Part shown: one piece after another, positions 1 through 64,000 of the stretch
Position numbering within the stretch: position 1 is the stretch's first letter
Layout of the letters: the number at the start of each line of letters is the position of its first letter
Assembly: GCF_022347685.1 (NCBI RefSeq)
Contig: NZ_JAKRGF010000004.1
Coordinates: 1-64,000 of the forward strand
DNA from: Thalassobius sp. Cn5-15
GTDB lineage: Bacteria; Pseudomonadota; Alphaproteobacteria; Rhodobacterales; Rhodobacteraceae
DNA length: 64,000 nucleotides
Reading direction: 5' to 3'
The notes under the pieces: model-generated
What the model was told of the DNA's origin: nothing
What the model saw: only the letters and a program-made list of their open reading frames with translations
The model's database searches: none
Position numbers and translations under genes: made by a program

Positions 1-1
1 G

Positions 2-40
2 TGCGCCTCAGCGCCGCCGGTGAAGGGGGTTCTAAGGTGA
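2..40 (+). other. possible 3' end of an upstream gene
   Basis: The frame starting at base 2 reads CASAPPVKGVLR and stops at 38-40, ten bases before a small terminator-like hairpin. This is what the tail of a plus-strand gene beginning outside the window would look like. It is too short to identify, and a second frame also stops at 21-23, so it could be non-coding. Confidence 0.2.
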
Positions 41-49
41 TTGCAGAAG

Positions 50-66
50 AGCCGCAAGCGGTTTTT
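50..66 (+). terminator. small rho-independent terminator
   Basis: AGCCG-CAAG-CGGTT is followed by a T run, giving a five-pair stem (one G-T) with a four-base loop and U tract. It sits just after the possible end of an upstream plus-strand gene. The DNA from 66 to about 120 is strikingly A-rich on this strand. Confidence 0.45.
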
Positions 67-704
67 AAAGAAAAAACAAAAAAACATGAAACTTTTTTAA
101 AAAAACAACAAAATCAATGGGTTGAGGCTTATGTTGTCGCAAACAAAAACAGCTACCGAACCCCAAAAGTGCCCAAGATAGGCGCAGAACACCAGAATTG
201 CTGCGACTCCTCCCATAAGTCTGGCAGAGACTCGGGAAAAAGGGGGCAGAATCCGACTCGGGCGCGTGTTGATTCCGCTGCTTAGACCGACTCGATTCCG
301 CAAAACCTGCATCTAGGTCGCTGCATAAGCCGTCTTCATCCCAGAGATACGCGTGTTTTCATGGCAATTGCTGCGCTGCGGCGCCAATATCCATGTCATT
401 TTAGCCGTATTATTGTTCAATTGTGATCTTTGCGCCCAAATTTCGCTCAACAGATCGGTAAATCCACGGAGTTCCCCCCCGACAAACTGCCCAAAACCTC
501 AGCAAGAGGTTTGGCTGTGGCTGCCTGCGGGACAGTCAAACGGGACATCAGGGAACGCGGGTGTGTGGCGACCATACGATTTGGAACCTCGGTACAGCCG
601 CCACACGGATCGCAACACAAGTTGCGGGGACAGGTAAGGCGAAAGGTCGACTGCACGCAAGTCGGGACGCGCCACCTTCTATATGAGCCCCGCAGGAGGA
701 CTGC
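67..704. other. long intergenic region upstream of urtA
   Basis: No convincing gene is present. Short open frames here have no ribosome binding site and no recognisable protein. From about 67 to 120 the sequence is A-rich. From about 490 to 690 it contains several strong consecutive inverted repeats, described separately as a candidate leader RNA. The length, unusual for this gene-dense window, suggests that the promoter and nitrogen control sites of the urea operon lie here, but no single operator could be assigned with confidence. Confidence 0.5.
491..690 (+). ncRNA. candidate structured leader RNA of the urt operon
   Basis: Several inverted repeats follow each other just before urtA. 491-500 pairs with 506-514 (ten bases, one bulged A). 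563-570 (GTGTGGCG) pairs perfectly with 599-606, with ACC 571-573 able to pair with GGT 591-593 inside. 611-616 pairs perfectly with 621-626 (CGCAAC, loop ACAA). GGCG 638-641 can pair with CGCC 670-673, enclosing CGACT 648-652 paired with AGTCG 660-664. Start codon and Shine-Dalgarno follow at 695-707. No known riboswitch consensus was recognised; the guanidine-I conserved blocks are not present. It may be a cis-regulatory element or part of a longer untranslated leader. Confidence 0.4.
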
Positions 705-1985
705 ATGACACTCTTGAAATCCACTCTGGCCAGCTCGCTTATCTTTGCCTCGCTCACTGGCGCAGCACTGGCAGCAGAAGACACCATTAAGGTTGGCGTA
801 TTACATTCGCTGTCCGGCACCATGGCGATTTCGGAAACCACTCTGAAAGACACCATGCTGATGCTGATCGACCAGCAGAACGCAAAGGGCGGCCTTTTGG
901 GCAAACAGCTGGAAGCGGTTGTTGTTGATCCCGCATCGGATTGGCCGCTGTTTGCCGAAAAGGCACGTGAGCTGCTGACCGTGCATGAGGTGGACGTGAT
1001 CTTTGGCAACTGGACCTCTGTATCGCGCAAATCCGTGCTGCCAGTGATCGAAGAGCTGAACGGCCTGCTGTTCTATCCGGTGCAATATGAAGGTGAGGAA
1101 TCATCAAAGAACGTTTTCTACACCGGCGCCGCACCGAACCAGCAGGCAATCCCCGCCACCGACTACTTCCTTGAGGAGCTGGGCGTAGAGAAGTTTGCAC
1201 TGCTGGGCACTGACTATGTTTACCCACGTACCACCAACAACATTCTGGAAAGCTACCTGAAGGGTAAAGGCATCGCCGAAGAGGACATCTTTGTGAACTA
1301 TACGCCCTTTGGCCATTCCGACTGGTCGAAGATTGTGGCCGACGTCGTAGCGCTGGGTGCGGATGGTAAGAAGGTTGGCGTAATCTCTACCATCAACGGC
1401 GACGCCAACATCGGCTTCTATAAGGAACTGGCGGCTGCGGGCATTTCCGCAGATGACATTCCTGTTGTCGCCTTCTCGGTTGGTGAAGAGGAACTGGCGG
1501 GTCTGGATACTTCGAACCTCGTGGGCCATCTGGCGGCATGGAACTACTTCCAGTCCGCCGAGAGTGAAGTGAACGCCTCCTTCGTGGACACATGGAAAGC
1601 AACCATGGGCGATGAGCGTGTGACCAACGACCCGATGGAAGCGCATTACATCGGCTTTAACATGTGGGTGAACGCCGCGAGTGAGGCTGGAAGCACCGAA
1701 GTCGACGCCGTGCGCGCCAAGATGTACGGGCAGGAATACCCGAACCTGACCGGCGGCACCGCGGTCATGCTGCCAAACCACCACCTGGCGAAACCGGTTC
1801 TGATCGGTGAGATCCAGGAAGACGGTCAGTTCGACATCATCAGCCAAACCGCTGAGGTCGCAGGTGACGCATGGACCGATTTCCTGCCAGCCTCCGCCGT
1901 ACTGAAATCAGATTGGAAAGATCTGGAATGCGGCATGTACAACACCGAAACCGGTACCTGCGTACAGCTTTTGTCGAACTACTAA
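705..1985 (+). CDS. urtA: urea ABC transporter, periplasmic urea-binding protein
   Basis: Binds urea in the periplasm and delivers it to the UrtBC permease. The 426-residue protein begins with a Sec signal peptide ending AALAA before EDTIKVG, followed by the type I periplasmic-binding fold: KVGVLHSLSGTMAISE at the start, then the UrtA-typical FGNWTSVSRKSVLPV and LFYPVQYEGEESSKNVFYTG. Length is normal for UrtA rather than for branched-chain amino acid binding proteins, and the four following genes complete a urea importer. Start chosen at the ATG with GGAGGA at 695-700. First gene of the operon; probably nitrogen-regulated, although only a structured leader, not an operator, is visible. Confidence 0.95.
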   Translation: MTLLKSTLASSLIFASLTGAALAAEDTIKVGVLHSLSGTMAISETTLKDTMLMLIDQQNAKGGLLGKQLEAVVVDPASDWPLFAEKARELLTVHEVDVIFGNWTSVSRKSVLPVIEELNGLLFYPVQYEGEESSKNVFYTGAAPNQQAIPATDYFLEELGVEKFALLGTDYVYPRTTNNILESYLKGKGIAEEDIFVNYTPFGHSDWSKIVADVVALGADGKKVGVISTINGDANIGFYKELAAAGISADDIPVVAFSVGEEELAGLDTSNLVGHLAAWNYFQSAESEVNASFVDTWKATMGDERVTNDPMEAHYIGFNMWVNAASEAGSTEVDAVRAKMYGQEYPNLTGGTAVMLPNHHLAKPVLIGEIQEDGQFDIISQTAEVAGDAWTDFLPASAVLKSDWKDLECGMYNTETGTCVQLLSNY

Positions 1986-2108
1986 GGTTGACTATATTAT
2001 GTGCGGAGGGGGCTTTGGTCCCCTCTGCGCACCGCCCTCCTGCGACACCTCGCGGACAGGCGGGTGCCCCTCATATTATACCGGCCCAAGACTGACGGAT
2101 CCCCGACA

Positions 2109-4076
2109 ATGAGACAGATATATGCAGCGGCTCTGGCACTGCTCTTGTTTTGTGTGACTGCGCTAAGTGCTGCCTCGCAGGACACACAGGATGCGCGGGC
2201 CATTCAGCCCCTCTTGCAACAGCATCAGGCGGTGATTGCAAAATCCTCGCGCAAGACAATCGGCCCCGTAATCGACGCCATTGCCGCCAGCGGGCTGCCA
2301 CAGGCACAACAGGTGCTGCAGGTCTGGGCGGCCAAGGATATGTGGATACGAAAATCCGACGGCCACTTCTTCATCGGGGAGAAGGTCGGGGGCAAAACCT
2401 ACCGCCTGACTGATTTTGACAGCGGCGATGTGGTAGGAGAGTTTCAGAAGGGGGATCTGAAACAGCTGAAACCCAACAGCGGCATCCGGGCGCTGATCGC
2501 CACCGCGCTGGTACAATTCAAGCTCACCGATCCTGACCCCGCCGCCCGCGCCGATGCGCTGCAATCCGTAGCGCGCAATCCTTCCGCCGATCAGCTGGCG
2601 CCGCTGCGTGCATCAATCAACAGCGAAGCGAACGCCGCGCTTGCCACGCAAAAGCTGCGGCTGGAACGGCTGCTGACCATTCGCTTTGGCGCCAGTGACG
2701 CCGAACGTATCAGCGCAATTGAGGATATGGCGGGAGATCTGGGCGTTGATCTGCGCGCCACGCTTAATCCCGTTGTCACCACCGTGCGCGAAGCTACACC
2801 CACGTTGCCGGACGCAAACATCGCCAAAACGCTGACCGTTGGCGAAGACATCAGCACGAGTGAGGCCTACGCCCTGCTGGTCGCCGCCAAACTGGCCCCC
2901 GCGCCGGTCAGCGACGATGTGATCCGCACCGCCCTTGCCGACCATATAGATGGGGGCCGCGTCGGTGACGTGCCGGTTGCGCAGCTATCTGATCCCGCCC
3001 AGCGCACCCGTGCCTACGAGGCCTTGACCAACGCGGGCAAGGTCGCCCCGCTAGTGGGCGAGGCCGATATTGCACAGGCTCTGGCCAACCACGTTATATA
3101 TGACCGCTATCTGGACCCATCCGCTGCCGTCACCGCAGCCGCCGCCAAGGCGCTGAAGGATATTGAGGTAAAGGTGGCCTTGAACCAGACGCTGGATCTG
3201 GGACTGGATGCGCTCTCGCTCGCCTCGATCTACTTCCTCGCCGCCATTGGACTGGCGATCACCTTTGGTGTGATGGGCGTCATTAACATGGCCCATGGCG
3301 AATTTATCATGATGGGCGCCTATACTGGGTATGTGGTGCAACAGATCGTGCCCGATCACACCCTGTCGATCCTGATCGCCATTCCCACGGCCTTTGCCGT
3401 GACCTTCGCCGCCGGCGTGGTGATGGAACGCCTGGTGATCCGCCATCTATATGCACGGCCCCTAGAAACACTGCTGGCGACCTTCGGAATTTCCATTGCA
3501 CTGCAACAGCTGGCAAAGAACATCTTTGGCACGCAGGCCCGCCCGCTGACCGCGCCCGGCTGGCTGGATGGCGCGTGGATGATGAATGATGTGGTGTCGA
3601 TCAGCTATATTCGCATCGCCATATTTGTACTGGCGTTGATCTTCCTTGCGGTGTTCCTGTTCATCATCAAACGCACCCGTCTTGGCCTTGAAACCCGTGC
3701 GGTGACCCAGAACCCGGCGATGGCGGCTCAGATGGGTATAAACCCCGGTCGGGTCAACATGCTGACCTTTGGCCTTGGCTCCGGCATTGCCGGTGTTGCG
3801 GGCGTCGCCATTGGATTGTTTGCCAAAGTCACATCTGAACTGGGCAGCGACTATATCGTTCAAAGCTTCATGACCGTGGTTGTCGGCGGTGTCGGCAACA
3901 TATGGGGCACACTGGCCGGTGCGGCACTGATCGGCTTCCTCCAGAAAGGGATCGAGTGGCTCAACCCGTCGAACACACTGGCGGCACAGACCTACATGAT
4001 CATCTTTATCATCATCTTCATACAATTCCGGCCACGAGGCATCATCGCTCTTAAGGGTCGCGCGGCGGGGGATTGA
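2109..4076 (+). CDS. urtB: urea ABC transporter, permease subunit UrtB
   Basis: Inner-membrane permease of the urea importer. The ATG at 2109 gives 655 residues starting with a signal sequence (MRQIYAAALALLLFCVTALS); an upstream in-frame GTG at 2001 would only add a residue stretch without family character. Residues about 25-355 form a large extra-cytoplasmic, alanine-rich helical region. The LivH-type permease begins near residue 360, with multiple membrane helices and the motif GVMGVINMAHGEFIMMGAY. An extended N-terminus is known for proteobacterial UrtB. The gene lies 123 bases after urtA and about 196 bases before urtC. Confidence 0.92.
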   Translation: MRQIYAAALALLLFCVTALSAASQDTQDARAIQPLLQQHQAVIAKSSRKTIGPVIDAIAASGLPQAQQVLQVWAAKDMWIRKSDGHFFIGEKVGGKTYRLTDFDSGDVVGEFQKGDLKQLKPNSGIRALIATALVQFKLTDPDPAARADALQSVARNPSADQLAPLRASINSEANAALATQKLRLERLLTIRFGASDAERISAIEDMAGDLGVDLRATLNPVVTTVREATPTLPDANIAKTLTVGEDISTSEAYALLVAAKLAPAPVSDDVIRTALADHIDGGRVGDVPVAQLSDPAQRTRAYEALTNAGKVAPLVGEADIAQALANHVIYDRYLDPSAAVTAAAAKALKDIEVKVALNQTLDLGLDALSLASIYFLAAIGLAITFGVMGVINMAHGEFIMMGAYTGYVVQQIVPDHTLSILIAIPTAFAVTFAAGVVMERLVIRHLYARPLETLLATFGISIALQQLAKNIFGTQARPLTAPGWLDGAWMMNDVVSISYIRIAIFVLALIFLAVFLFIIKRTRLGLETRAVTQNPAMAAQMGINPGRVNMLTFGLGSGIAGVAGVAIGLFAKVTSELGSDYIVQSFMTVVVGGVGNIWGTLAGAALIGFLQKGIEWLNPSNTLAAQTYMIIFIIIFIQFRPRGIIALKGRAAGD

Positions 4077-4207
4077 GCGATGTACGGATATCTAAAAGGC
4101 AGCCCACGAACCGCATGGGGCGGGTATGCCAAACAAACTGCCCGCTGTGCTTCGCACAACAGATCACAAACTCAATACCTAAAGACCGAAACCCCCGCCC
4201 CGTTGGG

Positions 4208-4230
4208 GGGCGGCGGTTCGGAAGCCGCCC
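4208..4230 (+). repeat. GC-rich hairpin between urtB and urtC
   Basis: GGGCGGC (4208-4214) pairs perfectly with GCCGCCC (4224-4230) across a nine-base loop. No T run follows, so it is not a standard terminator. It lies in the only sizeable gap (about 196 bases) inside the urt operon and could stabilise or separate transcript segments. An open frame at 4080-4283 spanning it has no ribosome binding site and looks non-coding. Confidence 0.5.
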
Positions 4231-4272
4231 GACCTGCCGGCTGGCATAACACTATTTTCGGAGGCACCGCAC

Positions 4273-5445
4273 ATGCAGCGTAGTTTCATTGCACGGAACC
4301 CTTCGGTTCTGATCTTCCTCTCCCTGTTGGCGCTTTTCACCCTTGTGGTCACGGTGCTGAGTGAAGGGGCTGGTGCAGGTTTCATCTCCACCTCTTTCAT
4401 CAAAACATTGGGCAAAACGCTCTGCCTCTGCCTCATTGCAGTGGCGATGGATCTGATCTGGGGCTACGCGGGTATCCTCAGCCTTGGCCATTTCGCCTTC
4501 TTCGGGCTGGGCGGCTACATGATCGGCATGTGGCTGATGTATGAACGCACCCGTCTGATTGTAGTGGACTCCCTCAACCAGACCGAGATTCCCCCGACAG
4601 AGGCAGAGGTGATTGAGGCCATCGGCACGCAGATCTTCGGCGTTGTGGGATCGTCGGACTTTCCGATGATCTGGGCCTTTGCTGACAGTTTGATATTGCA
4701 ACTGGCGCTCGTGGTGCTGGTGCCAGGCATGCTGGCGCTGATCTTTGGCTGGCTGGCGTTTCGCAGCCGTGTCACTGGCGTATACCTGTCAATCCTGACA
4801 CAGGCGATGACACTGGCCCTCGCCCTCTACCTGTTTCAGAACGACAGCGGCTTGCGCGGCAACAACGGTCTGTCCGGCCTGCAAAACCTGCCGGGCGTCA
4901 CCGCGTCACAGGATATCGTATCGCTGTGGTTTCTCTGGGCATCAGCCTTTGCTCTAGGCGCGGGCTACTTCCTTGCGGCATGGGTCGTATCGGGCAAGTT
5001 CGGCTCGGTCATCTGCGGCATTCGCGACAATGAGGCCCGCGTGCGCTTCCTTGGTTATTCGGTGGAGGCGTACAAACTCGCCCTCTTCACCCTGACCGCC
5101 TGCCTCGCGGCCATCGCGGGGGCGCTTTATTACCCGCAGGCCGGCATCATAAATCCAGCAGAGATTGCGCCGATTGCGTCCATCTATCTTGCAGTCTGGG
5201 TTGCCATTGGCGGGCGCGGGCGGCTTTATGGTGCGGTCATTGGTGCAGCTTTTGTCAGCCTTCTCAGCACATGGTTCACAGGCGGGCAGGCCCCGGATCT
5301 GCCCATGGGCGTCTATACAGTGAAATGGGTGGATTGGTGGCTGGTGCTGCTGGGCGTGTCTTTCGTCCTCGTAACACTCTTTGCGCCCAAAGGCATCGGC
5401 GGGCTATTTGACCTGATCCCAACAAAGAAAGGGTCAGAAGAATGA
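4273..5445 (+). CDS. urtC: urea ABC transporter, permease subunit UrtC
   Basis: Second membrane subunit of the urea importer, 390 residues, LivM-like. Membrane helices are visible from residue about 10 onward, with DLIWGYAGILSLGHFAFFGLGGYMIGMWL near residue 65 and the UrtC-typical insertion containing VVDSLNQTEIPPTEAEVIEAI. The C-terminal half carries FGSVICGIRDNEARVRFLGY, the cytoplasmic coupling loop that contacts the ATPases. The start is preceded by GGAGG at 4260-4264. Its stop overlaps the urtD start by four bases, showing translational coupling. Confidence 0.94.
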   Translation: MQRSFIARNPSVLIFLSLLALFTLVVTVLSEGAGAGFISTSFIKTLGKTLCLCLIAVAMDLIWGYAGILSLGHFAFFGLGGYMIGMWLMYERTRLIVVDSLNQTEIPPTEAEVIEAIGTQIFGVVGSSDFPMIWAFADSLILQLALVVLVPGMLALIFGWLAFRSRVTGVYLSILTQAMTLALALYLFQNDSGLRGNNGLSGLQNLPGVTASQDIVSLWFLWASAFALGAGYFLAAWVVSGKFGSVICGIRDNEARVRFLGYSVEAYKLALFTLTACLAAIAGALYYPQAGIINPAEIAPIASIYLAVWVAIGGRGRLYGAVIGAAFVSLLSTWFTGGQAPDLPMGVYTVKWVDWWLVLLGVSFVLVTLFAPKGIGGLFDLIPTKKGSEE

Positions 5446-6182
5446 GTATGCTTCTGGAAGTGTCCGGCGTGTCGGTCAGCTTTGACGGATTCAAGGCGAT
5501 CAACAACCTCAGCTTCAACATCGGTGAGGCCGAGCTGCGGGCGATCATCGGCCCTAATGGCGCGGGCAAGACGACGTTTATGGATATCGTCACCGGTAAA
5601 ACCCGCCCGGATGAGGGGCGGGTGATCTGGGGCGAAAAATCGGTGTCGCTGCTGAAAATGTCTGAAGCGCAGATCGCGCAGGCGGGTGTGGGGCGCAAGT
5701 TCCAGAAACCCACCGTGTTTGAGGATCAGACCGTGCAAGAAAACCTGCTGGTGTCACTGAAAAACCCACGCAGCTGGCTGTCGGTTCTGACCTATCGCCC
5801 GACGGCCGAGGATCTGGGCCGCGTCGATGCACTGGCGGAGGAGATTGGCCTAAGCGATCAACTGACCCGTCTGGCGGGGGAGCTGAGCCATGGTCAGAAA
5901 CAGTGGCTGGAAATCGGGATGCTGCTGGCGCAGGAACCGCGTCTGTTGCTGGTCGATGAACCAGCGGCGGGCATGACCGTCACCGAACGCCAGCACACCA
6001 CCGACATTCTGGTGGAGGCCGCGAAGACCCGCGCCGTGGTGGTGGTGGAACACGATATGGAATTTGTCCGCCGCCTGAACTGCAAGGTCACCGTCCTGCA
6101 CGAAGGCAGCGTTCTGGCCGAAGGATCACTGGACCACGTAACCGCAAATAAGGACGTGATCGACGTCTATCTAGGGCGCTAA
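5442..6182 (+). CDS. urtD: urea ABC transporter, ATP-binding subunit UrtD
   Basis: One of two ATPases powering urea import; LivG-like, 246 residues. Walker A is GPNGAGKTT near residue 37, the signature motif is ELSHGQKQW near 146, Walker B is RLLLVDEPAAGM near 167 and the switch histidine is in VVVEHDMEFV near 202. The motif GVGRKFQKPTVFEDQTVQENL is characteristic of UrtD. ATG overlaps the urtC stop; urtE follows three bases after its own stop. Confidence 0.95.
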   Translation: MSMLLEVSGVSVSFDGFKAINNLSFNIGEAELRAIIGPNGAGKTTFMDIVTGKTRPDEGRVIWGEKSVSLLKMSEAQIAQAGVGRKFQKPTVFEDQTVQENLLVSLKNPRSWLSVLTYRPTAEDLGRVDALAEEIGLSDQLTRLAGELSHGQKQWLEIGMLLAQEPRLLLVDEPAAGMTVTERQHTTDILVEAAKTRAVVVVEHDMEFVRRLNCKVTVLHEGSVLAEGSLDHVTANKDVIDVYLGR

Positions 6183-6185
6183 GCG

Positions 6186-6881
6186 ATGCTGACACTTGAT
6201 AATTTGACGCTGCACTATGGCCATTCACAAATCCTGCACGGCGTGTCGATGGAGGCCGCGCAGGGCGAGGTCACCTGCCTGATGGGCACCAACGGTGTAG
6301 GCAAAACCAGCCTGATCAAGGCCATCGCTGGCACCCACGCGCGATCAGGTGGCAATATGACACTGGATGGCGAAGCGCTGCCAGTGCTGCCACCACATGC
6401 ATTGGCCCGCAAGGGCATCGCCACGGTGCCACAGGGCCGCGATGTGTTTCCGCTACTGACGGTCACAGAAAACCTGCAAACAGGGTTTGCCTGTCTGCCC
6501 CGCGATCAGCATTTTATTCCAGATGAGATCTATGACCTGTTTCCGGTGCTGAAAAAGATGCAGAACCGCCGTGGCGGCGATCTGTCTGGCGGACAGCAGC
6601 AACAACTGGCGATTGCCCGTGCGCTGATCACCAAACCCAAGCTGTTGTTGCTGGATGAGCCAACAGAGGGCATTCAGCCCAACATCATCCAGCAAATCGG
6701 CGAAGTAATCCGCCATCTGCGCACCCAAGGCAGCATGGCGATTGTCCTGGTCGAACAGTATTTCGATTTCGCCTACGATCTTGCCGACCGTTTCAGCGTT
6801 CTTCGGCGCGGCGAGGTAATTCTGCAAGGCGACAAAAACAACGTCAGCCGTGACGAAGTGCTTGCGGGCGTATCAGTCTAA
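6186..6881 (+). CDS. urtE: urea ABC transporter, ATP-binding subunit UrtE
   Basis: Second ATPase of the importer, LivF-like, 231 residues. It shows Walker A (GTNGVGKTS, near 36), the Q-loop region GIATVPQGRDVFPLLTVTENL, signature DLSGGQQQQLAIARAL near 139, Walker B KLLLLDEPTEGIQPN and the switch histidine position occupied by Q in LVEQYFDFA, as is usual for UrtE/LivF. Last gene of the urt operon; the next gene is convergent, seven bases away. Urease genes, which would use the imported urea, are not in the window. Confidence 0.95.
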   Translation: MLTLDNLTLHYGHSQILHGVSMEAAQGEVTCLMGTNGVGKTSLIKAIAGTHARSGGNMTLDGEALPVLPPHALARKGIATVPQGRDVFPLLTVTENLQTGFACLPRDQHFIPDEIYDLFPVLKKMQNRRGGDLSGGQQQQLAIARALITKPKLLLLDEPTEGIQPNIIQQIGEVIRHLRTQGSMAIVLVEQYFDFAYDLADRFSVLRRGEVILQGDKNNVSRDEVLAGVSV

Positions 6882-6887
6882 ACTGGC

Positions 6888-7499
6888 TTAGTTCCCTCCG
6901 CCAGCCGCAACCGCCCGCTGATAGGCCGGGCGCGCCATCATCGCATGGGCAAAGGCGGCAAGGCGGGGAAATGCCTCCTCCCGGCCCATGCGCAGCACGC
7001 TCATCGCGGGGAAGCTCAGCATAATGTCCACCGCCGACAGCTGATCCAGCACAAAGTGGCCAGAGGGGCGCAGACTGTCCTCCATGAATTGCAGGTGGTT
7101 GGTCACCTCCGACTGAATACGCGGCTGCAGCGGTGCGCCAGCATCACCCAAAGTGCCAACGTAGATCTGCAACAACAGCGGAATCATCGCCGACCCTTCG
7201 GCGAAATGCATCATCTCCAGATGCGTCAGATAGGCAGCGGATCCTTTTTCCGGCACCATCTGAGGACCATTCAGTGCACAAAGGTGCTCCACAATCGCGC
7301 CGGATTCCGCCAGCCGCTGACCGTCAATCTCAACCACCGGTGATTTACCTAGGGGATGCACCTGCAACAGTTCCGGCGGGGCCAGAAAGGTCACCGCGTC
7401 CCGTTCATAGCGCTGCACATCGTAGGGCAAGCCCAACTCCTCCAACAGCCAAAGGATCCGCAAGGACCGAGACTGCGACAGATGGTGAACCTTGATCAT
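6888..7499 (-). CDS. glutathione S-transferase family protein
   Basis: A 203-residue cytosolic GST-like protein. The N-terminal thioredoxin-fold domain starts MIKVHHLSQSRSLRILWLLE and contains the glutathione-contacting cis-proline and acidic pair in GKSPVVEIDGQRLAESGAIV. The C-terminal half is all-helical (FAEGSAMIPLLLQIYVG onward). Probable conjugation or peroxidase activity on small molecules, with an unknown substrate. Convergent with urtE, and followed downstream by nothing on its own strand. Substrate cannot be inferred from context. Confidence 0.88.
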   Translation of the reverse strand: MIKVHHLSQSRSLRILWLLEELGLPYDVQRYERDAVTFLAPPELLQVHPLGKSPVVEIDGQRLAESGAIVEHLCALNGPQMVPEKGSAAYLTHLEMMHFAEGSAMIPLLLQIYVGTLGDAGAPLQPRIQSEVTNHLQFMEDSLRPSGHFVLDQLSAVDIMLSFPAMSVLRMGREEAFPRLAAFAHAMMARPAYQRAVAAGGGN

Positions 7500-7538
7500 G
7501 ATGGGCCTGCTTTCTGAAAGGGCAACGGGTGAAACGAC

Positions 7539-7566
7539 AAAGCGCCCCCAATTTGGGGACGCTTTT
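7539..7566. terminator. near-palindromic terminator between GST and enoyl-CoA hydratase genes
   Basis: AAAGCG (7539-7544) pairs with CGCTTT (7560-7565), and CCCC (7546-7549) with GGGG (7555-7558), with a single C/A mismatch between the two blocks. It lies downstream of the enoyl-CoA hydratase-like gene on the minus strand. The flanking T runs are short on both strands, so it may end transcription of that gene before the GST gene. Confidence 0.6.
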
Positions 7567-7609
7567 CATATGCTTACCAGCCCACCAAGGGGCAAGGTGA
7601 CACGTTGGC

Positions 7610-8398
7610 TCATGCCACCGGAATGTTGGAGAAGTCCGGTTCACGCTTTTCAGCAAAAGCGCTGACGGCTTCGGCGAACTCAGGACCTTTCAGACCTTCG
7701 TAGAACTGTTTGAACTCCAGCTCGATCCGTTCGGCCAGACCTTCGCCGGCAACATCACGCATCAGGGCACGCGACCGCATCATCGCGTTTGGCGGCTGTT
7801 TGACCAGCATTGCTGCGGCCTTTTCAGCGGCAGCAGCCACCTCTTCCTGCGGCAGAACCGAGGAGACCAGGCCAAGGCTTTCTGCCTCAGCGGCAGAGAA
7901 CATGCGGCCCAAGAGAACCAGCTCAGCCGCCTTGGCAGCGCCCATCAGACGCGGCAGCAGGAAGGATGACCCCGCCTCTGGCACAACGCCGAGGTTTACA
8001 AACGGCATGCGGAACTTGGTATCTTCGGCCGCATAGATAATGTCGCAATGCAGCAGCATGGTCACACCGATGCCCACGGCCAGACCTTCAACCTGTGCCA
8101 CGATCGGTTTGTTGAAGCGGACGATTTCCTCGACAAACTGTACCGGCGCAGGCACCTGGCCTTTGGACGCGCTGAAACCATTTACGTCGTTACCGGATGA
8201 GAACACACCACCGGCACCGCGCAGCAGCACCGCGCGGATACTGCAATCAGTCGCCGCTTCGGCCAGGGCGTCTTTCATCTCCAGATACATTTCACGGGTG
8301 ATGGCGTTTTTCTTGGTCGGATTATCCATGGTCAGACGCAGGATGCCGTCCTGACGTTCGATCCCAATCTTTGCCTCGGGCGCGGTGGCGTTGGTCAT
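7610..8398 (-). CDS. enoyl-CoA hydratase/isomerase family protein
   Basis: Crotonase-superfamily enzyme acting on acyl-CoA thioesters, 262 residues. The two oxyanion-hole segments are visible: RAVLLRGAGGVFSSGNDVNG and GLAVGIGVTMLLHCDIIYA, followed by RMPFVNLGVVPEAGSS, where an acidic catalytic residue (E) is kept. Start chosen at ATG 8398 because GGAGTAAATAAC precedes it; a longer in-frame start at 8521 adds a segment without family character. It might act in beta-oxidation or as a delta-isomerase. A possible 66-residue ORF ends two bases upstream. Confidence 0.9.
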   Translation of the reverse strand: MTNATAPEAKIGIERQDGILRLTMDNPTKKNAITREMYLEMKDALAEAATDCSIRAVLLRGAGGVFSSGNDVNGFSASKGQVPAPVQFVEEIVRFNKPIVAQVEGLAVGIGVTMLLHCDIIYAAEDTKFRMPFVNLGVVPEAGSSFLLPRLMGAAKAAELVLLGRMFSAAEAESLGLVSSVLPQEEVAAAAEKAAAMLVKQPPNAMMRSRALMRDVAGEGLAERIELEFKQFYEGLKGPEFAEAVSAFAEKREPDFSNIPVA

Positions 8399-8399
8399 G

Positions 8400-8600
8400 T
8401 TATTTACTCCAATAGCGGTCCGCTGGAGCTGAGAGATCAGCGCGTGCGGGAACCGGTTCCTCCGGTGATGGGACGGTGATAACGGCTGGTGACAGGAAAT
8501 TCTTCCTGTTCGTTGCGTCAATCACATGGTGCCGAAATTCAAACGGATACCGATGTTGAACACCGCACCAATGATCAGGCATACGCCCTTCTTCTGACAT
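8400..8600 (-). CDS. possible small protein upstream of the enoyl-CoA hydratase gene
   Basis: A 66-residue frame (MSEEGRMPDHWCGVQHRYPF...) begins right after a strong GAGGAGAG sequence and ends two bases before the start of the enoyl-CoA hydratase gene, which would suit translational coupling. The product matches no family I recognise; the C-terminal part is proline- and alanine-rich. The Shine-Dalgarno is closer to the ATG than usual. It may equally be a non-coding leader. Confidence 0.28.
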   Translation of the reverse strand: MSEEGRMPDHWCGVQHRYPFEFRHHVIDATNRKNFLSPAVITVPSPEEPVPARADLSAPADRYWSK

Positions 8601-8780
8601 CTCTCCTCTTTGTTGTAGAAGTCGCCAGAACAGGCCCTGGTCCTCCCCGACGCTGCGCGCCTCGGCGCTAGAGCGCGAAAGATATGGTCATCAGGACTGG
8701 TTTGTATTTTAAACTCAAGTGAATTTGACGGATCGCCTCAACCGCATTACTGATCAATCAGGACATGACGTAGGGGCAAA
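8601..8780. promoter_or_regulatory. divergent promoter region of the enoyl-CoA hydratase and HxlR genes
   Basis: A 180-base gap between divergently transcribed genes. It includes an AT-rich segment near 8700-8725 that may hold a promoter for the HxlR gene. No clear operator palindrome was identified, although HxlR-type regulators commonly act on adjacent divergent genes, which makes the neighbouring minus-strand gene the first candidate target. Confidence 0.35.
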
Positions 8781-9254
8781 ATGGCCGGTCGACACAAACA
8801 AACCTGCTCGCTCGCTGGGTTCCTGAATGTTTTCGGGGACGCGTGGTCGCTGATGATCGTGCGCGAAGCGATCTATGGAACCACACGGTTTTCCGAGTTT
8901 CAGCGTAACACAGGTGCTGCCCGCAACCTGTTGTCGGAACGTCTGACTACATTGGTGAATCACGGCATTCTGAAAAAGGTGAACATCGCCAGTAAAGGCG
9001 AACGCTACGCCTATGAGCTGACGGAAAAGGGCCGCAGCCTGCAACCTCTGCTGGCAGGTATCATCCTGTGGAGCAATGAACATCTCTATCGTGAGGATAG
9101 CGCGCCCAATCGCGTGATCGACACCACCACAGGGGACGAACTGCACGGCATCACTCTCACCCATACCCCCACACAGATGCCCCACGACATCCGCGTGGTT
9201 GCCGGACCCGGCGCCAGCTCTGCCGCGCGCAAACGCTTGGCAGAGATCTACTGA
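8781..9254 (+). CDS. HxlR-family winged-helix transcriptional regulator
   Basis: A 157-residue DNA-binding protein. Residues about 9-100 form the HxlR/MarR-like winged helix: CSLAGFLNVFGDAWSLMIVREA, with the family's conserved N-terminal cysteine (C9), then GTTRFSEFQRNTGAARNLLSERLTTLVNHGIL as recognition helices and YELTEKGRSLQPLL at the wing end. It probably senses an electrophile or metabolite through the cysteine. Divergent from the enoyl-CoA hydratase-like gene and convergent with the bestrophin-like gene. Confidence 0.9.
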   Translation: MAGRHKQTCSLAGFLNVFGDAWSLMIVREAIYGTTRFSEFQRNTGAARNLLSERLTTLVNHGILKKVNIASKGERYAYELTEKGRSLQPLLAGIILWSNEHLYREDSAPNRVIDTTTGDELHGITLTHTPTQMPHDIRVVAGPGASSAARKRLAEIY

Positions 9255-9258
9255 CCTA

Positions 9259-10164
9259 TCAGCTCAGCACATGATTGCTGGCGGCCAGCCCGTCCGGCAC
9301 CGGACGGCCCAGCGCCTCGGCCACAGAAATTTCCATCGTCCGGCACATTGCATCCAGCGGCAGCCCGTTCTGCACATTGCGGAAGGGCTGTTCCAACTCG
9401 TTCGTCACCGCCTGCAGGCCAAAGAAGACATAGGCCACAACAGCGGCAAAGACCGGGGCAAAGCCACCTGTCGCCTCGATCAACGCGAAGGGCAGCAGCC
9501 AGCAATACAGATAGGTCGTGCGTCGCACGAGCAGCGAATAGACAAACGGCAGCGGTGTTGCCGCGATCCTCTCACACCCCGCCTGCGCTAAGGCCAGCGA
9601 GGCCAGCGTCTGCGAAACGGTCATCTGGCCAAACCCGTCCAAATCACCCTGACCCGCCAGTTCACTGACCTGATCCGCCATATCCCGCAGCGCCGCATCC
9701 GCAGGATTGCGATGGGCCAAAAGCACCTCTGCCTCATTGACGCCGATCCAGCCCACAATCTCATCACGTACGACAACGCCGCGCAGAAACCCGCGATGCA
9801 GATGGGCAAAGGCGACAACATAGGACAACATCCGCCCTCGCGCCGGACAATTGCCAGTGAACACGGTCATATGCCGCCCCAACGTGCGCACATCCGCGAC
9901 CATCCCGCCCCACAATTTGCGCGCCTCCCACCAACGGTCATAGGCGGCGTTGTTGCGAAACCCCAGAAACAGCGACAACGCCACCCCAAAAATTCCCATC
10001 GCCCCGATCGAGATATGCGGAAGTGTCACCAAAAAGCGGTCGATCAAAAGGATCAAAACAGTCAACAGCGCAATCCCGATAATCTTGCCAAGGATCATCG
10101 GAACGACCGATCCTTGCATCACAAAAAACAGCTGAAGGGAGGAAGGTTGTTCACGAACAATCAT
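9259..10164 (-). CDS. bestrophin-like (UPF0187) membrane protein
   Basis: A 301-residue integral membrane protein of the bacterial bestrophin family, probably a pentameric ion channel of the inner membrane. Family hallmarks include GVALSLFLGFRNNAAYDRWWEARKLWG near residue 82, and two N-terminal helices (residues about 25-60). The C-terminal domain holds YVFFGLQAVTNELEQPF, where the acidic residues resemble the family's cation-binding clasp. It is the last conserved gene before the accessory island; the island boundary lies just upstream of its start. Confidence 0.88.
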   Translation of the reverse strand: MIVREQPSSLQLFFVMQGSVVPMILGKIIGIALLTVLILLIDRFLVTLPHISIGAMGIFGVALSLFLGFRNNAAYDRWWEARKLWGGMVADVRTLGRHMTVFTGNCPARGRMLSYVVAFAHLHRGFLRGVVVRDEIVGWIGVNEAEVLLAHRNPADAALRDMADQVSELAGQGDLDGFGQMTVSQTLASLALAQAGCERIAATPLPFVYSLLVRRTTYLYCWLLPFALIEATGGFAPVFAAVVAYVFFGLQAVTNELEQPFRNVQNGLPLDAMCRTMEISVAEALGRPVPDGLAASNHVLS

Positions 10165-10662
10165 TTAAGGGGCCACTGCGAGGTTAAGAGGGAGGACACT
10201 GGCCGCACGGCTGGCTGAGTTGATTAAACATCAAGCTGAGCCGGAAACCAAGGCGACACGACTACGCGCCGAACACTCAGATAATCGAATGGGAAAGCTC
10301 AAAGATTGGGAAAACTGGTGCACCTAAAAGGAGAAAGCTCGAACCGCATATTTGCTGATCTTCGACGTTATGAAGTCCTACTTAGGCAGTGTGCAGATCG
10401 CTCGAATACCAGTTTCCCAGCCCCCGAAACCTCAAGGTGATCTGGCGCACCTTTCTTTTCAACATGGAGAGAAATGGGTCCGGGTGCATGCTGCGCCGTA
10501 TGCAGCTCCGACCAACACCGGACTACACTGCGATGAAGAAGCGGAGGGTCGTCGCAGCGGCCCTCCAACATTGAAATTCTGTTCCAAAGCTTAACGCAAA
10601 ATTAGGTGCAGCACGTCATATTGAGGAAGGTTTAGTCGTTCACAATCTGTCGTAAGCTAGAT
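10165..10662. other. gene-poor left flank of the accessory island
   Basis: No intact gene was recognised. A frame ending at 10326 (see the separate entry) looks like the tail of a broken gene. A frame at 10352-10594 (80 residues, cysteine- and proline-rich) has no ribosome binding site and no family resemblance. Around 10314-10343 there is a degenerate resemblance to the 3' end of the tRNA-Thr gene at 15431, a weak candidate for an old attachment site. The region upstream of 10663 should hold the methyltransferase promoter. Confidence 0.45.
10196..10326 (+). pseudogene. possible remnant of a broken gene
   Basis: The frame reads TLAARLAELIKHQ..., then RAEHSDNRMGKLKDWENWCT and a stop at 10324-10326. 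Its amphipathic helical pattern looks protein-like, but it lacks a start codon: upstream it meets a stop at 10166-10168. It may be the 3' end of a gene truncated when the island inserted or decayed. No family was recognised, and chance is possible in so short a frame. Confidence 0.25.
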
Positions 10663-12111
10663 ATGCTGCACCAACGCCTCAAACAGCTACATTTTTTGGA
10701 TATGCTCGAAGCCGTGAACAAAGTTGCCGACATCGAACCTCTTGCCGACGAGAGAACCGACACCAACCGTCGTCCAATGTACATGGTGGACATGTTCGCG
10801 GGCTGTGGTGGCCTGTCCATGGGCATGGAGAACGCGGACTTTGTTCCTGTCTTCGTGAACGAACTGAATCCGGACGCGATGGCAACCTATCTAAAAAACC
10901 GCCATCACTCCTTAGGAGGATTGCATTTCTCGGCGAATGAGGACCTCCGATGCAACGATGCCAACGACTTGCGTGGTCCGAGGCTTGAGCAACTGGTGTC
11001 CGATCTCAGGAATATTCCCGAACTGGGACTTCAATTCGATCTGGGAGCGAGTGCCGAGACAGGCGCTGGCTCCAATCTTGATGTTCTCGCGGGCGGCCCA
11101 CCTTGCCAAGGCTTTTCCGGCATCGGGATCAGACGCTCTTATGACGTGGATAAGGCAGACTTGCCGTCCAACCACCTGTTCGTTCGCATGGCACACGTCA
11201 TTCGCAAGCTTCGTCCCCGAATCTTCCTTTTCGAGAACGTGCAGGGCCTACTGAACGCGAAATGGACACGCGGTGGGACTGATAAAATTTTCCCGGATAT
11301 CCTAGCCGAATTCCGTTCGATCCCCGGCTACACGGTTCGCTATTCACTTGTAAAAGCCAAGGACTACGGTGTGCCTCAGAACCGTCCTCGCGTTCTGCTG
11401 GTCGGAATTCGCGATGACATCGCAGCTTCTTGTGAATGGCTAGAGCCGCAAGCCCATAAAGAAGATGCCGTGACATGTGGCTTCCTCCCCAAGCCTACAG
11501 GAGGCTTTCCAGACCTTATCGACCTTCTGGGTGATTTGATCGACGATAATGTTGCCGATATCTTGCAGAGCGGAGATTTCGCGAAGGGGCCATTCATAAC
11601 TGACAAATATCCTTCGACGCCAAAGACTGATCTTCAGAGGCAGCTTCGCACGGCCCCACACTGGTTCCAGAGCAAGACCGTGCCCTTGACCGAACAAGAG
11701 TACAGCAAACACAAGCCCAATATCGTTGCCAAGTTCCAGCACATGCTGGACAACAATGGCGAGATCCCGGTTCACTTTAAAACCAAAAAATTTTCCCAAC
11801 GCGTTCTTCGGGCACGTTGGGGTAATACTGAACCCAACATTACTGCTACGTCACTGGCAGATGACTACGTTCATTTTAGCCAGCCGCGCGCCCTGACGGT
11901 ACGTGAATGGGCACGTCTTCAGTTGTTCCCTGACTGGTACCAATTCGCGGGTAAGCGAACCACAGGTGGCCTGCGGCGTGCAGGCAACCCGCGTGAAGGT
12001 CTGTTCGACCGGGAAGTTCCGAAATACACCCAAATCGGAAATGCCGTTCCTGTTCGGCTAGCTGAGGCCGTGGGTGAACATTTTCGCAAAATTATCGACG
12101 CATCAGTTTAA
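10663..12111 (+). CDS. DNA (cytosine-5-)-methyltransferase
   Basis: Transfers methyl groups to C5 of cytosine within a specific DNA site; 482 residues from the ATG at 10663 (later ATGs at 10702 or 10780 are possible because no strong ribosome binding site is visible). C5-methyltransferase motifs occur in order: I, VDMFAGCGGLSMG (41-53); IV, GGPPCQGFS with catalytic C148; VI, ENV (191-193); VIII, QNRPRVLLVGIR; IX, REWARLQLFPDWYQF; X, GNAVPVRLAEAVG at the end. The target-recognition segment between VIII and IX has no assigned specificity. It is convergent with, and shares its last bases with, a putative restriction endonuclease, so it is probably the protective half of a type II restriction-modification pair. 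Confidence 0.92.
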   Translation: MLHQRLKQLHFLDMLEAVNKVADIEPLADERTDTNRRPMYMVDMFAGCGGLSMGMENADFVPVFVNELNPDAMATYLKNRHHSLGGLHFSANEDLRCNDANDLRGPRLEQLVSDLRNIPELGLQFDLGASAETGAGSNLDVLAGGPPCQGFSGIGIRRSYDVDKADLPSNHLFVRMAHVIRKLRPRIFLFENVQGLLNAKWTRGGTDKIFPDILAEFRSIPGYTVRYSLVKAKDYGVPQNRPRVLLVGIRDDIAASCEWLEPQAHKEDAVTCGFLPKPTGGFPDLIDLLGDLIDDNVADILQSGDFAKGPFITDKYPSTPKTDLQRQLRTAPHWFQSKTVPLTEQEYSKHKPNIVAKFQHMLDNNGEIPVHFKTKKFSQRVLRARWGNTEPNITATSLADDYVHFSQPRALTVREWARLQLFPDWYQFAGKRTTGGLRRAGNPREGLFDREVPKYTQIGNAVPVRLAEAVGEHFRKIIDASV

Positions 12112-12977
12112 GGTCCAAACAGTCCTATTTGTGCGTCGATTGATTGCTGTATGCTTGCCCGAACGTTCAAGCCGAACGCACTTGCGAAATTACTGTCAAA
12201 AATCTCTGACAAGGAAAGCGCGACACCAGACTTTGTGGGTAAGCCCCAGTAGTTTCCCCCGGTGAGATTGGCAACGCGCTTCACGGCCATCTGGGTGCTC
12301 TTACTTGGCATACGTCCTTCTTTTTGCGAAGGGACGGTCACGAATGAATAAGTGAACCTCTGGAGGTTCTTTACACTATATCCATTTTTTCCAATGTGGA
12401 TACCTGTGCCTGGTCCAAAACTGGCTCGATACACCATATCCCACAACATCGGCACTTGGGCGTTGTCGTTCCAGTTTGTCTTGCACTGGATAATCCCCAA
12501 CTCGATGTCACCGATGCGCTTGGCAACCTCGGCATCCAGATTCTTCATGAAATCCTTATCGAGCACTGGGAAATTGAAATTCTCAGGGTACACGACGACA
12601 CAAACATCCGACTCTGTATTTGTCTGGTGGTTCCCGTATCGGATAGTTGTCGCATCCAGCAAGGTTCTAGGTACAACGGCCTGAGATTGCCGCATCGCAA
12701 CCGCGTTGGTTCCCGAAAACACCAAGTTTAGATACCAAGTGACTAGGCTTTCCCAACCAGCCCCACCTCCGGACAATGACCCTTGGTCTCGCGCTCCAGT
12801 GTTGGTTGCGAAAAAGACCTCGCGAAGGTGATCACCAAGCTGATGTACCTTGATTGCATCGGAGAAATTGTCTGAGAGATTGGATAGAGCCCCCTCCCAA
12901 ACAGGCCAGCAATCCTGCCACGTTTTGATCGAGGCCACAGCCTTCATAGCCAAATGTCTATGGTGCTCAGCGGTCAT
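12108..12977 (-). CDS. putative type II restriction endonuclease
   Basis: A 289-residue protein of unrecognised subfamily. It carries an arrangement expected of a PD-(D/E)xK nuclease: E76 in GAGWESLVTWYLN, D124 in TESDVCVVVY, and Q164-x-K166 in ELGIIQCKTNWND. Two hydrophobic strands precede D124 and QCK as in this fold. The strongest argument is context: it ends tail-to-tail with a cytosine-5 methyltransferase, with a four-base overlap of stop regions. Cleavage of unmethylated copies of the methyltransferase target is inferred. It could instead be another nuclease of the fold, and the cognate site is unknown. Confidence 0.7.
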   Translation of the reverse strand: MTAEHHRHLAMKAVASIKTWQDCWPVWEGALSNLSDNFSDAIKVHQLGDHLREVFFATNTGARDQGSLSGGGAGWESLVTWYLNLVFSGTNAVAMRQSQAVVPRTLLDATTIRYGNHQTNTESDVCVVVYPENFNFPVLDKDFMKNLDAEVAKRIGDIELGIIQCKTNWNDNAQVPMLWDMVYRASFGPGTGIHIGKNGYSVKNLQRFTYSFVTVPSQKEGRMPSKSTQMAVKRVANLTGGNYWGLPTKSGVALSLSEIFDSNFASAFGLNVRASIQQSIDAQIGLFGP

Positions 12978-13016
12978 CGATTTACCCTCGATTGCGCCCT
13001 GTCTTTGGAGCGGTAT

Positions 13017-13307
13017 ATGCGAAACTCAAACACGAATTTACGGTTCAAAACGGGCCTCATGCTATTCCACGGAAATGAATTGTTATTCCGCGTCGAGACA
13101 GCAGAAAAACCGAGTGAACCTGACGGCATCACACGTCCATTGTCAACTTATATGACATTGTCAGCGAGACTGACACACGCCCTACGTGAAGCTCAAAAGC
13201 CGCGTATACGCCAAATTGCGACAGACATGCCCGATGACAAGCACCAAATTAGCCTTGCTTCTATGTCGTTTTCTTCACCATTGAGCATAAAGGGACAGTT
13301 AGAATGA
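13017..13307 (+). CDS. small unknown protein divergent from the restriction gene
   Basis: A 96-residue frame beginning at ATG 13017, six bases after GGAG (13007-13010); a longer reading from 12954 would overlap the restriction gene start. The sequence (MRNSNTNLRFKTGLMLFHGN...) shows no helix-turn-helix and resembles no control protein I know. A T-rich hairpin begins at its stop codon, which supports a real transcript. Its position, divergent from the nuclease and 39 bases from that start, would suit a regulator or accessory factor of the restriction system, but this is inference only. Confidence 0.45.
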   Translation: MRNSNTNLRFKTGLMLFHGNELLFRVETAEKPSEPDGITRPLSTYMTLSARLTHALREAQKPRIRQIATDMPDDKHQISLASMSFSSPLSIKGQLE

Positions 13308-13343
13308 CATTATGCGATTCGTGTCATTTTTTGTGACATTGTC
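13153..13343. repeat. cluster of TGACA/TGTCA elements
   Basis: TGACATTGTCA, an inverted repeat with a one-base centre, lies at 13153-13163. The ten bases TGACATTGTC recur at 13334-13343. AATGACA at 13303-13309 and TGTCATT at 13322-13328 form a further inverted pair. Three related elements in under 200 bases near a restriction-modification pair could be operators, although the middle pair also works as a terminator. Confidence 0.4.
13303..13332 (+). terminator. terminator-like hairpin after the 96-residue ORF
   Basis: AATGACA (13303-13309) pairs with TGTCATT (13322-13328) over a twelve-base loop, and is followed by TTTT. The stem starts inside the stop codon of the preceding ORF. The stem is AT-rich and so rather weak. 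Confidence 0.45.
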
Positions 13344-13448
13344 TTCTTCCAAGGAGACCGCTCGTCAAAGCCGCCAATCTCAGAGAGTTTAGCGGTTCGA
13401 CTCTGAGCAAAGCTCCCAACCCTATTTATCAGGTGCTTAGCATCCCAT

Positions 13449-13470
13449 CCCCCCGATGGCTCTCGGGGGG
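13449..13470 (+). repeat. perfect GC-rich hairpin upstream of the recombinase operon
   Basis: CCCCCCGA (13449-13456) pairs perfectly with TCGGGGGG (13463-13470) across TGGCTC. A second GGGGGG run at 13481-13486 could compete for the same C run. No T tract follows. It lies about 130 bases upstream of the 102-residue ORF and may be an untranslated-leader structure or an incomplete terminator. Confidence 0.5.
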
Positions 13471-13601
13471 AGTGTACTCTGGGGGGCGCAAAATCGTGTC
13501 ACGAACTCTTACCTTTCCAAGCGTCCCGTTCTTTCCTTAACCATTTGTAATAGCGCGATTTCATGGCGCAAACCTGATCTAAATCCAAGGAGAGTTCGAA
13601 C

Positions 13602-13910
13602 ATGGAGAACGAATTGAACCATGGAAAAATCATCGACTTCGTTGAGGCAAGGAACCGTCGGCACCTGAGTGGCAAGAAGCTCGAGATCGACGTAGAACGC
13701 TATCAAGGATACCTTGATGAGAACAATTTATCAGACGAACAACGAAAGGACTTCGTTCAGGCCCTATGGACAGTGATTGTAGCATTTGTCGACCTTGGAT
13801 ATGGCGTACATCCCGTTCAAGCTGCCGGAGCTGAAATAGTCTCTATCTCTGAACACCGGCCTCTCTCTGCCAAACAGAATCCTGAATTTGAAGGTGCCGC
13901 CCATGTTTGA
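13602..13910 (+). CDS. small unknown protein coupled to the serine recombinase
   Basis: A 102-residue acidic, helical protein (MENELNHGKIIDFVEARNRR...) with AAGGAGAG before its ATG. Its last eight bases overlap the most likely start of the recombinase, ATGTTTGA, so the two are translationally coupled. The protein family was not recognised. A small partner cotranscribed with a large serine recombinase could be a directionality or accessory factor, but it lacks a recognisable DNA-binding motif. Confidence 0.65.
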   Translation: MENELNHGKIIDFVEARNRRHLSGKKLEIDVERYQGYLDENNLSDEQRKDFVQALWTVIVAFVDLGYGVHPVQAAGAEIVSISEHRPLSAKQNPEFEGAAHV

Positions 13911-15495
13911 AAAAAACCAACAGAAGCGGGCGAAATGCGTCATCTATTGCCGAGTTTCCTCAGTGAAACAGACCATGGATGGTGCAGGCCTTTCCAGTCA
14001 AGAACGAAGCTGTCGTGATTATGCTCAGCAGTGTGGCATGGCGGTGGAAGATGTTTTCACGGACGTCATCTCAGGGGCCAGTTCGAACCGCCCCGGCATG
14101 AACATGCTTTTGGCTTTCTTGAACCGCGTCGACGCCCGGGACTACATGGTGATCGTCGATGGCGTGTCGAGGTTTGCTCGAGACGTTGGCGCTCATACCG
14201 AACTACGCAACAAGATCATGACCGCAGGCGCTGCAATCGACAGCCCAAAGACCAAATGTGGTGTCGATGCAGAAAGTCGATTTTTGGAGATGCTCTGGGC
14301 CTTGTTGGCATCCCGCGACCGGGAGAAGAACGCGGAGCTATCTAAGACGCGAACCATTGCACGTCGAAAAAACGGATATTGGACCTTTTCGGCACCGATT
14401 GGATATCAGTACACCAAAGCCCCCGGTGGCGGTAAGCTCTTGGTCCGCAAGGAACCTGAAGCATCGATTATCCAAGAAGCTCTGGACGGCTTCACCTCTG
14501 GACGATTTCAGAGCCAAGCAGAGGTTAAGCGCTTCTTGGACAGCAAGCCTGAGTTCCCACGTCATCGTGGGTCCACGGAGATTAAGTTTGATCGCGTAAC
14601 GGCCCTGCTTACACGGTTGGTTTATGCAGGTTATTTGGAAAAGGCGGATTGGGGTGTGCCGCTTACCAAGGCACAACATGAACCTTTGATTTCCTATGAA
14701 ACGTACCTGATCAATCAGGATCGCTTGGAGGGTAAGAAGGTCGCGCCTGCTCGTAAAAACCTTGACCGGGATTTTATCCTGCGTGGTTTTCTGACCTGCA
14801 ACGAATGTGGTTATAGTCTCACATCTTGTTGGTCGAAGAGCGGCACCGGAAAACGCTACCCCTATTACCTTTGTCACCATAGAGGTTGCAGCCAACGCGG
14901 CAAGTCAATCGCCAGAGGCAAACTGGAAGCCGAATTTGAGGGGCTTCTAAAGAGTCTTACGCCGACAGAAAAGACGTTCGAACTCGCCAGCGAAATGTTC
15001 AGAGATGCTTGGGGTCGCTATAAATCCAACTCCAAGGAGGAGGCGACGAGACATCGAACTCGCTTAAGGCAAATCGATGCCGAGGTAAGTTCGTTGCTCG
15101 ACCGCGCAGCTCGAACTCAACATGAGGAAACGGCTCTGGCGTACGAAACGCGGATTGCCGAACTGCGTTCAGAAACAGCTATTCTGGAAGAAAAACTGTT
15201 GGATCGCGACGCTTCTGAGGAAAATTTTGACAAGATGTTCGAACTTACAATGCAGTTCCTCTCAAGTCCTTGGAACATATGGGAAAAAGGATCCTACGAA
15301 CTGAAAAGAACGGTCTTAAGGTTGGCCTTTGCAGCACCTATTGACGTGTGCCGCGAAACGGGACTTCGAACTAGAGAAACGACCTTACCTTTCAAGGCGT
15401 TGCAGTTTCTATCAACGTCAGAAAGCAAAATGGTGCCTCAAGAGGGACTCGAACCCCCGACCTTGTCCTTACGAAGGACCTGCTCTACCAGCTGA
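13903..15495 (+). CDS. large serine recombinase
   Basis: Site-specific recombinase, 530 residues from ATG 13903 (an in-frame TTG at 13888 adds five). The resolvase domain opens KCVIYCRVSSVKQT, with S19 the expected nucleophile; conserved SSQERSCRDYAQ and VDGVSRFARD follow. A recombinase domain spans roughly residues 165-290. A zinc ribbon (CNECGYSL... YLCHHRGC) lies near residues 300-335. A coiled coil covers about 370-450. The final 21 residues, MVPQEGLEPPTLSLRRTCST plus S, are encoded by the antisense strand of tRNA-Thr, so the true 3' end is the junction with an integration site. It probably moved the island, or part of it, into that tRNA. Confidence 0.9.
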   Translation: MFEKNQQKRAKCVIYCRVSSVKQTMDGAGLSSQERSCRDYAQQCGMAVEDVFTDVISGASSNRPGMNMLLAFLNRVDARDYMVIVDGVSRFARDVGAHTELRNKIMTAGAAIDSPKTKCGVDAESRFLEMLWALLASRDREKNAELSKTRTIARRKNGYWTFSAPIGYQYTKAPGGGKLLVRKEPEASIIQEALDGFTSGRFQSQAEVKRFLDSKPEFPRHRGSTEIKFDRVTALLTRLVYAGYLEKADWGVPLTKAQHEPLISYETYLINQDRLEGKKVAPARKNLDRDFILRGFLTCNECGYSLTSCWSKSGTGKRYPYYLCHHRGCSQRGKSIARGKLEAEFEGLLKSLTPTEKTFELASEMFRDAWGRYKSNSKEEATRHRTRLRQIDAEVSSLLDRAARTQHEETALAYETRIAELRSETAILEEKLLDRDASEENFDKMFELTMQFLSSPWNIWEKGSYELKRTVLRLAFAAPIDVCRETGLRTRETTLPFKALQFLSTSESKMVPQEGLEPPTLSLRRTCSTS

Positions 15496-15506
15496 GCTAT
15501 TGAGGC
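15431..15506 (-). tRNA. tRNA-Thr (anticodon CGT)
   Basis: Read on the minus strand, the 76-base sequence begins GCCTCAATAGCTCAGCTGGT and ends TTGAGGCACCA. Acceptor stem GCCTCAA pairs with TTGAGGC. The anticodon stem GGTCC/GGAC.. encloses loop TTCGTAA with anticodon CGT (threonine, codon ACG). The T arm contains GGTTCGAGTCC. The CCA end is encoded. Its 3' end faces the recombinase, typical of an integration target. Confidence 0.95.
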
Positions 15507-15514
15507 ACTTTGGT

Positions 15515-15536
15515 GGCGGGGCTATAGCACCCCGCC
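15515..15536. repeat. perfect hairpin between tRNA-Thr and the hemY-like gene
   Basis: GGCGGGG (15515-15521) pairs perfectly with CCCCGCC (15530-15536) over an eight-base loop. It lies just downstream of the hemD-mic60-hemY group on the minus strand. No T run follows on that strand, so it might end or stabilise the transcript, or lie in the tRNA precursor. Confidence 0.4.
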
Positions 15537-15552
15537 GGGTCTGGGAAAAGAC

Positions 15553-17091
15553 CTATTTTGATCCCTCATTGGCGGCCATTTTCTGCGGCGCCTCATCGGG
15601 ATCAGCTGCGTTAGCAACCTCTGCATCAACCACCTCTACCTCATCTGTGGTCAGCGGGATAATCTCTGCCTCAGGCAACTCTTCAGGCGCGTCCGACTGG
15701 TCCTCAACCACGCCGACGATCAGGGGCAGCATGTCCACACCGGTCACGCTGTCGCCTGTACCCTCGCTCCCCGCCGGCGGCACCTGCCAGCTGAGCGTGT
15801 CAAAGGCCTGACAGTTGCCGCAAACCGGCGCCCAGTCGCTGTGGATGTTGTGACAGTTGCCACAAACCCACTGTGGGCCACGCGGGGCGGACAGAGCCTG
15901 CGTCAAGCGTGCCTTGACCACAGTATCCGATGCGCCTTCGCCACGTTCAACGGCGGCCATCACGGTCAACACACGACTGTCGGGATCGCGGTCCACCAGA
16001 TCGCCCAGCGCCTTGCGGGCGGCGGGGAAATCTTCGGCTGCAATGTTCAGTTCGGCCAGCACCAGACGGCTTTCGCGATGATCGGGCATCAGGCGCAGCA
16101 GCGGCTGGAACCGTTTCAGGCGCGCCGCCGGATCCTCATCCGGTGCAATCGCCGCAAAGGCCGCGGCCAGATCGGGATGGGGCTGTGCGGCCCATGTTTT
16201 CTTTATCAGTTTGGCAGCTTTGCGAGCCTGTCCTTTTTCAATCATGTTACGCGCAGCCAATGCGGCAGCAGGCACCAGATCTGGGGACTGACGATTTGCC
16301 TCCACCGCAGCCTCTAGGGCGGCAGCGTCCTGACCCTCGGCCAAAATCGCCTGCGCCTCGGACAGGGCCAGAACCGCATCACGACGCTTGTGAACATCAC
16401 GCGGCAGGGTGCCCTGTTTCAGCTTCAGCGTCAGAGTGTTACGCGCACCAGACCAATCCTGCGCACGGGTTTGCAGATCGAGCAGTGTGTCTTGGACCCC
16501 CTGATGTTTGGGTCGCAGCGCGATCGCCTTTTCGGCCAGTTGGCGCGCCACCTCATCCTCGCCCGCAGCGAGTTTCTGATTCATGATGCCGCGCACACCG
16601 ACGAAACGGGTACTGTCATCCTTCAACAGGCGTTTATAGACTTCTTCGGCCTTTTTGCTATCGCCTGCCATCTCTGCCGCCTGCGCAGTCAGGAGGTTGG
16701 TCAGCTCAGGACGGCGCAGAAACTTCTCTGCCTTGCCAGCCTGACGCATAGCGGCGCGTGGTTCACCCGACGCCAATGCCATCATCCCGTCGGTCAGCGC
16801 CTGATAGCCCTTGCGTTCGCGGTTGCGATCAAAATAGCGGCTCAGCGCAGTTTCATCACCATTGATAAACTTCAACACCGCGACCGTGAGGGACGCCAAT
16901 TTCAGCAGCACCCACAGCGCGGTGACCAGAACCAGTAGACCGATTGCGGTACTAAGCGGCGTCAAGGTCAACTCAACCCCACCAAAAGCGATGCGCACAC
17001 CGCCGTCGATTTGCATCAGGTAATCCGCGCCCAGCGTGACAGCAGCAACGAAGAGGACAAAAACAACAATTTTAGTAAGCGACCACAGCAT
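15553..17091 (-). CDS. HemY-like TPR membrane protein with C-terminal zinc ribbon
   Basis: A 512-residue inner-membrane protein of the proteobacterial HemY family (not the Gram-positive protoporphyrinogen oxidase). Two N-terminal membrane helices (about 5-25 and 45-65) are followed by tetratricopeptide-like helical repeats to about residue 400. Near residues 406-435 there is a four-cysteine ribbon, VCGNCHNIHSDWAPVCGNCQ. The last 75 residues are acidic and probably disordered. Precise function is unknown; heme biosynthesis or envelope assembly have been proposed for the family from its linkage to hemD, also seen here. Last gene of hemD-mic60-hemY. Confidence 0.85.
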   Translation of the reverse strand: MLWSLTKIVVFVLFVAAVTLGADYLMQIDGGVRIAFGGVELTLTPLSTAIGLLVLVTALWVLLKLASLTVAVLKFINGDETALSRYFDRNRERKGYQALTDGMMALASGEPRAAMRQAGKAEKFLRRPELTNLLTAQAAEMAGDSKKAEEVYKRLLKDDSTRFVGVRGIMNQKLAAGEDEVARQLAEKAIALRPKHQGVQDTLLDLQTRAQDWSGARNTLTLKLKQGTLPRDVHKRRDAVLALSEAQAILAEGQDAAALEAAVEANRQSPDLVPAAALAARNMIEKGQARKAAKLIKKTWAAQPHPDLAAAFAAIAPDEDPAARLKRFQPLLRLMPDHRESRLVLAELNIAAEDFPAARKALGDLVDRDPDSRVLTVMAAVERGEGASDTVVKARLTQALSAPRGPQWVCGNCHNIHSDWAPVCGNCQAFDTLSWQVPPAGSEGTGDSVTGVDMLPLIVGVVEDQSDAPEELPEAEIIPLTTDEVEVVDAEVANAADPDEAPQKMAANEGSK

Positions 17092-17101
17092 AGGATCCTC
17101 C

Positions 17102-18397
17102 TCAGTTGGTCTTCAGGGACTGGCGCAGATCGGCCAGTGCTGTTTCAGCGGCTTGGGTTTGCGCGACCGAGGCCCCCCAAGGCGCCAGAACAGCCGCTGC
17201 CGCCTCTGGCAGCGCTTCTACTTCAGCCAATGTCGCAGACAGATCACCGGCTTTCAGCGCAGCCTCCACACGCGACAGAACCGCATCGGCGTCATCCCCA
17301 TCCTGCGGGGTCAGGGAGCGGACACCCAACTGTTCTTTGAGGAAGCTCACAGCGCCAGAGCTACTACCATTCGCCCGCTCTGCCGCCAGTGCCTGACGTG
17401 CCAAATCGGGGAAAGCCTCCTGCAGCCCGGCAAGGCTGGGTACACCGCCACGCACAGCGCTCAGCGCGGCAGGCACCGGTTGACCGGCGGCGGCCAGCGC
17501 ATCCAGACCGGGCGCCAATGCAGTGCCTTCGACGAAAGCCTGATCCAACAGGATCAAGGCATCACGCGACGCAGCCGTCTGCGCCTGTGCGGCAGAAACG
17601 GCAAGTTTTTCCTCAACCTCAGCCCGTTGCAGCGCCATCGCCTCTTGCAGACCGGTCAGTTCACGCTGGTAAGCTGCGATCGCTTCGGGCGCCAAAACAC
17701 TATCAAGAGGACGCTTTTCCAGATCGCCCACCAGCTGCGACAGCATTTCGATACGCGTCTGCTGTTCAGCCTGTTGTGCAGTTTGGACAGACAGTGCATC
17801 GTTCAACGCTGCAATTTCAGCACTTTCCTCTGCATCCGCCAGCTGCGCCGTCAATTGGCCCTGCAAAGCGGCGACCGCTTGTTTCTGCGCCTCCAGATCG
17901 GCAAGAATCTGCGCCTGCACCGGATCTTCAGCGTTGCTCAGCCCATTGGGAAACAGGGTCAGCGCGGCGCCGGCACCGATCGCGGCAGCAATCACACCAC
18001 CCAGAACCATCGGCACAAAGCCGCCGCGTTTTGCGGGGGCTGGCGAGGGTGCAGCAGGTGCAGACCCCGACACCTCAGATGCTTCGGATGCGGTTTCATC
18101 TGCCTCAACCGCTTCGGCGATGTCCTCAGCCTTTACCGGCTCTACATCCGCGGCATTCGCTTCGTCGGGCAGGCTCTCTTCGGATGCCTCTTGGGCTGCA
18201 TCCTCTGCGGCCTCAGGCGATGCCTCTGTGTCCTGCGATGCCTCTACAGCGCCATCACCCTCTTCAGCCCCCTCTGCGTCAGCGTCAGTGACATCTGCCG
18301 TGTCTTGATCGGCTGTCTCTTGATCGCGGGTTGTCTCGTCGGTCTCAACAACTTGGCCATCAATCTGGCCATCGTCGGAGGTCTTGGGATCGGACAC
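17102..18397 (-). CDS. mic60: Mic60/mitofilin family inner-membrane protein
   Basis: Alphaproteobacterial homologue of the mitochondrial crista-junction protein Mic60, 431 residues. Residues 1-120 are very acidic (D, E, A) and low in complexity. One membrane helix spans about 127-149 (GGFVPMVLGGVIAAAIGAGA). Alanine/glutamine-rich coiled coil covers roughly 160-280, and the C-terminal domain ends with LAEVEALPEAAAAVLAPW in mitofilin style. In relatives it shapes intracytoplasmic membranes. Ten bases upstream of the hemY-like gene, same strand; order downstream of hemD is the conserved one for this group. Confidence 0.82.
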   Translation of the reverse strand: MSDPKTSDDGQIDGQVVETDETTRDQETADQDTADVTDADAEGAEEGDGAVEASQDTEASPEAAEDAAQEASEESLPDEANAADVEPVKAEDIAEAVEADETASEASEVSGSAPAAPSPAPAKRGGFVPMVLGGVIAAAIGAGAALTLFPNGLSNAEDPVQAQILADLEAQKQAVAALQGQLTAQLADAEESAEIAALNDALSVQTAQQAEQQTRIEMLSQLVGDLEKRPLDSVLAPEAIAAYQRELTGLQEAMALQRAEVEEKLAVSAAQAQTAASRDALILLDQAFVEGTALAPGLDALAAAGQPVPAALSAVRGGVPSLAGLQEAFPDLARQALAAERANGSSSGAVSFLKEQLGVRSLTPQDGDDADAVLSRVEAALKAGDLSATLAEVEALPEAAAAVLAPWGASVAQTQAAETALADLRQSLKTN

Positions 18398-18456
18398 CTG
18401 GGCCTTCCTTTCGATTCTGAAAAAATGAACTGTCTACAGATGTAAAGCTAAACGCC

Positions 18457-19182
18457 TTAGATTTCACCCTCAAGTCGCCGTAGATTACGCAACTGTCGGC
18501 TGAGGGTGTCAATCATCAAAGAAGTCTCCGGTTTGGGCAGGACATCGCATTGCACCACGGGCAAGGGGCCCAGCGCCTCTGCCACTGCGGGGCTGAAGGC
18601 CGCAACTGTGAGCGGTGCGCGCACCTCGATGCGCTGGCATTCCGCGGCAAACAGCGACGCGCTGCGCGGAGAAAACAACGCAACCATCAGGTTTTCATGG
18701 CTTTGCAGGCGCTTTTCTATTTCAGAATCAAAGTGTTGGGCGACCTGTTCATAGGCAACCGTTTCTTCCGTAGGCACCCCTGCATCGGTCAAACGTGCGG
18801 CCAGATTGCCGCGTGCATGACGGCCGCGAATGTGGTGCAAACCACCCTGAAAGGTGCCCGCCGCATGATCGGCCATAATCCGCCGGAACAGCGCCTCTGC
18901 ATCCCCGTCGGCTACGCGTGTGATATATCCGGCCTTTTGTGCCGCTGCGTCAGTTGCCGCGCCTACAACATAGGCCAGCCGCCCTGCCCCATCCGGCAAC
19001 GCCCACACCCCGTTGCGAGAGGTGAAGATCACTGCCTGATCCCCTGACAGTTCTGGCACAGGCAGCCTCTCGATCCGCATCAGGGGCGCGATCATTGGAA
19101 CCGCCTCCACTGCTGCGGCCTGCAATTGGGCGGCAAAGCGGGCGCTGTCTGCCTGTGGCCGGGTCAACAAGAGCTGTACCAT
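18457..19182 (-). CDS. hemD: uroporphyrinogen-III synthase
   Basis: Closes hydroxymethylbilane to uroporphyrinogen III in tetrapyrrole biosynthesis; 241 residues, cytoplasmic. Family marks: N-terminal LLLTRPQADSARFAAQL, the first-domain segment AVIFTSRNGVWAL, and the second-domain segment MVALFSPRSASLFAAEC, with VAAFSPAVAEAL late in the protein. The sequence of this enzyme diverges rapidly, so context matters: hemD-mic60-hemY facing tsaD is a conserved alphaproteobacterial arrangement. Divergent from tsaD by 72 bases, a likely shared promoter region. Confidence 0.88.
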   Translation of the reverse strand: MVQLLLTRPQADSARFAAQLQAAAVEAVPMIAPLMRIERLPVPELSGDQAVIFTSRNGVWALPDGAGRLAYVVGAATDAAAQKAGYITRVADGDAEALFRRIMADHAAGTFQGGLHHIRGRHARGNLAARLTDAGVPTEETVAYEQVAQHFDSEIEKRLQSHENLMVALFSPRSASLFAAECQRIEVRAPLTVAAFSPAVAEALGPLPVVQCDVLPKPETSLMIDTLSRQLRNLRRLEGEI

Positions 19183-19254
19183 TTTGCCTGCCGGGATTGT
19201 TTGAGCCTCTTTGCGGTGTTACCTGCCTTACGATAGTCTTGCAACGATTGGGAC

Positions 19255-20361
19255 ATGGGCACCGTGACGGATACACTGACAGTTCTGGGTCTGGAGAGCA
19301 GCTGCGACGACACAGCCGCCGCCGTGGTACGCGATCAGACAGGTGAAATGCCAGAGATCCTAGCCTCTACCGTTTATGGCCAGACCGACCTGCACGCCGC
19401 CTTTGGTGGTGTGGTGCCCGAAATCGCCGCCCGCGCCCATGCGGAAAAAATCGATTTTTGTGTGCGTCAGGCAATGGATCAGGCCAACGTGAGTTTTGAC
19501 CAGATCGACGCCATCGCTGTCACCGCTGGCCCCGGGTTGATCGGCGGCGTGTTGTCCGGTGTTATGTGCGCCAAGGGGCTGTCTGCCGCGACCGGCAAAC
19601 CACTGGTGGGGGTAAACCATCTCGCGGGTCACGCACTGACACCACGGCTGACGGACCAGACAGCCTTTCCCTACTTGATGCTCTTGGTTTCTGGCGGGCA
19701 TTGCCAGTTTCTGATCGCCCACGGACCAGAGCAGTTCACCCGCCTTGGCGGCACCATTGATGATGCACCGGGCGAGGCGTTTGATAAAACCGCGCGCCTG
19801 TTGGGCCTGCCGCAACCGGGCGGCCCATCGGTGGAACAAGCGGCAAAATCCGGCGATCCCAAACGTTGGCGTCTGCCGCGCCCGCTGCTGGATCGGGCAG
19901 GGTGTGACATGTCATTCTCCGGCCTGAAAACCGCGATCCTGCGCGCACGGGATGAGGTTGTGGCAGCCAAAGGCGGGCTGACGGAAAAGGACCGCTGCGA
20001 TCTGGCCGCCAGTTTTCAGGCCGCAGTGACTGATGTGCTGGCAGAAAAAACCCGCCGCGCACTGGCGCTGTATCTGGCAGAAGATCCTGCCACCCCAACC
20101 ATCGCCGTCGCCGGTGGTGTTGCCGCCAACCAAACCATACGTGCTCGTCTCGAACAGGTCTGCGCCGACCACGACACAGACTTTACCGCGCCACCCCTGG
20201 CATTGTGCACCGATAATGCTGCGATGATCGCCTATGCAGGGATAGAGCGATTTCGTCTGGGCCACACCGACGACATGACACTGGCCGCCCGCCCGCGCTG
20301 GCCGCTGGACAAAACCGCGCCCGCACTGCTGGGATCGGGGAAGAAGGGAGCAAAGGCATGA
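19255..20361 (+). CDS. tsaD: tRNA N6-adenosine threonylcarbamoyltransferase TsaD
   Basis: Transfers threonylcarbamoyl to A37 of ANN-decoding tRNAs, with TsaB, TsaE and TsaC; 368 residues. ASKHA-fold kinase-like protein: [16 protein letters not shown] at the N-terminus, the iron/metal-binding motif NHLAGHAL, nucleotide-binding [13 protein letters not shown], and [13 protein letters not shown] and [12 protein letters not shown] near the C-terminus. Its stop overlaps the gpsA start (ATGA). TsaE is encoded further along at 33457. Confidence 0.97.
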
Positions 20362-21320
20362 TAGCTGTTTGCGGATCCGGCGCCTTTGGCACCGCACTGG
20401 CGATTTCCATTGCGGCGAAGGGGACCGAGGTACTCTTGTGGGCGCGAGACGCTGACCATGTAGTGGAAATGGCAGAGGCACGCGAAAACAACCGCCGCCT
20501 GCCCGGCCTCCCCTTCCCCGCCACATTGCGCGTGACCGCTGACATCACCGACATCCCTGCCGATGTGCCCATACTGCTATCAATCCCGATGCAGAAACTG
20601 CGTATGATGATTCAGGACCATAGCACAACGCTGGCACATCGCCCGCTGGTCGCCTGCTGCAAAGGGGTGGAGCTGTCCACCGGCCTTGGCCCTACAGCGT
20701 TGATCGCAGAACTGGTCCCCAGCGCCACGCCCGCGGTGCTGACCGGCCCCAGCTTTGCCGCTGACATTGCACGCGGTCTACCCACCGCGATCACACTGGC
20801 CTGCGCTGATGCAGACCTTGGCGCAACCTTACAAGAACAGATCAGCACCCCTGCCTTGCGCCTTTACCGCACCACCGATACCACTGGCGCGGAATTGGGT
20901 GGGGCATTGAAAAACGTGATTGCCATCGCCGCTGGCACCGTGATGGGCGCCGGCCTTGGCGACAGTGCGCGCGCGGCGATCATGACACGCGGCTATGCGG
21001 AAATGCAGCGTATGGCGCTGGCATTGGGGGCGCAGGTAGAAACGCTGGCGGGGCTTTCAGGCTTCGGCGATCTGACTCTAACCTGCACTTCTGAGCTATC
21101 GCGCAACTACCGTTTTGGCCTGTCGCTGGGCCGTGGCGACGGCTTCGACACCTCCGTCACGGTAGAAGGGGCCGCCACCGCGCGCGCCGTACAGAACCGT
21201 GCCGACGCAATGCAAATTGATATGCCTATTACTGCGGCTGTGGTCGCGCTACTGTCAGGCAAATACGACCTTAGCGATCTGATCAACGGGTTGCTCTCAC
21301 GTCCCTTGAAGGAGGAATAA
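20358..21320 (+). CDS. gpsA: glycerol-3-phosphate dehydrogenase [NAD(P)+]
   Basis: Reduces dihydroxyacetone phosphate to sn-glycerol 3-phosphate for phospholipid synthesis; 320 residues, cytoplasmic. The Rossmann motif is [13 protein letters not shown] at the N-terminus. Then come [41 protein letters not shown] and the catalytic-lysine region [18 protein letters not shown]-terminal [18 protein letters not shown] and [14 protein letters not shown] complete the signature. Translationally coupled to tsaD; the YciI gene begins three bases after its stop. Confidence 0.97.
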
Positions 21321-21322
21321 CC

Positions 21323-21595
21323 ATGTTCATCGCCCTGATTGGCAAAGATAAACCCGGTGCGCTGGAAATCCGCAAAGCTAACCGAGACGCCCATGTTGCC
21401 TACCTGAAAAGCACTGGCGTGGTTGCTCAGGCCGGGCCGCTTTTGGATGATGCGGGCGAAATGTGCGGGTCACTCGTTATTCTGGACGTCGAAAACATGA
21501 CCGCCGCAGAGGCATGGGCCGCAGCGGATCCTTATGCACAGGCGGGCCTGTTCGCCGATGTGCAACTGATCGCATGGAACCGGGTGATCGGCTGA
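21323..21595 (+). CDS. YciI family protein
   Basis: A 90-residue small protein with the ferredoxin-like YciI fold. It begins MFIALIGKDKPGALEIRKAN, has the conserved RDAHVAYLKSTG (histidine likely the functional acid/base), GPLLDD, GSLVILDVENMTAAEAWA and DPYAQAGLFADVQL. Members include enzymes of aromatic degradation and many of unknown role. Preceded by GGAGGAATAACC and overlapping the EVE-domain gene by one base, in the tsaD-gpsA operon. Confidence 0.88.
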   Translation: MFIALIGKDKPGALEIRKANRDAHVAYLKSTGVVAQAGPLLDDAGEMCGSLVILDVENMTAAEAWAAADPYAQAGLFADVQLIAWNRVIG

Positions 21596-22023
21596 TGCGC
21601 TACTGGCTGTTCAAATCCGAACCCGATACGTGGGGCTGGTCCCAGCAAGTTGCCAAAGGCGACGCGGGCGAGGAGTGGGATGGCGTGCGCAACTACCAAG
21701 CGCGCAATTTCATGCGCGATATGAAGATTGGCGACCGTGGTTTTTTCTATCATTCCCAAAAAGAAAAGGCGGTCGTCGGCATTATTGAGGTCTGCGCCGA
21801 AGCGCATCCTGACAGCTCTACCGATGATCCTCGCTGGGAATGCGTCGATATACGCGCCCTTGGCCCGGTGAAACATCCTGTCACGCTGGAAGAGATCAAG
21901 GCAGAGGAACGACTGGCAAATATGCCACTTGTCAAAAGCCCACGCCTGTCGGTGCAGCCTGTGGCAGCCGAAGAATGGGCGCTGATCTGTCAGATGGCCG
22001 GCGTGCCTGAATGGGCAGAATAA
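21595..22023 (+). CDS. EVE domain-containing protein
   Basis: A 142-residue PUA-like EVE-domain protein, probably binding modified bases in nucleic acid. Characteristic segments: RYWLFKSEPDTWGWSQQ at the start, WDGVRNYQARNFMRDM, IGDRGFFYHSQKEKAVVGI, and VDIRALGPVKHPVTLEEIK. Start chosen at ATG 21595, whose A is the last base of the YciI stop (TGATG). Often placed next to YciI in this bacterial group. Confidence 0.93.
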   Translation: MRYWLFKSEPDTWGWSQQVAKGDAGEEWDGVRNYQARNFMRDMKIGDRGFFYHSQKEKAVVGIIEVCAEAHPDSSTDDPRWECVDIRALGPVKHPVTLEEIKAEERLANMPLVKSPRLSVQPVAAEEWALICQMAGVPEWAE

Positions 22024-22051
22024 ATCGGAACCTGCGCTCGGCGGCGAATCT

Positions 22052-22067
22052 CCTACCGTCTGGTAGG
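22052..22067 (+). repeat. small perfect hairpin after the EVE gene
   Basis: CCTACC pairs with GGTAGG over GTCT. It follows the last gene of the tsaD operon by 28 bases. There is no T run, so any termination role is doubtful; it may be part of the leader of the DUF1761 gene. Confidence 0.35.
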
Positions 22068-22126
22068 GCTCTCCTGTAGGTTACGTAAAGTAAGCCTAAC
22101 AACACCGAAGAAAAGGGAGAGGCGCG

Positions 22127-22522
22127 ATGGAATTTCTATCCGTAATCGCAGCGGCGGCGGCCAGCTATATGTTCGGGGCCATCTGGTACATGAGCCTGTC
22201 GCGGATCTGGGTCACAGCCTCTGGCGTCGCCACTGATGCCGAAGGCCAGCCCGCCAATCGCAGCAACCCCCTGCCCTATATGGTCTCCCTGCTGTGCGCG
22301 GTAATTGTGGCGGGGATGATGCGCCACATCTTTGGCCTGTCAGGCATTGAGGGCATCGGGGAAAGCGCACTGGCCGGATTGGGCGCAGGCCTGTTTCTGG
22401 CCTGCCCTTGGATTGTCACAAACTACACGTTTGCCGGCCGTCCCGTCGCGTTGATGGTGATTGACGGCGGCTATGCCGCCATCAGCTGCACGGTGATCGG
22501 AACGGTTCTGGCGCTGGTTTAA
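22127..22522 (+). CDS. DUF1761 family membrane protein
   Basis: A 131-residue inner-membrane protein with four probable helices: residues about 3-25 ([17 protein letters not shown]), 47-66, 80-100 and 110-130. The N-terminal FGAIWYM...W segment and the C-terminal [17 protein letters not shown] fit DUF1761, whose function is unknown. GGGAGAGGCGCG precedes the ATG. Convergent with glmM, with a four-base overlap of the ends. Confidence 0.82.
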
Positions 22523-23892
22523 GACGCCGCAGACTGCACGGCCTTACAGATGCTGGTGATTACCTCATCCAGCTTGGCCTGATCGTTAGCCTCACCCATT
22601 ACGCGGATCAGTGGCTCAGTTCCGGATTTGCGGATCAGCAGGCGACCGTCACCTTCCAGCGCCTTTTCACCAGCGGCAATCACAGACTGCACCTGATCAC
22701 TGTCCAGCGGCGCTTTGCCTGAGATGTAGCGCACATTGCGCAGGATCTGCGGCACAGGCGTAAAGACCTGCGCCAGCTCGCTGGCTTTTTTACCGGTTTC
22801 GACCATTTCCTTCATGAACTGCAGGCCAGCCAGCAGACCATCTCCAGTCGTGGCGTAATCGGTCATCACGATGTGACCGGATTGTTCACCACCCAGATTG
22901 AAGCCGTTTTTACGCATGTTTTCTACAACATAGCGGTCGCCAACAGAGGTGCGTTCCAAATGGATACCATTGTCCCGCAGGTGGTTTTCCATACCAAGGT
23001 TAGACATCACCGTGGCCACCAGCGTGTCACCGCGCAACCGCCCGTCACGCTGCCAACTCTTGGCCATCAACGCCATAATCTGATCACCATCCGCGACATT
23101 GCCTTTTTCATCCAGAATGATGATGCGGTCCGCATCGCCATCCAGACAAATGCCCAGATTGGCACGCACTTCACGGACCTTCGCCGCTGCAGTGGCAGTG
23201 CTGGTGGAGCCGCAATTGTCGTTGATGTTGTGGCCGTTGGGGGTAACACCCACAGGGATCACCTCTGCCCCCAACTCCCACAGGATTGCAGGCGCGGCTT
23301 TGTAGGCGGCACCATTGGCGCAATCTAGCACCACACGCAGGCCATCAAGGCGCAGCGCGTTAGGGAAGGTGGTTTTGGCATATTCCACATAGCGACCCAG
23401 TGCGTCGTCAATCCGCTTGGCCCGGCCGATATTTTCAGGTGCAGCCAGACGGGCACCTTCGTTCAGGATACGCTCAATCTCTACCTCTGCCTTATCGGAC
23501 AGTTTAAAGCCATCGGGACCAAAGAACTTGATCCCATTGTCATAGGCCTGATTGTGGCTGGCGGAAATCATCACCCCCACGTCGGCGCGCATGGAGTGGG
23601 TCAGGAAACCCACCGCCGGTGTCGGCATCGGGCCAAGCAGCAAGACGTTCATCCCCGTCGAGGTAAAACCAGCGGTCAGCGCGTTTTCCAGCATATAGCC
23701 TGACAGACGGGTATCCTTGCCGATCACCACGCGGTGTTCATTCTGATCGCGGCGAAAATACCGGCCCGCAGCGGCGCCCAGCCGCATCGCCATTTCAGCA
23801 GTCATCGGATGGGTATTGGTCAGCCCCCGCACACCATCGGTGCCAAAAAGGGAACGTTTCGGTGCAGATGCCTTTGCCGCAGATTGTGTCAC
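22519..23892 (-). CDS. glmM: phosphoglucosamine mutase
   Basis: Converts glucosamine-6-phosphate to glucosamine-1-phosphate for UDP-GlcNAc, peptidoglycan and LPS. From GTG 23892 the protein has 457 residues, close to the usual 445-450; a longer frame from 23991 adds residues not typical of the family. [14 protein letters not shown] opens the domain, the phosphoserine loop is [15 protein letters not shown], the metal-binding loop is [13 protein letters not shown], the sugar-binding loop is GGEQSGHIV and the phosphate-binding loop is [12 protein letters not shown]. All key residues are present. Nothing else is on this transcript downstream. Confidence 0.95.
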
Positions 23893-24023
23893 TGTAAGAA
23901 CTTTCGCTATATATCGCTTTGGCGCCTTCCTAGGCGCAGCATTGCCACCTGTCCAGCACCCCAGCAGGAAAGCGCCGCCCGAAGGCGGCACATTGTTTCA
24001 ATGCGTTACAGAAACACAGCAAA

Positions 24024-24368
24024 TCAGGCGTAATGCGCTTCTTTGCCAAAGTGTTTGACCAGCATATAGTAAACCACGGCGCGGTACTTGTTCCGCTCGG
24101 ACCGGCCATAGGTTTCAATCACACTGTTGATCGCATCCATCAGCGCAGGGCCGTCTTCCAGCGCCAACTTCTTGATGAGGAAATTGTTTTTAACCGTCTC
24201 CAGCTCCGCTGGCTGACTGGCCGCCACGGTGGAGGCATCAGCATTATAGATCGCTGGACCACAACCAATGGTCACTTTGGTCAGCAGGTCCATATCGGGT
24301 TCCATACCGCACTTCTGGCGCAGGTCTTCTGCATATTGCGCAATCAAATCGTCCCGTTTTCCCATCAT
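24024..24368 (-). CDS. DUF2853 family protein
   Basis: A 114-residue (or 113 from the second ATG) small soluble helical protein. It starts MMGKRDDLIAQYAEDLRQKCG and ends YRAVVYYMLVKHFGKEAHYA, which matches the DUF2853 pattern as I know it. Function unknown. AGGAGAAG precedes the start. It stands alone between glmM and the DUF922 gene. Confidence 0.8.
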   Translation of the reverse strand: MMGKRDDLIAQYAEDLRQKCGMEPDMDLLTKVTIGCGPAIYNADASTVAASQPAELETVKNNFLIKKLALEDGPALMDAINSVIETYGRSERNKYRAVVYYMLVKHFGKEAHYA

Positions 24369-24530
24369 CTTCTCCTGAAATTGGCTGAAGGCTCAGGCTA
24401 CATCCACGCGCCCTGCCCCGTGCCTGTTAAAATCCCGCCCCGAAAAGGCAGGGTAACGGTAGCGGAGGTAACCGCATCGCCAAAAGGAAAATTTGCGCCA
24501 AAATTTCCCCCGTGCCCAACCGTGAGAGAT

Positions 24531-25031
24531 TTATCGCAGATAAACGCCGTCCGCGCGGCCATGATTGGTACGGCGGTCCAGCTCTACGTCTTCTGCCGCC
24601 CAGTGGTCGATAATCTCATAAGGAGTCTGGCACTTATCCGCGGCAACCGCAGCTGCCGCCTGCCTGCCGTGATCCAGATGCATCCGTTCATGCTTCAATA
24701 GCGCATCCGTCATCCGCAACCATTCGCGGCGCAGATCTGCTGGCATATCATCCAGACGGGTGTGGCGCGGCATGTCGATGGTCAAAGTCAACGTTACTTC
24801 ACATTGTGCTGTCCACGACACCCACCACTGCGCATAAGCCCAATAGCCACGCGGCCCCTTGCGGGTCAGCTCACGACGAATGTTGTGCAATTTCAGTGAA
24901 GAAACATCGTAATATCGGATCTCTTCATCCCCGCCCTTAAGCGGTGTGGGATCGGCAGCAGCAGAAACGCCAGCGGCGGCCCAAAGGACCGCCGACAGCA
25001 GAATATATAGAGGCAGCAGGTGACGTTTCAT
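24531..25031 (-). CDS. DUF922 putative secreted zinc protease
   Basis: A 166-residue exported protein. A signal peptide covers residues about 1-25 (LYILLSAVLWAAAGVSAAA). The DUF922 domain includes YYDVSSLKLHNIRREL, WVSWTAQCEVTLTLTIDMP and, near residue 114, LLKHERMHLDHG, an HExxH zinc site as in peptidases. The C-terminus holds CQTPYEIIDHWAAEDVELDR. Activity has not been shown to my knowledge for this family. It follows ahcY on the same strand, 24 bases after it, so the two may share a transcript. Confidence 0.83.
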   Translation of the reverse strand: MKRHLLPLYILLSAVLWAAAGVSAAADPTPLKGGDEEIRYYDVSSLKLHNIRRELTRKGPRGYWAYAQWWVSWTAQCEVTLTLTIDMPRHTRLDDMPADLRREWLRMTDALLKHERMHLDHGRQAAAAVAADKCQTPYEIIDHWAAEDVELDRRTNHGRADGVYLR

Positions 25032-25055
25032 CAGATCCCCCTGCCCATGTGCCGC

Positions 25056-26441
25056 TTAATAGCGGTAGTGTTCCGGCTTGAACGGACCTTCGGGTGTGAC
25101 GCCGATGTAGGACGCCTGTTCCGAGGTCAGCTTGGTCAGCTTCGCGCCCACTTTGGCGAGGTGCAGCGCGGCCACTTTCTCATCCAGATGCTTGGGCAGA
25201 ATGTAGACCTCATTGTTGTAGCTGTCGCCTTTGGTAAACAGTTCGATCTGCGCCAGCACCTGGTTGGTGAAAGACGCCGACATCACGAACGATGGGTGGC
25301 CAGTAGCATTGCCAAGGTTCAGCAAGCGACCTTCGGACAAGAGGATGATCCGCGCGCCCGAAGGCATCTCGATCATGTCAACCTGATCCTTGATATTGGT
25401 CCACTTGTGGTTTTTCAGCGCAGCAACCTGAATTTCGTTGTCGAAGTGACCGATGTTGCCAACGATCGCCATATCTTTCATCGCACGCATATGTTCGATG
25501 CGGATGATGTCTTTGTTACCGGTGGTGGTGATGAACACATCTGCGTCCAGCGCCTCTTCCAGCAGGACAACCTCAAATCCGTCCATTGCAGCCTGCAGGG
25601 CACAGATCGGATCCGCTTCGGTCACTTTCACACGGGCACCAGCCCCTTGCAGCGATGCGGCGGAGCCTTTGCCAACGTCGCCATAACCGCAAACCACAGC
25701 AACCTTACCGGCCAGCATAGTGTCAGTCGCGCGGCGAATACCGTCGACCAGCGATTCCTTACAGCCATATTTGTTGTCGAACTTCGACTTGGTCACGCTG
25801 TCGTTTACGTTGATCGCAGGGAACGGCAGCTGACCGTTTTTCTGCAATTCATACAGACGGTGCACACCAGTGGTGGTTTCCTCTGACACGCCCATGATCG
25901 CATCGCGAGTCTTGGTGAACCAGCCGGGGCTTGCCGCCATACGCTTGGCGATCTGCGCTTTGATCACCGCTTCTTCCTCGGACTGCGGTACGGGGATGAT
26001 ATCTTCACCCGCTTCGGCGCGTGCGCCCAGCAGGACGTACAGCGTCGCGTCGCCCCCATCGTCAAGGATCATGTTCGGGCCTTCGGCAAACATGAAGGAT
26101 TTGTCGAGGTAATCCCAATGCTCTTCCAGGGACTGACCTTTGATCGCAAACACCGGAATGTCCGCCGCCGCGATCGCCGCTGCCGCGTGATCCTGGGTGG
26201 AGAAAATGTTGCAGGATGCCCAGCGCACGTCCGCGCCAAGCGCCACCAGCGTTTCAATCAGACAGGCGGTCTGAATGGTCATGTGCAGCGATCCAACGAT
26301 GCGAGCGCCTTTCAGCGGCAACTCTTCGCCGTACTCTTCCCGCAGCGCCATCAGGCCCGGCATTTCGGTTTCAGCAATGTCCAGCTCTTTGCGGCCAAAG
26401 TCGGCAAGGCTGATGTCCTTAACAATATAGTCGTTCGCCAT
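25056..26441 (-). CDS. ahcY: adenosylhomocysteinase
   Basis: Hydrolyses S-adenosylhomocysteine to adenosine and homocysteine, clearing the inhibitor of methyltransferases; 461 residues, cytoplasmic. N-terminal substrate domain [40 protein letters not shown]; the bacterial-type insertion [23 protein letters not shown] domain with [19 protein letters not shown] and [15 protein letters not shown]-terminal [20 protein letters not shown] and PFKPEHYRY ending. All essential residues appear present. A short hairpin lies in its leader. Confidence 0.98.
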
Positions 26442-26471
26442 CTGCGAGGTTCCTCATACCAAGTTTGGCAA

Positions 26472-26487
26472 GGCAGATAGCACTGCC
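26472..26487 (-). promoter_or_regulatory. hairpin in the ahcY leader
   Basis: On the minus strand GGCAG pairs with CTGCC over TGCTAT, preceded by a run of eight G. It lies 31 bases upstream of the ahcY start. The known SAH riboswitch consensus (found before ahcY in other proteobacteria) was not recognised here, so this may be only a leader hairpin. Confidence 0.3.
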
Positions 26488-26533
26488 CCCCCCACCCGGC
26501 AACTTGTCTTTAGGCGGAATGACCTATTCTTTA

Positions 26534-26881
26534 CTAGCTTTTTACACCTTTAGCATTGGTCACAGCCATAGAAGACCAGTTCTGACCGGTCGCCATGATG
26601 CAAGCCATCCCGTCTGCACGGGTGATAAAAACGGTAAAACTGCCAGTTTTCGGCGATGTCCAGACCTCTAGCAACTGCTTGGCATTCTGCAATCCACCAC
26701 CGGACAGTTGTTCGCTATAGCGGCTTTGCAGCTTTTCGATCAGCACGGTGCGCGGAAAACACTTGGGGGACTGCGCACTGGCCTCACTAAGGGGCTGTGC
26801 AATAGCCATCTGGGGCAGGGCGGTCAGCGCAAGCGCCGCCAAGGTCAGGATGGTTTTCGGAAGGGGGGCCTTTTTACTCAT
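26534..26881 (-). CDS. small exported protein, paralogue A
   Basis: A 115-residue protein from ATG 26881, which has AAGGAG upstream; the frame extends to 26983 without a better start. A signal peptide ends near ALPQMAIAQ. The mature part reads PKCFPRTVLIEKLQSRYSEQ, GGGLQNAKQLLEVWTSPKTG, SFTVFITRADGMACIMATGQ, NW. Two cysteines are conserved with the neighbour at 27223, and could form a disulfide in the periplasm. Family not recognised with certainty. Function unknown. Confidence 0.8.
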   Translation of the reverse strand: MSKKAPLPKTILTLAALALTALPQMAIAQPLSEASAQSPKCFPRTVLIEKLQSRYSEQLSGGGLQNAKQLLEVWTSPKTGSFTVFITRADGMACIMATGQNWSSMAVTNAKGVKS

Positions 26882-27222
26882 AAAACAACACTCCTTGGTT
26901 TGAACCCGATGCCGTCCAGCACAACGCGGAGGAGGGGATGCGGTGCCTGTAGGGAGGAGGGAAGGGACAGGCATCGGGTTCATATAAAGAGTACGACAGG
27001 TACAGGTTTTTTTTCGCGCTCTCTTATGGGGAGATGACGGGAAAATGACGTATTTTCTGACAGACGACGATCAATTGACGCCGCCGTAATCTCTAAAATC
27101 CAGGGCTAAGTTTCTGGAAATACGGGCATATTTTTACCCCCATACTTTTGGGGGGCTTGCCCCCAAAAAGAGATTACTCGTGCGGAAAAAACCCTTAAAA
27201 ACCAGAATGATCACAGAGGCAT
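26882..27222. other. gap between the two small exported paralogues
   Basis: No gene is visible. The region holds the promoter side of paralogue A and, at 27146-27169, a strong symmetric hairpin listed separately. The rest is AT-rich from 27000 to 27135 and shows no recognisable motif. Confidence 0.5.
27146..27169. terminator. symmetric hairpin downstream of paralogue B
   Basis: TTTTGGGGG pairs with CCCCCAAAA across a short GCTTG-type loop. Because the stem ends are T and A runs, it can act as a terminator in either direction. It lies about 55 bases after the stop of the minus-strand gene at 27223. Confidence 0.5.
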
Positions 27223-27537
27223 TTAGCTGGAAACGCCTTTCAGCGGCAGGTCGTAGCCAATCCAGTTCTTGCCAGTGGCCACAATACAAGCCTGCCCATC
27301 AGGGTTGGTGACAAAAATGGTGAAACTGCCGGTACTATCCGAACTCCAGATTTCGAGCAGGGTTTGCGGGGTCTGCAGGCCGCGGCCCAAGAGATCCTCG
27401 CCATAGCGTTTGCTGAGGTTATCAATAAGAACCTCACGAGTCATACAGCTGATACTATCAGCGCTCTGCGCAGTGGCGGGTGGGGCGAGAGCAGCGGTGC
27501 CAAAGATTACCGCAGTCGAGATGAGACGTTTGAACAT
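27223..27537 (-). CDS. small exported protein, paralogue B
   Basis: A 104-residue protein with signal peptide ending near LAPPATAQ. Mature part: SCMTREVLIDNLSKRYGEDL, GRGLQTPQTLLEIWSSDSTG, SFTIFVTNPDGQACIVATGK, NW. It shares with paralogue A the pattern C..R.VLI..L..RY.E.L.G.GLQ...LLE.W.S..TGSFT.F.T..DG.ACI.ATG.NW, so the two are tandem duplicates. AGGAAG is upstream of the ATG. Role unknown; a small periplasmic single-domain protein. Confidence 0.82.
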   Translation of the reverse strand: MFKRLISTAVIFGTAALAPPATAQSADSISCMTREVLIDNLSKRYGEDLLGRGLQTPQTLLEIWSSDSTGSFTIFVTNPDGQACIVATGKNWIGYDLPLKGVSS

Positions 27538-27759
27538 CGGTCTTCCTTTCAGGTCATGGTCGTTGATGCGACCGGACCACCTGCCCGGCCGTCTATACTA
27601 TATATAGGGGAAAAGTGGTCTCATTACGAGATATAGCGTCATAACAGGCCAACACATCGCCGTGGCAGACTTGAAACATTCATGACAAGCAGTGCGCAGC
27701 GTTGCACGGTGCAGGGCAGGGCGCTACTGCTAGGGTCCACACCAAAGGACACCGCTGAA

Positions 27760-28356
27760 ATGCCCCCGAAAAAAACCCGCGCATGGCAACGCATGCTGTC
27801 TGGCCGCCGCCTTGACCTCCTCGACCCGACTCCTGTGGATGTAGAGATTGAGGATATCGCCCACGGTCTGGCTTTCGTCGCGCGCTGGAACGGGCAGACA
27901 GCAGGGGATTTCGCCTATTCGGTCGCCGAACACTCGCTGCTGGTCGAGACGCTTTATGGTCGAATGTATCCCGGCCAACCCACCAAATGGCATCTCGCCG
28001 CGCTGCTGCATGATGCGCCGGAATATGTCATCGGGGACATGATTTCACCAGTAAAGGCGGCTGTTGGAGCCGGTTACGATGATCTGGATAAACGCCTGAC
28101 TGCCGCGATCCACATCCGGTTCGGCCTGCCTGCCACAATTCCGGTGAAGGTCAAACGCCAGATCAAACGGGCCGATAAGGTCAGTGCCTGGATGGAAGCT
28201 ACCCAAATCGCTGGTTTCACAGAGGCAGAAGCGAACAAATTCTTTGGCAAGGTCGATCCCGCGTTGATCGATGGGCTGACCATACGCCTGCGTCCACCCG
28301 TTGAGGTGCGTGGTGATTTCACCACACGTCACCAGACGCTGCTGAATGCGCTCTGA
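27760..28356 (+). CDS. HD domain phosphohydrolase
   Basis: A 198-residue cytoplasmic protein resembling YfbR-type 5'-nucleotidases. Metal-binding residues of the HD superfamily: H in VAEHSLLVETLYGRM, HD in LAALLHDAPEYVIGDM, and a late D in IKRADKVSAWMEA. Start chosen at ATG 27760 because the family begins near KTRAWQRMLSGRRLDLLDPTP; the frame is open further upstream to 27682. Probable substrate is a nucleotide. Its end overlaps the GNAT gene by eleven bases. Confidence 0.85.
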   Translation: MPPKKTRAWQRMLSGRRLDLLDPTPVDVEIEDIAHGLAFVARWNGQTAGDFAYSVAEHSLLVETLYGRMYPGQPTKWHLAALLHDAPEYVIGDMISPVKAAVGAGYDDLDKRLTAAIHIRFGLPATIPVKVKRQIKRADKVSAWMEATQIAGFTEAEANKFFGKVDPALIDGLTIRLRPPVEVRGDFTTRHQTLLNAL

Positions 28357-28840
28357 TCCCACCATACGGCAACCTGCCACCTTTGACACCGGCCCGATGG
28401 CGCAGCTGTTGTCAGCGATCATCAGGGCAGGGGGCACCACTGCGATGACCGCGCCGGTCAGCGCACAGGATATGGCGGCGATGATTGGACAAGATGCAGA
28501 CCGATCCGCGTGGTTTGTAGCAGAGGTGGGCGGGGAGATCGCCGGTTTCCAGCACATCAATCCTTATTCCGGCCTGCCACCAGAAGCCTGCGATATCGCC
28601 ACATTTGTCGGGCAGGGGCGTCAACAACTGGGGGTGGGATCAGCGCTGTTCACCGCCACCGCACAGGCGGCGCGAGATCTGGGCTATGACTGGATCTGCG
28701 CCTGCATCCGAACCGACAACGCCGGCGGCCGCGCTTACTATCAAAGTCGCGGCTTTCGCGACTATCAACTGCTAGAGAATGTGACGCTGGCCAATGGTCA
28801 GCAGGTCAACCAGATGCTGACTCGCTTTGATTTGGATTGA
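28346..28840 (+). CDS. GNAT family N-acetyltransferase
   Basis: A 164-residue acetyl-CoA-dependent acyltransferase. Typical fold elements: IRQPATFDTGPMAQLLSAII at the start, WFVAEVGGEIAGFQHINPY as the central strands, the acetyl-CoA loop VGQGRQQLGVGSALFTATA, and NAGGRAYYQSRGFRDYQLLE near the end. Substrate unknown. It overlaps the HD-hydrolase gene and is presumably cotranscribed with it. Confidence 0.88.
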   Translation: MRSDPTIRQPATFDTGPMAQLLSAIIRAGGTTAMTAPVSAQDMAAMIGQDADRSAWFVAEVGGEIAGFQHINPYSGLPPEACDIATFVGQGRQQLGVGSALFTATAQAARDLGYDWICACIRTDNAGGRAYYQSRGFRDYQLLENVTLANGQQVNQMLTRFDLD

Positions 28841-28965
28841 TCCGGCCTTTCAAATCTCTGAGGCGTAGAGTCTCAGCGCCGCCCCATTTGGCGGAACGAC
28901 ACGGCCCAGCTGTTTATTGGATGGGACATCTAAATCGGTACCCGCTGGGTCAGCGGCGCCTTCGC

Positions 28966-29517
28966 TCAGCGCGGGCTGCGTTTGGCCAGAATGCGCTGCA
29001 GAGTGCGGCGGTGCATGTTCAGGCGCCGTGCGGTTTCCGACACATTGCGGTCACACAGCTCATAGACGCGCTGGATGTGTTCCCAACGCACGCGATCGGC
29101 ACTCATCGGGTTTTCAGGCGGCGGCGGCAGTTCATCACCGTTGGCCAGCAAAGCATTGGTGATGTCAGTGGCATCTGCAGGTTTCGACAGATAATCCGTC
29201 GCGCCGATTTTCACCGCAGCTACAGCGGTTGCAATCGCGCCATAGCCGGTCAGCACGACAACGCGGCAATTGGGGCGCTTTTCACGCAGCACCTCAACCA
29301 CATCCAGACCATTGCCATCCTCTAGGCGCAGGTCACAGACGGCATAGGCCGGGGGACGCGCGGTGGCGATGGCCTTGCCCGCAGCGACAGAACCGGCGGT
29401 CTCAACCTCGAAACCACGTTTTTCCATCGCCTTCGCCAATCGTTTCAGAAACGGCTCATCGTCATCAAGCAACAACAGCGTCTTGTCTTCGCCAATGTCT
29501 AGCAACGGATCTGCCAT
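28966..29517 (-). CDS. regA: redox response regulator RegA/PrrA/ActR
   Basis: Global redox response regulator, 183 residues. The receiver domain (about 13-125) has the acidic pocket LLLLDDDEP and phosphoacceptor D62 in AVCDLRLEDGNGLDVV, with the lysine in YLSKPADATD. A proline linker (LPPPPENP) leads to a Fis-type helix-turn-helix, VSETARRLNMHRRTLQRIL. These are distinguishing marks of RegA. The partner kinase and senC are next to it. In relatives, RegA controls photosynthesis, carbon and nitrogen fixation, and respiration genes under low oxygen. Confidence 0.96.
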   Translation of the reverse strand: MADPLLDIGEDKTLLLLDDDEPFLKRLAKAMEKRGFEVETAGSVAAGKAIATARPPAYAVCDLRLEDGNGLDVVEVLREKRPNCRVVVLTGYGAIATAVAAVKIGATDYLSKPADATDITNALLANGDELPPPPENPMSADRVRWEHIQRVYELCDRNVSETARRLNMHRRTLQRILAKRSPR

Positions 29518-29601
29518 GTTCTATCTACCTTCGCGCGTCTTGTTTTTAATGGTTCTATAGGCGCCATTCGGCCTCGTCAAACCTCTGCCCTGAACTGCGG
29601 G

Positions 29602-30222
29602 TCACTTATTCTCGATAAAGCACTCAACCGAATTAGCAATTTGCTCTGCCGTTGCTTCGCGGCGGTAGAACTCGGCAAATCCGGTCTCTGGGAACATCAG
29701 ATAGGTGAAGGTGGAGTGGTCGACCAGATAATATTCTTCATCCCCATCCTCAGGCTGTTGTTTTTTATAGTAAGTTTTATATGCCTTCGACGCCACTTTA
29801 ACCTGTTCAGGACTGCCAGTCAGGCCGACCATACGGGGGTGCATGTAGCTGGCGTAATCGCTGACAGTTTCCGGCGTATCGCGATCAGGATCGACCGAAA
29901 TGAACACAGAATTGATGGTGTGGCCACGCTCTTCCAGTAGGGTCACGGCCTCACCGTTGCGGGCCGCGTCAAAGGGGCACACGTCGGGGCAGAAGGTATA
30001 GCCGAAATAAATCAGCGTTGGCGCAGTGATCACATCGCGTTCGGTCACCGTCTGGCCTTCGGCGTTGACCAATTCAAACGGCCCACCAATCGCGGCCCCA
30101 GCAACAGACGAGGCGCGACACTCTGCCAAGGCGTCACCGGTGCGCATCGTGACGTAATACGTTCCTCCCAAGAGGGCGAGGGCAGCAACGGCAGCAGTCG
30201 AGGCGATCAAGGCGCGGTTCAT
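29602..30222 (-). CDS. senC: SCO1/SenC/PrrC copper-binding thioredoxin-fold protein
   Basis: Membrane-anchored periplasmic protein for copper delivery to cytochrome c oxidase, 206 residues. An N-terminal anchor spans residues about 5-25. The copper ligands are present: the CxxxC motif in GYTFCPDVCPFD and the histidine in YYLVDHSTFTYLMFP. Same strand as regA and upstream of it, divergent from regB; this regB-senC-regA order is classic in Rhodobacteraceae. Confidence 0.95.
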   Translation of the reverse strand: MNRALIASTAAVAALALLGGTYYVTMRTGDALAECRASSVAGAAIGGPFELVNAEGQTVTERDVITAPTLIYFGYTFCPDVCPFDAARNGEAVTLLEERGHTINSVFISVDPDRDTPETVSDYASYMHPRMVGLTGSPEQVKVASKAYKTYYKKQQPEDGDEEYYLVDHSTFTYLMFPETGFAEFYRREATAEQIANSVECFIENK

Positions 30223-30319
30223 TTGGTTTTCCTTTATAGGTGCGGCAACATATGATTGGTCTTAGGTGCATATTTAACAGCTACTGACAAAGATCAACGG
30301 GACGAAGGCGCACAGGCAA
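30223..30319. promoter_or_regulatory. divergent regB/senC promoter region
   Basis: The 97-base gap separates divergent regB (+) and senC-regA (-). In Rhodobacter relatives this gap carries both promoters and is autoregulated by RegA. No exact binding site was assigned here. Confidence 0.45.
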
Positions 30320-31726
30320 ATGACAGACGGCGGATTTGATATCCTGAAGGATCACAATCGTGGCAACTGGATCAAATTGCGCACCATCACATGGCTGCGC
30401 TGGGGGGCGATCAGCGGTCAGCTGATGGCAATACTTGTCGCCCAGCAGGTGCTGGGATTGGATCTGGAGGTCGGGCTATGCCTTTTGGTGATTTCGGTGT
30501 CGGTCATCGGCAACCTGATTGCCATGTCGATCTTCCCTGAATCCAAACGCCTGACGGAAACCGAAAACCTACTGATGGTGCTGTTCGATCTGGTGCAGCT
30601 TTTACTGCTTCTTTACCTGACCGGCGGTCTGCACAATCCATTTTCGATGCTAATCATCGGCCCTGTTGTGGTATCGGCTTCGGCGTTTTCACCCCGCGCG
30701 ACGATCTTCCTTGGCAGCACCACGCTGCTGGCAGTGACCTTGCTGACCGAATTTCACCTGCCACTGCGCACACTTGATGGCAAGGTACTTGAGGTGCCTG
30801 ATATCTTTGTCTTTGGCAACTGGATGGCAATTGTGATCGCGGTTCTGTTCATGGGGGTTTATGCGCGCCGCGTGACCGCCGAAATGCACGCCATGTCAGA
30901 CGCGCTACAGGCCACCTATATGGCGCTCAGCCGTGAACAGAAACTAACGGATATCGGCGGTGTCGTCGCAGCTGCAGCCCATGAGCTGGGCACGCCGCTG
31001 GCCACCATCAAACTGACCAGTGCCGAATTGATAGAGGATCTGGATGATCGCCCAGATCTACAAGAGGACGCCCGCCTGATCCGCGAACAGGCCGATCGTT
31101 GCCGTGACATCATGCGGTCTATGGGCCGCGCTGGCAAAGACGACCTGCACCTCAAACGCGCGCCCCTGGAAACCGTCCTGCGCGAGGCGGCCGAACCGCA
31201 TCTGGACCGCGGCAAAACGGTGCATTTCGACGTCCATTGCGCATCCGATGATTATGACGGCACGGATCAACCCATCATCCTGCGTCGGCCAGAGGTGATC
31301 CATGGGTTGCGCAATCTGATCCAGAATGGTGTTGATTTCGCCGCCGCGCAGGTCTGGGTAGAGGCTGAATGGTCTGAGGAACGCATTTCCGTGCGCATCA
31401 TGGACGACGGCAAAGGCTACCCACCCCATCTGATCGGTCGCATCGGAGACCCGCTGATGCGGCGTCGGCGTCAGGCCGACAGCACCAAACAGCGGCCCGA
31501 ATATGAAGGCATGGGTCTGGGCCTGTTCATCGCCAAGACGCTGCTGGAACGCTCGGGCGCCGAGTTGAGCTTTGCCAACGCCCATGATCCTTTTGACCCT
31601 CTGCCCAGCGACATGGAAAGATGCGGCGCCGTGGTCGAGGTTATCTGGCCCCGGGTCAAGATCGACGGTCAGCCGGACACGGCGGGGGATGGCTACCTCG
31701 GCCCAAACCAGCCTTTGCAAATCTGA
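30320..31726 (+). CDS. regB: redox sensor histidine kinase RegB/PrrB
   Basis: Membrane sensor kinase of the RegBA system, 468 residues. About six N-terminal helices (30-180) include the ubiquinone-binding heptapeptide GGLHNPF at 102-108. The H box is AAAAHELGTPLATIKL, with phosphoacceptor H221, and the redox-active cysteine C261 lies in ADRCRDIMRSMGRAGK. ATP-binding boxes: LRNLIQNGVDFA, MDDGKGYP, GMGLGLFIAKTLLERSGA. All functional residues of RegB are preserved, so redox sensing through cysteine and quinone is expected. Confidence 0.97.
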   Translation: MTDGGFDILKDHNRGNWIKLRTITWLRWGAISGQLMAILVAQQVLGLDLEVGLCLLVISVSVIGNLIAMSIFPESKRLTETENLLMVLFDLVQLLLLLYLTGGLHNPFSMLIIGPVVVSASAFSPRATIFLGSTTLLAVTLLTEFHLPLRTLDGKVLEVPDIFVFGNWMAIVIAVLFMGVYARRVTAEMHAMSDALQATYMALSREQKLTDIGGVVAAAAHELGTPLATIKLTSAELIEDLDDRPDLQEDARLIREQADRCRDIMRSMGRAGKDDLHLKRAPLETVLREAAEPHLDRGKTVHFDVHCASDDYDGTDQPIILRRPEVIHGLRNLIQNGVDFAAAQVWVEAEWSEERISVRIMDDGKGYPPHLIGRIGDPLMRRRRQADSTKQRPEYEGMGLGLFIAKTLLERSGAELSFANAHDPFDPLPSDMERCGAVVEVIWPRVKIDGQPDTAGDGYLGPNQPLQI

Positions 31727-31800
31727 CAGCCTTATTTCCCGCTGAAGTATCACGATACTCTGGAGACATACCGTTATTCAGCAACCGAATAAACGGCGCA

Positions 31801-31815
31801 TTAACCTTTTGTTAA
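31801..31815. promoter_or_regulatory. perfect CtrA-type binding site
   Basis: TTAA-CCTTTTG-TTAA matches the alphaproteobacterial CtrA consensus TTAA-N7-TTAA exactly. It is 43 bases upstream of the start codon of the PAS protein gene, a position fitting activation or repression of its promoter. A further looser pair (TTAA-N9-TTAA) follows around 31832-31848. Confidence 0.6.
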
Positions 31816-31857
31816 CCTTCTGACACAACCCTTAATGGTGCAAATTAAGGGGGTGCA

Positions 31858-33408
31858 ATGATCGAGTTTACAGATATCGCTGTTATTTGTGTGATTTCAG
31901 GCCTGGTGTCTGTGATCAGTGCACTCGCATCCCGTCGCCCTGCACCAAAGGCGGTAGCGCAACCGTCAACCGCACCTGCAAGGGCAGTTTTCCTTTTTGA
32001 TAACAATACTATAGTTGATGTAAGCCAATCCGCAGAACCATTTTTCCAGGCCTATGGGATAGAAAGCCGATCATGGTCCACGTTGCATGAAGTACTGGCA
32101 ACACGCTTCCCCAACCTACCCGAAGCGCCCCCACAAGAGACCGCAACCTTGCCGATGATCCTCGAATCGCAAGACGCTGGTCCGGCCTCCCGTCTGTTTA
32201 TCGAAGCTGCGGGCCATCGTCTGCGGATCACACTTCTGGAAAAACCGATCCTTGCCCTTACTACACTGGAACTATTTCAGCAGCGCGGCTGGGAAAGTCA
32301 GCTGGCGCGGATGCGTGCGGCGGTAAACTATGCGCCATATCCGATCTGGCAGACCACAACGAATGGTCGCATCCTATGGACGAACCGCGCATATCAGGAC
32401 CTGATGCAGGCCTGCGGCCGCACCGTTCAGCGCGGCCCCCGTGGCGTTACCTACCCTGAGCTGTTCAGTGATACCAACCGCAGCGGACCGCAGGCTGACC
32501 GCTACCGCGCCTGTGTCACCCTTAGCCCGGGTGCCGAAACCCTGTGGTATGAGGTGAAGGCCGTACGCAGCGATCTGCACACCATGCATTACGCCACCGA
32601 CATCAACGCCATCGTCCAGAGTGAAAAGACACAGGCCGAGTTTGTGCAAACTCTGACCAAAACCTTTGCCCAGCTTTCTATCGGCTTGGCAGTGTTTGAC
32701 CGCAACCGCAACCTCAGCCTGTTCAATCCGGCCCTGACCGATATGACTGGCCTTGCGCCCGCATTTCTCGCGCGACAGCCGGATCTGCGCAGTTTCTTCG
32801 ATGCGCTACGCGATGCGCAAGTGATGCCAGAGCCGCGCGATTATCACACGTGGCACGCCGACCTGGCCACCCTGATCGACGCCGCCGCCGATGGCAGGTA
32901 TATGGAGACATGGACGCTGCCCTCCGGCCAGATGTATCGGGTGTCAGGACGTCCTCATCCCGACGGAGCGATTGTCTTCCTGTTTGAAGATATCAGCGCA
33001 GCCATTATGCTCAGCCGTCAGTTCCGCGCAGATATGGCACTGAACCAATCGGTGCTGGACCAATTCATCCAACCGATCGCAGTTTTCGGCCCCGATGGCA
33101 CAGTGCAATTCACCAATGCCGCCTATGATCAGCAATGGACCAACCCGTCCGGAGACGCTAATCCACAGGATCTAGCCAACCACCTGACCCTCTGGCAAAC
33201 TGCCAGCGCTGGCCCTCAGGATTGGACACAGATCAGCCAGAATATCGCCCAATCCGACCCTAGCGCCCTGTCGGGCAAGGTCATCACCCTCAACGACGGC
33301 ACAACCCATTCGATCTGGGTGCGTAAAATCACCGGCGGTGCCAACCTGATCTGCTTTGCCAAACATGGCCATACGACGCCGGATCTGGCACTGGTGGAAA
33401 CCGCCTGA
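31858..33408 (+). CDS. membrane-anchored PAS domain protein
   Basis: A 516-residue signalling-type protein. One N-terminal helix (about 5-26) anchors it. Several PAS-like segments follow: RMRAAVNYAPYPIWQTTTNG (~145), TFAQLSIGLAVFDRNRNLSL (~265) and VLDQFIQPIAVFGPDGTVQF (~395). There is no histidine kinase, GGDEF or other output domain, so it is either a scaffold or a sensor passing signals to a partner. GGGGGTGCA precedes the ATG. Lies upstream of tsaE and preceded by a CtrA-type site. Confidence 0.8.
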   Translation: MIEFTDIAVICVISGLVSVISALASRRPAPKAVAQPSTAPARAVFLFDNNTIVDVSQSAEPFFQAYGIESRSWSTLHEVLATRFPNLPEAPPQETATLPMILESQDAGPASRLFIEAAGHRLRITLLEKPILALTTLELFQQRGWESQLARMRAAVNYAPYPIWQTTTNGRILWTNRAYQDLMQACGRTVQRGPRGVTYPELFSDTNRSGPQADRYRACVTLSPGAETLWYEVKAVRSDLHTMHYATDINAIVQSEKTQAEFVQTLTKTFAQLSIGLAVFDRNRNLSLFNPALTDMTGLAPAFLARQPDLRSFFDALRDAQVMPEPRDYHTWHADLATLIDAAADGRYMETWTLPSGQMYRVSGRPHPDGAIVFLFEDISAAIMLSRQFRADMALNQSVLDQFIQPIAVFGPDGTVQFTNAAYDQQWTNPSGDANPQDLANHLTLWQTASAGPQDWTQISQNIAQSDPSALSGKVITLNDGTTHSIWVRKITGGANLICFAKHGHTTPDLALVETA

Positions 33409-33456
33409 GCACACCTCCGGTCTTGCGGTCCGCAGCGCAGCGGATATTGTTGCGCC

Positions 33457-33930
33457 ATGCTGTCCCTACACCTCCCTTCGGCTGAGGCCACCGCCGATCT
33501 GGCGCGTCACCTCGCCCCCCGCTTACGACCCAGTGACACCCTATTGTTAGAGGGTGGGATCGGCGCGGGAAAAACCCATTTTGCCCGCAGCCTCATTCAA
33601 TCCCTGATGGCAGAGGTGGAGGATGTCCCCTCGCCCACCTTCACGTTGGTTCAGGTCTATGCAGGACCGGAGATTGACGGCAAGGAGTGTGAAATCTGGC
33701 ACAGCGACCTATACCGGCTGTCCGACCCGGATGAAGCCGTGGAACTGGGACTGGAGGAGGCGTTTGAAACCGCGATCTGTCTGGTGGAGTGGCCAGACCG
33801 CCTGGCCGAACTTGCCCCTGCAAATGCGCTGCATATGGCCTTTTCGGTCACGCAAGAACAGGCGCGCGACCTAACGCTGACATGGCAGGATGAACGCTGG
33901 GACGACCGCCTCAAAGGGATCAACCCGTGA
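33457..33930 (+). CDS. tsaE: tRNA threonylcarbamoyladenosine ATPase TsaE
   Basis: P-loop ATPase assisting TsaB-TsaD in t6A37 tRNA modification, 157 residues. Walker A is LLLEGGIGAGKTHFARSL near residue 31; VPSPTFTLVQVY, IWHSDLYRLSDPDEAVELG and CLVEWPDRL match the family closely. Its stop overlaps the start of amgK by four bases. First gene of a coupled run that continues to addA. Confidence 0.95.
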   Translation: MLSLHLPSAEATADLARHLAPRLRPSDTLLLEGGIGAGKTHFARSLIQSLMAEVEDVPSPTFTLVQVYAGPEIDGKECEIWHSDLYRLSDPDEAVELGLEEAFETAICLVEWPDRLAELAPANALHMAFSVTQEQARDLTLTWQDERWDDRLKGINP

Positions 33931-34934
33931 CCCGCAGCATCACGGCATTTCTGGCCGCAACCGATTGGGCAAACGCCACACGCAGCCAACTGGCAGGCGA
34001 TGCTTCTAACCGGCGCTACGAACGCCTACATATGGGGAACAACACAGCTGTTCTTATGGACGCCCCGCCAGACCGTGGCGAAGACGTGCGCCCGTTCATA
34101 CAAATCGCCCGCCGCCTCAGCACACTTGGGCTGTCGGCACCTGAAATTCTTGCAGAGGACATCGAAAATGGTTTCCTCCTTCTGGAGGATTTCGGCGATG
34201 CACTGCTGGCACGATTGGTGGCTGAAGATCCGGCTGCACAAATCCCGCTCTACACCGCCGCAACGGACGTGTTGATCACGCTACACCAATCGCCAGCGCC
34301 CAAAGAGATTGAGGCGTTTACCCCGGCAGTCATGACCGATCTGATCACGCCACTATGGAATTGGTATATGGGGCAGGGTACCGCGCACCGTGATCTGGCA
34401 CATAGATTTTCAATCCTATTCCTGCCTATTTTGCAGCAATATGCCAATGACACGTCGGTCATGATCCTGCGTGATTATCATGCTGAAAACCTGATCCACC
34501 TGCCAGATCGCTCAGGTGCTGCACAGATGGGGCTGCTGGATTTTCAGGACGCAAAGGCAGGACATCGCGCCTATGACCTCGTCTCCCTCCTACAGGACGC
34601 GCGCCGCGATGTCGCCCCGGAGATCGAAGCGCAGATAATCAACCACTACCTCTCCGAAACGGGCATTGAGCGAGACAGTTTCACCGCCGCCTATGCCACG
34701 CTGGGCTTGCAACGCAACCTGCGAATCCTCGGCGTTCTGACTCGCCTTTGCCTGCATGCAGACAAAGCGCATTACGTCGACTTCCTGCCCCGCGTCTGGG
34801 GCTACGTGCTACGTGATCTGGACCATTCTGCGTTGGCCCCGCTAGCGCCGTTTCTGTTTGAACACCTGCCCGCACCTACCCCTGAGTATTGCACCACATT
34901 GAAAGCGAAAGCCGGAACATGTCCAACGCCCTGA
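33927..34934 (+). CDS. amgK: N-acetylmuramate/N-acetylglucosamine kinase AmgK
   Basis: Phosphorylates MurNAc at the anomeric position in the peptidoglycan recycling route that bypasses de novo UDP-MurNAc synthesis; 335 residues. An aminoglycoside-phosphotransferase fold is visible: SQLAGDASNRRYERL, the catalytic loop MILRDYHAENLIHL and the metal-binding GLLDFQDAKAGHRAYDL. The adjacent murU makes this function likely rather than antibiotic phosphorylation. Overlaps tsaE at its start and murU at its end. Confidence 0.9.
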   Translation: MTRSITAFLAATDWANATRSQLAGDASNRRYERLHMGNNTAVLMDAPPDRGEDVRPFIQIARRLSTLGLSAPEILAEDIENGFLLLEDFGDALLARLVAEDPAAQIPLYTAATDVLITLHQSPAPKEIEAFTPAVMTDLITPLWNWYMGQGTAHRDLAHRFSILFLPILQQYANDTSVMILRDYHAENLIHLPDRSGAAQMGLLDFQDAKAGHRAYDLVSLLQDARRDVAPEIEAQIINHYLSETGIERDSFTAAYATLGLQRNLRILGVLTRLCLHADKAHYVDFLPRVWGYVLRDLDHSALAPLAPFLFEHLPAPTPEYCTTLKAKAGTCPTP

Positions 34935-35614
34935 TGCCTGACACCGCCATGCTGTTCGCCGCCGGATATGGCACCCGCATGGGGGCACTGACCGCTGACC
35001 GTCCGAAACCACTGGTGCCCGTAAAAGGTCGTGCGCTGATTGATCACGCGCTAGATCTGGTGGAGGACGCCGCGGTGACAAAAACCGTGGTCAATCTTCA
35101 CTACCGTGGACAGATGATCCGCGATCATCTGGTAGGACGAGATATCACCTTTTCGGAAGAACCAGAGATCCTAGAAACCGGTGGTGGGTTGAAGGCCGCG
35201 CTCCCATTGATAGGGGCAGGACCAGCACTAACCCTCAACTCTGATGCAATCTGGCAGGGGCCGAATCCGATTAAGATGCTGCGTGCCGCGTGGGATCCCG
35301 AAAAGATGGACGCTTTGATGATGCTGATCCCACCGGCACAGGCGCGCGGTTATCAGGGACAGGGCGATTTTCACCGCACCGACAGCGGCCAGCTGACCCG
35401 TGGTGCAGGTGCGATTTATGGCGGCGTTCAAATCCTGAAAACCGATGGTCTGGCAACGATTGATCTGAAGGCATTTTCGCTCAATCTACTGTGGGATCAG
35501 ATGCTGAAAGCAAGGCGACTATACGGCATCACATACCCCGGCACATGGTGCGACGTCGGCAATCCCGCTGGTCTGACACTGGCCGAAGAGATATTGCAGG
35601 ACACCGATGTCTAA
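34919..35614 (+). CDS. murU: N-acetylmuramate alpha-1-phosphate uridylyltransferase MurU
   Basis: Joins UTP and MurNAc-1-phosphate to give UDP-MurNAc, second step after AmgK; 231 residues from ATG 34919 (a TTG at 34889 is possible). Nucleotidyltransferase signature: MLFAAGYGTRMGALTADRPK and PLVPVKGRALIDH; then ILETGGGLKAALP, LTLNSDAIW and YPGTWCDVGNPAGL. The start overlaps the amgK end by 16 bases and its end overlaps addB by eight. Confidence 0.92.
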   Translation: MSNALMPDTAMLFAAGYGTRMGALTADRPKPLVPVKGRALIDHALDLVEDAAVTKTVVNLHYRGQMIRDHLVGRDITFSEEPEILETGGGLKAALPLIGAGPALTLNSDAIWQGPNPIKMLRAAWDPEKMDALMMLIPPAQARGYQGQGDFHRTDSGQLTRGAGAIYGGVQILKTDGLATIDLKAFSLNLLWDQMLKARRLYGITYPGTWCDVGNPAGLTLAEEILQDTDV

Positions 35615-38567
35615 ACCCATGTTTGCCCACAGCGACCGCCCCCGCGTCTATGGCATACCCTCTGGTGCGGACTTCCCCAAAACCCTAGTGCAGGGACTGA
35701 TGGCCCGCGCAAATCCAGCACAGCCTGAAGCGCTGGCCAATGCCCATATGTTGGTAAACTCTACACGTATGGCACGGCGTGTGCGTCAAGTCTTTGATGC
35801 AGGCCCCGCCCTGTTGTTACCGCGTCTGGGGCTGGTGACGGACCCTGCCCGCACCCTCGACAGTGCCCGCACTCTGCCGGACCTGCCCGATGCCGTATCC
35901 CCCCTGCGCAGACGGTTAGAGCTGACACAACTGGTATCGCAACTCTTGGACAGCCAGCCGGATCTGGCCCCGCGCGCCTCGCTCTATGATCTGTCGGACA
36001 GTCTGGCGGCCCTGCTGGATGAAATGCACGGCGAAGGCGTCGATCCCGACGCACTGCGGCAGTTGGATGTCAGCGATGAAAGCGGCCACTGGCAGCGCGC
36101 GCTCAGATTTCTCGACATTGTGCAGCACTATTTCAGCGACACGCCGGAGGCGCCGGATAAGGAAACCCGCGCCCGTATGATCGTGAACGCGCTGGCGGAT
36201 CACTGGACCACCGCACCGCCACAACACCCGTTGATCATCGCCGGATCAACCGGATCGCGCGGCACCACGATGCTGCTGATGAAGGCGGTAGCACAACTGC
36301 CGCAGGGGGCGATCGTGTTGCCCGGCTTTGATTTCGATATGTCACCGCAGGGCTGGACCGATCTGAAGGATGCGCTGACCAGCGAGGATCATCCGCAATA
36401 CCGCTACGCCAAACTGCTGGATGAGTTGGACCTAACGCCACAAGAGGTGGCGCCATGGCACAGCCATGACGCCCCCAGCCTGGCGCGGAACAAGCTGGTC
36501 TCGCTTGCCCTGCGTCCCGCACCAGTGACTGATCAATGGCTGGAAGAGGGACCACAGCTCACCAGTCTTGATACTGCATTTGCCGATGTCACTCTGGTAG
36601 AGGCACAATCCCAACGGGACGAAGCCCTCGCCATCGCCCTACGCCTGCGCCAAGCAGCAGAGGAGGGCACAACAGCCGCCCTCATCACCCCCGACCGGAT
36701 GTTGACCCGTCAGGTCAGCGCCGCACTCAGCCGTTGGAATATCACGCCGGATGACAGTGCGGGTATCCCGCTACAACTGACGGCGCCGGGGCGCTTCCTG
36801 AGACATATTTCGTCTCTATTCCACCGGAAATTGACATCTGAGACACTGTTGGTCCTATTGATGCACCCGCTCTGTCACACCGGCGGCGCCCGTGGTCAAC
36901 ATCTGCTGTTGACCCGTGAATTAGAACTAATGATCCGTCGTCGCGGCATGCCCTTTCCTGATGCCGAGGTGCTACGCACATGGGCCATCGCGCGGGATGA
37001 GGATATGGCAGAGCCTTGGGTCAACTGGATCATTAGCAGCTTCCTCAATCGTGATCAGGGCGGCAAACAGATGCTGGCACAGCATCTGGACATACACCTT
37101 ACACTGGCCGAGCAAATCGCCGCCGGTTCCGCCCCTGAGCGGGAAAGCGAACTGTGGCAGGAGCAACCGGGCCGCGCCGCGCGCGCCACAGTCGATCACC
37201 TATTAGAGAATGCCGATGCAGGCGGTGAACTGTCGCCGCTGGACTACGCCGATCTGTTCGGCGCGGTGCTGTCTCAGGGTGAACTGCGCAATCCAAATGA
37301 GCCGCATCCTAACATCCTGATTTGGGGCACACTGGAAGCCCGCGTGCAGGGCGCCGAACTGGTCATTCTGGGGGGATTGAATGAGGCCGCATGGCCTGAA
37401 ACACCCAGCCCAGATCCTTGGCTAAACCGCAAAATGCGCCATGACGCTGGACTGCTGCTGCCGGAACGGCGGATTGGCCTATCGGCGCATGACTTCCAGC
37501 AGGCGATCGGCGCACCAGAGGTCTGGCTGACCCGTTCCGTCCGATCCGATGATGCGGAAACGGTGCCGTCGCGCTGGCTGAACCGGATGGTGAACCTGAT
37601 GACGGGCCTGCCGGATCAAGGCGGGGTTGAGGCGTTGAACGATGCCCGAGCGCGTGGTCAAAACTGGCTGTCAATGGCACGAAAACTGGAAGAGCCGGGC
37701 AAAACCACCCCCGCGCCGCGCCCCTCGCCCCGTCCGCCAGTGGCCGCGCGCCCGCGCCAACTGTCGGTGACAGAGATTCAGCGTCTGATCCGCGACCCTT
37801 ACGCGATTTACGCCAAACATGTGCTGCGTCTGCGCCCATTGGATCCGCTGATGCGTGCGCCGGATGCGCTGTTACGAGGGATCGTCACCCATACGGTATT
37901 AGAACAATTCATCGACGACACACAGGCCGACCCTGCATATATGACCGCAGACCATCTGCGCAGCCTTACAGGCTCTATCCTTGCTGAAAACGTCCCGTGG
38001 CCCGACACGCGGGCGCTATGGGAGGCACGCATTCACCGCATCGCCGATTGGTTCGTCGCAACCGAAGCTGAACGCCGCAAGCGCGCCACACCCACCTATT
38101 TCGAGGAAAAAGGCGAATTGCGTCTGAAAGAGCAGGACTTTACCCTGACAGCCCGCGCCGACCGGATTGATATCGACGACATGGGCCGGGCCCATATCTA
38201 TGACTACAAAACAGGCACGCCGCCCACGGCCAAAGCGCAGATCTCTTTTAACAAACAGTTGCTGCTAGAGGCCGCGATGGTCAGCCAGGGCGCGTTTGAG
38301 AAACTGGGTTTTGCCGATGTGTCACGCGCGCTGTTCATCGGTCTGGGCGCCAAACCGGCAGAGGTTTACGCGCCCCTAGACGATGAACCGGTCGAGCGTG
38401 TGTGGGAGAAGTTTGAAAAGCTGATCACCCGCTATTTCGACCCCGCACAAGGCTACACAGCGCGCCGCGCGCTGTTCAAAGATGATGATTTTGCCGAATA
38501 TGACCAACTGTCGCGCTTTGGCGAATGGGATGTGACCAGCACATCACAGGCGGAGGATCTGTCATGA
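35607..38567 (+). CDS. addB: double-strand break repair protein AddB
   Basis: Subunit of the AddAB helicase-nuclease that resects DNA ends for RecA-dependent repair; 986 residues. As in alphaproteobacterial AddB, the N-terminal part is a degenerate helicase module without a clean Walker A, and the C-terminal RecB-like nuclease has FTLTARADRIDIDDMGRAHI and YDYKTGTPPTAKAQISFNKQ. The iron-sulfur cysteines of Firmicutes AddB are not evident, as expected for this lineage. Overlaps murU by eight and addA by four bases, with strong coupling. Confidence 0.94.
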   Translation: MSKPMFAHSDRPRVYGIPSGADFPKTLVQGLMARANPAQPEALANAHMLVNSTRMARRVRQVFDAGPALLLPRLGLVTDPARTLDSARTLPDLPDAVSPLRRRLELTQLVSQLLDSQPDLAPRASLYDLSDSLAALLDEMHGEGVDPDALRQLDVSDESGHWQRALRFLDIVQHYFSDTPEAPDKETRARMIVNALADHWTTAPPQHPLIIAGSTGSRGTTMLLMKAVAQLPQGAIVLPGFDFDMSPQGWTDLKDALTSEDHPQYRYAKLLDELDLTPQEVAPWHSHDAPSLARNKLVSLALRPAPVTDQWLEEGPQLTSLDTAFADVTLVEAQSQRDEALAIALRLRQAAEEGTTAALITPDRMLTRQVSAALSRWNITPDDSAGIPLQLTAPGRFLRHISSLFHRKLTSETLLVLLMHPLCHTGGARGQHLLLTRELELMIRRRGMPFPDAEVLRTWAIARDEDMAEPWVNWIISSFLNRDQGGKQMLAQHLDIHLTLAEQIAAGSAPERESELWQEQPGRAARATVDHLLENADAGGELSPLDYADLFGAVLSQGELRNPNEPHPNILIWGTLEARVQGAELVILGGLNEAAWPETPSPDPWLNRKMRHDAGLLLPERRIGLSAHDFQQAIGAPEVWLTRSVRSDDAETVPSRWLNRMVNLMTGLPDQGGVEALNDARARGQNWLSMARKLEEPGKTTPAPRPSPRPPVAARPRQLSVTEIQRLIRDPYAIYAKHVLRLRPLDPLMRAPDALLRGIVTHTVLEQFIDDTQADPAYMTADHLRSLTGSILAENVPWPDTRALWEARIHRIADWFVATEAERRKRATPTYFEEKGELRLKEQDFTLTARADRIDIDDMGRAHIYDYKTGTPPTAKAQISFNKQLLLEAAMVSQGAFEKLGFADVSRALFIGLGAKPAEVYAPLDDEPVERVWEKFEKLITRYFDPAQGYTARRALFKDDDFAEYDQLSRFGEWDVTSTSQAEDLS

Positions 38568-41500
38568 CAAACCAGGCCAGGCAGCGCAATGAAGCCACTG
38601 AAAAGCAGGTGCAGGCGGCGCGCCCCAATCATTCCACGTGGTTGTCAGCCAACGCCGGATCGGGCAAGACCCGCGTTCTGACCGACCGCGTTGCGCGGTT
38701 GCTGCTAGAGGATGTGCAACCCCAACACATCCTGTGCCTGACCTACACCAAGGCCGCCGCATCAGAGATGCAAAACCGCCTGTTCAAACGCCTCGGCGAA
38801 TGGGCGATGCTGGACGATGATGCGCTGCGCAATCAGTTGAACGATTTGGGTGTTGCAGGGGATGTCAGCACTGAGGATCTGCGCGGTGCCCGCACCCTGT
38901 TTGCCCGCGCCATTGAAACGCCCGGCGGGCTGAAGATCCAGACAATCCACTCGTTCTGCTCCTCCCTCCTGCGGCGTTTCCCACTGGAGGCGCGCGTCAG
39001 CCCACAGTTCGCCGAAATGGAAGACCGCGCCGCCGCGATGTTGCGGGCCGAGATTGTGCAAGAGCTGGCAGAGGATGACCATGCCCCCGTTGTACAGCGT
39101 CTGGCACAGTATTTCACCGGCGAGGATTTCGAAGGCCTGACTGCCGCCATCGTCCATAAACGTGCCGCCCTGGCTGAGCCGCTGGATCATGCTGGCGTCA
39201 TGGCCCTGTTCGACTTGCCCCCCGAATTTGATACTGTTTCACTGGAAAAGAACGTTTTTCTGGGGGGCGAGGATGACCTGATCGCCGCGCTTCTGCCCTA
39301 TCTGGATGCGGGAAGTAGTACGGACCAAAAGGCCGCAACATCCCTGCGGCTGATCCCTGAACTATCGCTAAGAACACTGCCCATGTTGGAAAAGTTGTTC
39401 CTGTTTGGCGGCACCGCAGCCTCCCCTTATGGAGCGAAAATCGGCAAATTTCCGACCAAGAAAACCCAAACCGCGCTGGGAACATTGCAGCCGAAGCTCG
39501 ACGATTTTATGCGGCGGGTGGAGGATGCCCGTGCCAACCGTCTGGCGCTGGCGGCGGCACAAAAAACACTGATACTACATGAATTTGCCGCGCTGTTCCT
39601 GCCGGCGTATGAACGGCGCAAGCAGTTGATGGGGTGGCTAGACTTTGACGATCTGATCCTCAAGGCGCGCGATCTGCTGACAGATCCGGCGGTGGCAGCT
39701 TGGGTTCTTTATCGTCTGGATGGCGGCATTGATCACATTCTGGTGGATGAGGCGCAGGACACAAGCCCCGCCCAGTGGAAGGTGATCGAACTTTTGGCGC
39801 AGGAGTTTACCTCGGGCGAGGGCGCGCGCACAGATAAAGAACGCACCATATTTGTGGTCGGCGACAAGAAACAGTCAATTTATTCGTTTCAAGGTGCCGA
39901 TCCGCGCGAATTTGATCGGATGCAGGCAGAGTTTGCTGAGCGTCTGGTTGCCACGGACAAACCGTTGAACGCGATGGAGTTGCAGTTTTCCTTCCGCTCC
40001 TCAGCCGCGATCCTCTCGCTGGTGGATGAGGTGTTTCAGGGACGCGATACCTCTGGCTTCCCGGCAGGATCTGAGCACCGCGCGTTTAAAGATCAGATGC
40101 CCGGCCGTGTCGATCTGTGGCCGGTGGTGGATCCCAGTCAAGAAGACGAGGACAACGAATGGGAAACCCCCGTTGACCGTCTGGGCGCCAAACACCACAC
40201 CGTGCAACTGGCCGACCGCATCGCCCGTGAAATTCGTCGGATGATAGACGAAAAGGTCACGATTCCAGCTGAAATAGACAATTCCGGCACCTATCAGATG
40301 CGTCCGGTAAGCGAAGGCGACTTCCTGATCCTAGTGCAACGGCGATCTGCCCTGTTTGCTGAGGTGATCCGCGCCTGCAAGGAACAGAAACTGGCCATCG
40401 CTGGTGCCGACCGGCTGAAAGTGGGCGCCGAACTTGCAGTACGTGATCTGGCGGCGCTCATGTCTTTCCTCGCCACACCGGAGGATAGTTATTCACTGGC
40501 CGTGGCACTGAAATCGCCACTCTTTGGCTGGGGGGAACAGCAACTCTTCGACCTCGCCCACCGGCGCAAGGAACGCCATCTGTGGCAGGCCATGCGGGGA
40601 CGACGGGCGGAGTTTCCGGTGGAACTGACAGTGCTGGACGATCTGCGCAGCAAGGCCGACTTCCTGCGCCCCTACGATCTGATCGAACGTATCCTGACCC
40701 GCCACGACGGGCGGCGCAAACTTCTGGCACGGTTGGGGGATGAAGCGGAGGATGGCATCAATGCCTTCCTCGCCCAAGCGCTGAGTTATGAGCGCAGCGC
40801 CGTGCCCTCGCTGATCGGGTTCCTGCAATGGATGGAAACCGATGAACTGGAGATCAAACGCCAGATGGACGCCGCCTCTGACCGTATTCGGGTGATGACG
40901 GTACATGGCTCCAAGGGGTTAGAGGCGCCGATTGTCATCATGCCCGACACCGCCCAACGTCGGGTCCAGCTGCGTGATGATCTGTTAGAACAGAACGGGC
41001 AGGTGATGTGGCGTATGGGATCCGACCAGATGCCCGCCACGATGCAAGAAGCCCGCGATGAACGGCTTGCTGCGGAAGAAGCAGAGCGCGACCGTCTGCT
41101 CTACGTTGCGATGACACGGGCGGAAAAATGGCTGATCGTTGCCGCAGCTGGCGATTTGGGCAAGGATGGCCGGTCTTGGTACGATCAGATCAGCCGCGCG
41201 ATGGACCGTCTGAAGGCTGCGGAACAACCTTTTTCCTTTGGGACCGGCAAGCGCCTCAGCCACGGTAATTGGGATGCTGAACCGGCACCAATTCAGACCA
41301 AGCCTGTGCAAACCACGGTGACGCTGCCCGATTGGACAGAAACAGAGGCCACCGCGCCCATTGCAACACATCACACGCTCAGCCCCTCAGACCTTGGCGG
41401 GGCCAAAGCGCTGGCGGGTGACGCGGGGTTGGATGAGGAGGCGGCGAAAAAACGCGGCCGACAGATCCACCTGTTGCTGGAACACCTTCCCCTAATACCA

Positions 41501-41959
41501 CCAGAGGACTGGGAGGTGCGCACCGCACGCCTATTAAACAACGGCGAGGATGCGGCAGACCCCGCCGATCATCCTGCCTTATTGGCAGAGGCCGCGCAGG
41601 TATTAACGTCTAATGTGCTGAAACCACTGTTTGATCCAACCGCATTGGCGGAGGTTTCAGTCACGGCAAATCTGGACGCATTGAATGGCAACCGCATTCA
41701 CGGCACAATCGACAGACTGGTGATTGATCACGAGCGCGTGCTGGCCGTCGATTTCAAAACCAACGCCACCGTGCCCGCCACAACGCAGGACTGCCCGCTG
41801 GGTCTGTTGCGGCAAATGGGGGCCTATGCCCATGCGTTGAAACAGATTTATCCGGATCGGCAGGTGCAAACCGCCCTCTTGTGGACCCGCAACGCCACAT
41901 TGATGGAACTGCCTGACACATTGATCACAGAGGCGTTGATGGACGTGCAGGCGTCTTGA
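38564..41959 (+). CDS. addA: double-strand break repair helicase-nuclease AddA
   Basis: UvrD-like helicase and nuclease partner of AddB, 1131 residues from ATG 38564, which follows GGAGG by seven bases and overlaps the addB stop. Walker A: LSANAGSGKTRVLTDRV; motif II: ILVDEAQDTSPAQ; motif III: VVGDKKQSIYSFQGA; motif V/VI: MTVHGSKGLEAPIV and LLYVAMTRAEKWL. The C-terminal nuclease shows GRQIHLLLEHLP, HGTIDRLVI and VLAVDFKTNATVP. Complete, with all motifs in order. Confidence 0.96.
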   Translation: MTNQARQRNEATEKQVQAARPNHSTWLSANAGSGKTRVLTDRVARLLLEDVQPQHILCLTYTKAAASEMQNRLFKRLGEWAMLDDDALRNQLNDLGVAGDVSTEDLRGARTLFARAIETPGGLKIQTIHSFCSSLLRRFPLEARVSPQFAEMEDRAAAMLRAEIVQELAEDDHAPVVQRLAQYFTGEDFEGLTAAIVHKRAALAEPLDHAGVMALFDLPPEFDTVSLEKNVFLGGEDDLIAALLPYLDAGSSTDQKAATSLRLIPELSLRTLPMLEKLFLFGGTAASPYGAKIGKFPTKKTQTALGTLQPKLDDFMRRVEDARANRLALAAAQKTLILHEFAALFLPAYERRKQLMGWLDFDDLILKARDLLTDPAVAAWVLYRLDGGIDHILVDEAQDTSPAQWKVIELLAQEFTSGEGARTDKERTIFVVGDKKQSIYSFQGADPREFDRMQAEFAERLVATDKPLNAMELQFSFRSSAAILSLVDEVFQGRDTSGFPAGSEHRAFKDQMPGRVDLWPVVDPSQEDEDNEWETPVDRLGAKHHTVQLADRIAREIRRMIDEKVTIPAEIDNSGTYQMRPVSEGDFLILVQRRSALFAEVIRACKEQKLAIAGADRLKVGAELAVRDLAALMSFLATPEDSYSLAVALKSPLFGWGEQQLFDLAHRRKERHLWQAMRGRRAEFPVELTVLDDLRSKADFLRPYDLIERILTRHDGRRKLLARLGDEAEDGINAFLAQALSYERSAVPSLIGFLQWMETDELEIKRQMDAASDRIRVMTVHGSKGLEAPIVIMPDTAQRRVQLRDDLLEQNGQVMWRMGSDQMPATMQEARDERLAAEEAERDRLLYVAMTRAEKWLIVAAAGDLGKDGRSWYDQISRAMDRLKAAEQPFSFGTGKRLSHGNWDAEPAPIQTKPVQTTVTLPDWTETEATAPIATHHTLSPSDLGGAKALAGDAGLDEEAAKKRGRQIHLLLEHLPLIPPEDWEVRTARLLNNGEDAADPADHPALLAEAAQVLTSNVLKPLFDPTALAEVSVTANLDALNGNRIHGTIDRLVIDHERVLAVDFKTNATVPATTQDCPLGLLRQMGAYAHALKQIYPDRQVQTALLWTRNATLMELPDTLITEALMDVQAS

Positions 41960-42023
41960 CCTATTGCAGGGCGATACCTACGTTCTGCCCTAACACAGAT
42001 TAACAATCTCTAGGAGAGAGCAC

Positions 42024-42344
42024 ATGGCCACCGTCGCTGCCACCGATGCAACCTTTGAAGCCGAAGTTAAAAATTCCGATGTACCCGTTGTCGTAGACTT
42101 CTGGGCAGAATGGTGCGGTCCCTGTAAACAGATCGGCCCAGCTCTGGAAGAGCTATCGGCAGAGATGGAAGGCAAAGTGAAGATCGTCAAAGTAGACGTC
42201 GACAGCAACCCACAATCCGCCGCCGCAATGGGCGTTCGTGGTATCCCTGCGCTGTTCATCTTCAAGGACGGTCAGGTGATTTCCAACCGCGCCGGCGCTG
42301 CACCAAAGGCCGCGCTGCAAAGCTGGATCAACGACTCGATCTGA
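42024..42344 (+). CDS. trxA: thioredoxin
   Basis: A 106-residue cytoplasmic thioredoxin. Active site [13 protein letters not shown] near residues 29-41; conserved [28 protein letters not shown] with the cis-proline. Reduces disulfides of many proteins. AGGAGAG precedes the ATG. 65 bases after addA, the usual neighbour in this bacterial group. A strong terminator follows. Confidence 0.97.
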
Positions 42345-42377
42345 TCCCTGCCTAGGGAAGAGCAAAGAGATTTTGAG

Positions 42378-42406
42378 AACCCCTGGCCTAAAGGCTGGGG
42401 GTTTTT
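42378..42406 (+). terminator. terminator of trxA
   Basis: AACCCCTGGCC pairs with GGCTGGGGGTT (eleven pairs, two G-T) over TAAA, followed by TTTTT. A textbook rho-independent terminator 34 bases after the trxA stop. It probably ends the tsaE-addA-trxA transcript. Confidence 0.85.
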
Positions 42407-42407
42407 G

Positions 42408-43325
42408 CTACAAAGGCCAGCCTGCCCGCCGGATCGCCTGCCGGATCTTGCGATCCGCACCATCACGGCCCGCATTGATCGACATTTCCTGCCAGAACCA
42501 CCAGATATAGCCTGCGTAATCCGGCGCATGACCTGACAGCACTGTTTCAAAGGCCGCATCGCGGCCGTTACGGAACACATCGCCTGCAATGTGGTGGAAA
42601 TCAACACGGGCGAACAGAACGCACGGCTTGCCGAAGAAATAGCCGTTGAACGCAACCGACGAATTCTGCGTCACCACATAATCGCAGCGCGCCAGCGCCT
42701 GCTCCATCGGGATTTTCTGCACCTTTAGCCGCGGGAACCGCTGGGTCAGCGTCTTCAGCTGCGCGTGTTCTGCGGGGGTGATCACCTCATTGGGGTGCAG
42801 GGTGGCAACCACTTGACGGGCTGGATCACGTTGCAGCACGGCAACCAGCATTTCGATCGGCGAACACGTCTGGAACGACCGCCGTTCCAATAACCGCCCC
42901 TGCAGCGGCACGTAAACAAACCCATCGTGACCAATGTCCTGCACAGCGTCGCCAAACAACCGTTTGCGCCAGAAATTGTAGAAGGGACGCGCCTCTTCCA
43001 CCTCGACCTTTTCGGGCTTGAAACGCGCTTTGGCCACCCGCCAGTCCCAGCGTTCCGTAGTCGGCTCAATCTGCCAGAACGGATAGTGATAGACCCGCCG
43101 CATGGTCAGCCCGCGATCATTCAGCGGCTGGTCCATGTGAAACATTGCATAAGAATTGCGCCGCATGCTTTCAGCACGCTCTCCGGCGCTGTTGCCGTGA
43201 ATAGCAGTGGTAAATCCGCCTTTTTCCAGCACCTCGACCACTCTGCTGATGAAATTATGCTGCCCAGCAAGAGCGGAGGATTTCAGCCCCGGTTCAAGAT
43301 AAAAATCAACGTGTTTATTAATCAT
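42408..43325 (-). CDS. putative capsule polysaccharide-type biosynthesis protein
   Basis: A 305-residue protein of uncertain family. The C-terminal half resembles bacterial capsule/Kdo-type glycosyltransferases: VVATLHPNEVITPAEHAQLK, FPRLKVQKIPMEQALARCDY and VVTQNSSVAFNGYFFGKPCV, with a nucleotide-sugar-binding style. No membrane helices or signal peptide are seen. It stands alone and convergent with trxA. A role in surface polysaccharide is inferred; it may be a variant transferase acting on an unidentified sugar. Confidence 0.6.
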   Translation of the reverse strand: MINKHVDFYLEPGLKSSALAGQHNFISRVVEVLEKGGFTTAIHGNSAGERAESMRRNSYAMFHMDQPLNDRGLTMRRVYHYPFWQIEPTTERWDWRVAKARFKPEKVEVEEARPFYNFWRKRLFGDAVQDIGHDGFVYVPLQGRLLERRSFQTCSPIEMLVAVLQRDPARQVVATLHPNEVITPAEHAQLKTLTQRFPRLKVQKIPMEQALARCDYVVTQNSSVAFNGYFFGKPCVLFARVDFHHIAGDVFRNGRDAAFETVLSGHAPDYAGYIWWFWQEMSINAGRDGADRKIRQAIRRAGWPL

Positions 43326-43399
43326 AATGAGGCGAAGCTACGGCGTATCATACCCTAGGGCAAGGGTGCTGTGGCAGGTATGGTGGCAGGGCCAAGAGC

Positions 43400-43428
43400 C
43401 TTGTGCTGATGCGTTCCAGCTTCCATAT
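43400..43428 (+). promoter_or_regulatory. possible heat-shock promoter of hslV
   Basis: CTTG at 43400-43403 and CCATAT at 43423-43428 resemble the -35 and -10 of alphaproteobacterial sigma-32 promoters (CTTG, then CYTAT after about 17-19 bases). It lies about 40 bases upstream of hslV, a heat-shock gene in most bacteria. Match is only partial. Confidence 0.3.
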
Positions 43429-43465
43429 AGAAACGCAACGAACAGCCAGATAAGCGGAGGCAAAG

Positions 43466-44035
43466 ATGGCAGAGACGCATTCTTCGGGACAATTTCCCGG
43501 CTGGCACGGCACCACCATCATCGGGGTGAAGAAAGACGGTGAAGTGGTCATTGCAGGTGACGGCCAAGTGTCGTTGGGCCAGACGGTGATCAAAGGATCC
43601 GCCCGCAAAGTGCGCCGCCTCAGCCCCGGCGGCCATGACGTGATCTGCGGCTTTGCCGGATCCACTGCGGACGCGTTCACTCTCTTGGAACGGCTGGAGG
43701 CAAAGCTGGAGGCAACGCCCGGCCAGCTTGCCCGCGCAAGTGTGGAACTAGCCAAGGATTGGCGCACCGATAAGTATCTGAAAAACCTAGAGGCGATGCT
43801 GATCGTCACTGATGGGCGCGATATGTTCGTGATCACTGGCGCGGGCGACGTCTTAGAGCCGGAACATGACGTAACCGCCATTGGATCGGGCGGCAATTTC
43901 GCCCTTGCTGCTGCGCGCGGTATGATGGACAGCGACCGCAGCGCTGAACAGGTAGCGCGTGATGCGATGGCGATCGCCGCTGACATCTGCGTTTATACCA
44001 ACGGTCGCCTGACTGTGGAAACAATCAAGGGTTAA
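43466..44035 (+). CDS. hslV: ATP-dependent protease peptidase subunit HslV
   Basis: Proteolytic subunit of the HslVU (ClpQY) protease, 189 residues. [20 protein letters not shown] contains the threonine expected to become the N-terminal nucleophile after removal of the leader peptide; [20 protein letters not shown] and [20 protein letters not shown] are conserved, as is [21 protein letters not shown] precedes the ATG. The partner hslU is 1.8 kb downstream with two intervening genes. Confidence 0.97.
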
Positions 44036-44043
44036 GGCCTCTG

Positions 44044-44068
44044 AGGCTGACCTTGGGGCCAGCCTTTC
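44044..44068 (+). terminator. weak terminator after hslV
   Basis: AGGCTG pairs with CAGCCT over ten bases, and TTC.. follows. It lies nine bases after the hslV stop. The short T run makes it weak, possibly letting some transcripts continue. Confidence 0.4.
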
Positions 44069-44097
44069 AATTTAAAACAGCTATTCAGGACACCGCC

Positions 44098-45162
44098 ATG
44101 ATTGACCGCGACGATATTCGCGCCGCTGTGGGCGCAGGGCTATTGACCGAAGCACAGGCCGCCTCACTGGGCGCTTTGGCCGACAGCCGCCGTGGCGCAC
44201 GCGAAGATCTTGAGCCGGGTGATGAACCGTTTGAGCTGTTCAAAGGCTTTAACGAGATCTTCATCGTCATCGGCCTGATGATCCTGGCCAGCGGCTGGGT
44301 GGCAGTGAACTCGCTTGCGGCCATATCTGAGATCACCAACATCCAGCTGCAAGTCGGCACCACCGCCGCCGTAGGAGCGGTGATCCTCTGGGCGCTGTCG
44401 GAATATTTCATCCGCCGCCGCCGTATGGTGGCCCCCGCGATAGCACTATCCCTTCTGTGGTCGGCCAATGCGGCGACCGGACTAACAACCTATTTCGCCC
44501 AGCCATTTATGCTGGGGCAGCAGGATTTTTCATCGCTACAATTGCCGTTGGCCCTGTCTGTGGTCGCCACCGGTGTGCATTGGCTGCGGTTCCGCGTGCC
44601 CTTCGCAATGGCGTTGATTGCCCTTGGGGTGTTTGCGTGGGCCCTGATGGTGGCGGCGAACCAATCTGGCACACCGCATAATTTCAGCGATTTGTTCCTC
44701 CTGTCTGCCGATGGTCCCTTCGCACTGATCACACTTGTGGTGGGCGGGTTGACCTTCGCAGTGGCGATGATGTTTGACATGTCCGATCCGCACCGCGTGA
44801 CCCGCCGCTCTGCCCAAGGGTTCTGGCTGCATGTTGTGGCCGCTCCGGCGCTGGTCAACACCGTGGCCCTGTCGCTGTTGGACAGTGACAGCGACGCCGC
44901 TTATACGCTGCTGCTAGCGGGGCTGATCGGCTTTGCCGTAGTGGCAATTGTGATTGACCGCCGATCCTTCCTGATTGCTGCTATTGGCTACACCGTGACG
45001 CTGGCCGCGATTGTGTTTGATGGCGAGGGCGCGGCAATGAGTGTGCTGCTGCTTGGCGTGTTTCTCGTCTTCCTTGGTGCGTTCTGGGCACGGATCCGCG
45101 CGGCGCTGCTGCGTCCCTTGGGCGTGATCCTGCCGTTGCAGAAACTGCCGCCATCGCACTAA
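44098..45162 (+). CDS. DUF2157-like multi-pass membrane protein
   Basis: A 354-residue inner-membrane protein. The short soluble N-terminus (MIDRDDIRAAVGAGLLTEAQ) and following helices resemble DUF2157 proteins. Roughly ten membrane segments follow, from IFIVIGLMILASGWVAV to VLLLGVFLVFLGAFWA. Start chosen at ATG 44098; the frame extends to 44053. Function unknown. It lies between hslV and hslU, and a bidirectional terminator follows. Confidence 0.68.
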   Translation: MIDRDDIRAAVGAGLLTEAQAASLGALADSRRGAREDLEPGDEPFELFKGFNEIFIVIGLMILASGWVAVNSLAAISEITNIQLQVGTTAAVGAVILWALSEYFIRRRRMVAPAIALSLLWSANAATGLTTYFAQPFMLGQQDFSSLQLPLALSVVATGVHWLRFRVPFAMALIALGVFAWALMVAANQSGTPHNFSDLFLLSADGPFALITLVVGGLTFAVAMMFDMSDPHRVTRRSAQGFWLHVVAAPALVNTVALSLLDSDSDAAYTLLLAGLIGFAVVAIVIDRRSFLIAAIGYTVTLAAIVFDGEGAAMSVLLLGVFLVFLGAFWARIRAALLRPLGVILPLQKLPPSH

Positions 45163-45190
45163 CTATCCAACATAGCCATGTCCCAATACG

Positions 45191-45223
45191 AAAACCGCCC
45201 CAGACAGGTACTGGTGCGGTTTT
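45191..45223. terminator. bidirectional terminator between convergent genes
   Basis: AAAACCGC (45191-45198) pairs with GCGGTTTT (45216-45223), one mismatch, then CCAG with CTGG over a seven-base loop. Flanked by A and T tracts as required for termination in both directions, between the membrane protein (+) and the DM13 protein (-). Confidence 0.85.
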
Positions 45224-45257
45224 GGTGTTCTGGGCATAAGAAACGCCGAAGTTTCGC

Positions 45258-45650
45258 TTAGTTCAGTTTGGCCACACCCAGTGGCACACCGGCGACCTCA
45301 CACCAGATGTAAACCTCATTGTACTGAGAAATCCCCTTGGTCTTGGGAACCGCATAATACTGTTTACCCTTCAACCGCAGCAGAGCGCCAAGAGCACTTT
45401 CAGGATCATAGGTACCATCCGCACCCAGACCAACGCGCGGATCCGGCCCACCATCAAGGGAGAAGTCATCCCCCAGCTCGACCACATATTTCCCCTCAAT
45501 CTCAACAATCTGAACGGATCCGGTGGTCACATGGTTCGACCGGCCCTCAAACGTACCGGATTGACCGGTCTCTGCAGCAACGGCCTGTTGACCTAGGGCC
45601 GATACAGCACCGGCGGCAGCGCTGGCGGCAAAAAATTGGCGACGGTTCAT
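45258..45650 (-). CDS. DM13 domain protein with Tat-like signal
   Basis: A 130-residue exported protein. The N-terminus [20 protein letters not shown] carries an RR motif typical of Tat export. The remainder is a DM13 domain: [38 protein letters not shown], and the conserved cysteine in [19 protein letters not shown]13 has been proposed to bind heme or carry out redox chemistry; that is not shown here. AGGAGGA is upstream. An extended frame to 45719 lacks the signal. Confidence 0.8.
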
Positions 45651-45812
45651 AGGAAATCCTCCTCTGGAAAACACTGCCTTAGAAAACGACACTGCGGCGG
45701 GAATGGTAAGAGGCCTCACCTTGCTGTGATCCGTTGTGTAAATACCGCGCTGCCTTGTCGTTTGCCCCTCGCATGCTTAGGTTTGCTCAACACAGACAAG
45801 AGCCAGAGACAC

Positions 45813-47120
45813 ATGACCGATCTGACACCGCGCGAAATCGTATCCGAGCTGGACCGTTTTATCATTGGCCAGAACGACGCCAAGCGTGCCGTTGCCGTAG
45901 CCCTGCGCAACCGCTGGCGCCGCAAACAACTGCCGGATGACCTGCGCGACGAGGTTTATCCGAAAAATATTCTGATGATAGGCCCGACTGGCGTCGGCAA
46001 AACCGAAATCTCCCGCCGCTTGGCCAAGCTGGCCCGCGCCCCCTTCATCAAGGTGGAAGCGACCAAATTCACCGAGGTGGGCTATGTCGGGCGTGACGTG
46101 GAACAGATTGTGCGTGATCTGGTGGACTCCGCCATCGCCATGACCCGTGACCACATGCGCGAAGATGTGAAAGCCAAAGCCCGCGAGGCTGCAGAGGAGC
46201 GCGTCATTACCGCCATCGCCGGTGAAGATGCCCGCGAAGGCACCCGCGACATGTTCCGCCGCAAACTGGTGGCGGGTGAATTGGACGATACTGTGATCGA
46301 GCTGGATCTGTCAGACACCTCTAATCCTATGTCGATGTTTGACATTCCCGGCCAGCCCAGCGGACAAATGGGGATGATGAACCTTGGCGATTTGTTCGGC
46401 AAAGCGATGGGAGGCCGCACCACGCGCCGCAAAATGACAGTCGCCGAAAGCTATGACATCCTGATCGGCGAAGAGGCGGATAAGCTACTGGATGATGAAA
46501 CCGTTACCAAATCGGCGTTGGAAGCGGTAGAACAAAACGGTATCGTCTTCCTGGACGAGATCGATAAGGTCTGCGCCCGCCAAGAGGCCCGTGGTGGCGA
46601 CGTCAGCCGCGAAGGAGTACAGCGTGACCTGCTGCCTTTGATCGAGGGTACAACAGTCAGCACCAAACATGGTCCCGTGAAAACCGACCATATCCTGTTC
46701 ATCGCCTCCGGTGCTTTCCACATTGCCAAGCCCAGCGATCTGCTGCCTGAACTGCAGGGCCGCCTGCCGATCCGCGTTGAACTGCGCCCGCTGACCGAAG
46801 ACGATTTCGTCCGCATCCTGACGGAAACCGACAACGCCCTAACCCGCCAGTACACCGCGCTGATGGGCACTGAGGAGGTTACCGTCACCTTTACTGACGA
46901 CGGCATAAAAGCGCTGGCCAAGATCGCAGCAGATGTAAACCAGGCAGTGGAAAACATCGGTGCACGCCGTCTCTACACTGTGATGGAACGGGTGTTTGAG
47001 GAGCTGAGCTTTACCGCGCCTGACAAATCCGGCCAATCAGTCAAGGTCGATGCTGCATTCGTTGACGAAAATCTGGGGGAGCTGACTAAGTCCACCGACG
47101 TCAGCCGCTATGTCCTCTGA
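45813..47120 (+). CDS. hslU: ATP-dependent protease ATPase subunit HslU
   Basis: AAA+ unfoldase feeding HslV, 435 residues. [20 protein letters not shown] opens the protein, Walker A is [20 protein letters not shown], Walker B is [14 protein letters not shown], and sensor and pore motifs include [16 protein letters not shown] and [20 protein letters not shown]. The I domain lies between residues about 110 and 230. ATG 45813 gives the standard length; longer frames upstream run into the divergent DM13 promoter region. Confidence 0.97.
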
Positions 47121-47187
47121 TGTGTCAATTACAATGACATAACCAGCGACATAAACACGTCACTGGATAGGATACGCAAAACGCGTT

Positions 47188-47224
47188 AGCTCTGGGGAAG
47201 ATAACTTTCCCGGAGCTTTCTTTT
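47188..47224 (+). terminator. strong terminator of hslU overlapping the next start
   Basis: AGCTCTGGGGAAG (47188-47200) pairs with CTTTCCCGGAGCT (47205-47217): thirteen pairs with two G-T, loop ATAA, then TTCTTTT. The GGAG in the 3' arm serves as a plausible ribosome binding site for the TTG start at 47223, so termination and translation of the next gene are physically entangled. Confidence 0.8.
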
Positions 47225-48344
47225 GCGCGCGTTTCTGATGTACTGCCTCCTGATCCTGACCGCCTGCGGCGATCGCACTGCCCTGCCCCTCGCGCCAGAA
47301 GCAGCAAATATTGGCACTCATCAAAAGGTTTTTGTTGCCACGCAACGTGAGCGCGACGAACAGGGCTGGTTCAGCGGTGAGCGCGCGCAACAGATCTCCT
47401 TTATGGATGTGGGCGTATCGATCCCACCAGAGCGCGATGCCGGCAGTCTACCGCGTCGGAATGGCCCCGATCCCGACCCGCAACGCCATTTCGCCATCAC
47501 CGACCGTCAGGACTACGCCGACGCCAGCGCCTTCACCCACGCGATCCGCAACACGCTGCAACAGCTGCCAGTCAACGAGCGGGACGTTTTGATTTACGTG
47601 CACGGATACAACAACACCTTTGTCGACGGGCTGTTCCGCGTCGCACAGATGCAGACCGATTTTGAACTGCCCGGCATTGCAGTGCATTATTCATGGCCCT
47701 CGGCGGCGAACCCGTTAGGCTACACCTATGATCGCGACTCGGTGCTTTATAGCCGCGACGGGCTGGAACAGATGCTGCGCACCGTCAGCGCCGCCAACCC
47801 GCGCAAGATCGTGCTGGTGGGCCATTCGCTGGGCACGATGCTGGTGATGGAAACCATGCGCCAGATCGAAATTGCCAGTCCTGGATGGACTGATCGTCAC
47901 ATTGGCGGCGTGGTTTTGGTGGCGCCGGATCTAGACGTCGATCTGTTTAATGCTCAAAGCCAGCGCTTTACTACACTGCCGGACCCGTTTGTTATCTTTA
48001 CCTCTTCACGAGATAGAGCACTGCAGCTCAGCCGCCGCCTAAACGGCAGTGTCAGTCGTCTGGGCGGCCTGCAGGATGCAGAAGCCATCGGCGATCTTCC
48101 AGTCACGTTAGTGGACGTCAGCGAGTTTGCAAGCGGTGTCGGCATCGATCACTTCACCCCCGGCACATCGCTGTTGCTGATCCAACTGCTGCAGAAAAGC
48201 GTTGAACTGCAAGAATCGTTCGACGGCGATAGAGCTGGGCGTTCTGGCCTGTTGCCGGGAACAGTGATCACTGCCCAGCAGGCGACCCAAATCATCCTGT
48301 CGCCACTTTTGCTGACGCAGTCGATGCCCAAGCTCAGTCCTTAG
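47223..48344 (+). CDS. alpha/beta hydrolase (DUF900-type) lipoprotein
   Basis: A 373-residue probable lipoprotein with lipobox LILTACG near residue 15. The hydrolase domain shows DVLIYVHGYNNTFVDGLFRV, SWPSAANPLGYTYDRDS, and the nucleophile elbow IVLVGHSLGTMLVMET (S in GHSLG), followed by LVAPDLDVDLF and the late histidine in GIDHFTPGTSLL. Start chosen at TTG 47223 because GGAG lies seven bases upstream within the terminator stem; ATG 47238 would shorten the signal. Substrate unknown. Confidence 0.83.
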   Translation: MRAFLMYCLLILTACGDRTALPLAPEAANIGTHQKVFVATQRERDEQGWFSGERAQQISFMDVGVSIPPERDAGSLPRRNGPDPDPQRHFAITDRQDYADASAFTHAIRNTLQQLPVNERDVLIYVHGYNNTFVDGLFRVAQMQTDFELPGIAVHYSWPSAANPLGYTYDRDSVLYSRDGLEQMLRTVSAANPRKIVLVGHSLGTMLVMETMRQIEIASPGWTDRHIGGVVLVAPDLDVDLFNAQSQRFTTLPDPFVIFTSSRDRALQLSRRLNGSVSRLGGLQDAEAIGDLPVTLVDVSEFASGVGIDHFTPGTSLLLIQLLQKSVELQESFDGDRAGRSGLLPGTVITAQQATQIILSPLLLTQSMPKLSP

Positions 48345-48374
48345 GGAACACGGGTCGGATCTGCTTCACTGTCC

Positions 48375-48971
48375 TTAGCGACTCTTGCGCAGATAAACGT
48401 AGTAGGCACCACTGCCACCGTGGCTGATGTGCGCCTCTTGCACCTGCATAACGATGTGGCTCAGTGGGGCCATGCGCAGCCATTGCGGCACGTTATGTTT
48501 CAACACACCATAGCGCACCGGAATGGGACCGCCTTCATCACGATGCTTGCCCTTACCAGTGATCACCAACACCAGACGTTTTCCCTGCGCATGGGCGCGG
48601 CTGACAAACCCGATGAGCGCCGGATGCGCCTTGTCCATCGTCATACCGTGAAGGTCTATGCGCCCTTCAGGCACCATCTTGCCGCGCTTCATTTTACCAA
48701 ACTGTTTGCTATCCATCTGCACCGGCGTCTTGCGCAGGGCATCGCCGACTGATGGGGCCAGATTATGCGGCGCCCCTGCACTTTTAGCCTTCGCACCAAC
48801 GCGGAAGGCCTGCAGATCCTCCGGCCCCTGATGGGCGCGTGGTTTCTTCACCGGCTTGGGTTTCGGTTTCGGCAGCTCCGCACGTGTCAGCTCCGGGTGC
48901 ATTTTTTCGGTGGTTTCAGCAACCCGTTTCCAAAGAGCCACCTCATCCTCACTCAACCGGCGACGGGTCAT
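48375..48971 (-). CDS. Smr domain protein
   Basis: A 198-residue protein with a basic N-terminal half (PKPKPKPVKKPRAHQGPE) and a C-terminal Smr domain: RIDLHGMTMDKAHPALIGFV and RLVLVITGKGKHRDE, ending in a GGSGAYYVYLRK segment. The domain is a predicted DNA/RNA nuclease (MutS2-like). Its start overlaps the mltA stop by four bases, so it is cotranscribed with mltA and the Tim44-like gene. Confidence 0.9.
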   Translation of the reverse strand: MTRRRLSEDEVALWKRVAETTEKMHPELTRAELPKPKPKPVKKPRAHQGPEDLQAFRVGAKAKSAGAPHNLAPSVGDALRKTPVQMDSKQFGKMKRGKMVPEGRIDLHGMTMDKAHPALIGFVSRAHAQGKRLVLVITGKGKHRDEGGPIPVRYGVLKHNVPQWLRMAPLSHIVMQVQEAHISHGGSGAYYVYLRKSR

Positions 48972-50002
48972 AGCGCATCCTCCTCTGGCAGGGAGGCATA
49001 AGCACGCTGAATAGGCATCAAGACATACATACGACCCGGATCACGCAGGCGACCCGCAGCCTTGCCCGCTATATCACCAGTTCCAAAGAAGATATCGGCC
49101 CGCTGCGCCCCCTTAATAGCCGATCCGGTATCCTGAGCAATCATCAGGCGACGCATTGGCCCATCACCATCCTTTTCCACCCAGACCGGTGCCCCCAACG
49201 GTGTGTAGCGTGGGTCAACTGCGATCGACCTCAACGCAGTGATCGAGCGGTTCATCGCCCCCAGCGGCCCCTGTTCCGGTGATACCCGTGTCACCTTGCG
49301 AAAAAACACATAGGACGGATTGGTTCGCAACAGCGCAGCACCCTCTACCGGATTGCGCCGCACCCAATTCTGAATGACCTGTGCCGAGACTTGGTGTGAT
49401 TTATAAGTGCCGCGACGGATCAATTCCTGCCCGACAGAACGGTAATTATGCCCGTTATTGCCGCCATAGCCGACGCGGATATGCCCACCCGACGGCAAGC
49501 GGATCCGACCAGATCCCTGAATTTGCAGGAAAAACAACTCAACCGGATCATCGACCCAGGCGATTTCCAAACCACGCCCTTTCATTGCCGGGCCGGTTTC
49601 GATCTGTTCGCGGGTCAGCCACTGCCCCTTCGCCTCAGGCGGTTTGGCATAGACCGGATAGCGGTAGCGGGCCGAAGGTTGCAGCGATCCGTCCAGTTCA
49701 GGCTCAAAGTAGCCAGTGAACATCGCATCTTTACCCGCCTCTTCGATCATGACAGGGCGAAAGAAAAGCTCAAAGAATGCACGAGGATTTTCGATCGTGT
49801 CAGCCAGATTGCACAGGGTGGCATAATCCGGCTGATCCATATCCATACAGGTGTTGCGAAACGTTGCCAAAGCGCTGGCATGATCATCCTTGGCCCAGCC
49901 ATCAAGGTCCTGAAAATTCAGTATCTTGTAGGATAGCTCTGCCTGCGCCGAACTGGCCGCAAGCAGTCCTGCTAAAGACGCTGCCGCCAGTCGTTTGATC
50001 AT
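48968..50002 (-). CDS. mltA: membrane-bound lytic murein transglycosylase A
   Basis: Cleaves peptidoglycan glycan strands to 1,6-anhydromuramyl products; 344 residues. Signal peptide ends near LLAASSAQA. MltA features: FTGYFEPELDGSL, the GSGRIRLPSGGHIRVGYGGN stretch, SYVFFRK, and the 3D-domain catalytic aspartate region IAQDTGSAIKGAQRADIFFG. The signal has no lipobox, unlike E. coli MltA. Overlaps the Tim44-like gene by four bases. Confidence 0.94.
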   Translation of the reverse strand: MIKRLAAASLAGLLAASSAQAELSYKILNFQDLDGWAKDDHASALATFRNTCMDMDQPDYATLCNLADTIENPRAFFELFFRPVMIEEAGKDAMFTGYFEPELDGSLQPSARYRYPVYAKPPEAKGQWLTREQIETGPAMKGRGLEIAWVDDPVELFFLQIQGSGRIRLPSGGHIRVGYGGNNGHNYRSVGQELIRRGTYKSHQVSAQVIQNWVRRNPVEGAALLRTNPSYVFFRKVTRVSPEQGPLGAMNRSITALRSIAVDPRYTPLGAPVWVEKDGDGPMRRLMIAQDTGSAIKGAQRADIFFGTGDIAGKAAGRLRDPGRMYVLMPIQRAYASLPEEDAL

Positions 50003-50652
50003 TCGCCTGTGGCCACCAGTTGCCAGTTCGGGTTGTCACTGCCCATCTTGCGGGCGAAGGTCCAGACGTCCTTCTGGCGCTTGATCACGTCCACCTTGCC
50101 TTCGACAATCTCGCCGCTGGCATCCTTCACAACAGACGTCATCTCACCAACGAAACGCACGGTGATTTCGCCCAGACCATCGTTGATCTCTGCATCCATC
50201 AGCTGAGTTTCACGCACGCCAAAGAATTCGGCATCAACGCTCAGACCGGCAGCGTTACGGGCTTCGATCACCTCGGCGAAGCTTTCATAAACGTCGGAGC
50301 CAAGGAAAGGCTTCAGCTCTTCCAGATCGCCGCGTTCGAAGCCCATCAGGATCCACTCATAGGCAGAACGCGCGCCGCCAATAAATTCACCGACGCTAAA
50401 TGACGGTTCCAGCCGTTTCATATCCGCCAACGCAGCGGCAGCGGAACTATTTTCGTCCACGTGATCGATGATGTCGCGATCAGGGCCACCATCAATCACC
50501 TCAAAGGTGTTCTGACGACGTTCCTGTTGCGGTGCATCGCGTTGGACAGGTTTTTCAAAACCTTCCCGCGTGCCCAGCACATTCTTCAACCGCATAACCA
50601 GAAATACAGCGATCCCCAGCAGTACCAGTGTTTGCAACATCGCAGAGTCCAT
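49999..50652 (-). CDS. Tim44-like domain protein
   Basis: A 217-residue membrane-anchored protein. One N-terminal helix (about 4-22, MLQTLVLLGIAVFLVMRL) is followed by a charged linker and a C-terminal Tim44/MBA1 domain: AYEWILMGFERGDLEELKPF, LGSDVYESFAEVIEARN and VDVIKRQKDVWTFARKMGSD. Homologous to the matrix import motor subunit of mitochondria; alphaproteobacterial members are bound to the inner membrane. First of three genes in Tim44-mltA-smr; divergent from fxsA. Confidence 0.9.
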   Translation of the reverse strand: MDSAMLQTLVLLGIAVFLVMRLKNVLGTREGFEKPVQRDAPQQERRQNTFEVIDGGPDRDIIDHVDENSSAAAALADMKRLEPSFSVGEFIGGARSAYEWILMGFERGDLEELKPFLGSDVYESFAEVIEARNAAGLSVDAEFFGVRETQLMDAEINDGLGEITVRFVGEMTSVVKDASGEIVEGKVDVIKRQKDVWTFARKMGSDNPNWQLVATGE

Positions 50653-50759
50653 TCCATCCCTTTCGACGCAAAGCCGTTTAAACGTCCCGTTAGGAACCTT
50701 ATGTAGGTGACGCGGGGGGTCAAGTCCACCGCAGGCGGCATAAAGAAAAGGTCAAACTC

Positions 50760-51272
50760 ATGTGGCTTCTCCTTGCGTTCATCGGTGTCCCGATCATCGA
50801 AATTGCACTGTTCATTCAGGTAGGTGGTGCAATTGGTACGTGGCCAACACTGCTAATTGTGGTTCTGACAGCAATATTGGGCACATATATGGTTCGTGCA
50901 CAGGGACGTTTGGCCATTGGCAACCTGCAACGCTCATTTTCGGAATTGAACGACCCGACAGAACCGCTGGCTCACGGCGCAATGGTGCTGATTTCTGGTG
51001 TTCTGTTGCTGACACCCGGTTTTTTCACTGACGGGATCGGCTTTGCCTTGCTGATCCCAGCGGTTCGTTCGGCGGTATTCCGCTACGTCCGCGCCCGCTT
51101 CACGGTCCAGAATTTCAGCATGGGCGCCGAAATGCACCACGGCCCGCAATCCCAGCGTCCCCAAAATCACTCGCCACATCCCACTGATGAAACAATCATC
51201 GAGGGTGAGTTTACCGAAGTCGATCCAAGTAAAAAGCCAACGCATAAACCCTCCGGCTGGACCAAGCATTGA
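50760..51272 (+). CDS. fxsA: FxsA family membrane protein
   Basis: A 170-residue membrane protein. MWLLLAFIGVPIIEIALFIQ and the following helix segment LLIVVLTAILGTYMVRAQG match FxsA, which in E. coli suppresses F-plasmid exclusion of phage T7. SFSELNDPTEPLAHGAMVLI and LLTPGFFTDGIGFALLIPAV are the family blocks. The C-terminal tail is hydrophilic. No strong ribosome binding site directly before the ATG. Upstream of secB on the same strand. Confidence 0.9.
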   Translation: MWLLLAFIGVPIIEIALFIQVGGAIGTWPTLLIVVLTAILGTYMVRAQGRLAIGNLQRSFSELNDPTEPLAHGAMVLISGVLLLTPGFFTDGIGFALLIPAVRSAVFRYVRARFTVQNFSMGAEMHHGPQSQRPQNHSPHPTDETIIEGEFTEVDPSKKPTHKPSGWTKH

Positions 51273-51328
51273 GGCAACTCTTCCTAGCTGATAAGGAAGG
51301 TCCGAAAGTCTATTCTTGGAGATAAATA

Positions 51329-51820
51329 ATGGCTGACAATGGCGCCGCCCAACCGCAGGCCCCCGCGGTCAAGATGAACATCCTAAACCAGTTCATCCGC
51401 GACATGTCCTTTGAAAACATCCTGGCGCAAAAAGGCGCCACGGGTGAGGTGCAACCGGACGTCAGCGTTCAGGTAAACCTCGACGCAAAAAAACGCGCGA
51501 CGGAAAACCAGTACGAAGTGGCGATCAAACTGCAGGTCAAATCGACCAACAAAGACGGCGGTGAAAACCTGTTCCTGCTAGAAGTTGACTATGTTGGCTT
51601 GTTCCACATTGAAAACGTTCCAGAAGATCAGCTGCACCCGTTCCTGTTGATCGAATGCCCGCGTCTGCTGTTCCCGTTCCTGCGCCGTATCGTATCTGAC
51701 GTAACCCGCGACGGTGGCTTCCCGCCGCTGAATCTGGAAAACATCGACTTCATGGCGCTTTACCGCAACGAATTGAGCCGTCGCGCGCAATCCGAGGCAG
51801 CAGAAGCACCTGCAAACTAA
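51329..51820 (+). CDS. secB: protein-export chaperone SecB
   Basis: Tetrameric export chaperone that keeps preproteins unfolded for SecA; 163 residues. Key segments: MNILNQFIRDMSFENILAQK, VSVQVNLDAKKRATENQYEV, FLLEVDYVGLFHIENVPEDQ and CPRLLFPFLRRIVSDVTRDG, GFPPLNLENIDFMALY. Full length with the acidic/alanine tail typical of alphaproteobacteria. Follows fxsA by 56 bases; a GC-rich hairpin follows its stop. Confidence 0.97.
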   Translation: MADNGAAQPQAPAVKMNILNQFIRDMSFENILAQKGATGEVQPDVSVQVNLDAKKRATENQYEVAIKLQVKSTNKDGGENLFLLEVDYVGLFHIENVPEDQLHPFLLIECPRLLFPFLRRIVSDVTRDGGFPPLNLENIDFMALYRNELSRRAQSEAAEAPAN

Positions 51821-51828
51821 GACCTGAC

Positions 51829-51851
51829 GGGGGGCGGTTATACCGCCCCTC
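51829..51851. terminator. GC-rich hairpin between secB and dnaQ
   Basis: GGGGCGG (51831-51837) pairs perfectly with CCGCCCC (51843-51849) over TTATA, extendable by two pairs including one wobble. It separates convergent secB and dnaQ. There is no long T tract, so termination efficiency is uncertain. Confidence 0.55.
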
Positions 51852-51880
51852 ATCAGTAATAATTAATCATTGTCCGTGAT

Positions 51881-52621
51881 TTAATGACTGGACAGCTTTT
51901 TCCAAAGCGCATCATCACCCATTTTATCGATGAATGTCGTATGAGCGGCCGTTTCTTCATCAGTGATACGTGACGGCAATGTCGCCGGCCGCGGAAAGGG
52001 ACGCCAATCGTCGCTCTCAGATCCTTCAGCGCCGCCAGATCCTGCAACTGCTGACAAACCGAAGTCCGGCTGCCGGCCTCCGATCATCTCCAGATACACA
52101 TCCGCCAGAATTTCTGAGTCGAGCAGCGCACCGTGCAGCACACGATTGGAGTTATCTATGCCATAGCGGCGACACAACGCATCCAGAGTCGCAGGTGAAC
52201 CAGGAAATTTTTTGCGCGCCATCGCCAGTGTGTCCAGCGATTGATCCATCGGTAAGGTCCGGAAACCATTGCGCTTCAATTCGGCATTCAGGAACCGCAT
52301 GTCAAATTTTGCGTTATGGATAACCATCTGGGAATCCTGCACAAAGTCCAGAAATCCCTGCGCCACCTCCTTGAACAGTGGCTTGTCGCGCAATGTGATC
52401 TGACCAGGTTTTGCATCCTGCGGTGGTTCCAGCAGATCAGGACCAATGCCATGTACGCCAAACGCCTCATCTGGCATCATACGTTCGGGGTTCGTATAGA
52501 CGTGAAACGTTTTGCCCGTTGGCATGTGGTTGAACAGTTCAAGACATCCTATTTCAACAATCCGGTCGCTACCTTCCGCCTCAAAGCCAGTAGTTTCCGT
52601 ATCCAGAACGATCTGACGCAT
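51881..52621 (-). CDS. dnaQ: DNA polymerase III epsilon subunit (3'-5' exonuclease)
   Basis: Proofreading exonuclease of the replicative polymerase, 246 residues. Exo I: QIVLDTETTGFEAEGSDRIV; Exo II: VIHNAKFDMRFLNAELKRNG; Exo III: VLHGALLDSEILADVYLEMI. All four catalytic acids and the histidine are present. The C-terminal tail is long and low-complexity. Last gene of the maf-aroE-coaE-dnaQ run, a conserved block next to the origin. Confidence 0.95.
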   Translation of the reverse strand: MRQIVLDTETTGFEAEGSDRIVEIGCLELFNHMPTGKTFHVYTNPERMMPDEAFGVHGIGPDLLEPPQDAKPGQITLRDKPLFKEVAQGFLDFVQDSQMVIHNAKFDMRFLNAELKRNGFRTLPMDQSLDTLAMARKKFPGSPATLDALCRRYGIDNSNRVLHGALLDSEILADVYLEMIGGRQPDFGLSAVAGSGGAEGSESDDWRPFPRPATLPSRITDEETAAHTTFIDKMGDDALWKKLSSH

Positions 52622-52624
52622 AGG

Positions 52625-53224
52625 TTATCCCTCATCCTCAACCATACGGGTGCGTATGGTGTGCAGTAATGCCTCGACTTGTGCGCGGGCATGGTCTGGC
52701 CTGTCTGTTTCAATCTCATAATCAGCACGGGCACGTTTGTCAGCAATTGGCATCTGTTTGGCGCGGATCGCTTCAAACTGTGCCACACTCATCGTTCCAC
52801 GTGCCATTACACGCTCGCGCTGCGTATCCTCATCAACATAGACTGTGACAGTAGCGTCCATACCTTTATCACCATCAGTTTCAAACAGCAGCGGAATGTC
52901 GAATACCAGTATTTCAGAGGTTGCAGTCGCAATAAAATTCACCCGGTCTGCGGCCAAGAGCGGATGCACAATCGCCTCTATACGCTGCAGTATTGTGGGG
53001 TCTTCCATGATATGCTGTTTCAACACCTCACGCGATACCGCGCCGTCAATCACTGCTTCAGGTACCAGCTCCGTCATCGCAGGCACGGCCGCACCCCCAA
53101 CACCATAAATCCGATGCACCGCCGCATCCGCATCCCAAACCGCGCAGCCAAGATCGGCAAAGATCTGGGCTGTGGTCGATTTCCCCATCCCGATGGAGCC
53201 GGTGAGGCCAAGTTTGAACGCCAT
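52625..53224 (-). CDS. coaE: dephospho-CoA kinase
   Basis: Last step of coenzyme A biosynthesis: phosphorylates the 3'-hydroxyl of dephospho-CoA. 199 residues, P-loop FKLGLTGSIGMGKSTTAQIF at the N-terminus, then VWDADAAVHRIYGVGGAAVP, IVHPLLAADRVNFI, LVFDIPLLFETDGDKGMDAT. Same strand between aroE and dnaQ, with only three bases to dnaQ. Confidence 0.95.
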   Translation of the reverse strand: MAFKLGLTGSIGMGKSTTAQIFADLGCAVWDADAAVHRIYGVGGAAVPAMTELVPEAVIDGAVSREVLKQHIMEDPTILQRIEAIVHPLLAADRVNFIATATSEILVFDIPLLFETDGDKGMDATVTVYVDEDTQRERVMARGTMSVAQFEAIRAKQMPIADKRARADYEIETDRPDHARAQVEALLHTIRTRMVEDEG

Positions 53225-53234
53225 TACCAGCCCC

Positions 53235-54068
53235 TCAGCGCAGTAAAATAGCGCGAATGTCTGCCTCTACCTCAGGCCGCTGACCAAACCAGCGCTCAAA
53301 CCCTGGCACCGCTTGATGGATCAGCATGCCCAGACCATCCACAGTAACGCAGCCCATTTCCTCTGCCTCACGCAGCAGACGAGTTTGCAAAGGGTTATAA
53401 ACCAGATCAGTAACCAAGGCGCCCTTCTGCAGCCCATCCAGCGGAACGCGCAGTTCCGGATGCCCCATCATGCCCAAACTGGTAGTATTCACCACTGTTG
53501 TCGCATCCTCCAGCACATTGCCGGCCTGCACCCAATCGACCACTTTGATCTTGTTACCAAAATCAGCTTTCACCGCTTCTGCGCGCGCCTGGGTGCGATT
53601 GCTGAGGTGAATTTCAGGCACCCCTGCATCCACTAGAGATGACAAAATCGCCCGCGCCGCACCACCGGCGCCCAAAACGACAGCAGGGCCAGCCGCAGGA
53701 TCCCAATCCGGCGCCGTCTGGCGCAAATTGGCGATGAAACCATAGCCATCCGTATTGTCCGCATGAATTCGGCCATCCGCAGTGAAGGTCAGCGTGTTCG
53801 CTGCCCCAATCAACGCGGCGCGGTCCGTGACATCATCGGCAATCCGCAACGCCGCTTCTTTATGCGGTACGGTGACGTTCACACCGACATATCCCGCCTT
53901 GGGCAGTGCGCGCAGCACTTCCTCGAAATTCTGCGGCGCAACGTCCATCGGCACATAATGCCCTGCCAACCCCAATTTGCGCAGCCAGTGACCATGCAGA
54001 CGCGGCGATTTGCTATGGGCAATTGGATGACCGATCACACCGGCCAGGGGAATCTTCGCTGCACTCAT
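53235..54068 (-). CDS. aroE: shikimate dehydrogenase (NADP+)
   Basis: Reduces 3-dehydroshikimate to shikimate in aromatic amino acid synthesis; 277 residues. Substrate-binding: PLAGVIGHPIAHSKSPRLHG; the catalytic lysine is in VNVTVPHKEAALRIADDVTD; NADP-binding AVVLGAGGAARAILSSLVDA and LSNRTQARAEA; VNTTSLGM in the domain hinge. Complete. Start overlaps the maf stop by four bases. Confidence 0.96.
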   Translation of the reverse strand: MSAAKIPLAGVIGHPIAHSKSPRLHGHWLRKLGLAGHYVPMDVAPQNFEEVLRALPKAGYVGVNVTVPHKEAALRIADDVTDRAALIGAANTLTFTADGRIHADNTDGYGFIANLRQTAPDWDPAAGPAVVLGAGGAARAILSSLVDAGVPEIHLSNRTQARAEAVKADFGNKIKVVDWVQAGNVLEDATTVVNTTSLGMMGHPELRVPLDGLQKGALVTDLVYNPLQTRLLREAEEMGCVTVDGLGMLIHQAVPGFERWFGQRPEVEADIRAILLR

Positions 54069-54664
54069 TGTTGCAAATCTCCTCTCAGAGTCAGGTAGTT
54101 GAGCATTTCCATCAATGGCAAACCTAGGACAGTGAAATAGTCCCCGTCTATACGCGAAAACAGACGCACGCCCTCGGCCTCCAACTGATAGCCACCGACG
54201 CTGTGCGACACGTCAGGCCAATTGCGATCTAGATAGCCCTCAAGGAAGTCATCGGAAAAATCGCGCATCCGCAAGCGTACCTGCCCAATATGACGCCAGA
54301 TCGGTTTTCCGGCCTCACATATAACGGCAGCAGAGAGCAGCATGTGCCGTTCGCCACGCATTTCGATCAGCTGGGCACGGGCCTCTTCACGGGTTTCGGG
54401 TTTCGACAGCATCCGCCCACCCAAATCCAAAACCTGATCACAGCCAATGACCAGTGCATCCGGTTCCTTTTCGCTAATCTTCAGCGCCTTCATCTCTGCC
54501 AGCGTATCGGCAATATCCCTGGGCGGTGCCCCTTCGACCAAAAGCGAATCCTTAACCATGTCTTCATCGACTCGCGGTTTAATGATTCGCACCTGCACAC
54601 CGGCATTTTGCAGCATCTGGGCCCGGATGGCGGATCCCGACGCCAGGATCAGATTTTTTTTCAT
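54065..54664 (-). CDS. maf: Maf family nucleotide pyrophosphatase
   Basis: Hydrolyses non-canonical or modified nucleoside triphosphates; 199 residues from ATG 54664 (an ATG at 54682 would add six). N-terminal LILASGSAIRAQMLQNAGVQ, PRVDEDMVKDSLL, and the catalytic region VIGCDQVLDLGGRMLSKPET. The C-terminus carries DVSHSVGGYQLEAEGVRLFS. Start of the maf-aroE-coaE-dnaQ transcript; its upstream side faces the origin region. Confidence 0.94.
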   Translation of the reverse strand: MKKNLILASGSAIRAQMLQNAGVQVRIIKPRVDEDMVKDSLLVEGAPPRDIADTLAEMKALKISEKEPDALVIGCDQVLDLGGRMLSKPETREEARAQLIEMRGERHMLLSAAVICEAGKPIWRHIGQVRLRMRDFSDDFLEGYLDRNWPDVSHSVGGYQLEAEGVRLFSRIDGDYFTVLGLPLMEMLNYLTLRGDLQQ

Positions 54665-54689
54665 TTTATTTTGCACCCCCATGCTTTTC

Positions 54690-55095
54690 GCTCATGTGGA
54701 TAACCCAGTGGGAAACCAATTGAACAGACCTGTGGATCGGAAATGAACGATCTGGATACTTTTTCAGCCTGTGTAAAACCCACCCAACTTTCACGCGAAT
54801 ACCCTTTTCTTACCCTCTTGGGACAAGGATAAGCCTTACTGTGTGGATAAATATCCTTACTCAACCAGATTCCAAAGTTTTCCAACAAGGGTATAAACAG
54901 GCTAATTCGGACGCTAAGTAACTGATAATATAGTTACAAATCGTGAATTGTATGGCTATGAAAATTTCACTTTTCCTACCAGTTTTCAACAATCCTATTT
55001 CCATGTGAAAACACCACCGGATAAGGCGCTAATCCACAGAAATTCTTCCCTCTAAAATCAAATACAAAAAATCTTTTTTCTTATATTTTTTAAGA
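54690..55095. other. probable chromosomal replication origin (oriC)
   Basis: A gene-free region between maf and rho. Perfect DnaA boxes (TGTGGATAA, reverse of TTATCCACA) lie at 54695-54703 and 54842-54850. Near matches lie at 54731-54739 (TGTGGATCG) and 55030-55038 (TAATCCACA). An AT-rich block with long A and T runs covers about 55050-55094, suitable for duplex unwinding. parABS and the rho-mnmE-mnmG-rsmG group next door fit alphaproteobacterial origin neighbourhoods. No dnaA gene is present in the window. Confidence 0.75.
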
Positions 55096-55263
55096 GGGGT
55101 CCTCAGGGCGTTCTCAGATCGAGCTGAGCAGGGATCGCGCCGTTTCTGAGAATTGACTCAAAATCTCGACACGCCTAAGAAGGGGTCACGCCTCATCCGA
55201 GGCAAATGTTTCCATGTCATCACAGTAAGTGCAGCGCCTCATGGCGTTGACGCAGGATTTTCT
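55095..55263 (+). promoter_or_regulatory. rho leader region
   Basis: The 169 bases upstream of rho form an untranslated leader; rho genes are often autoregulated by termination in their leader. The frame is open from 55153, but its 37 extra residues do not belong to the Rho family. No rut-like site could be assigned by eye. Confidence 0.4.
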
Positions 55264-56535
55264 ATGAGCGTACAGCGTCTGAACCTTGCCGATCTCAAAG
55301 CCAAAAGCCCAAAGGACCTAGTATCCCAGGCTGAAGAACTGGAGATCGAAAACGCCTCAACCATGCGGAAGGGCGAGATGATGTTCCAGATCCTCCGCGA
55401 AATGGCGGATGAGGGTTGGGACATCGGTGGTGACGGTGTTCTGGAGGTTTTGCAGGACGGTTTCGGTTTCCTGCGCTCACCAGAGGCAAACTACCTCTCT
55501 GGCCCCGATGACATCTACGTGTCACCCGAAATGATCCGCAAATTTTCGTTGCGTACTGGCGATACCGTGTCCGGCGTGATCAAAGCACCGGAAGAAAACG
55601 AGCGTTACTTCGCCCTTATCGAAGTTGAAAAGATCAACTTCGAAGAGCCAGAGAAAGCGCGCCACAAAATCGCGTTCGATAACCTTACGCCGCTGTATCC
55701 TGATGAACGTCTGCAGATGGAGATCGAAGATCCCACGATCAAAGACCGTTCCGCCCGGATCATCGACCTTGTTGCGCCCATTGGTAAAGGTCAGCGTTCG
55801 CTGATTGTTGCACCGCCACGTACTGGTAAAACCGTTCTGCTTCAAAACATTGCGCATAGCATCGAACAAAATCATCCAGAATGTTACCTGATCGTTCTGC
55901 TGATTGATGAACGGCCTGAAGAGGTGACGGATATGCAGCGTTCGGTGAAGGGGGAAGTGATTTCCTCGACCTTCGACGAACCTGCAACGCGCCACGTTGC
56001 GGTGTCCGAAATGGTGATGGAAAAGGCCAAGCGTCTGGTTGAACATAAACGCGATGTTGTGATCCTCTTGGACTCGATCACCCGTCTGGGCCGTGCGTTC
56101 AACACCGTTGTGCCGTCGTCGGGCAAGGTTTTGACAGGTGGTGTTGACGCCAACGCTTTGCAGCGGCCGAAACGTTTCTTCGGTGCTGCGCGTAACGTCG
56201 AAGAGGGCGGGTCGCTGACCATCATCGCCACCGCGCTGATCGACACGGGGTCGCGTATGGATGAGGTGATCTTTGAAGAATTCAAGGGTACCGGTAACTC
56301 TGAAATCGTTCTGGATCGCAAGGTTGCGGACAAACGCGTCTTCCCGGCGATGGACATCCTCAAATCCGGCACTCGGAAAGAGGACCTGCTGGTCGATGCA
56401 AAGAACCTGCAGAAAACCTTCGTTCTGCGCCGCATCCTGAACCCAATGGGCACCACGGACGCGATCGAATTCCTGATTTCCAAGCTGAAACAGACCAAAA
56501 CCAACGGCGAATTCTTCGATTCAATGAACGGTTAA
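55264..56535 (+). CDS. rho: transcription termination factor Rho
   Basis: Hexameric RNA helicase that ends transcription; 423 residues. N-terminal RNA-binding part: [40 protein letters not shown] and [20 protein letters not shown]. ATPase: Walker [21 protein letters not shown], Walker [19 protein letters not shown], with Q and R loops preserved ([20 protein letters not shown]). ATG 55264 follows AGGA and gives the standard length. First gene right of the origin candidate. Confidence 0.97.
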
Positions 56536-56554
56536 CACTGTCAGGGGCCCTGTA

Positions 56555-57841
56555 ATGGACACGATCTTCGCCCTTGCCACCGCACACGGCAAGGCCGGGG
56601 TGGCAGTGGTTCGCATTTCCGGACCACAGGCGTTTGCCGCTGGCGAACGCTTGGCTGGAAGCTTGCCCGGACCGCGCCGTGCAGGGTTACGCCTGTTGCG
56701 CGATTGTGATGGAACTCGGTTGGATGAGGCCCTGATCCTAACCTTTGAGGATCGTGCCAGTTTCACTGGCGAGTCGGTGGTCGAGCTGCAATTGCACGGG
56801 TCCGTCGCTGTCGTCGCTGCTGTTTTGCGTGAATTAGGATCCATTTCTGGCCTCCGTCAGGCGGATCCGGGTGAATTCACCCGTCGCGCTTTGGAAAACG
56901 GGCGCTTGGATCTGGCACAGGTCGAAGGTCTGGCAGACCTGATCGAAGCAGAGACAGAAGCGCAGCGTCGTCAGGCTTTGCGCGTCCTATCCGGCGACCT
57001 AGGTAGCAAGGCGGAAGGCTGGCGACGGGATCTAATCCGCGCGGCCGCGTTGATCGAGGCAACAATTGATTTTGCTGATGAAGATGTTCCAGTTGATGTG
57101 TCACCAGAGGTGACGCAACTGCTGACGCGCGTGATGTCATCATTAAATGAAGAGATTGCCGGTGTTTCCGCCGCTGAACGTGTGCGTACCGGGTTTGAGG
57201 TTGCCATTGTTGGCGCTCCGAACGTTGGAAAATCTACACTTCTCAATGCTTTAGCAGGACGTGATGCAGCGATTACATCTGAATTTGCGGGAACGACCCG
57301 CGATGTGATCGAGGTGCGTATGGATATTGCCGGCCTACCTGTCACGTTGCTGGATACCGCTGGATTGCGCGAAACGCAGGATAAGATCGAGGAGATCGGT
57401 ATTCAAAGAGCCCGAGAACGTGCTGCCTTGGCTGATTTGCGCGTGTTTTTGGTGGAGGGTGATCAGCACCCGGACTTCACACCAGAAATGGACGACATCG
57501 TGTTGAAGGCTAAAGCGGATCTACTAGATGATAAGTCAGGCGCAGTATCTGGTATCAGTGGAGATGGGGTCGTCGGATTGATAGACGCTGTTTCTGAAAA
57601 ACTGTCGCAACGTACGGCGAATATTGGGATTGCGACCCGTGAACGTCATCGGATTGCAATGGAACGCGCGGTCGAAGCCCTAACTAGCGCAAAAATGTTC
57701 GCTGCGATGGGGGAGGATATGACCGAACTGGCTGCTGAGGAGATGCGCACGGCAATCCGCGCACTTGATGCGCTGGTGGGACGTATTGATGTTGAAAACC
57801 TGCTGGATGAGATTTTTTCCAGCTTTTGTCTTGGGAAGTAA
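56555..57841 (+). CDS. mnmE: tRNA uridine-5-carboxymethylaminomethyl modification GTPase MnmE
   Basis: With MnmG, modifies U34 of several tRNAs; 428 residues. N-terminal tetrahydrofolate-binding domain [36 protein letters not shown]; helical domain with [20 protein letters not shown]; GTPase with [34 protein letters not shown] and [17 protein letters not shown]-terminal FCLGK carries the catalytic cysteine. Slightly shorter than E. coli MnmE. mnmG begins three bases later. Confidence 0.97.
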
Positions 57842-57844
57842 GGA

Positions 57845-59722
57845 GTGTTTCACGTGAAACAATTCGACTTCGATGTTGTGGTGATCGGTGCTGGTCACGC
57901 TGGTTGCGACGCCGCTGCTGCCGCTGCACGAAAGGGCGCGAAAACCGCTTTGGTAACGCTCAAACGCCAAGGTATTGGCGTAATGTCCTGTAATCCGGCC
58001 ATCGGCGGACTGGGGAAGGGGCATTTGGTCCGAGAGGTGGATGCATTGGATGGTGTGATGGGCCGCGTTGCTGATGTGTCCGGCATCCAGTTTCGCCTGC
58101 TGAACCGTCGTAAAGGCCCCGCGGTGCAAGGTCCGCGATGTCAGTCGGATCGTAAACTCTACCGTGAGGCGATGCTGGCAGAGATGGAAGCGCAAAGAGG
58201 CCTTGAAATCATTGAAGGCGAAGTTACTGATTTCATTATGAAAGGTGGTGTCGTTTGTGGTGCGATTTTAGATGATGGAACTGAGCTGAACGCGAAACAA
58301 GTGGTTTTAACCACTGGAACCTTCCTGCGCGGCATCATTCACATCGGTAACGAACAGCGTCCCGGTGGACGTATGGGGGATAAACCTTCCGTGAAATTGG
58401 CTGAGCGTATTGATAGCTTCAAATTGCCGCTTGGGCGCTTGAAAACCGGTACACCGCCACGTCTGGATGGTCGAACCATCAAATGGGAACTGCTGGACAG
58501 CCAACCAGGTGATGATGATCCTGTTGTATTTTCTTTTATGTCTAAAGGCGTTACCGCGCCGCAGGTCAAGTGTGGCATCACCCATACAAATGAACGTACA
58601 CATCAGATCATCCGCGATAATCTGGAGCGTTCTGCGATGTATGGTGGACATATCGATGGCGTAGGACCGCGTTATTGTCCGTCGATTGAAGATAAAGTTG
58701 TACGTTTTGCCGACAAGACCTCTCATCAAGTTTTCTTGGAGCCTGAAGGCGCAGATGACTATACCGTTTATCCGAATGGGATTTCGACCTCTCTGCCTGA
58801 GTATGTTCAGTTAGATTACATTCGTTCAATTTATGGCCTGGAAGAAGCGGTGATCTTGCAGCCGGGGTATGCGATCGAATATGATTACGTGGATCCCCGT
58901 GCTTTGGATGACGTTCTGTCGGTAAAAACCGTTCCAGGCTTGTTTTTGGCAGGCCAAATCAATGGCACAACAGGATATGAAGAGGCTGCAGCGCAGGGAC
59001 TTGTCGCTGGCGTGAATGCCGCGGCGCGCGCGTTAGGGCAGGCCCCCGTGACTTTCAGTCGCTCTGACAGCTATATTGGTGTTATGATCGATGATTTGAC
59101 AACGCGCGGTGTGACAGAACCGTATCGAATGTTTACCTCTCGTGCTGAATTTCGCCTGTCATTGCGGGCAGATAACGCAGATCAACGCTTAACACCGAAA
59201 GCGATTGAGCATGGATTTGCCTCGGAACGTCGACGTGAAGTGTTCGAGGATAAGATGCAGCGGCTAGATTCTGCACGTAGGCGTTTGGAGGAGACGACTT
59301 TCACACCACGACAACTGTCTGCGCATGGGTTGAAGGTGAATCAGGACGGCGCGCGCCGAAGCTTGTTCCAGATCTTGGCGTTTCCTGATGTTGATTTTTC
59401 TAAACTCATTGATCTAGATCTGACGCTTGCAGATATTGATGTTCCAATCCGCGAACAGCTGGAAAAGGATGCACTATATGCGAATTATATTCAGCGCCAA
59501 CAGCGTGACATAGAGGCTGTAAAACGGGATGAGCAGCAGGTAATTCCTACGGATTTTCAATATGATGCGATTGATGGCCTGTCGAATGAGCTGAAGTTGA
59601 AATTGAACCAAGCGCGCCCAGCAAACCTTAGTCAAGCGGCTCGAGTGGACGGTATGACACCTGCTGCTTTGACGTTGTTGCTGGCGAAGTTGCGTCAGGC
59701 AAAACGGGAGAAGCGCGCGTGA
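57845..59722 (+). CDS. mnmG: tRNA uridine-5-carboxymethylaminomethyl modification enzyme MnmG
   Basis: FAD-dependent partner of MnmE, 625 residues. FAD-binding [60 protein letters not shown] and [20 protein letters not shown] are family blocks; [20 protein letters not shown] near the second half. Starts at GTG 57845; its first codons (MFHVKQ) are part of a perfect parS site, so coding and ParB binding share sequence. The end overlaps rsmG by four bases. Confidence 0.97.
57846..57861. promoter_or_regulatory. parS site 1
   Basis: TGTTTCACGTGAAACA, a perfect 16-base palindrome identical to the bacterial parS consensus bound by ParB. It lies at the very 5' end of mnmG, within the coding sequence. 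Confidence 0.95.
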
Positions 59723-60327
59723 ATGACCTCGGACTTGATGTTTCACGTGAAACATTAGATCGGCTACACGCCTATGTCGCGTTGCTGGAGAAGTGGAATC
59801 CGCACATAAATCTCGTGGCGCGATCGACGTTGAGTCGGATCTGGGAGCGGCATTTCGTCGACTCCGCACAGATTTTTGGTTATGCGCCGGAATATGCCGA
59901 TCATTGGGTTGACCTTGGCAGTGGGGGCGGCTTCCCGGGGCTCGTTGTGGCAACGCTTTCGTTGGAATTACGGCCCGACATGCAGGTTACGCTGGTTGAA
60001 AGTGATACACGCAAGGCGACATTCTTGCGTACTGTCATCCGCGAACTAGGATTGAAGGCAACAGTCATTGATCAGCGGATTGAGGCTATTAGACCGTTGA
60101 ATGCAGATGTGTTGTCTGCACGGGCGTTGGCTGATCTGACGATGCTTTTGAGTTTTGCCGATCAGCATCTCAGCGAAACCGGCATTGCGTTGTTTCCGAA
60201 GGGGGCCACTTGGGAAAAAGAGGTTCAAGATGCACTGCAAACATGGCGATTCTCCTCAGAGCGTTTTACAAGTAAGACAGAGTCCGAAGCCGTTGTTCTG
60301 AGAATTAGGGAAGTGTCGCATGTCTGA
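59719..60327 (+). CDS. rsmG: 16S rRNA (guanine(527)-N7)-methyltransferase RsmG
   Basis: Methylates G527 of 16S rRNA; 202 residues. SAM-binding motif [40 protein letters not shown]; and [20 protein letters not shown] are characteristic. GTG start overlaps the mnmG stop. Its N-terminal codons again include a parS palindrome (residues DVSRET). Its end overlaps parA by eight bases. Confidence 0.95.
59739..59754. promoter_or_regulatory. parS site 2
   Basis: A second perfect TGTTTCACGTGAAACA, inside the 5' coding part of rsmG. Reading frame differs from that at site 1, giving different residues. Confidence 0.95.
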
Positions 60328-61132
60328 TCCCACCCGTCCGAAGGGGCCAAAGATCGTTTCCATCGCCAACCAGAAAGGTGGCGTGGGCAAAACCACAACC
60401 ACGATCAATCTAGGCGCGGCGTTGGCGGCGCAGGGGTTGAACGTTTTGGTTGTGGATTTGGACCCGCAGGGCAATGCGTCCACTGGATTGGGAGTAGAGA
60501 ACGATGCGCGGGAGTTCACGACATACGAGTTGCTGCTGGATGAGGTGGATTTGGATCAGGTGATTCAGCCGACCAGTACGCCTGGGCTCAGTATTATTCC
60601 GGCAACTGTTGATCTTAGCTCGGCTGATATCGAGCTGATTTCCAATGAAAAACGAGTGTTTTTGTTGCATGACGCATTGCGTCAACATGCGATGGATCGG
60701 CTGAATTATGATTATATTTTGATTGATTGTCCGCCGTCCCTGAACTTGTTGACGGTAAATGCTATGGTGGCATCCCATTCAGTTTTGGTGCCGCTGCAGT
60801 CAGAATTCTTTGCGTTGGAAGGTCTGTCGCAATTGATGCTGACAATTCGTGAGGTGCGCGGCACCGCCAATCCTGATCTACGGATCGAGGGCATTGTTTT
60901 GACGATGTATGATGCGCGTAACAATCTGTCGCAACAGGTTGAAGCGGACGCCCGCGATAATCTCGGCGAATTGGTGTTTGAAACCGTGATCCCGCGCAAT
61001 GTGCGGGTATCTGAGGCGCCGTCTTATGCGGTGCCGGTATTGGAATATGATCCGAATTCCAAAGGTGCGCAGGCTTATTTGCAATTGGCGCGTGAGTTGG
61101 TTGGAAAATCTGTTCGCGTTGCGGCACAGTAA
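60320..61132 (+). CDS. parA: chromosome partitioning ATPase ParA
   Basis: Walker-type ATPase that moves ParB-parS complexes and segregates origins; 270 residues. Deviant Walker A IANQKGGVGKTTTTINLGAA near residue 20, VLVVDLDPQGNASTGLG as A', YDYILIDCPPSLNLLTVNAM as Walker B. The N-terminus is short, as in chromosomal ParA. ATG overlaps the end of rsmG. parB follows 18 bases after the stop. Confidence 0.97.
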   Translation: MSDPTRPKGPKIVSIANQKGGVGKTTTTINLGAALAAQGLNVLVVDLDPQGNASTGLGVENDAREFTTYELLLDEVDLDQVIQPTSTPGLSIIPATVDLSSADIELISNEKRVFLLHDALRQHAMDRLNYDYILIDCPPSLNLLTVNAMVASHSVLVPLQSEFFALEGLSQLMLTIREVRGTANPDLRIEGIVLTMYDARNNLSQQVEADARDNLGELVFETVIPRNVRVSEAPSYAVPVLEYDPNSKGAQAYLQLARELVGKSVRVAAQ

Positions 61133-61150
61133 GAATAGCAGGAGGTAACG

Positions 61151-62071
61151 ATGGTTGATCGTCCGAAAACTCGTGGCTTGGGGCGCGGTCTTTCCGCTTT
61201 GATGGCGGATGTAACACCGCCGTCGACTGCAGTGGAATCGGGGCAGGGAGACGCTGCACGTCGTCCTGATATGATGGTGCCTATAGAGAAGGTACACCCG
61301 AATCCAGACCAGCCGCGTCGCACCTTTACTGAGGACCAGTTGCAGGAACTGGCCTCCTCGATCAAGGAAAAAGGTATCATTCAGCCGCTGGTCGTGCGCG
61401 AACGCCCTGGTGATAAGGGTGCCTATGAAATCGTTGCCGGTGAACGCCGCTGGCGCGCAGCGCAGATTGCAATGCAGCATACGATTCCGGTGATTGTGCG
61501 CGATTTCGATGATACTGAGGTTCTGGAAGTTGCGATCATCGAAAATATTCAGCGGGCAGACCTGAACCCAGTGGAGGAGGCTGCTGGCTACAAGGCGTTA
61601 ATGGATAAATTCGGCCATACGCAGGAAAAACTGTCAGAGGTTTTGGGTAAAAGCCGCTCCTATATTGCGAACCTTGTACGCTTATTGCAGCTACCCGATG
61701 AGGTGCAGGAGTATTTGCGCGATGGTAAGTTGAGCGCAGGCCATGCGCGCGCGTTGATCACATCTGATGATGCGGTGTCGCTTGCTAAGAAAGTGATTAG
61801 TTCTGGCTTGTCTGTACGTGAGACGGAACGTTTGGCGAAGAAAACCGTTTCTGAATTGTCTGAGATTGATCAATCGCGCCCGAAAGCGCCGCGTAAGTCT
61901 GTGGAGAAAGATGCTGATACCCGGGCGCTGGAAGCGGATTTGTCGGCTGCATTGCGCATGAAGGTTTCGATTGAGCATGGTGCAGGCGGTGAAAGCGGCA
62001 AGCTGATTATCTCTTACGATGATTTTGATGGTTTGGATGAGCTGTGCCGCAAACTGTCGGTTGGTAGCTGA
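61151..62071 (+). CDS. parB: chromosome partitioning protein ParB
   Basis: CTP-dependent DNA clamp binding parS; 306 residues. N-terminal domain with VHPNPDQPRRTFTEDQLQEL and the CTP-binding GERRWRAAQIAMQ; VAIIENIQRADLNPVEEAAG; helix-turn-helix region TQEKLSEVLGKSRSYIANLV; C-terminal dimerisation part after residue about 240. AGGAGG precedes the ATG. A third parS follows three bases after the stop. Confidence 0.97.
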   Translation: MVDRPKTRGLGRGLSALMADVTPPSTAVESGQGDAARRPDMMVPIEKVHPNPDQPRRTFTEDQLQELASSIKEKGIIQPLVVRERPGDKGAYEIVAGERRWRAAQIAMQHTIPVIVRDFDDTEVLEVAIIENIQRADLNPVEEAAGYKALMDKFGHTQEKLSEVLGKSRSYIANLVRLLQLPDEVQEYLRDGKLSAGHARALITSDDAVSLAKKVISSGLSVRETERLAKKTVSELSEIDQSRPKAPRKSVEKDADTRALEADLSAALRMKVSIEHGAGGESGKLIISYDDFDGLDELCRKLSVGS

Positions 62072-62073
62072 TT

Positions 62074-62089
62074 TGTTTCACGTGAAACA
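62074..62089. promoter_or_regulatory. parS site 3
   Basis: Third perfect TGTTTCACGTGAAACA, immediately after the parB stop codon. With sites 1 and 2 it forms a cluster spread over about 4.2 kb. Confidence 0.95.
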
Positions 62090-62104
62090 TTGAATAGGGG
62101 CTGT

Positions 62105-62125
62105 GCCCGGACTAATTGTTCGGGC
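62105..62125. terminator. hairpin at the parB / DUF454 junction
   Basis: GCCCGGAC (62105-62112) pairs with GTTCGGGC (62118-62125), one G-T, over TAATT. It overlaps the last codons of the minus-strand DUF454 gene and separates two convergent genes. No T tract follows. Confidence 0.4.
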
Positions 62126-62465
62126 GGGTCCATATGAACAACAGCACGCAGGACAGCGTCACAGCCTGGATCAAAATCACCTTCACCGGCACCCCAACGA
62201 TCATGGATACGCCAAACACCGCGATGATAGAGATGGTGGCGTAGCGCTTTCCGCGCGGGTTGATCGCACCGCGTTCTTGCCATTCACGAATTGAGGGACC
62301 AAAGGTAGGGTGTGTGATCAACCAGTTGTGCAAGCGCTCGCTGGATCTGGCAAAGAAGAACGCCGCCAGCAGCATAAACGGCACAGTAGGTAAGAGGGGC
62401 AGGACTACGCCTAATAGCCCCAGCCCAACGCTGATCAATCCTAAAGCTGCCCAGAGGTAGCGCAT
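62112..62465 (-). CDS. DUF454 (YbaN-like) inner-membrane protein
   Basis: A 117-residue membrane protein. MRYLWAALGLISVGLGLLGV and VLPLLPTVPFMLLAAFFFAR form a typical DUF454 hairpin of helices, followed by SSERLHNWLITHPTFGPSIR and two further C-terminal helices. Start chosen at ATG 62465, two bases after the hemW stop; an alternative at 62498 would overlap hemW by 32 bases. Function unknown. Confidence 0.88.
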   Translation of the reverse strand: MRYLWAALGLISVGLGLLGVVLPLLPTVPFMLLAAFFFARSSERLHNWLITHPTFGPSIREWQERGAINPRGKRYATISIIAVFGVSMIVGVPVKVILIQAVTLSCVLLFIWTRPNN

Positions 62466-62466
62466 T

Positions 62467-63678
62467 TCAATCCACCAATAACTCTTTGATAACTGCATTA
62501 AGGACCATGCGCCCGTCCTCTGTCACTTGGACAGAGTGTCCCGTATCAAGGATCATTCCAATATCAGAGAGATAGCTCAAACGTTCGACGTTCAAGGGCT
62601 GGCCAGCCAGCATTTCGTATCGGTGTTTGTCTAGGCCATCACGGATGCGCAGCCCCATCATCAGGTATTCACCTGCTTGATCTAGTGGGGCAATGACATG
62701 TCGGGCCTCTGCGCTTTCACCCGCTTCGATGCTGTGCAACCATTTACCGGGTGTCTGTTCGGTGTTGGTCCCGTGGCGTTGGCCGTCCACAGTAATCCGG
62801 CCATGTGCGCCCGGACCGATGCCGATGAAATCGCCGTAGCGCCAGTAGATCAGGTTATGGCGGCTTTCAGCGCCGGGTAAGGCGTGGTTGGACACCTCAT
62901 AGGCCTCCATCCCGGCCTCGGTACAGATCTCTTGTGTTGCAGTGTACATGTCAGCGGCGCTGTCATCTTCGGGTAGGCCACGCAGCAATCCGCGATCATA
63001 ACGGTCGCCAAAGGCAGTGCCCTGTTCGATTGTCAGCTGGTAGAGGGACAGGTGATCAATCGCCATGCCGAGGGCCTGACGCAGTTCTGCCTGCCAATCG
63101 GATAGCGTTTGGTCCTGACGGGCATAGATCAGGTCAAAACTGACGCGGTCAAACTGGTTGCGGGCGATGTCAAAGGCGGCCTGTGCTTCGGCCACGCTAT
63201 GCATACGGCCCAGGCGTTGCAGGTCGCGGTCGTTGAGTGATTGAATTCCCATCGACACACGGGACACCCCAGCCTGCGCGTAATCGCGGAAACGGCCAGC
63301 CTCGACCGAGGTGGGGTTGGCCTCTAGCGTGACCTCCAGATCATTGGCCTGTGGCCAGATCTGGCGCACCCGTTCTAGGATGCCGTGGACCACAAAGGGT
63401 TCCATCAAAGAAGGCGTTCCGCCACCGAAGAAGATGGATTTCAGTACCCGATCCGGTATTTCCGTTGCGTAGCGGTCCAGCTCTTTCAGGTAGGCGTCCA
63501 GCCATCGGCGTTGGTCAATCTGGCGGGAGACGTGCGAATTGAAATCGCAGTAAGGGCATTTGGCCGCGCAGAACGGCCAATGCAGGTAGAGGCCGAAGCC
63601 CCCTTGCTGCCAGTCGGTGGCCAGCGCCGCGCTGCGGTCACTGGCCTGTGTGGTGGCAGGGGCAGGTGATTTAGCCAA
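62467..63678 (-). CDS. hemW: radical SAM heme chaperone HemW
   Basis: A HemN-like protein that binds and inserts heme rather than oxidising coproporphyrinogen; about 403 residues. The radical-SAM cluster motif CAAKCPYCDFNSH (CxxxCxxC) appears after GFGLYLHWPF, and FFGGGTPSLM, EANPTSVEAGRFRDYAQAGV, RVSMGIQSLNDRDLQRLGRM and YEVSNHALPGAESRHNLIYW follow. The start is uncertain: TTG 63678 overlaps the rdgB stop and is chosen by length; no good ATG is in frame near the conserved start. Confidence 0.92.
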   Translation of the reverse strand: MAKSPAPATTQASDRSAALATDWQQGGFGLYLHWPFCAAKCPYCDFNSHVSRQIDQRRWLDAYLKELDRYATEIPDRVLKSIFFGGGTPSLMEPFVVHGILERVRQIWPQANDLEVTLEANPTSVEAGRFRDYAQAGVSRVSMGIQSLNDRDLQRLGRMHSVAEAQAAFDIARNQFDRVSFDLIYARQDQTLSDWQAELRQALGMAIDHLSLYQLTIEQGTAFGDRYDRGLLRGLPEDDSAADMYTATQEICTEAGMEAYEVSNHALPGAESRHNLIYWRYGDFIGIGPGAHGRITVDGQRHGTNTEQTPGKWLHSIEAGESAEARHVIAPLDQAGEYLMMGLRIRDGLDKHRYEMLAGQPLNVERLSYLSDIGMILDTGHSVQVTEDGRMVLNAVIKELLVD

Positions 63679-64000
63679 AGCAACCGGCAAGGAAGGCCTG
63701 AACAGCGCGGCCACGATGGCTGATGCTGTTCTTTTCTTCCTTCTCCATTTCAGCGCAGGTGATGTCATAGCCATCGGGCATGAACATCGGATCATAGCCA
63801 AAGCCGTGGGCACCACGGATCGGCCAGACCAGCGTGCCGGGCATCACGCCTTCAAACACCTCGTCATGACCATCGGGCCACGCCAATACAAGTGTGCAGC
63901 GGAACTGTGCGGTGCGGGGTGCGTCGGGGCCTTTGGCGGTGATTTCGTCATTGGCGCGGGTCATCGCCATCATGAAATCACGTCCATCGCCGGTTTCGGC
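63671..64000 (-). CDS. rdgB: XTP/dITP diphosphatase (3' part)
   Basis: C-terminal 109 residues of a Ham1/RdgB house-cleaning nucleotide pyrophosphatase; the 5' part lies beyond the right end of the window. Visible blocks: AETGDGRDFMMAM, RCTLVLAWPDGHDEVFEGVM, GTLVWPIRGAHGFGYDPMFM and the lysine/serine-histidine region KNSISHRGRAVQAF. Removes hypoxanthine and xanthine nucleotides. Overlaps the inferred hemW start by eight bases. Confidence 0.95.
   Translation of the reverse strand, partial: AETGDGRDFMMAMTRANDEITAKGPDAPRTAQFRCTLVLAWPDGHDEVFEGVMPGTLVWPIRGAHGFGYDPMFMPDGYDITCAEMEKEEKNSISHRGRAVQAFLAGCFG

Follow-up and report, generated by a model that had tools for sequence, protein, structure and literature searches.

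Do the inverted repeats crowded in front of the urea importer genes of Thalassobius sp. Cn5-15 form a regulatory RNA, and, if so, how might it act on those genes? For marine Rhodobacteraceae, urea ranks among the major sources of nitrogen, and the search of papers and families turned up no RNA control of urt genes. The window, that is, the whole stretch of DNA analyzed here (64,000 nucleotides), is the start of a contig of this Rhodobacteraceae genome. The urtABCDE genes form its first operon (705-6881), and each of the five scores above the curated NCBIfam cutoff; the leader RNA lies within the 150 bases 5' of the urtA start codon. The first gene and its ribosome binding site are as follows.

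705 to 1985, + strand: urtA, urea ABC transporter substrate-binding protein, first gene of urtABCDE (TIGR03407, 535.8 bits; cutoff, 492.75)
694 to 700, + strand: Shine-Dalgarno sequence AGGAGGA of urtA, read from the sequence

In UrtB (2106-4076), the match to the family model begins at residue 367, leaving approximately 365 N-terminal residues as an extra region. No urease gene was seen directly 3' of urtE within the window, and the urease alpha gene of the same genome lies on a contig separate from urtABCDE (G000:C16:47945-48349). An open reading frame at 10663-12111 carries C5 cytosine-methyltransferase motifs (GGPPCQGFS) and is possibly part of a restriction-modification locus.

The minimum free energy of positions 480-700 is -79.3 kcal/mol (z = -1.08), and 27 of 200 shuffled sequences were as stable. 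Folding energy, being nonsignificant, was rejected as proof of structure, and the case therefore rests on the comparison of relatives. The urtA upstream regions of 80 relatives and of the nearest genomes were lined up. From 35 sequences, a model containing P1, the P1 tip, the P2 core, and P3 was constructed, and 91 sequences were then aligned to it. RNAalifold on the first MAFFT alignment returned P1 and P2 only, with zero covariation, and did not find P3, the reasons being a shift of P3 by one to two bases in that alignment and the near-invariance of the type A P1. The remedy was a helix search in each sequence together with the model alignment, and this search uncovered P3, in which the end of the P2 3' arm and the next bases pair just 5' of the Shine-Dalgarno sequence. 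The parts of the leader, here of type A, are located in the window as follows.

560 to 705, + strand: whole urtA leader RNA, type A; covariance model R1 matches 558-707 (100.8 bits; E = 8.9e-28)
563 to 606, + strand: P1 hairpin, in which GUGUGGCG (563-570) pairs with CGCCACAC (599-606); compensatory changes and covariation rank
577 to 591, + strand: P1 tip, in which CGA (577-579) pairs with UCG (589-591) and closes the conserved UUGGA loop; compensatory YGA/UCR changes
612 to 625, + strand: P2 hairpin GCAAC-ACAA-GUUGC, 96% complementary and almost without covariation
624 to 629, + strand: P3 5' arm GCGGGG; four pairs with GC/AU/CG replacements, first and fourth in a structure-blind test
635 to 636, + strand: conserved UA, at a near-fixed distance from CAAG
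658 to 661, + strand: conserved CAAG, with AA in 90 to 91 of 91 sequences
688 to 693, + strand: P3 3' arm CCCCGC, which pairs with 624-629 and ends against the Shine-Dalgarno sequence

The conserved blocks follow the order GUGUGUGRCGRCC, YGA, UUGGACC, UCR, and GGCCGCCACAC, then UGCAAC-loop-GUUGC, and then GGGG, UA, CAAG, CCCCGC, and the Shine-Dalgarno sequence. P1 contains a recurrent A-C mismatch at 571/598. The P2 5' arm GCAAC is nearly invariant (one A to U among 91 sequences), the P3 5' arm overlaps the last two bases of P2, and a possible extension of P3, U622-U623 with A694-G695, would cover the first Shine-Dalgarno bases. The distance from UA to CAAG is identical in 82 of the 91 relatives, while other loops vary; it is one base longer in the window, and no single helix accounting for it was found in the 91 sequences. 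A further helix, P4, proposed as conserved in the stretch from UA to CAAG, was dropped for want of statistical support. The idea that the P1 loop (ACCU/CCUC) pairs with AGGU or the Shine-Dalgarno sequence was dropped by eye, as many relatives lack this pairing.

The model alignment of 91 sequences contains double changes in 15 of 23 pairs, with 142 double-changed cells versus 37 ± 5 in shuffles, and has a covariation score of 0.213, compared with 0.096 in shuffles and 0.03 to 0.06 when the partners are slid. Replacements in P1 include UA to CG (13 of 91 relatives) and CG to UA (7 of 91). Since fitting to a model biases an alignment toward the modeled structure, a second, structure-blind alignment of the 91 sequences was made with MAFFT, and an APC-corrected G-test served to rank every pair of columns in it. 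P3 626-691 came first, followed in order by P1 566-603, P1 573-596, P3 627-690, a pair immediately outside the P1 stem (562-607), a loop pair, and P1 569-600 (rank 7); P3 628-689 and 629-688 were also inside the top 11. P1 and P3 were thus both found independently of the model. P2 is nearly invariant in the 91 sequences, that is, conserved without covariation evidence of pairing. An undescribed class of structured leader RNA tied to the urea importer is almost certainly real.

The initial annotation had proposed a cis-regulatory RNA, possibly of an undescribed class, at 491-690, made of consecutive inverted repeats before urtA. This is supported by strong covariation, near-exclusive association with urtA, a constrained position relative to the Shine-Dalgarno sequence, and the lack of an Rfam match. 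The alignment of urtA upstream regions with a covariance model, which the annotation had put forward as a check, recovers the window at the E value given above, and the relatives conserve P1, P2, and P3, with P1 and P3 strongly covarying. The repeats are all present in the sequence but differ in standing among relatives. Those at 563-606 (P1) and 611-626 (P2) are conserved in the 91 relatives. The repeat at 638-673 folds in the window, but its stem is specific to close relatives, and only UA, CAAG, and their near-fixed spacing are kept. The repeat at 491-514 is not conserved as a leader stem (in L004 and L005 both arms are changed and two pairs are broken) and belongs to the promoter-zone DNA. 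The boundaries had to be redrawn accordingly: the RNA begins near 560, the key 3' helix arm is at 688-693, and P3, the helix with the strongest support, had been overlooked.

The R1 model found one full-length site each in 71 of 295 Rhodobacteraceae genomes, and the R2 model, built for type B, matched in 27 genomes. The sites stand before or beside urtA in 68 of 70 inspected cases for R1 and in 24 of 27 for R2, and no convincing second target gene was found among the matches of the two models. Exceptions away from urtA include L181, which is weak (20.8 bits) and inside a gene, and the weak L207, L208, and L210. Across 337 Alphaproteobacteria genomes, the sole match outside Rhodobacteraceae is a borderline one (E = 0.005). 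Leader copies at L162:1385-1522 and L200:1501-1652 occur in the single-contig genomes G132 and G154, in which urtA was not found; in L162 a good P3 3' arm is no longer present, and both copies are probably remnants after loss of the urt operon. Three urtA loci from outside Rhodobacteraceae (L091, L111, and L087) lack the leader RNA and, as judged by eye, carry a sigma-54-like TGGCA-N-TTGC within 160 nt upstream.

Some urtA leaders that R1 scored weakly or missed have the same order of parts in other sequences, and three types share one layout (A, 91 sequences; B, 13; C, 10). By-eye sorting of 80 urtA loci fetched by protein gave 40 of type A, 13 of type B, 10 of type C, and 17 with none recognized; urtA loci without a recognized leader include those of Hyphomicrobiales, Roseibium, and Rhodospirillaceae. 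In type B, P1 is closed by CGCGC and has the loop AUC-CUGGCA-GAU, and the AUC/GAU tip around CUGGCA is replaced by GUC/GAC or UUC/GAA in some sequences. Type C has GUGCGAUGG/CCAYCGCAC. In types B and C, the upstream arm and a downstream arm beside the Shine-Dalgarno sequence are each complementary to the P2 3' arm, and this sharing is complete, which makes P2 and the downstream helix mutually exclusive. The downstream pairing of type B covaries (UA, CG, and UG), with the upstream arm fixed; at column 64, C/U varies with the downstream partner G/A, while the upstream partner stays A. Two conserved, mutually exclusive helices have, at the level of sequence, the look of a switch, as in a riboswitch expression platform.

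The reading that we favor, and consider somewhat probable from these comparisons, is that the leader switches urtABCDE at the level of translation. As a cis-regulatory RNA restricted to one family, it would control the translation of urtA, and thereby the urea importer operon, as a layer on top of the predicted NtrC transcriptional control. Formation of P2 would leave the P3 3' arm free and permit ribosome loading, and formation of P3 would set a helix against the Shine-Dalgarno sequence and block ribosomes. P3 lies -2 to +4 nt from the Shine-Dalgarno core in 87 of 90 leaders measured, no terminator-like site was found in the leader, and the leader contains no conserved reading frame, the distances between conserved elements not keeping frame; control of ribosome loading is the simplest reading of this constrained distance and these absences. 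The computed folds of the window (P2, -54.7 kcal/mol; P2 with a short P3, -51.6 kcal/mol; full P3, -49.9 kcal/mol) favor P2, with full P3 weaker by about 5 kcal/mol. The trigger would thus have to favor P3, or else the direction that we infer, with P3 as the off state and P2 as the ribosome-loading state, would be reversed. These calculated energies appear close enough for a switch, which is not proof of one.

With less confidence, the P1 loop, GCAAC, UA, and CAAG may form a binding core, and a trigger acting on it might decide between P2 and P3. The trigger is most likely urea or a nitrogen-status metabolite rather than a protein, although we hold this less firmly. Two features expected of a riboswitch are present: a structured RNA, conserved in the leader of a transport gene that is related, and, as judged from the sequences of types A, B, and C, mutually exclusive helices at the ribosome binding site. 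The status of a metabolite riboswitch is plausible. Direct binding of urea or an immediate urea-derived metabolite, which would make this the first natural urea-sensing riboswitch, with three structural types, seems to us rather unlikely. A covariance model search found no copy of the leader at the urease alpha gene of its own genome, which would be odd if plain urea were the signal.

The alternative that survives best is that the leader is a site for an RNA-binding regulatory protein, which would sit on P1 and GCAAC and drive the same P2/P3 switch. The near-invariant GCAAC and the conserved hairpin loop suit a protein as well as a ligand, as does the single gene target, and we regard this as unlikely but deserving of some weight. 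Control by CsrA was rejected, as CsrA is absent from all ten leader-bearing genomes tested, in a search that was positive in E. coli, B. subtilis, and T. maritima. ANTAR proteins are missing from 4 of the 10 (G105, G009, G325, and G107). ANTAR-target RNAs have an A at loop position 1, which the hairpin loops of the leader lack, and an ANTAR-target RNA was likewise rejected. No other candidate protein was identified.

An element for mRNA stability, processing, or small-RNA targeting, without any switch, is improbable. Hairpins in leaders near the 5' end often protect mRNA, and a small RNA could pair with conserved loops that are accessible, but neither role would explain the covariation of P3, the arm that P2 and P3 share in each of the three types, or the narrow range of distances to the Shine-Dalgarno sequence.

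The view that a transcription factor uses the repeats as operators in the DNA, and that they are not RNA structure, is largely refuted. A separate palindromic operator does lie upstream.

429 to 452, + strand: weak copy of the conserved upstream operator, consensus GCCTAAAAATTAGGC; window score only 8.8

This palindrome is found mostly 80 to 120 nt 5' of P1, at 36 type A and 14 type B loci, with a motif log-likelihood of 328 versus 86 to 88 in shuffles. NtrC control of the urt genes in Rhodobacterales has been predicted (PMC5343134), and the element may be the putative NtrC operator of Rhodobacterales; its position supports a transcription start upstream of P1. Upstream searches for sigma-54 and simple NtrC-type patterns gave no enrichment worth reporting. 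The leader stems, unlike a fixed operator, vary freely yet stay complementary, and about 60 nt separate the two arms of P3, which touch the Shine-Dalgarno sequence. Ribosome-mediated attenuation by a small upstream reading frame has a precedent in the same order, the uORFC-8-2 motif at cysS (PMC8632094), but is scarcely credible here, as the element distances are out of frame, no frame is consistently open, no conserved short frame is kept, and a terminator is absent.

A known class was also rejected: among the Rfam 15 families, guanidine and SAM/SAH included, no covariance model matched at E ≤ 10 in the window or at E ≤ 1 in 19 loci of types A, B, and C. Guanidine control, which the initial annotation had raised, finds no support in that search. 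The motifs of Weinberg et al. 2017 should reportedly be included in Rfam 15. A urea riboswitch or urtA motif was not found named in the literature searched, and three motif surveys have none in their main texts, with an unnamed listing in their supplements being possible. A layer of RNA control reserved for a single importer would show how cells adjust uptake beyond the action of NtrC. Should urea be the ligand, the recognition of a tiny neutral molecule by RNA would become directly testable, with guanidine-binding RNAs as the comparison, and the 91-sequence alignment and the two models provide a ready starting point.

Several known systems resemble the urtA leader in part. ANTAR-target RNAs are also hairpins in the leaders of nitrogen genes but differ in the loop rule given above. 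HRC-8-4 and uORFC-8-2 (Brewer et al. 2021, PMC8632094) are likewise order-restricted structured elements from comparative genomics; they are, however, linked to cco/hvrB and cysS and are terminator-like or attenuator-like, and the main text of that paper mentions neither urea nor urt. Guanidine riboswitches (ykkC-type classes) are similarly leaders of genes for small nitrogen compounds, whereas the urtA leader matches no guanidine class in Rfam. The SAM/SAH riboswitch (RF01727) is found in Rhodobacterales only and consistently before one gene, metK (PMC2864571), and it illustrates that a real riboswitch can be confined to one order and to the leader of one gene. The urtA leader has no match to RF01727 and differs from it in gene and structure. 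By analogy, the SAM/SAH riboswitch nevertheless appears to be the closest precedent for its narrow distribution, which would place the urtA leader among the riboswitch-like leaders.
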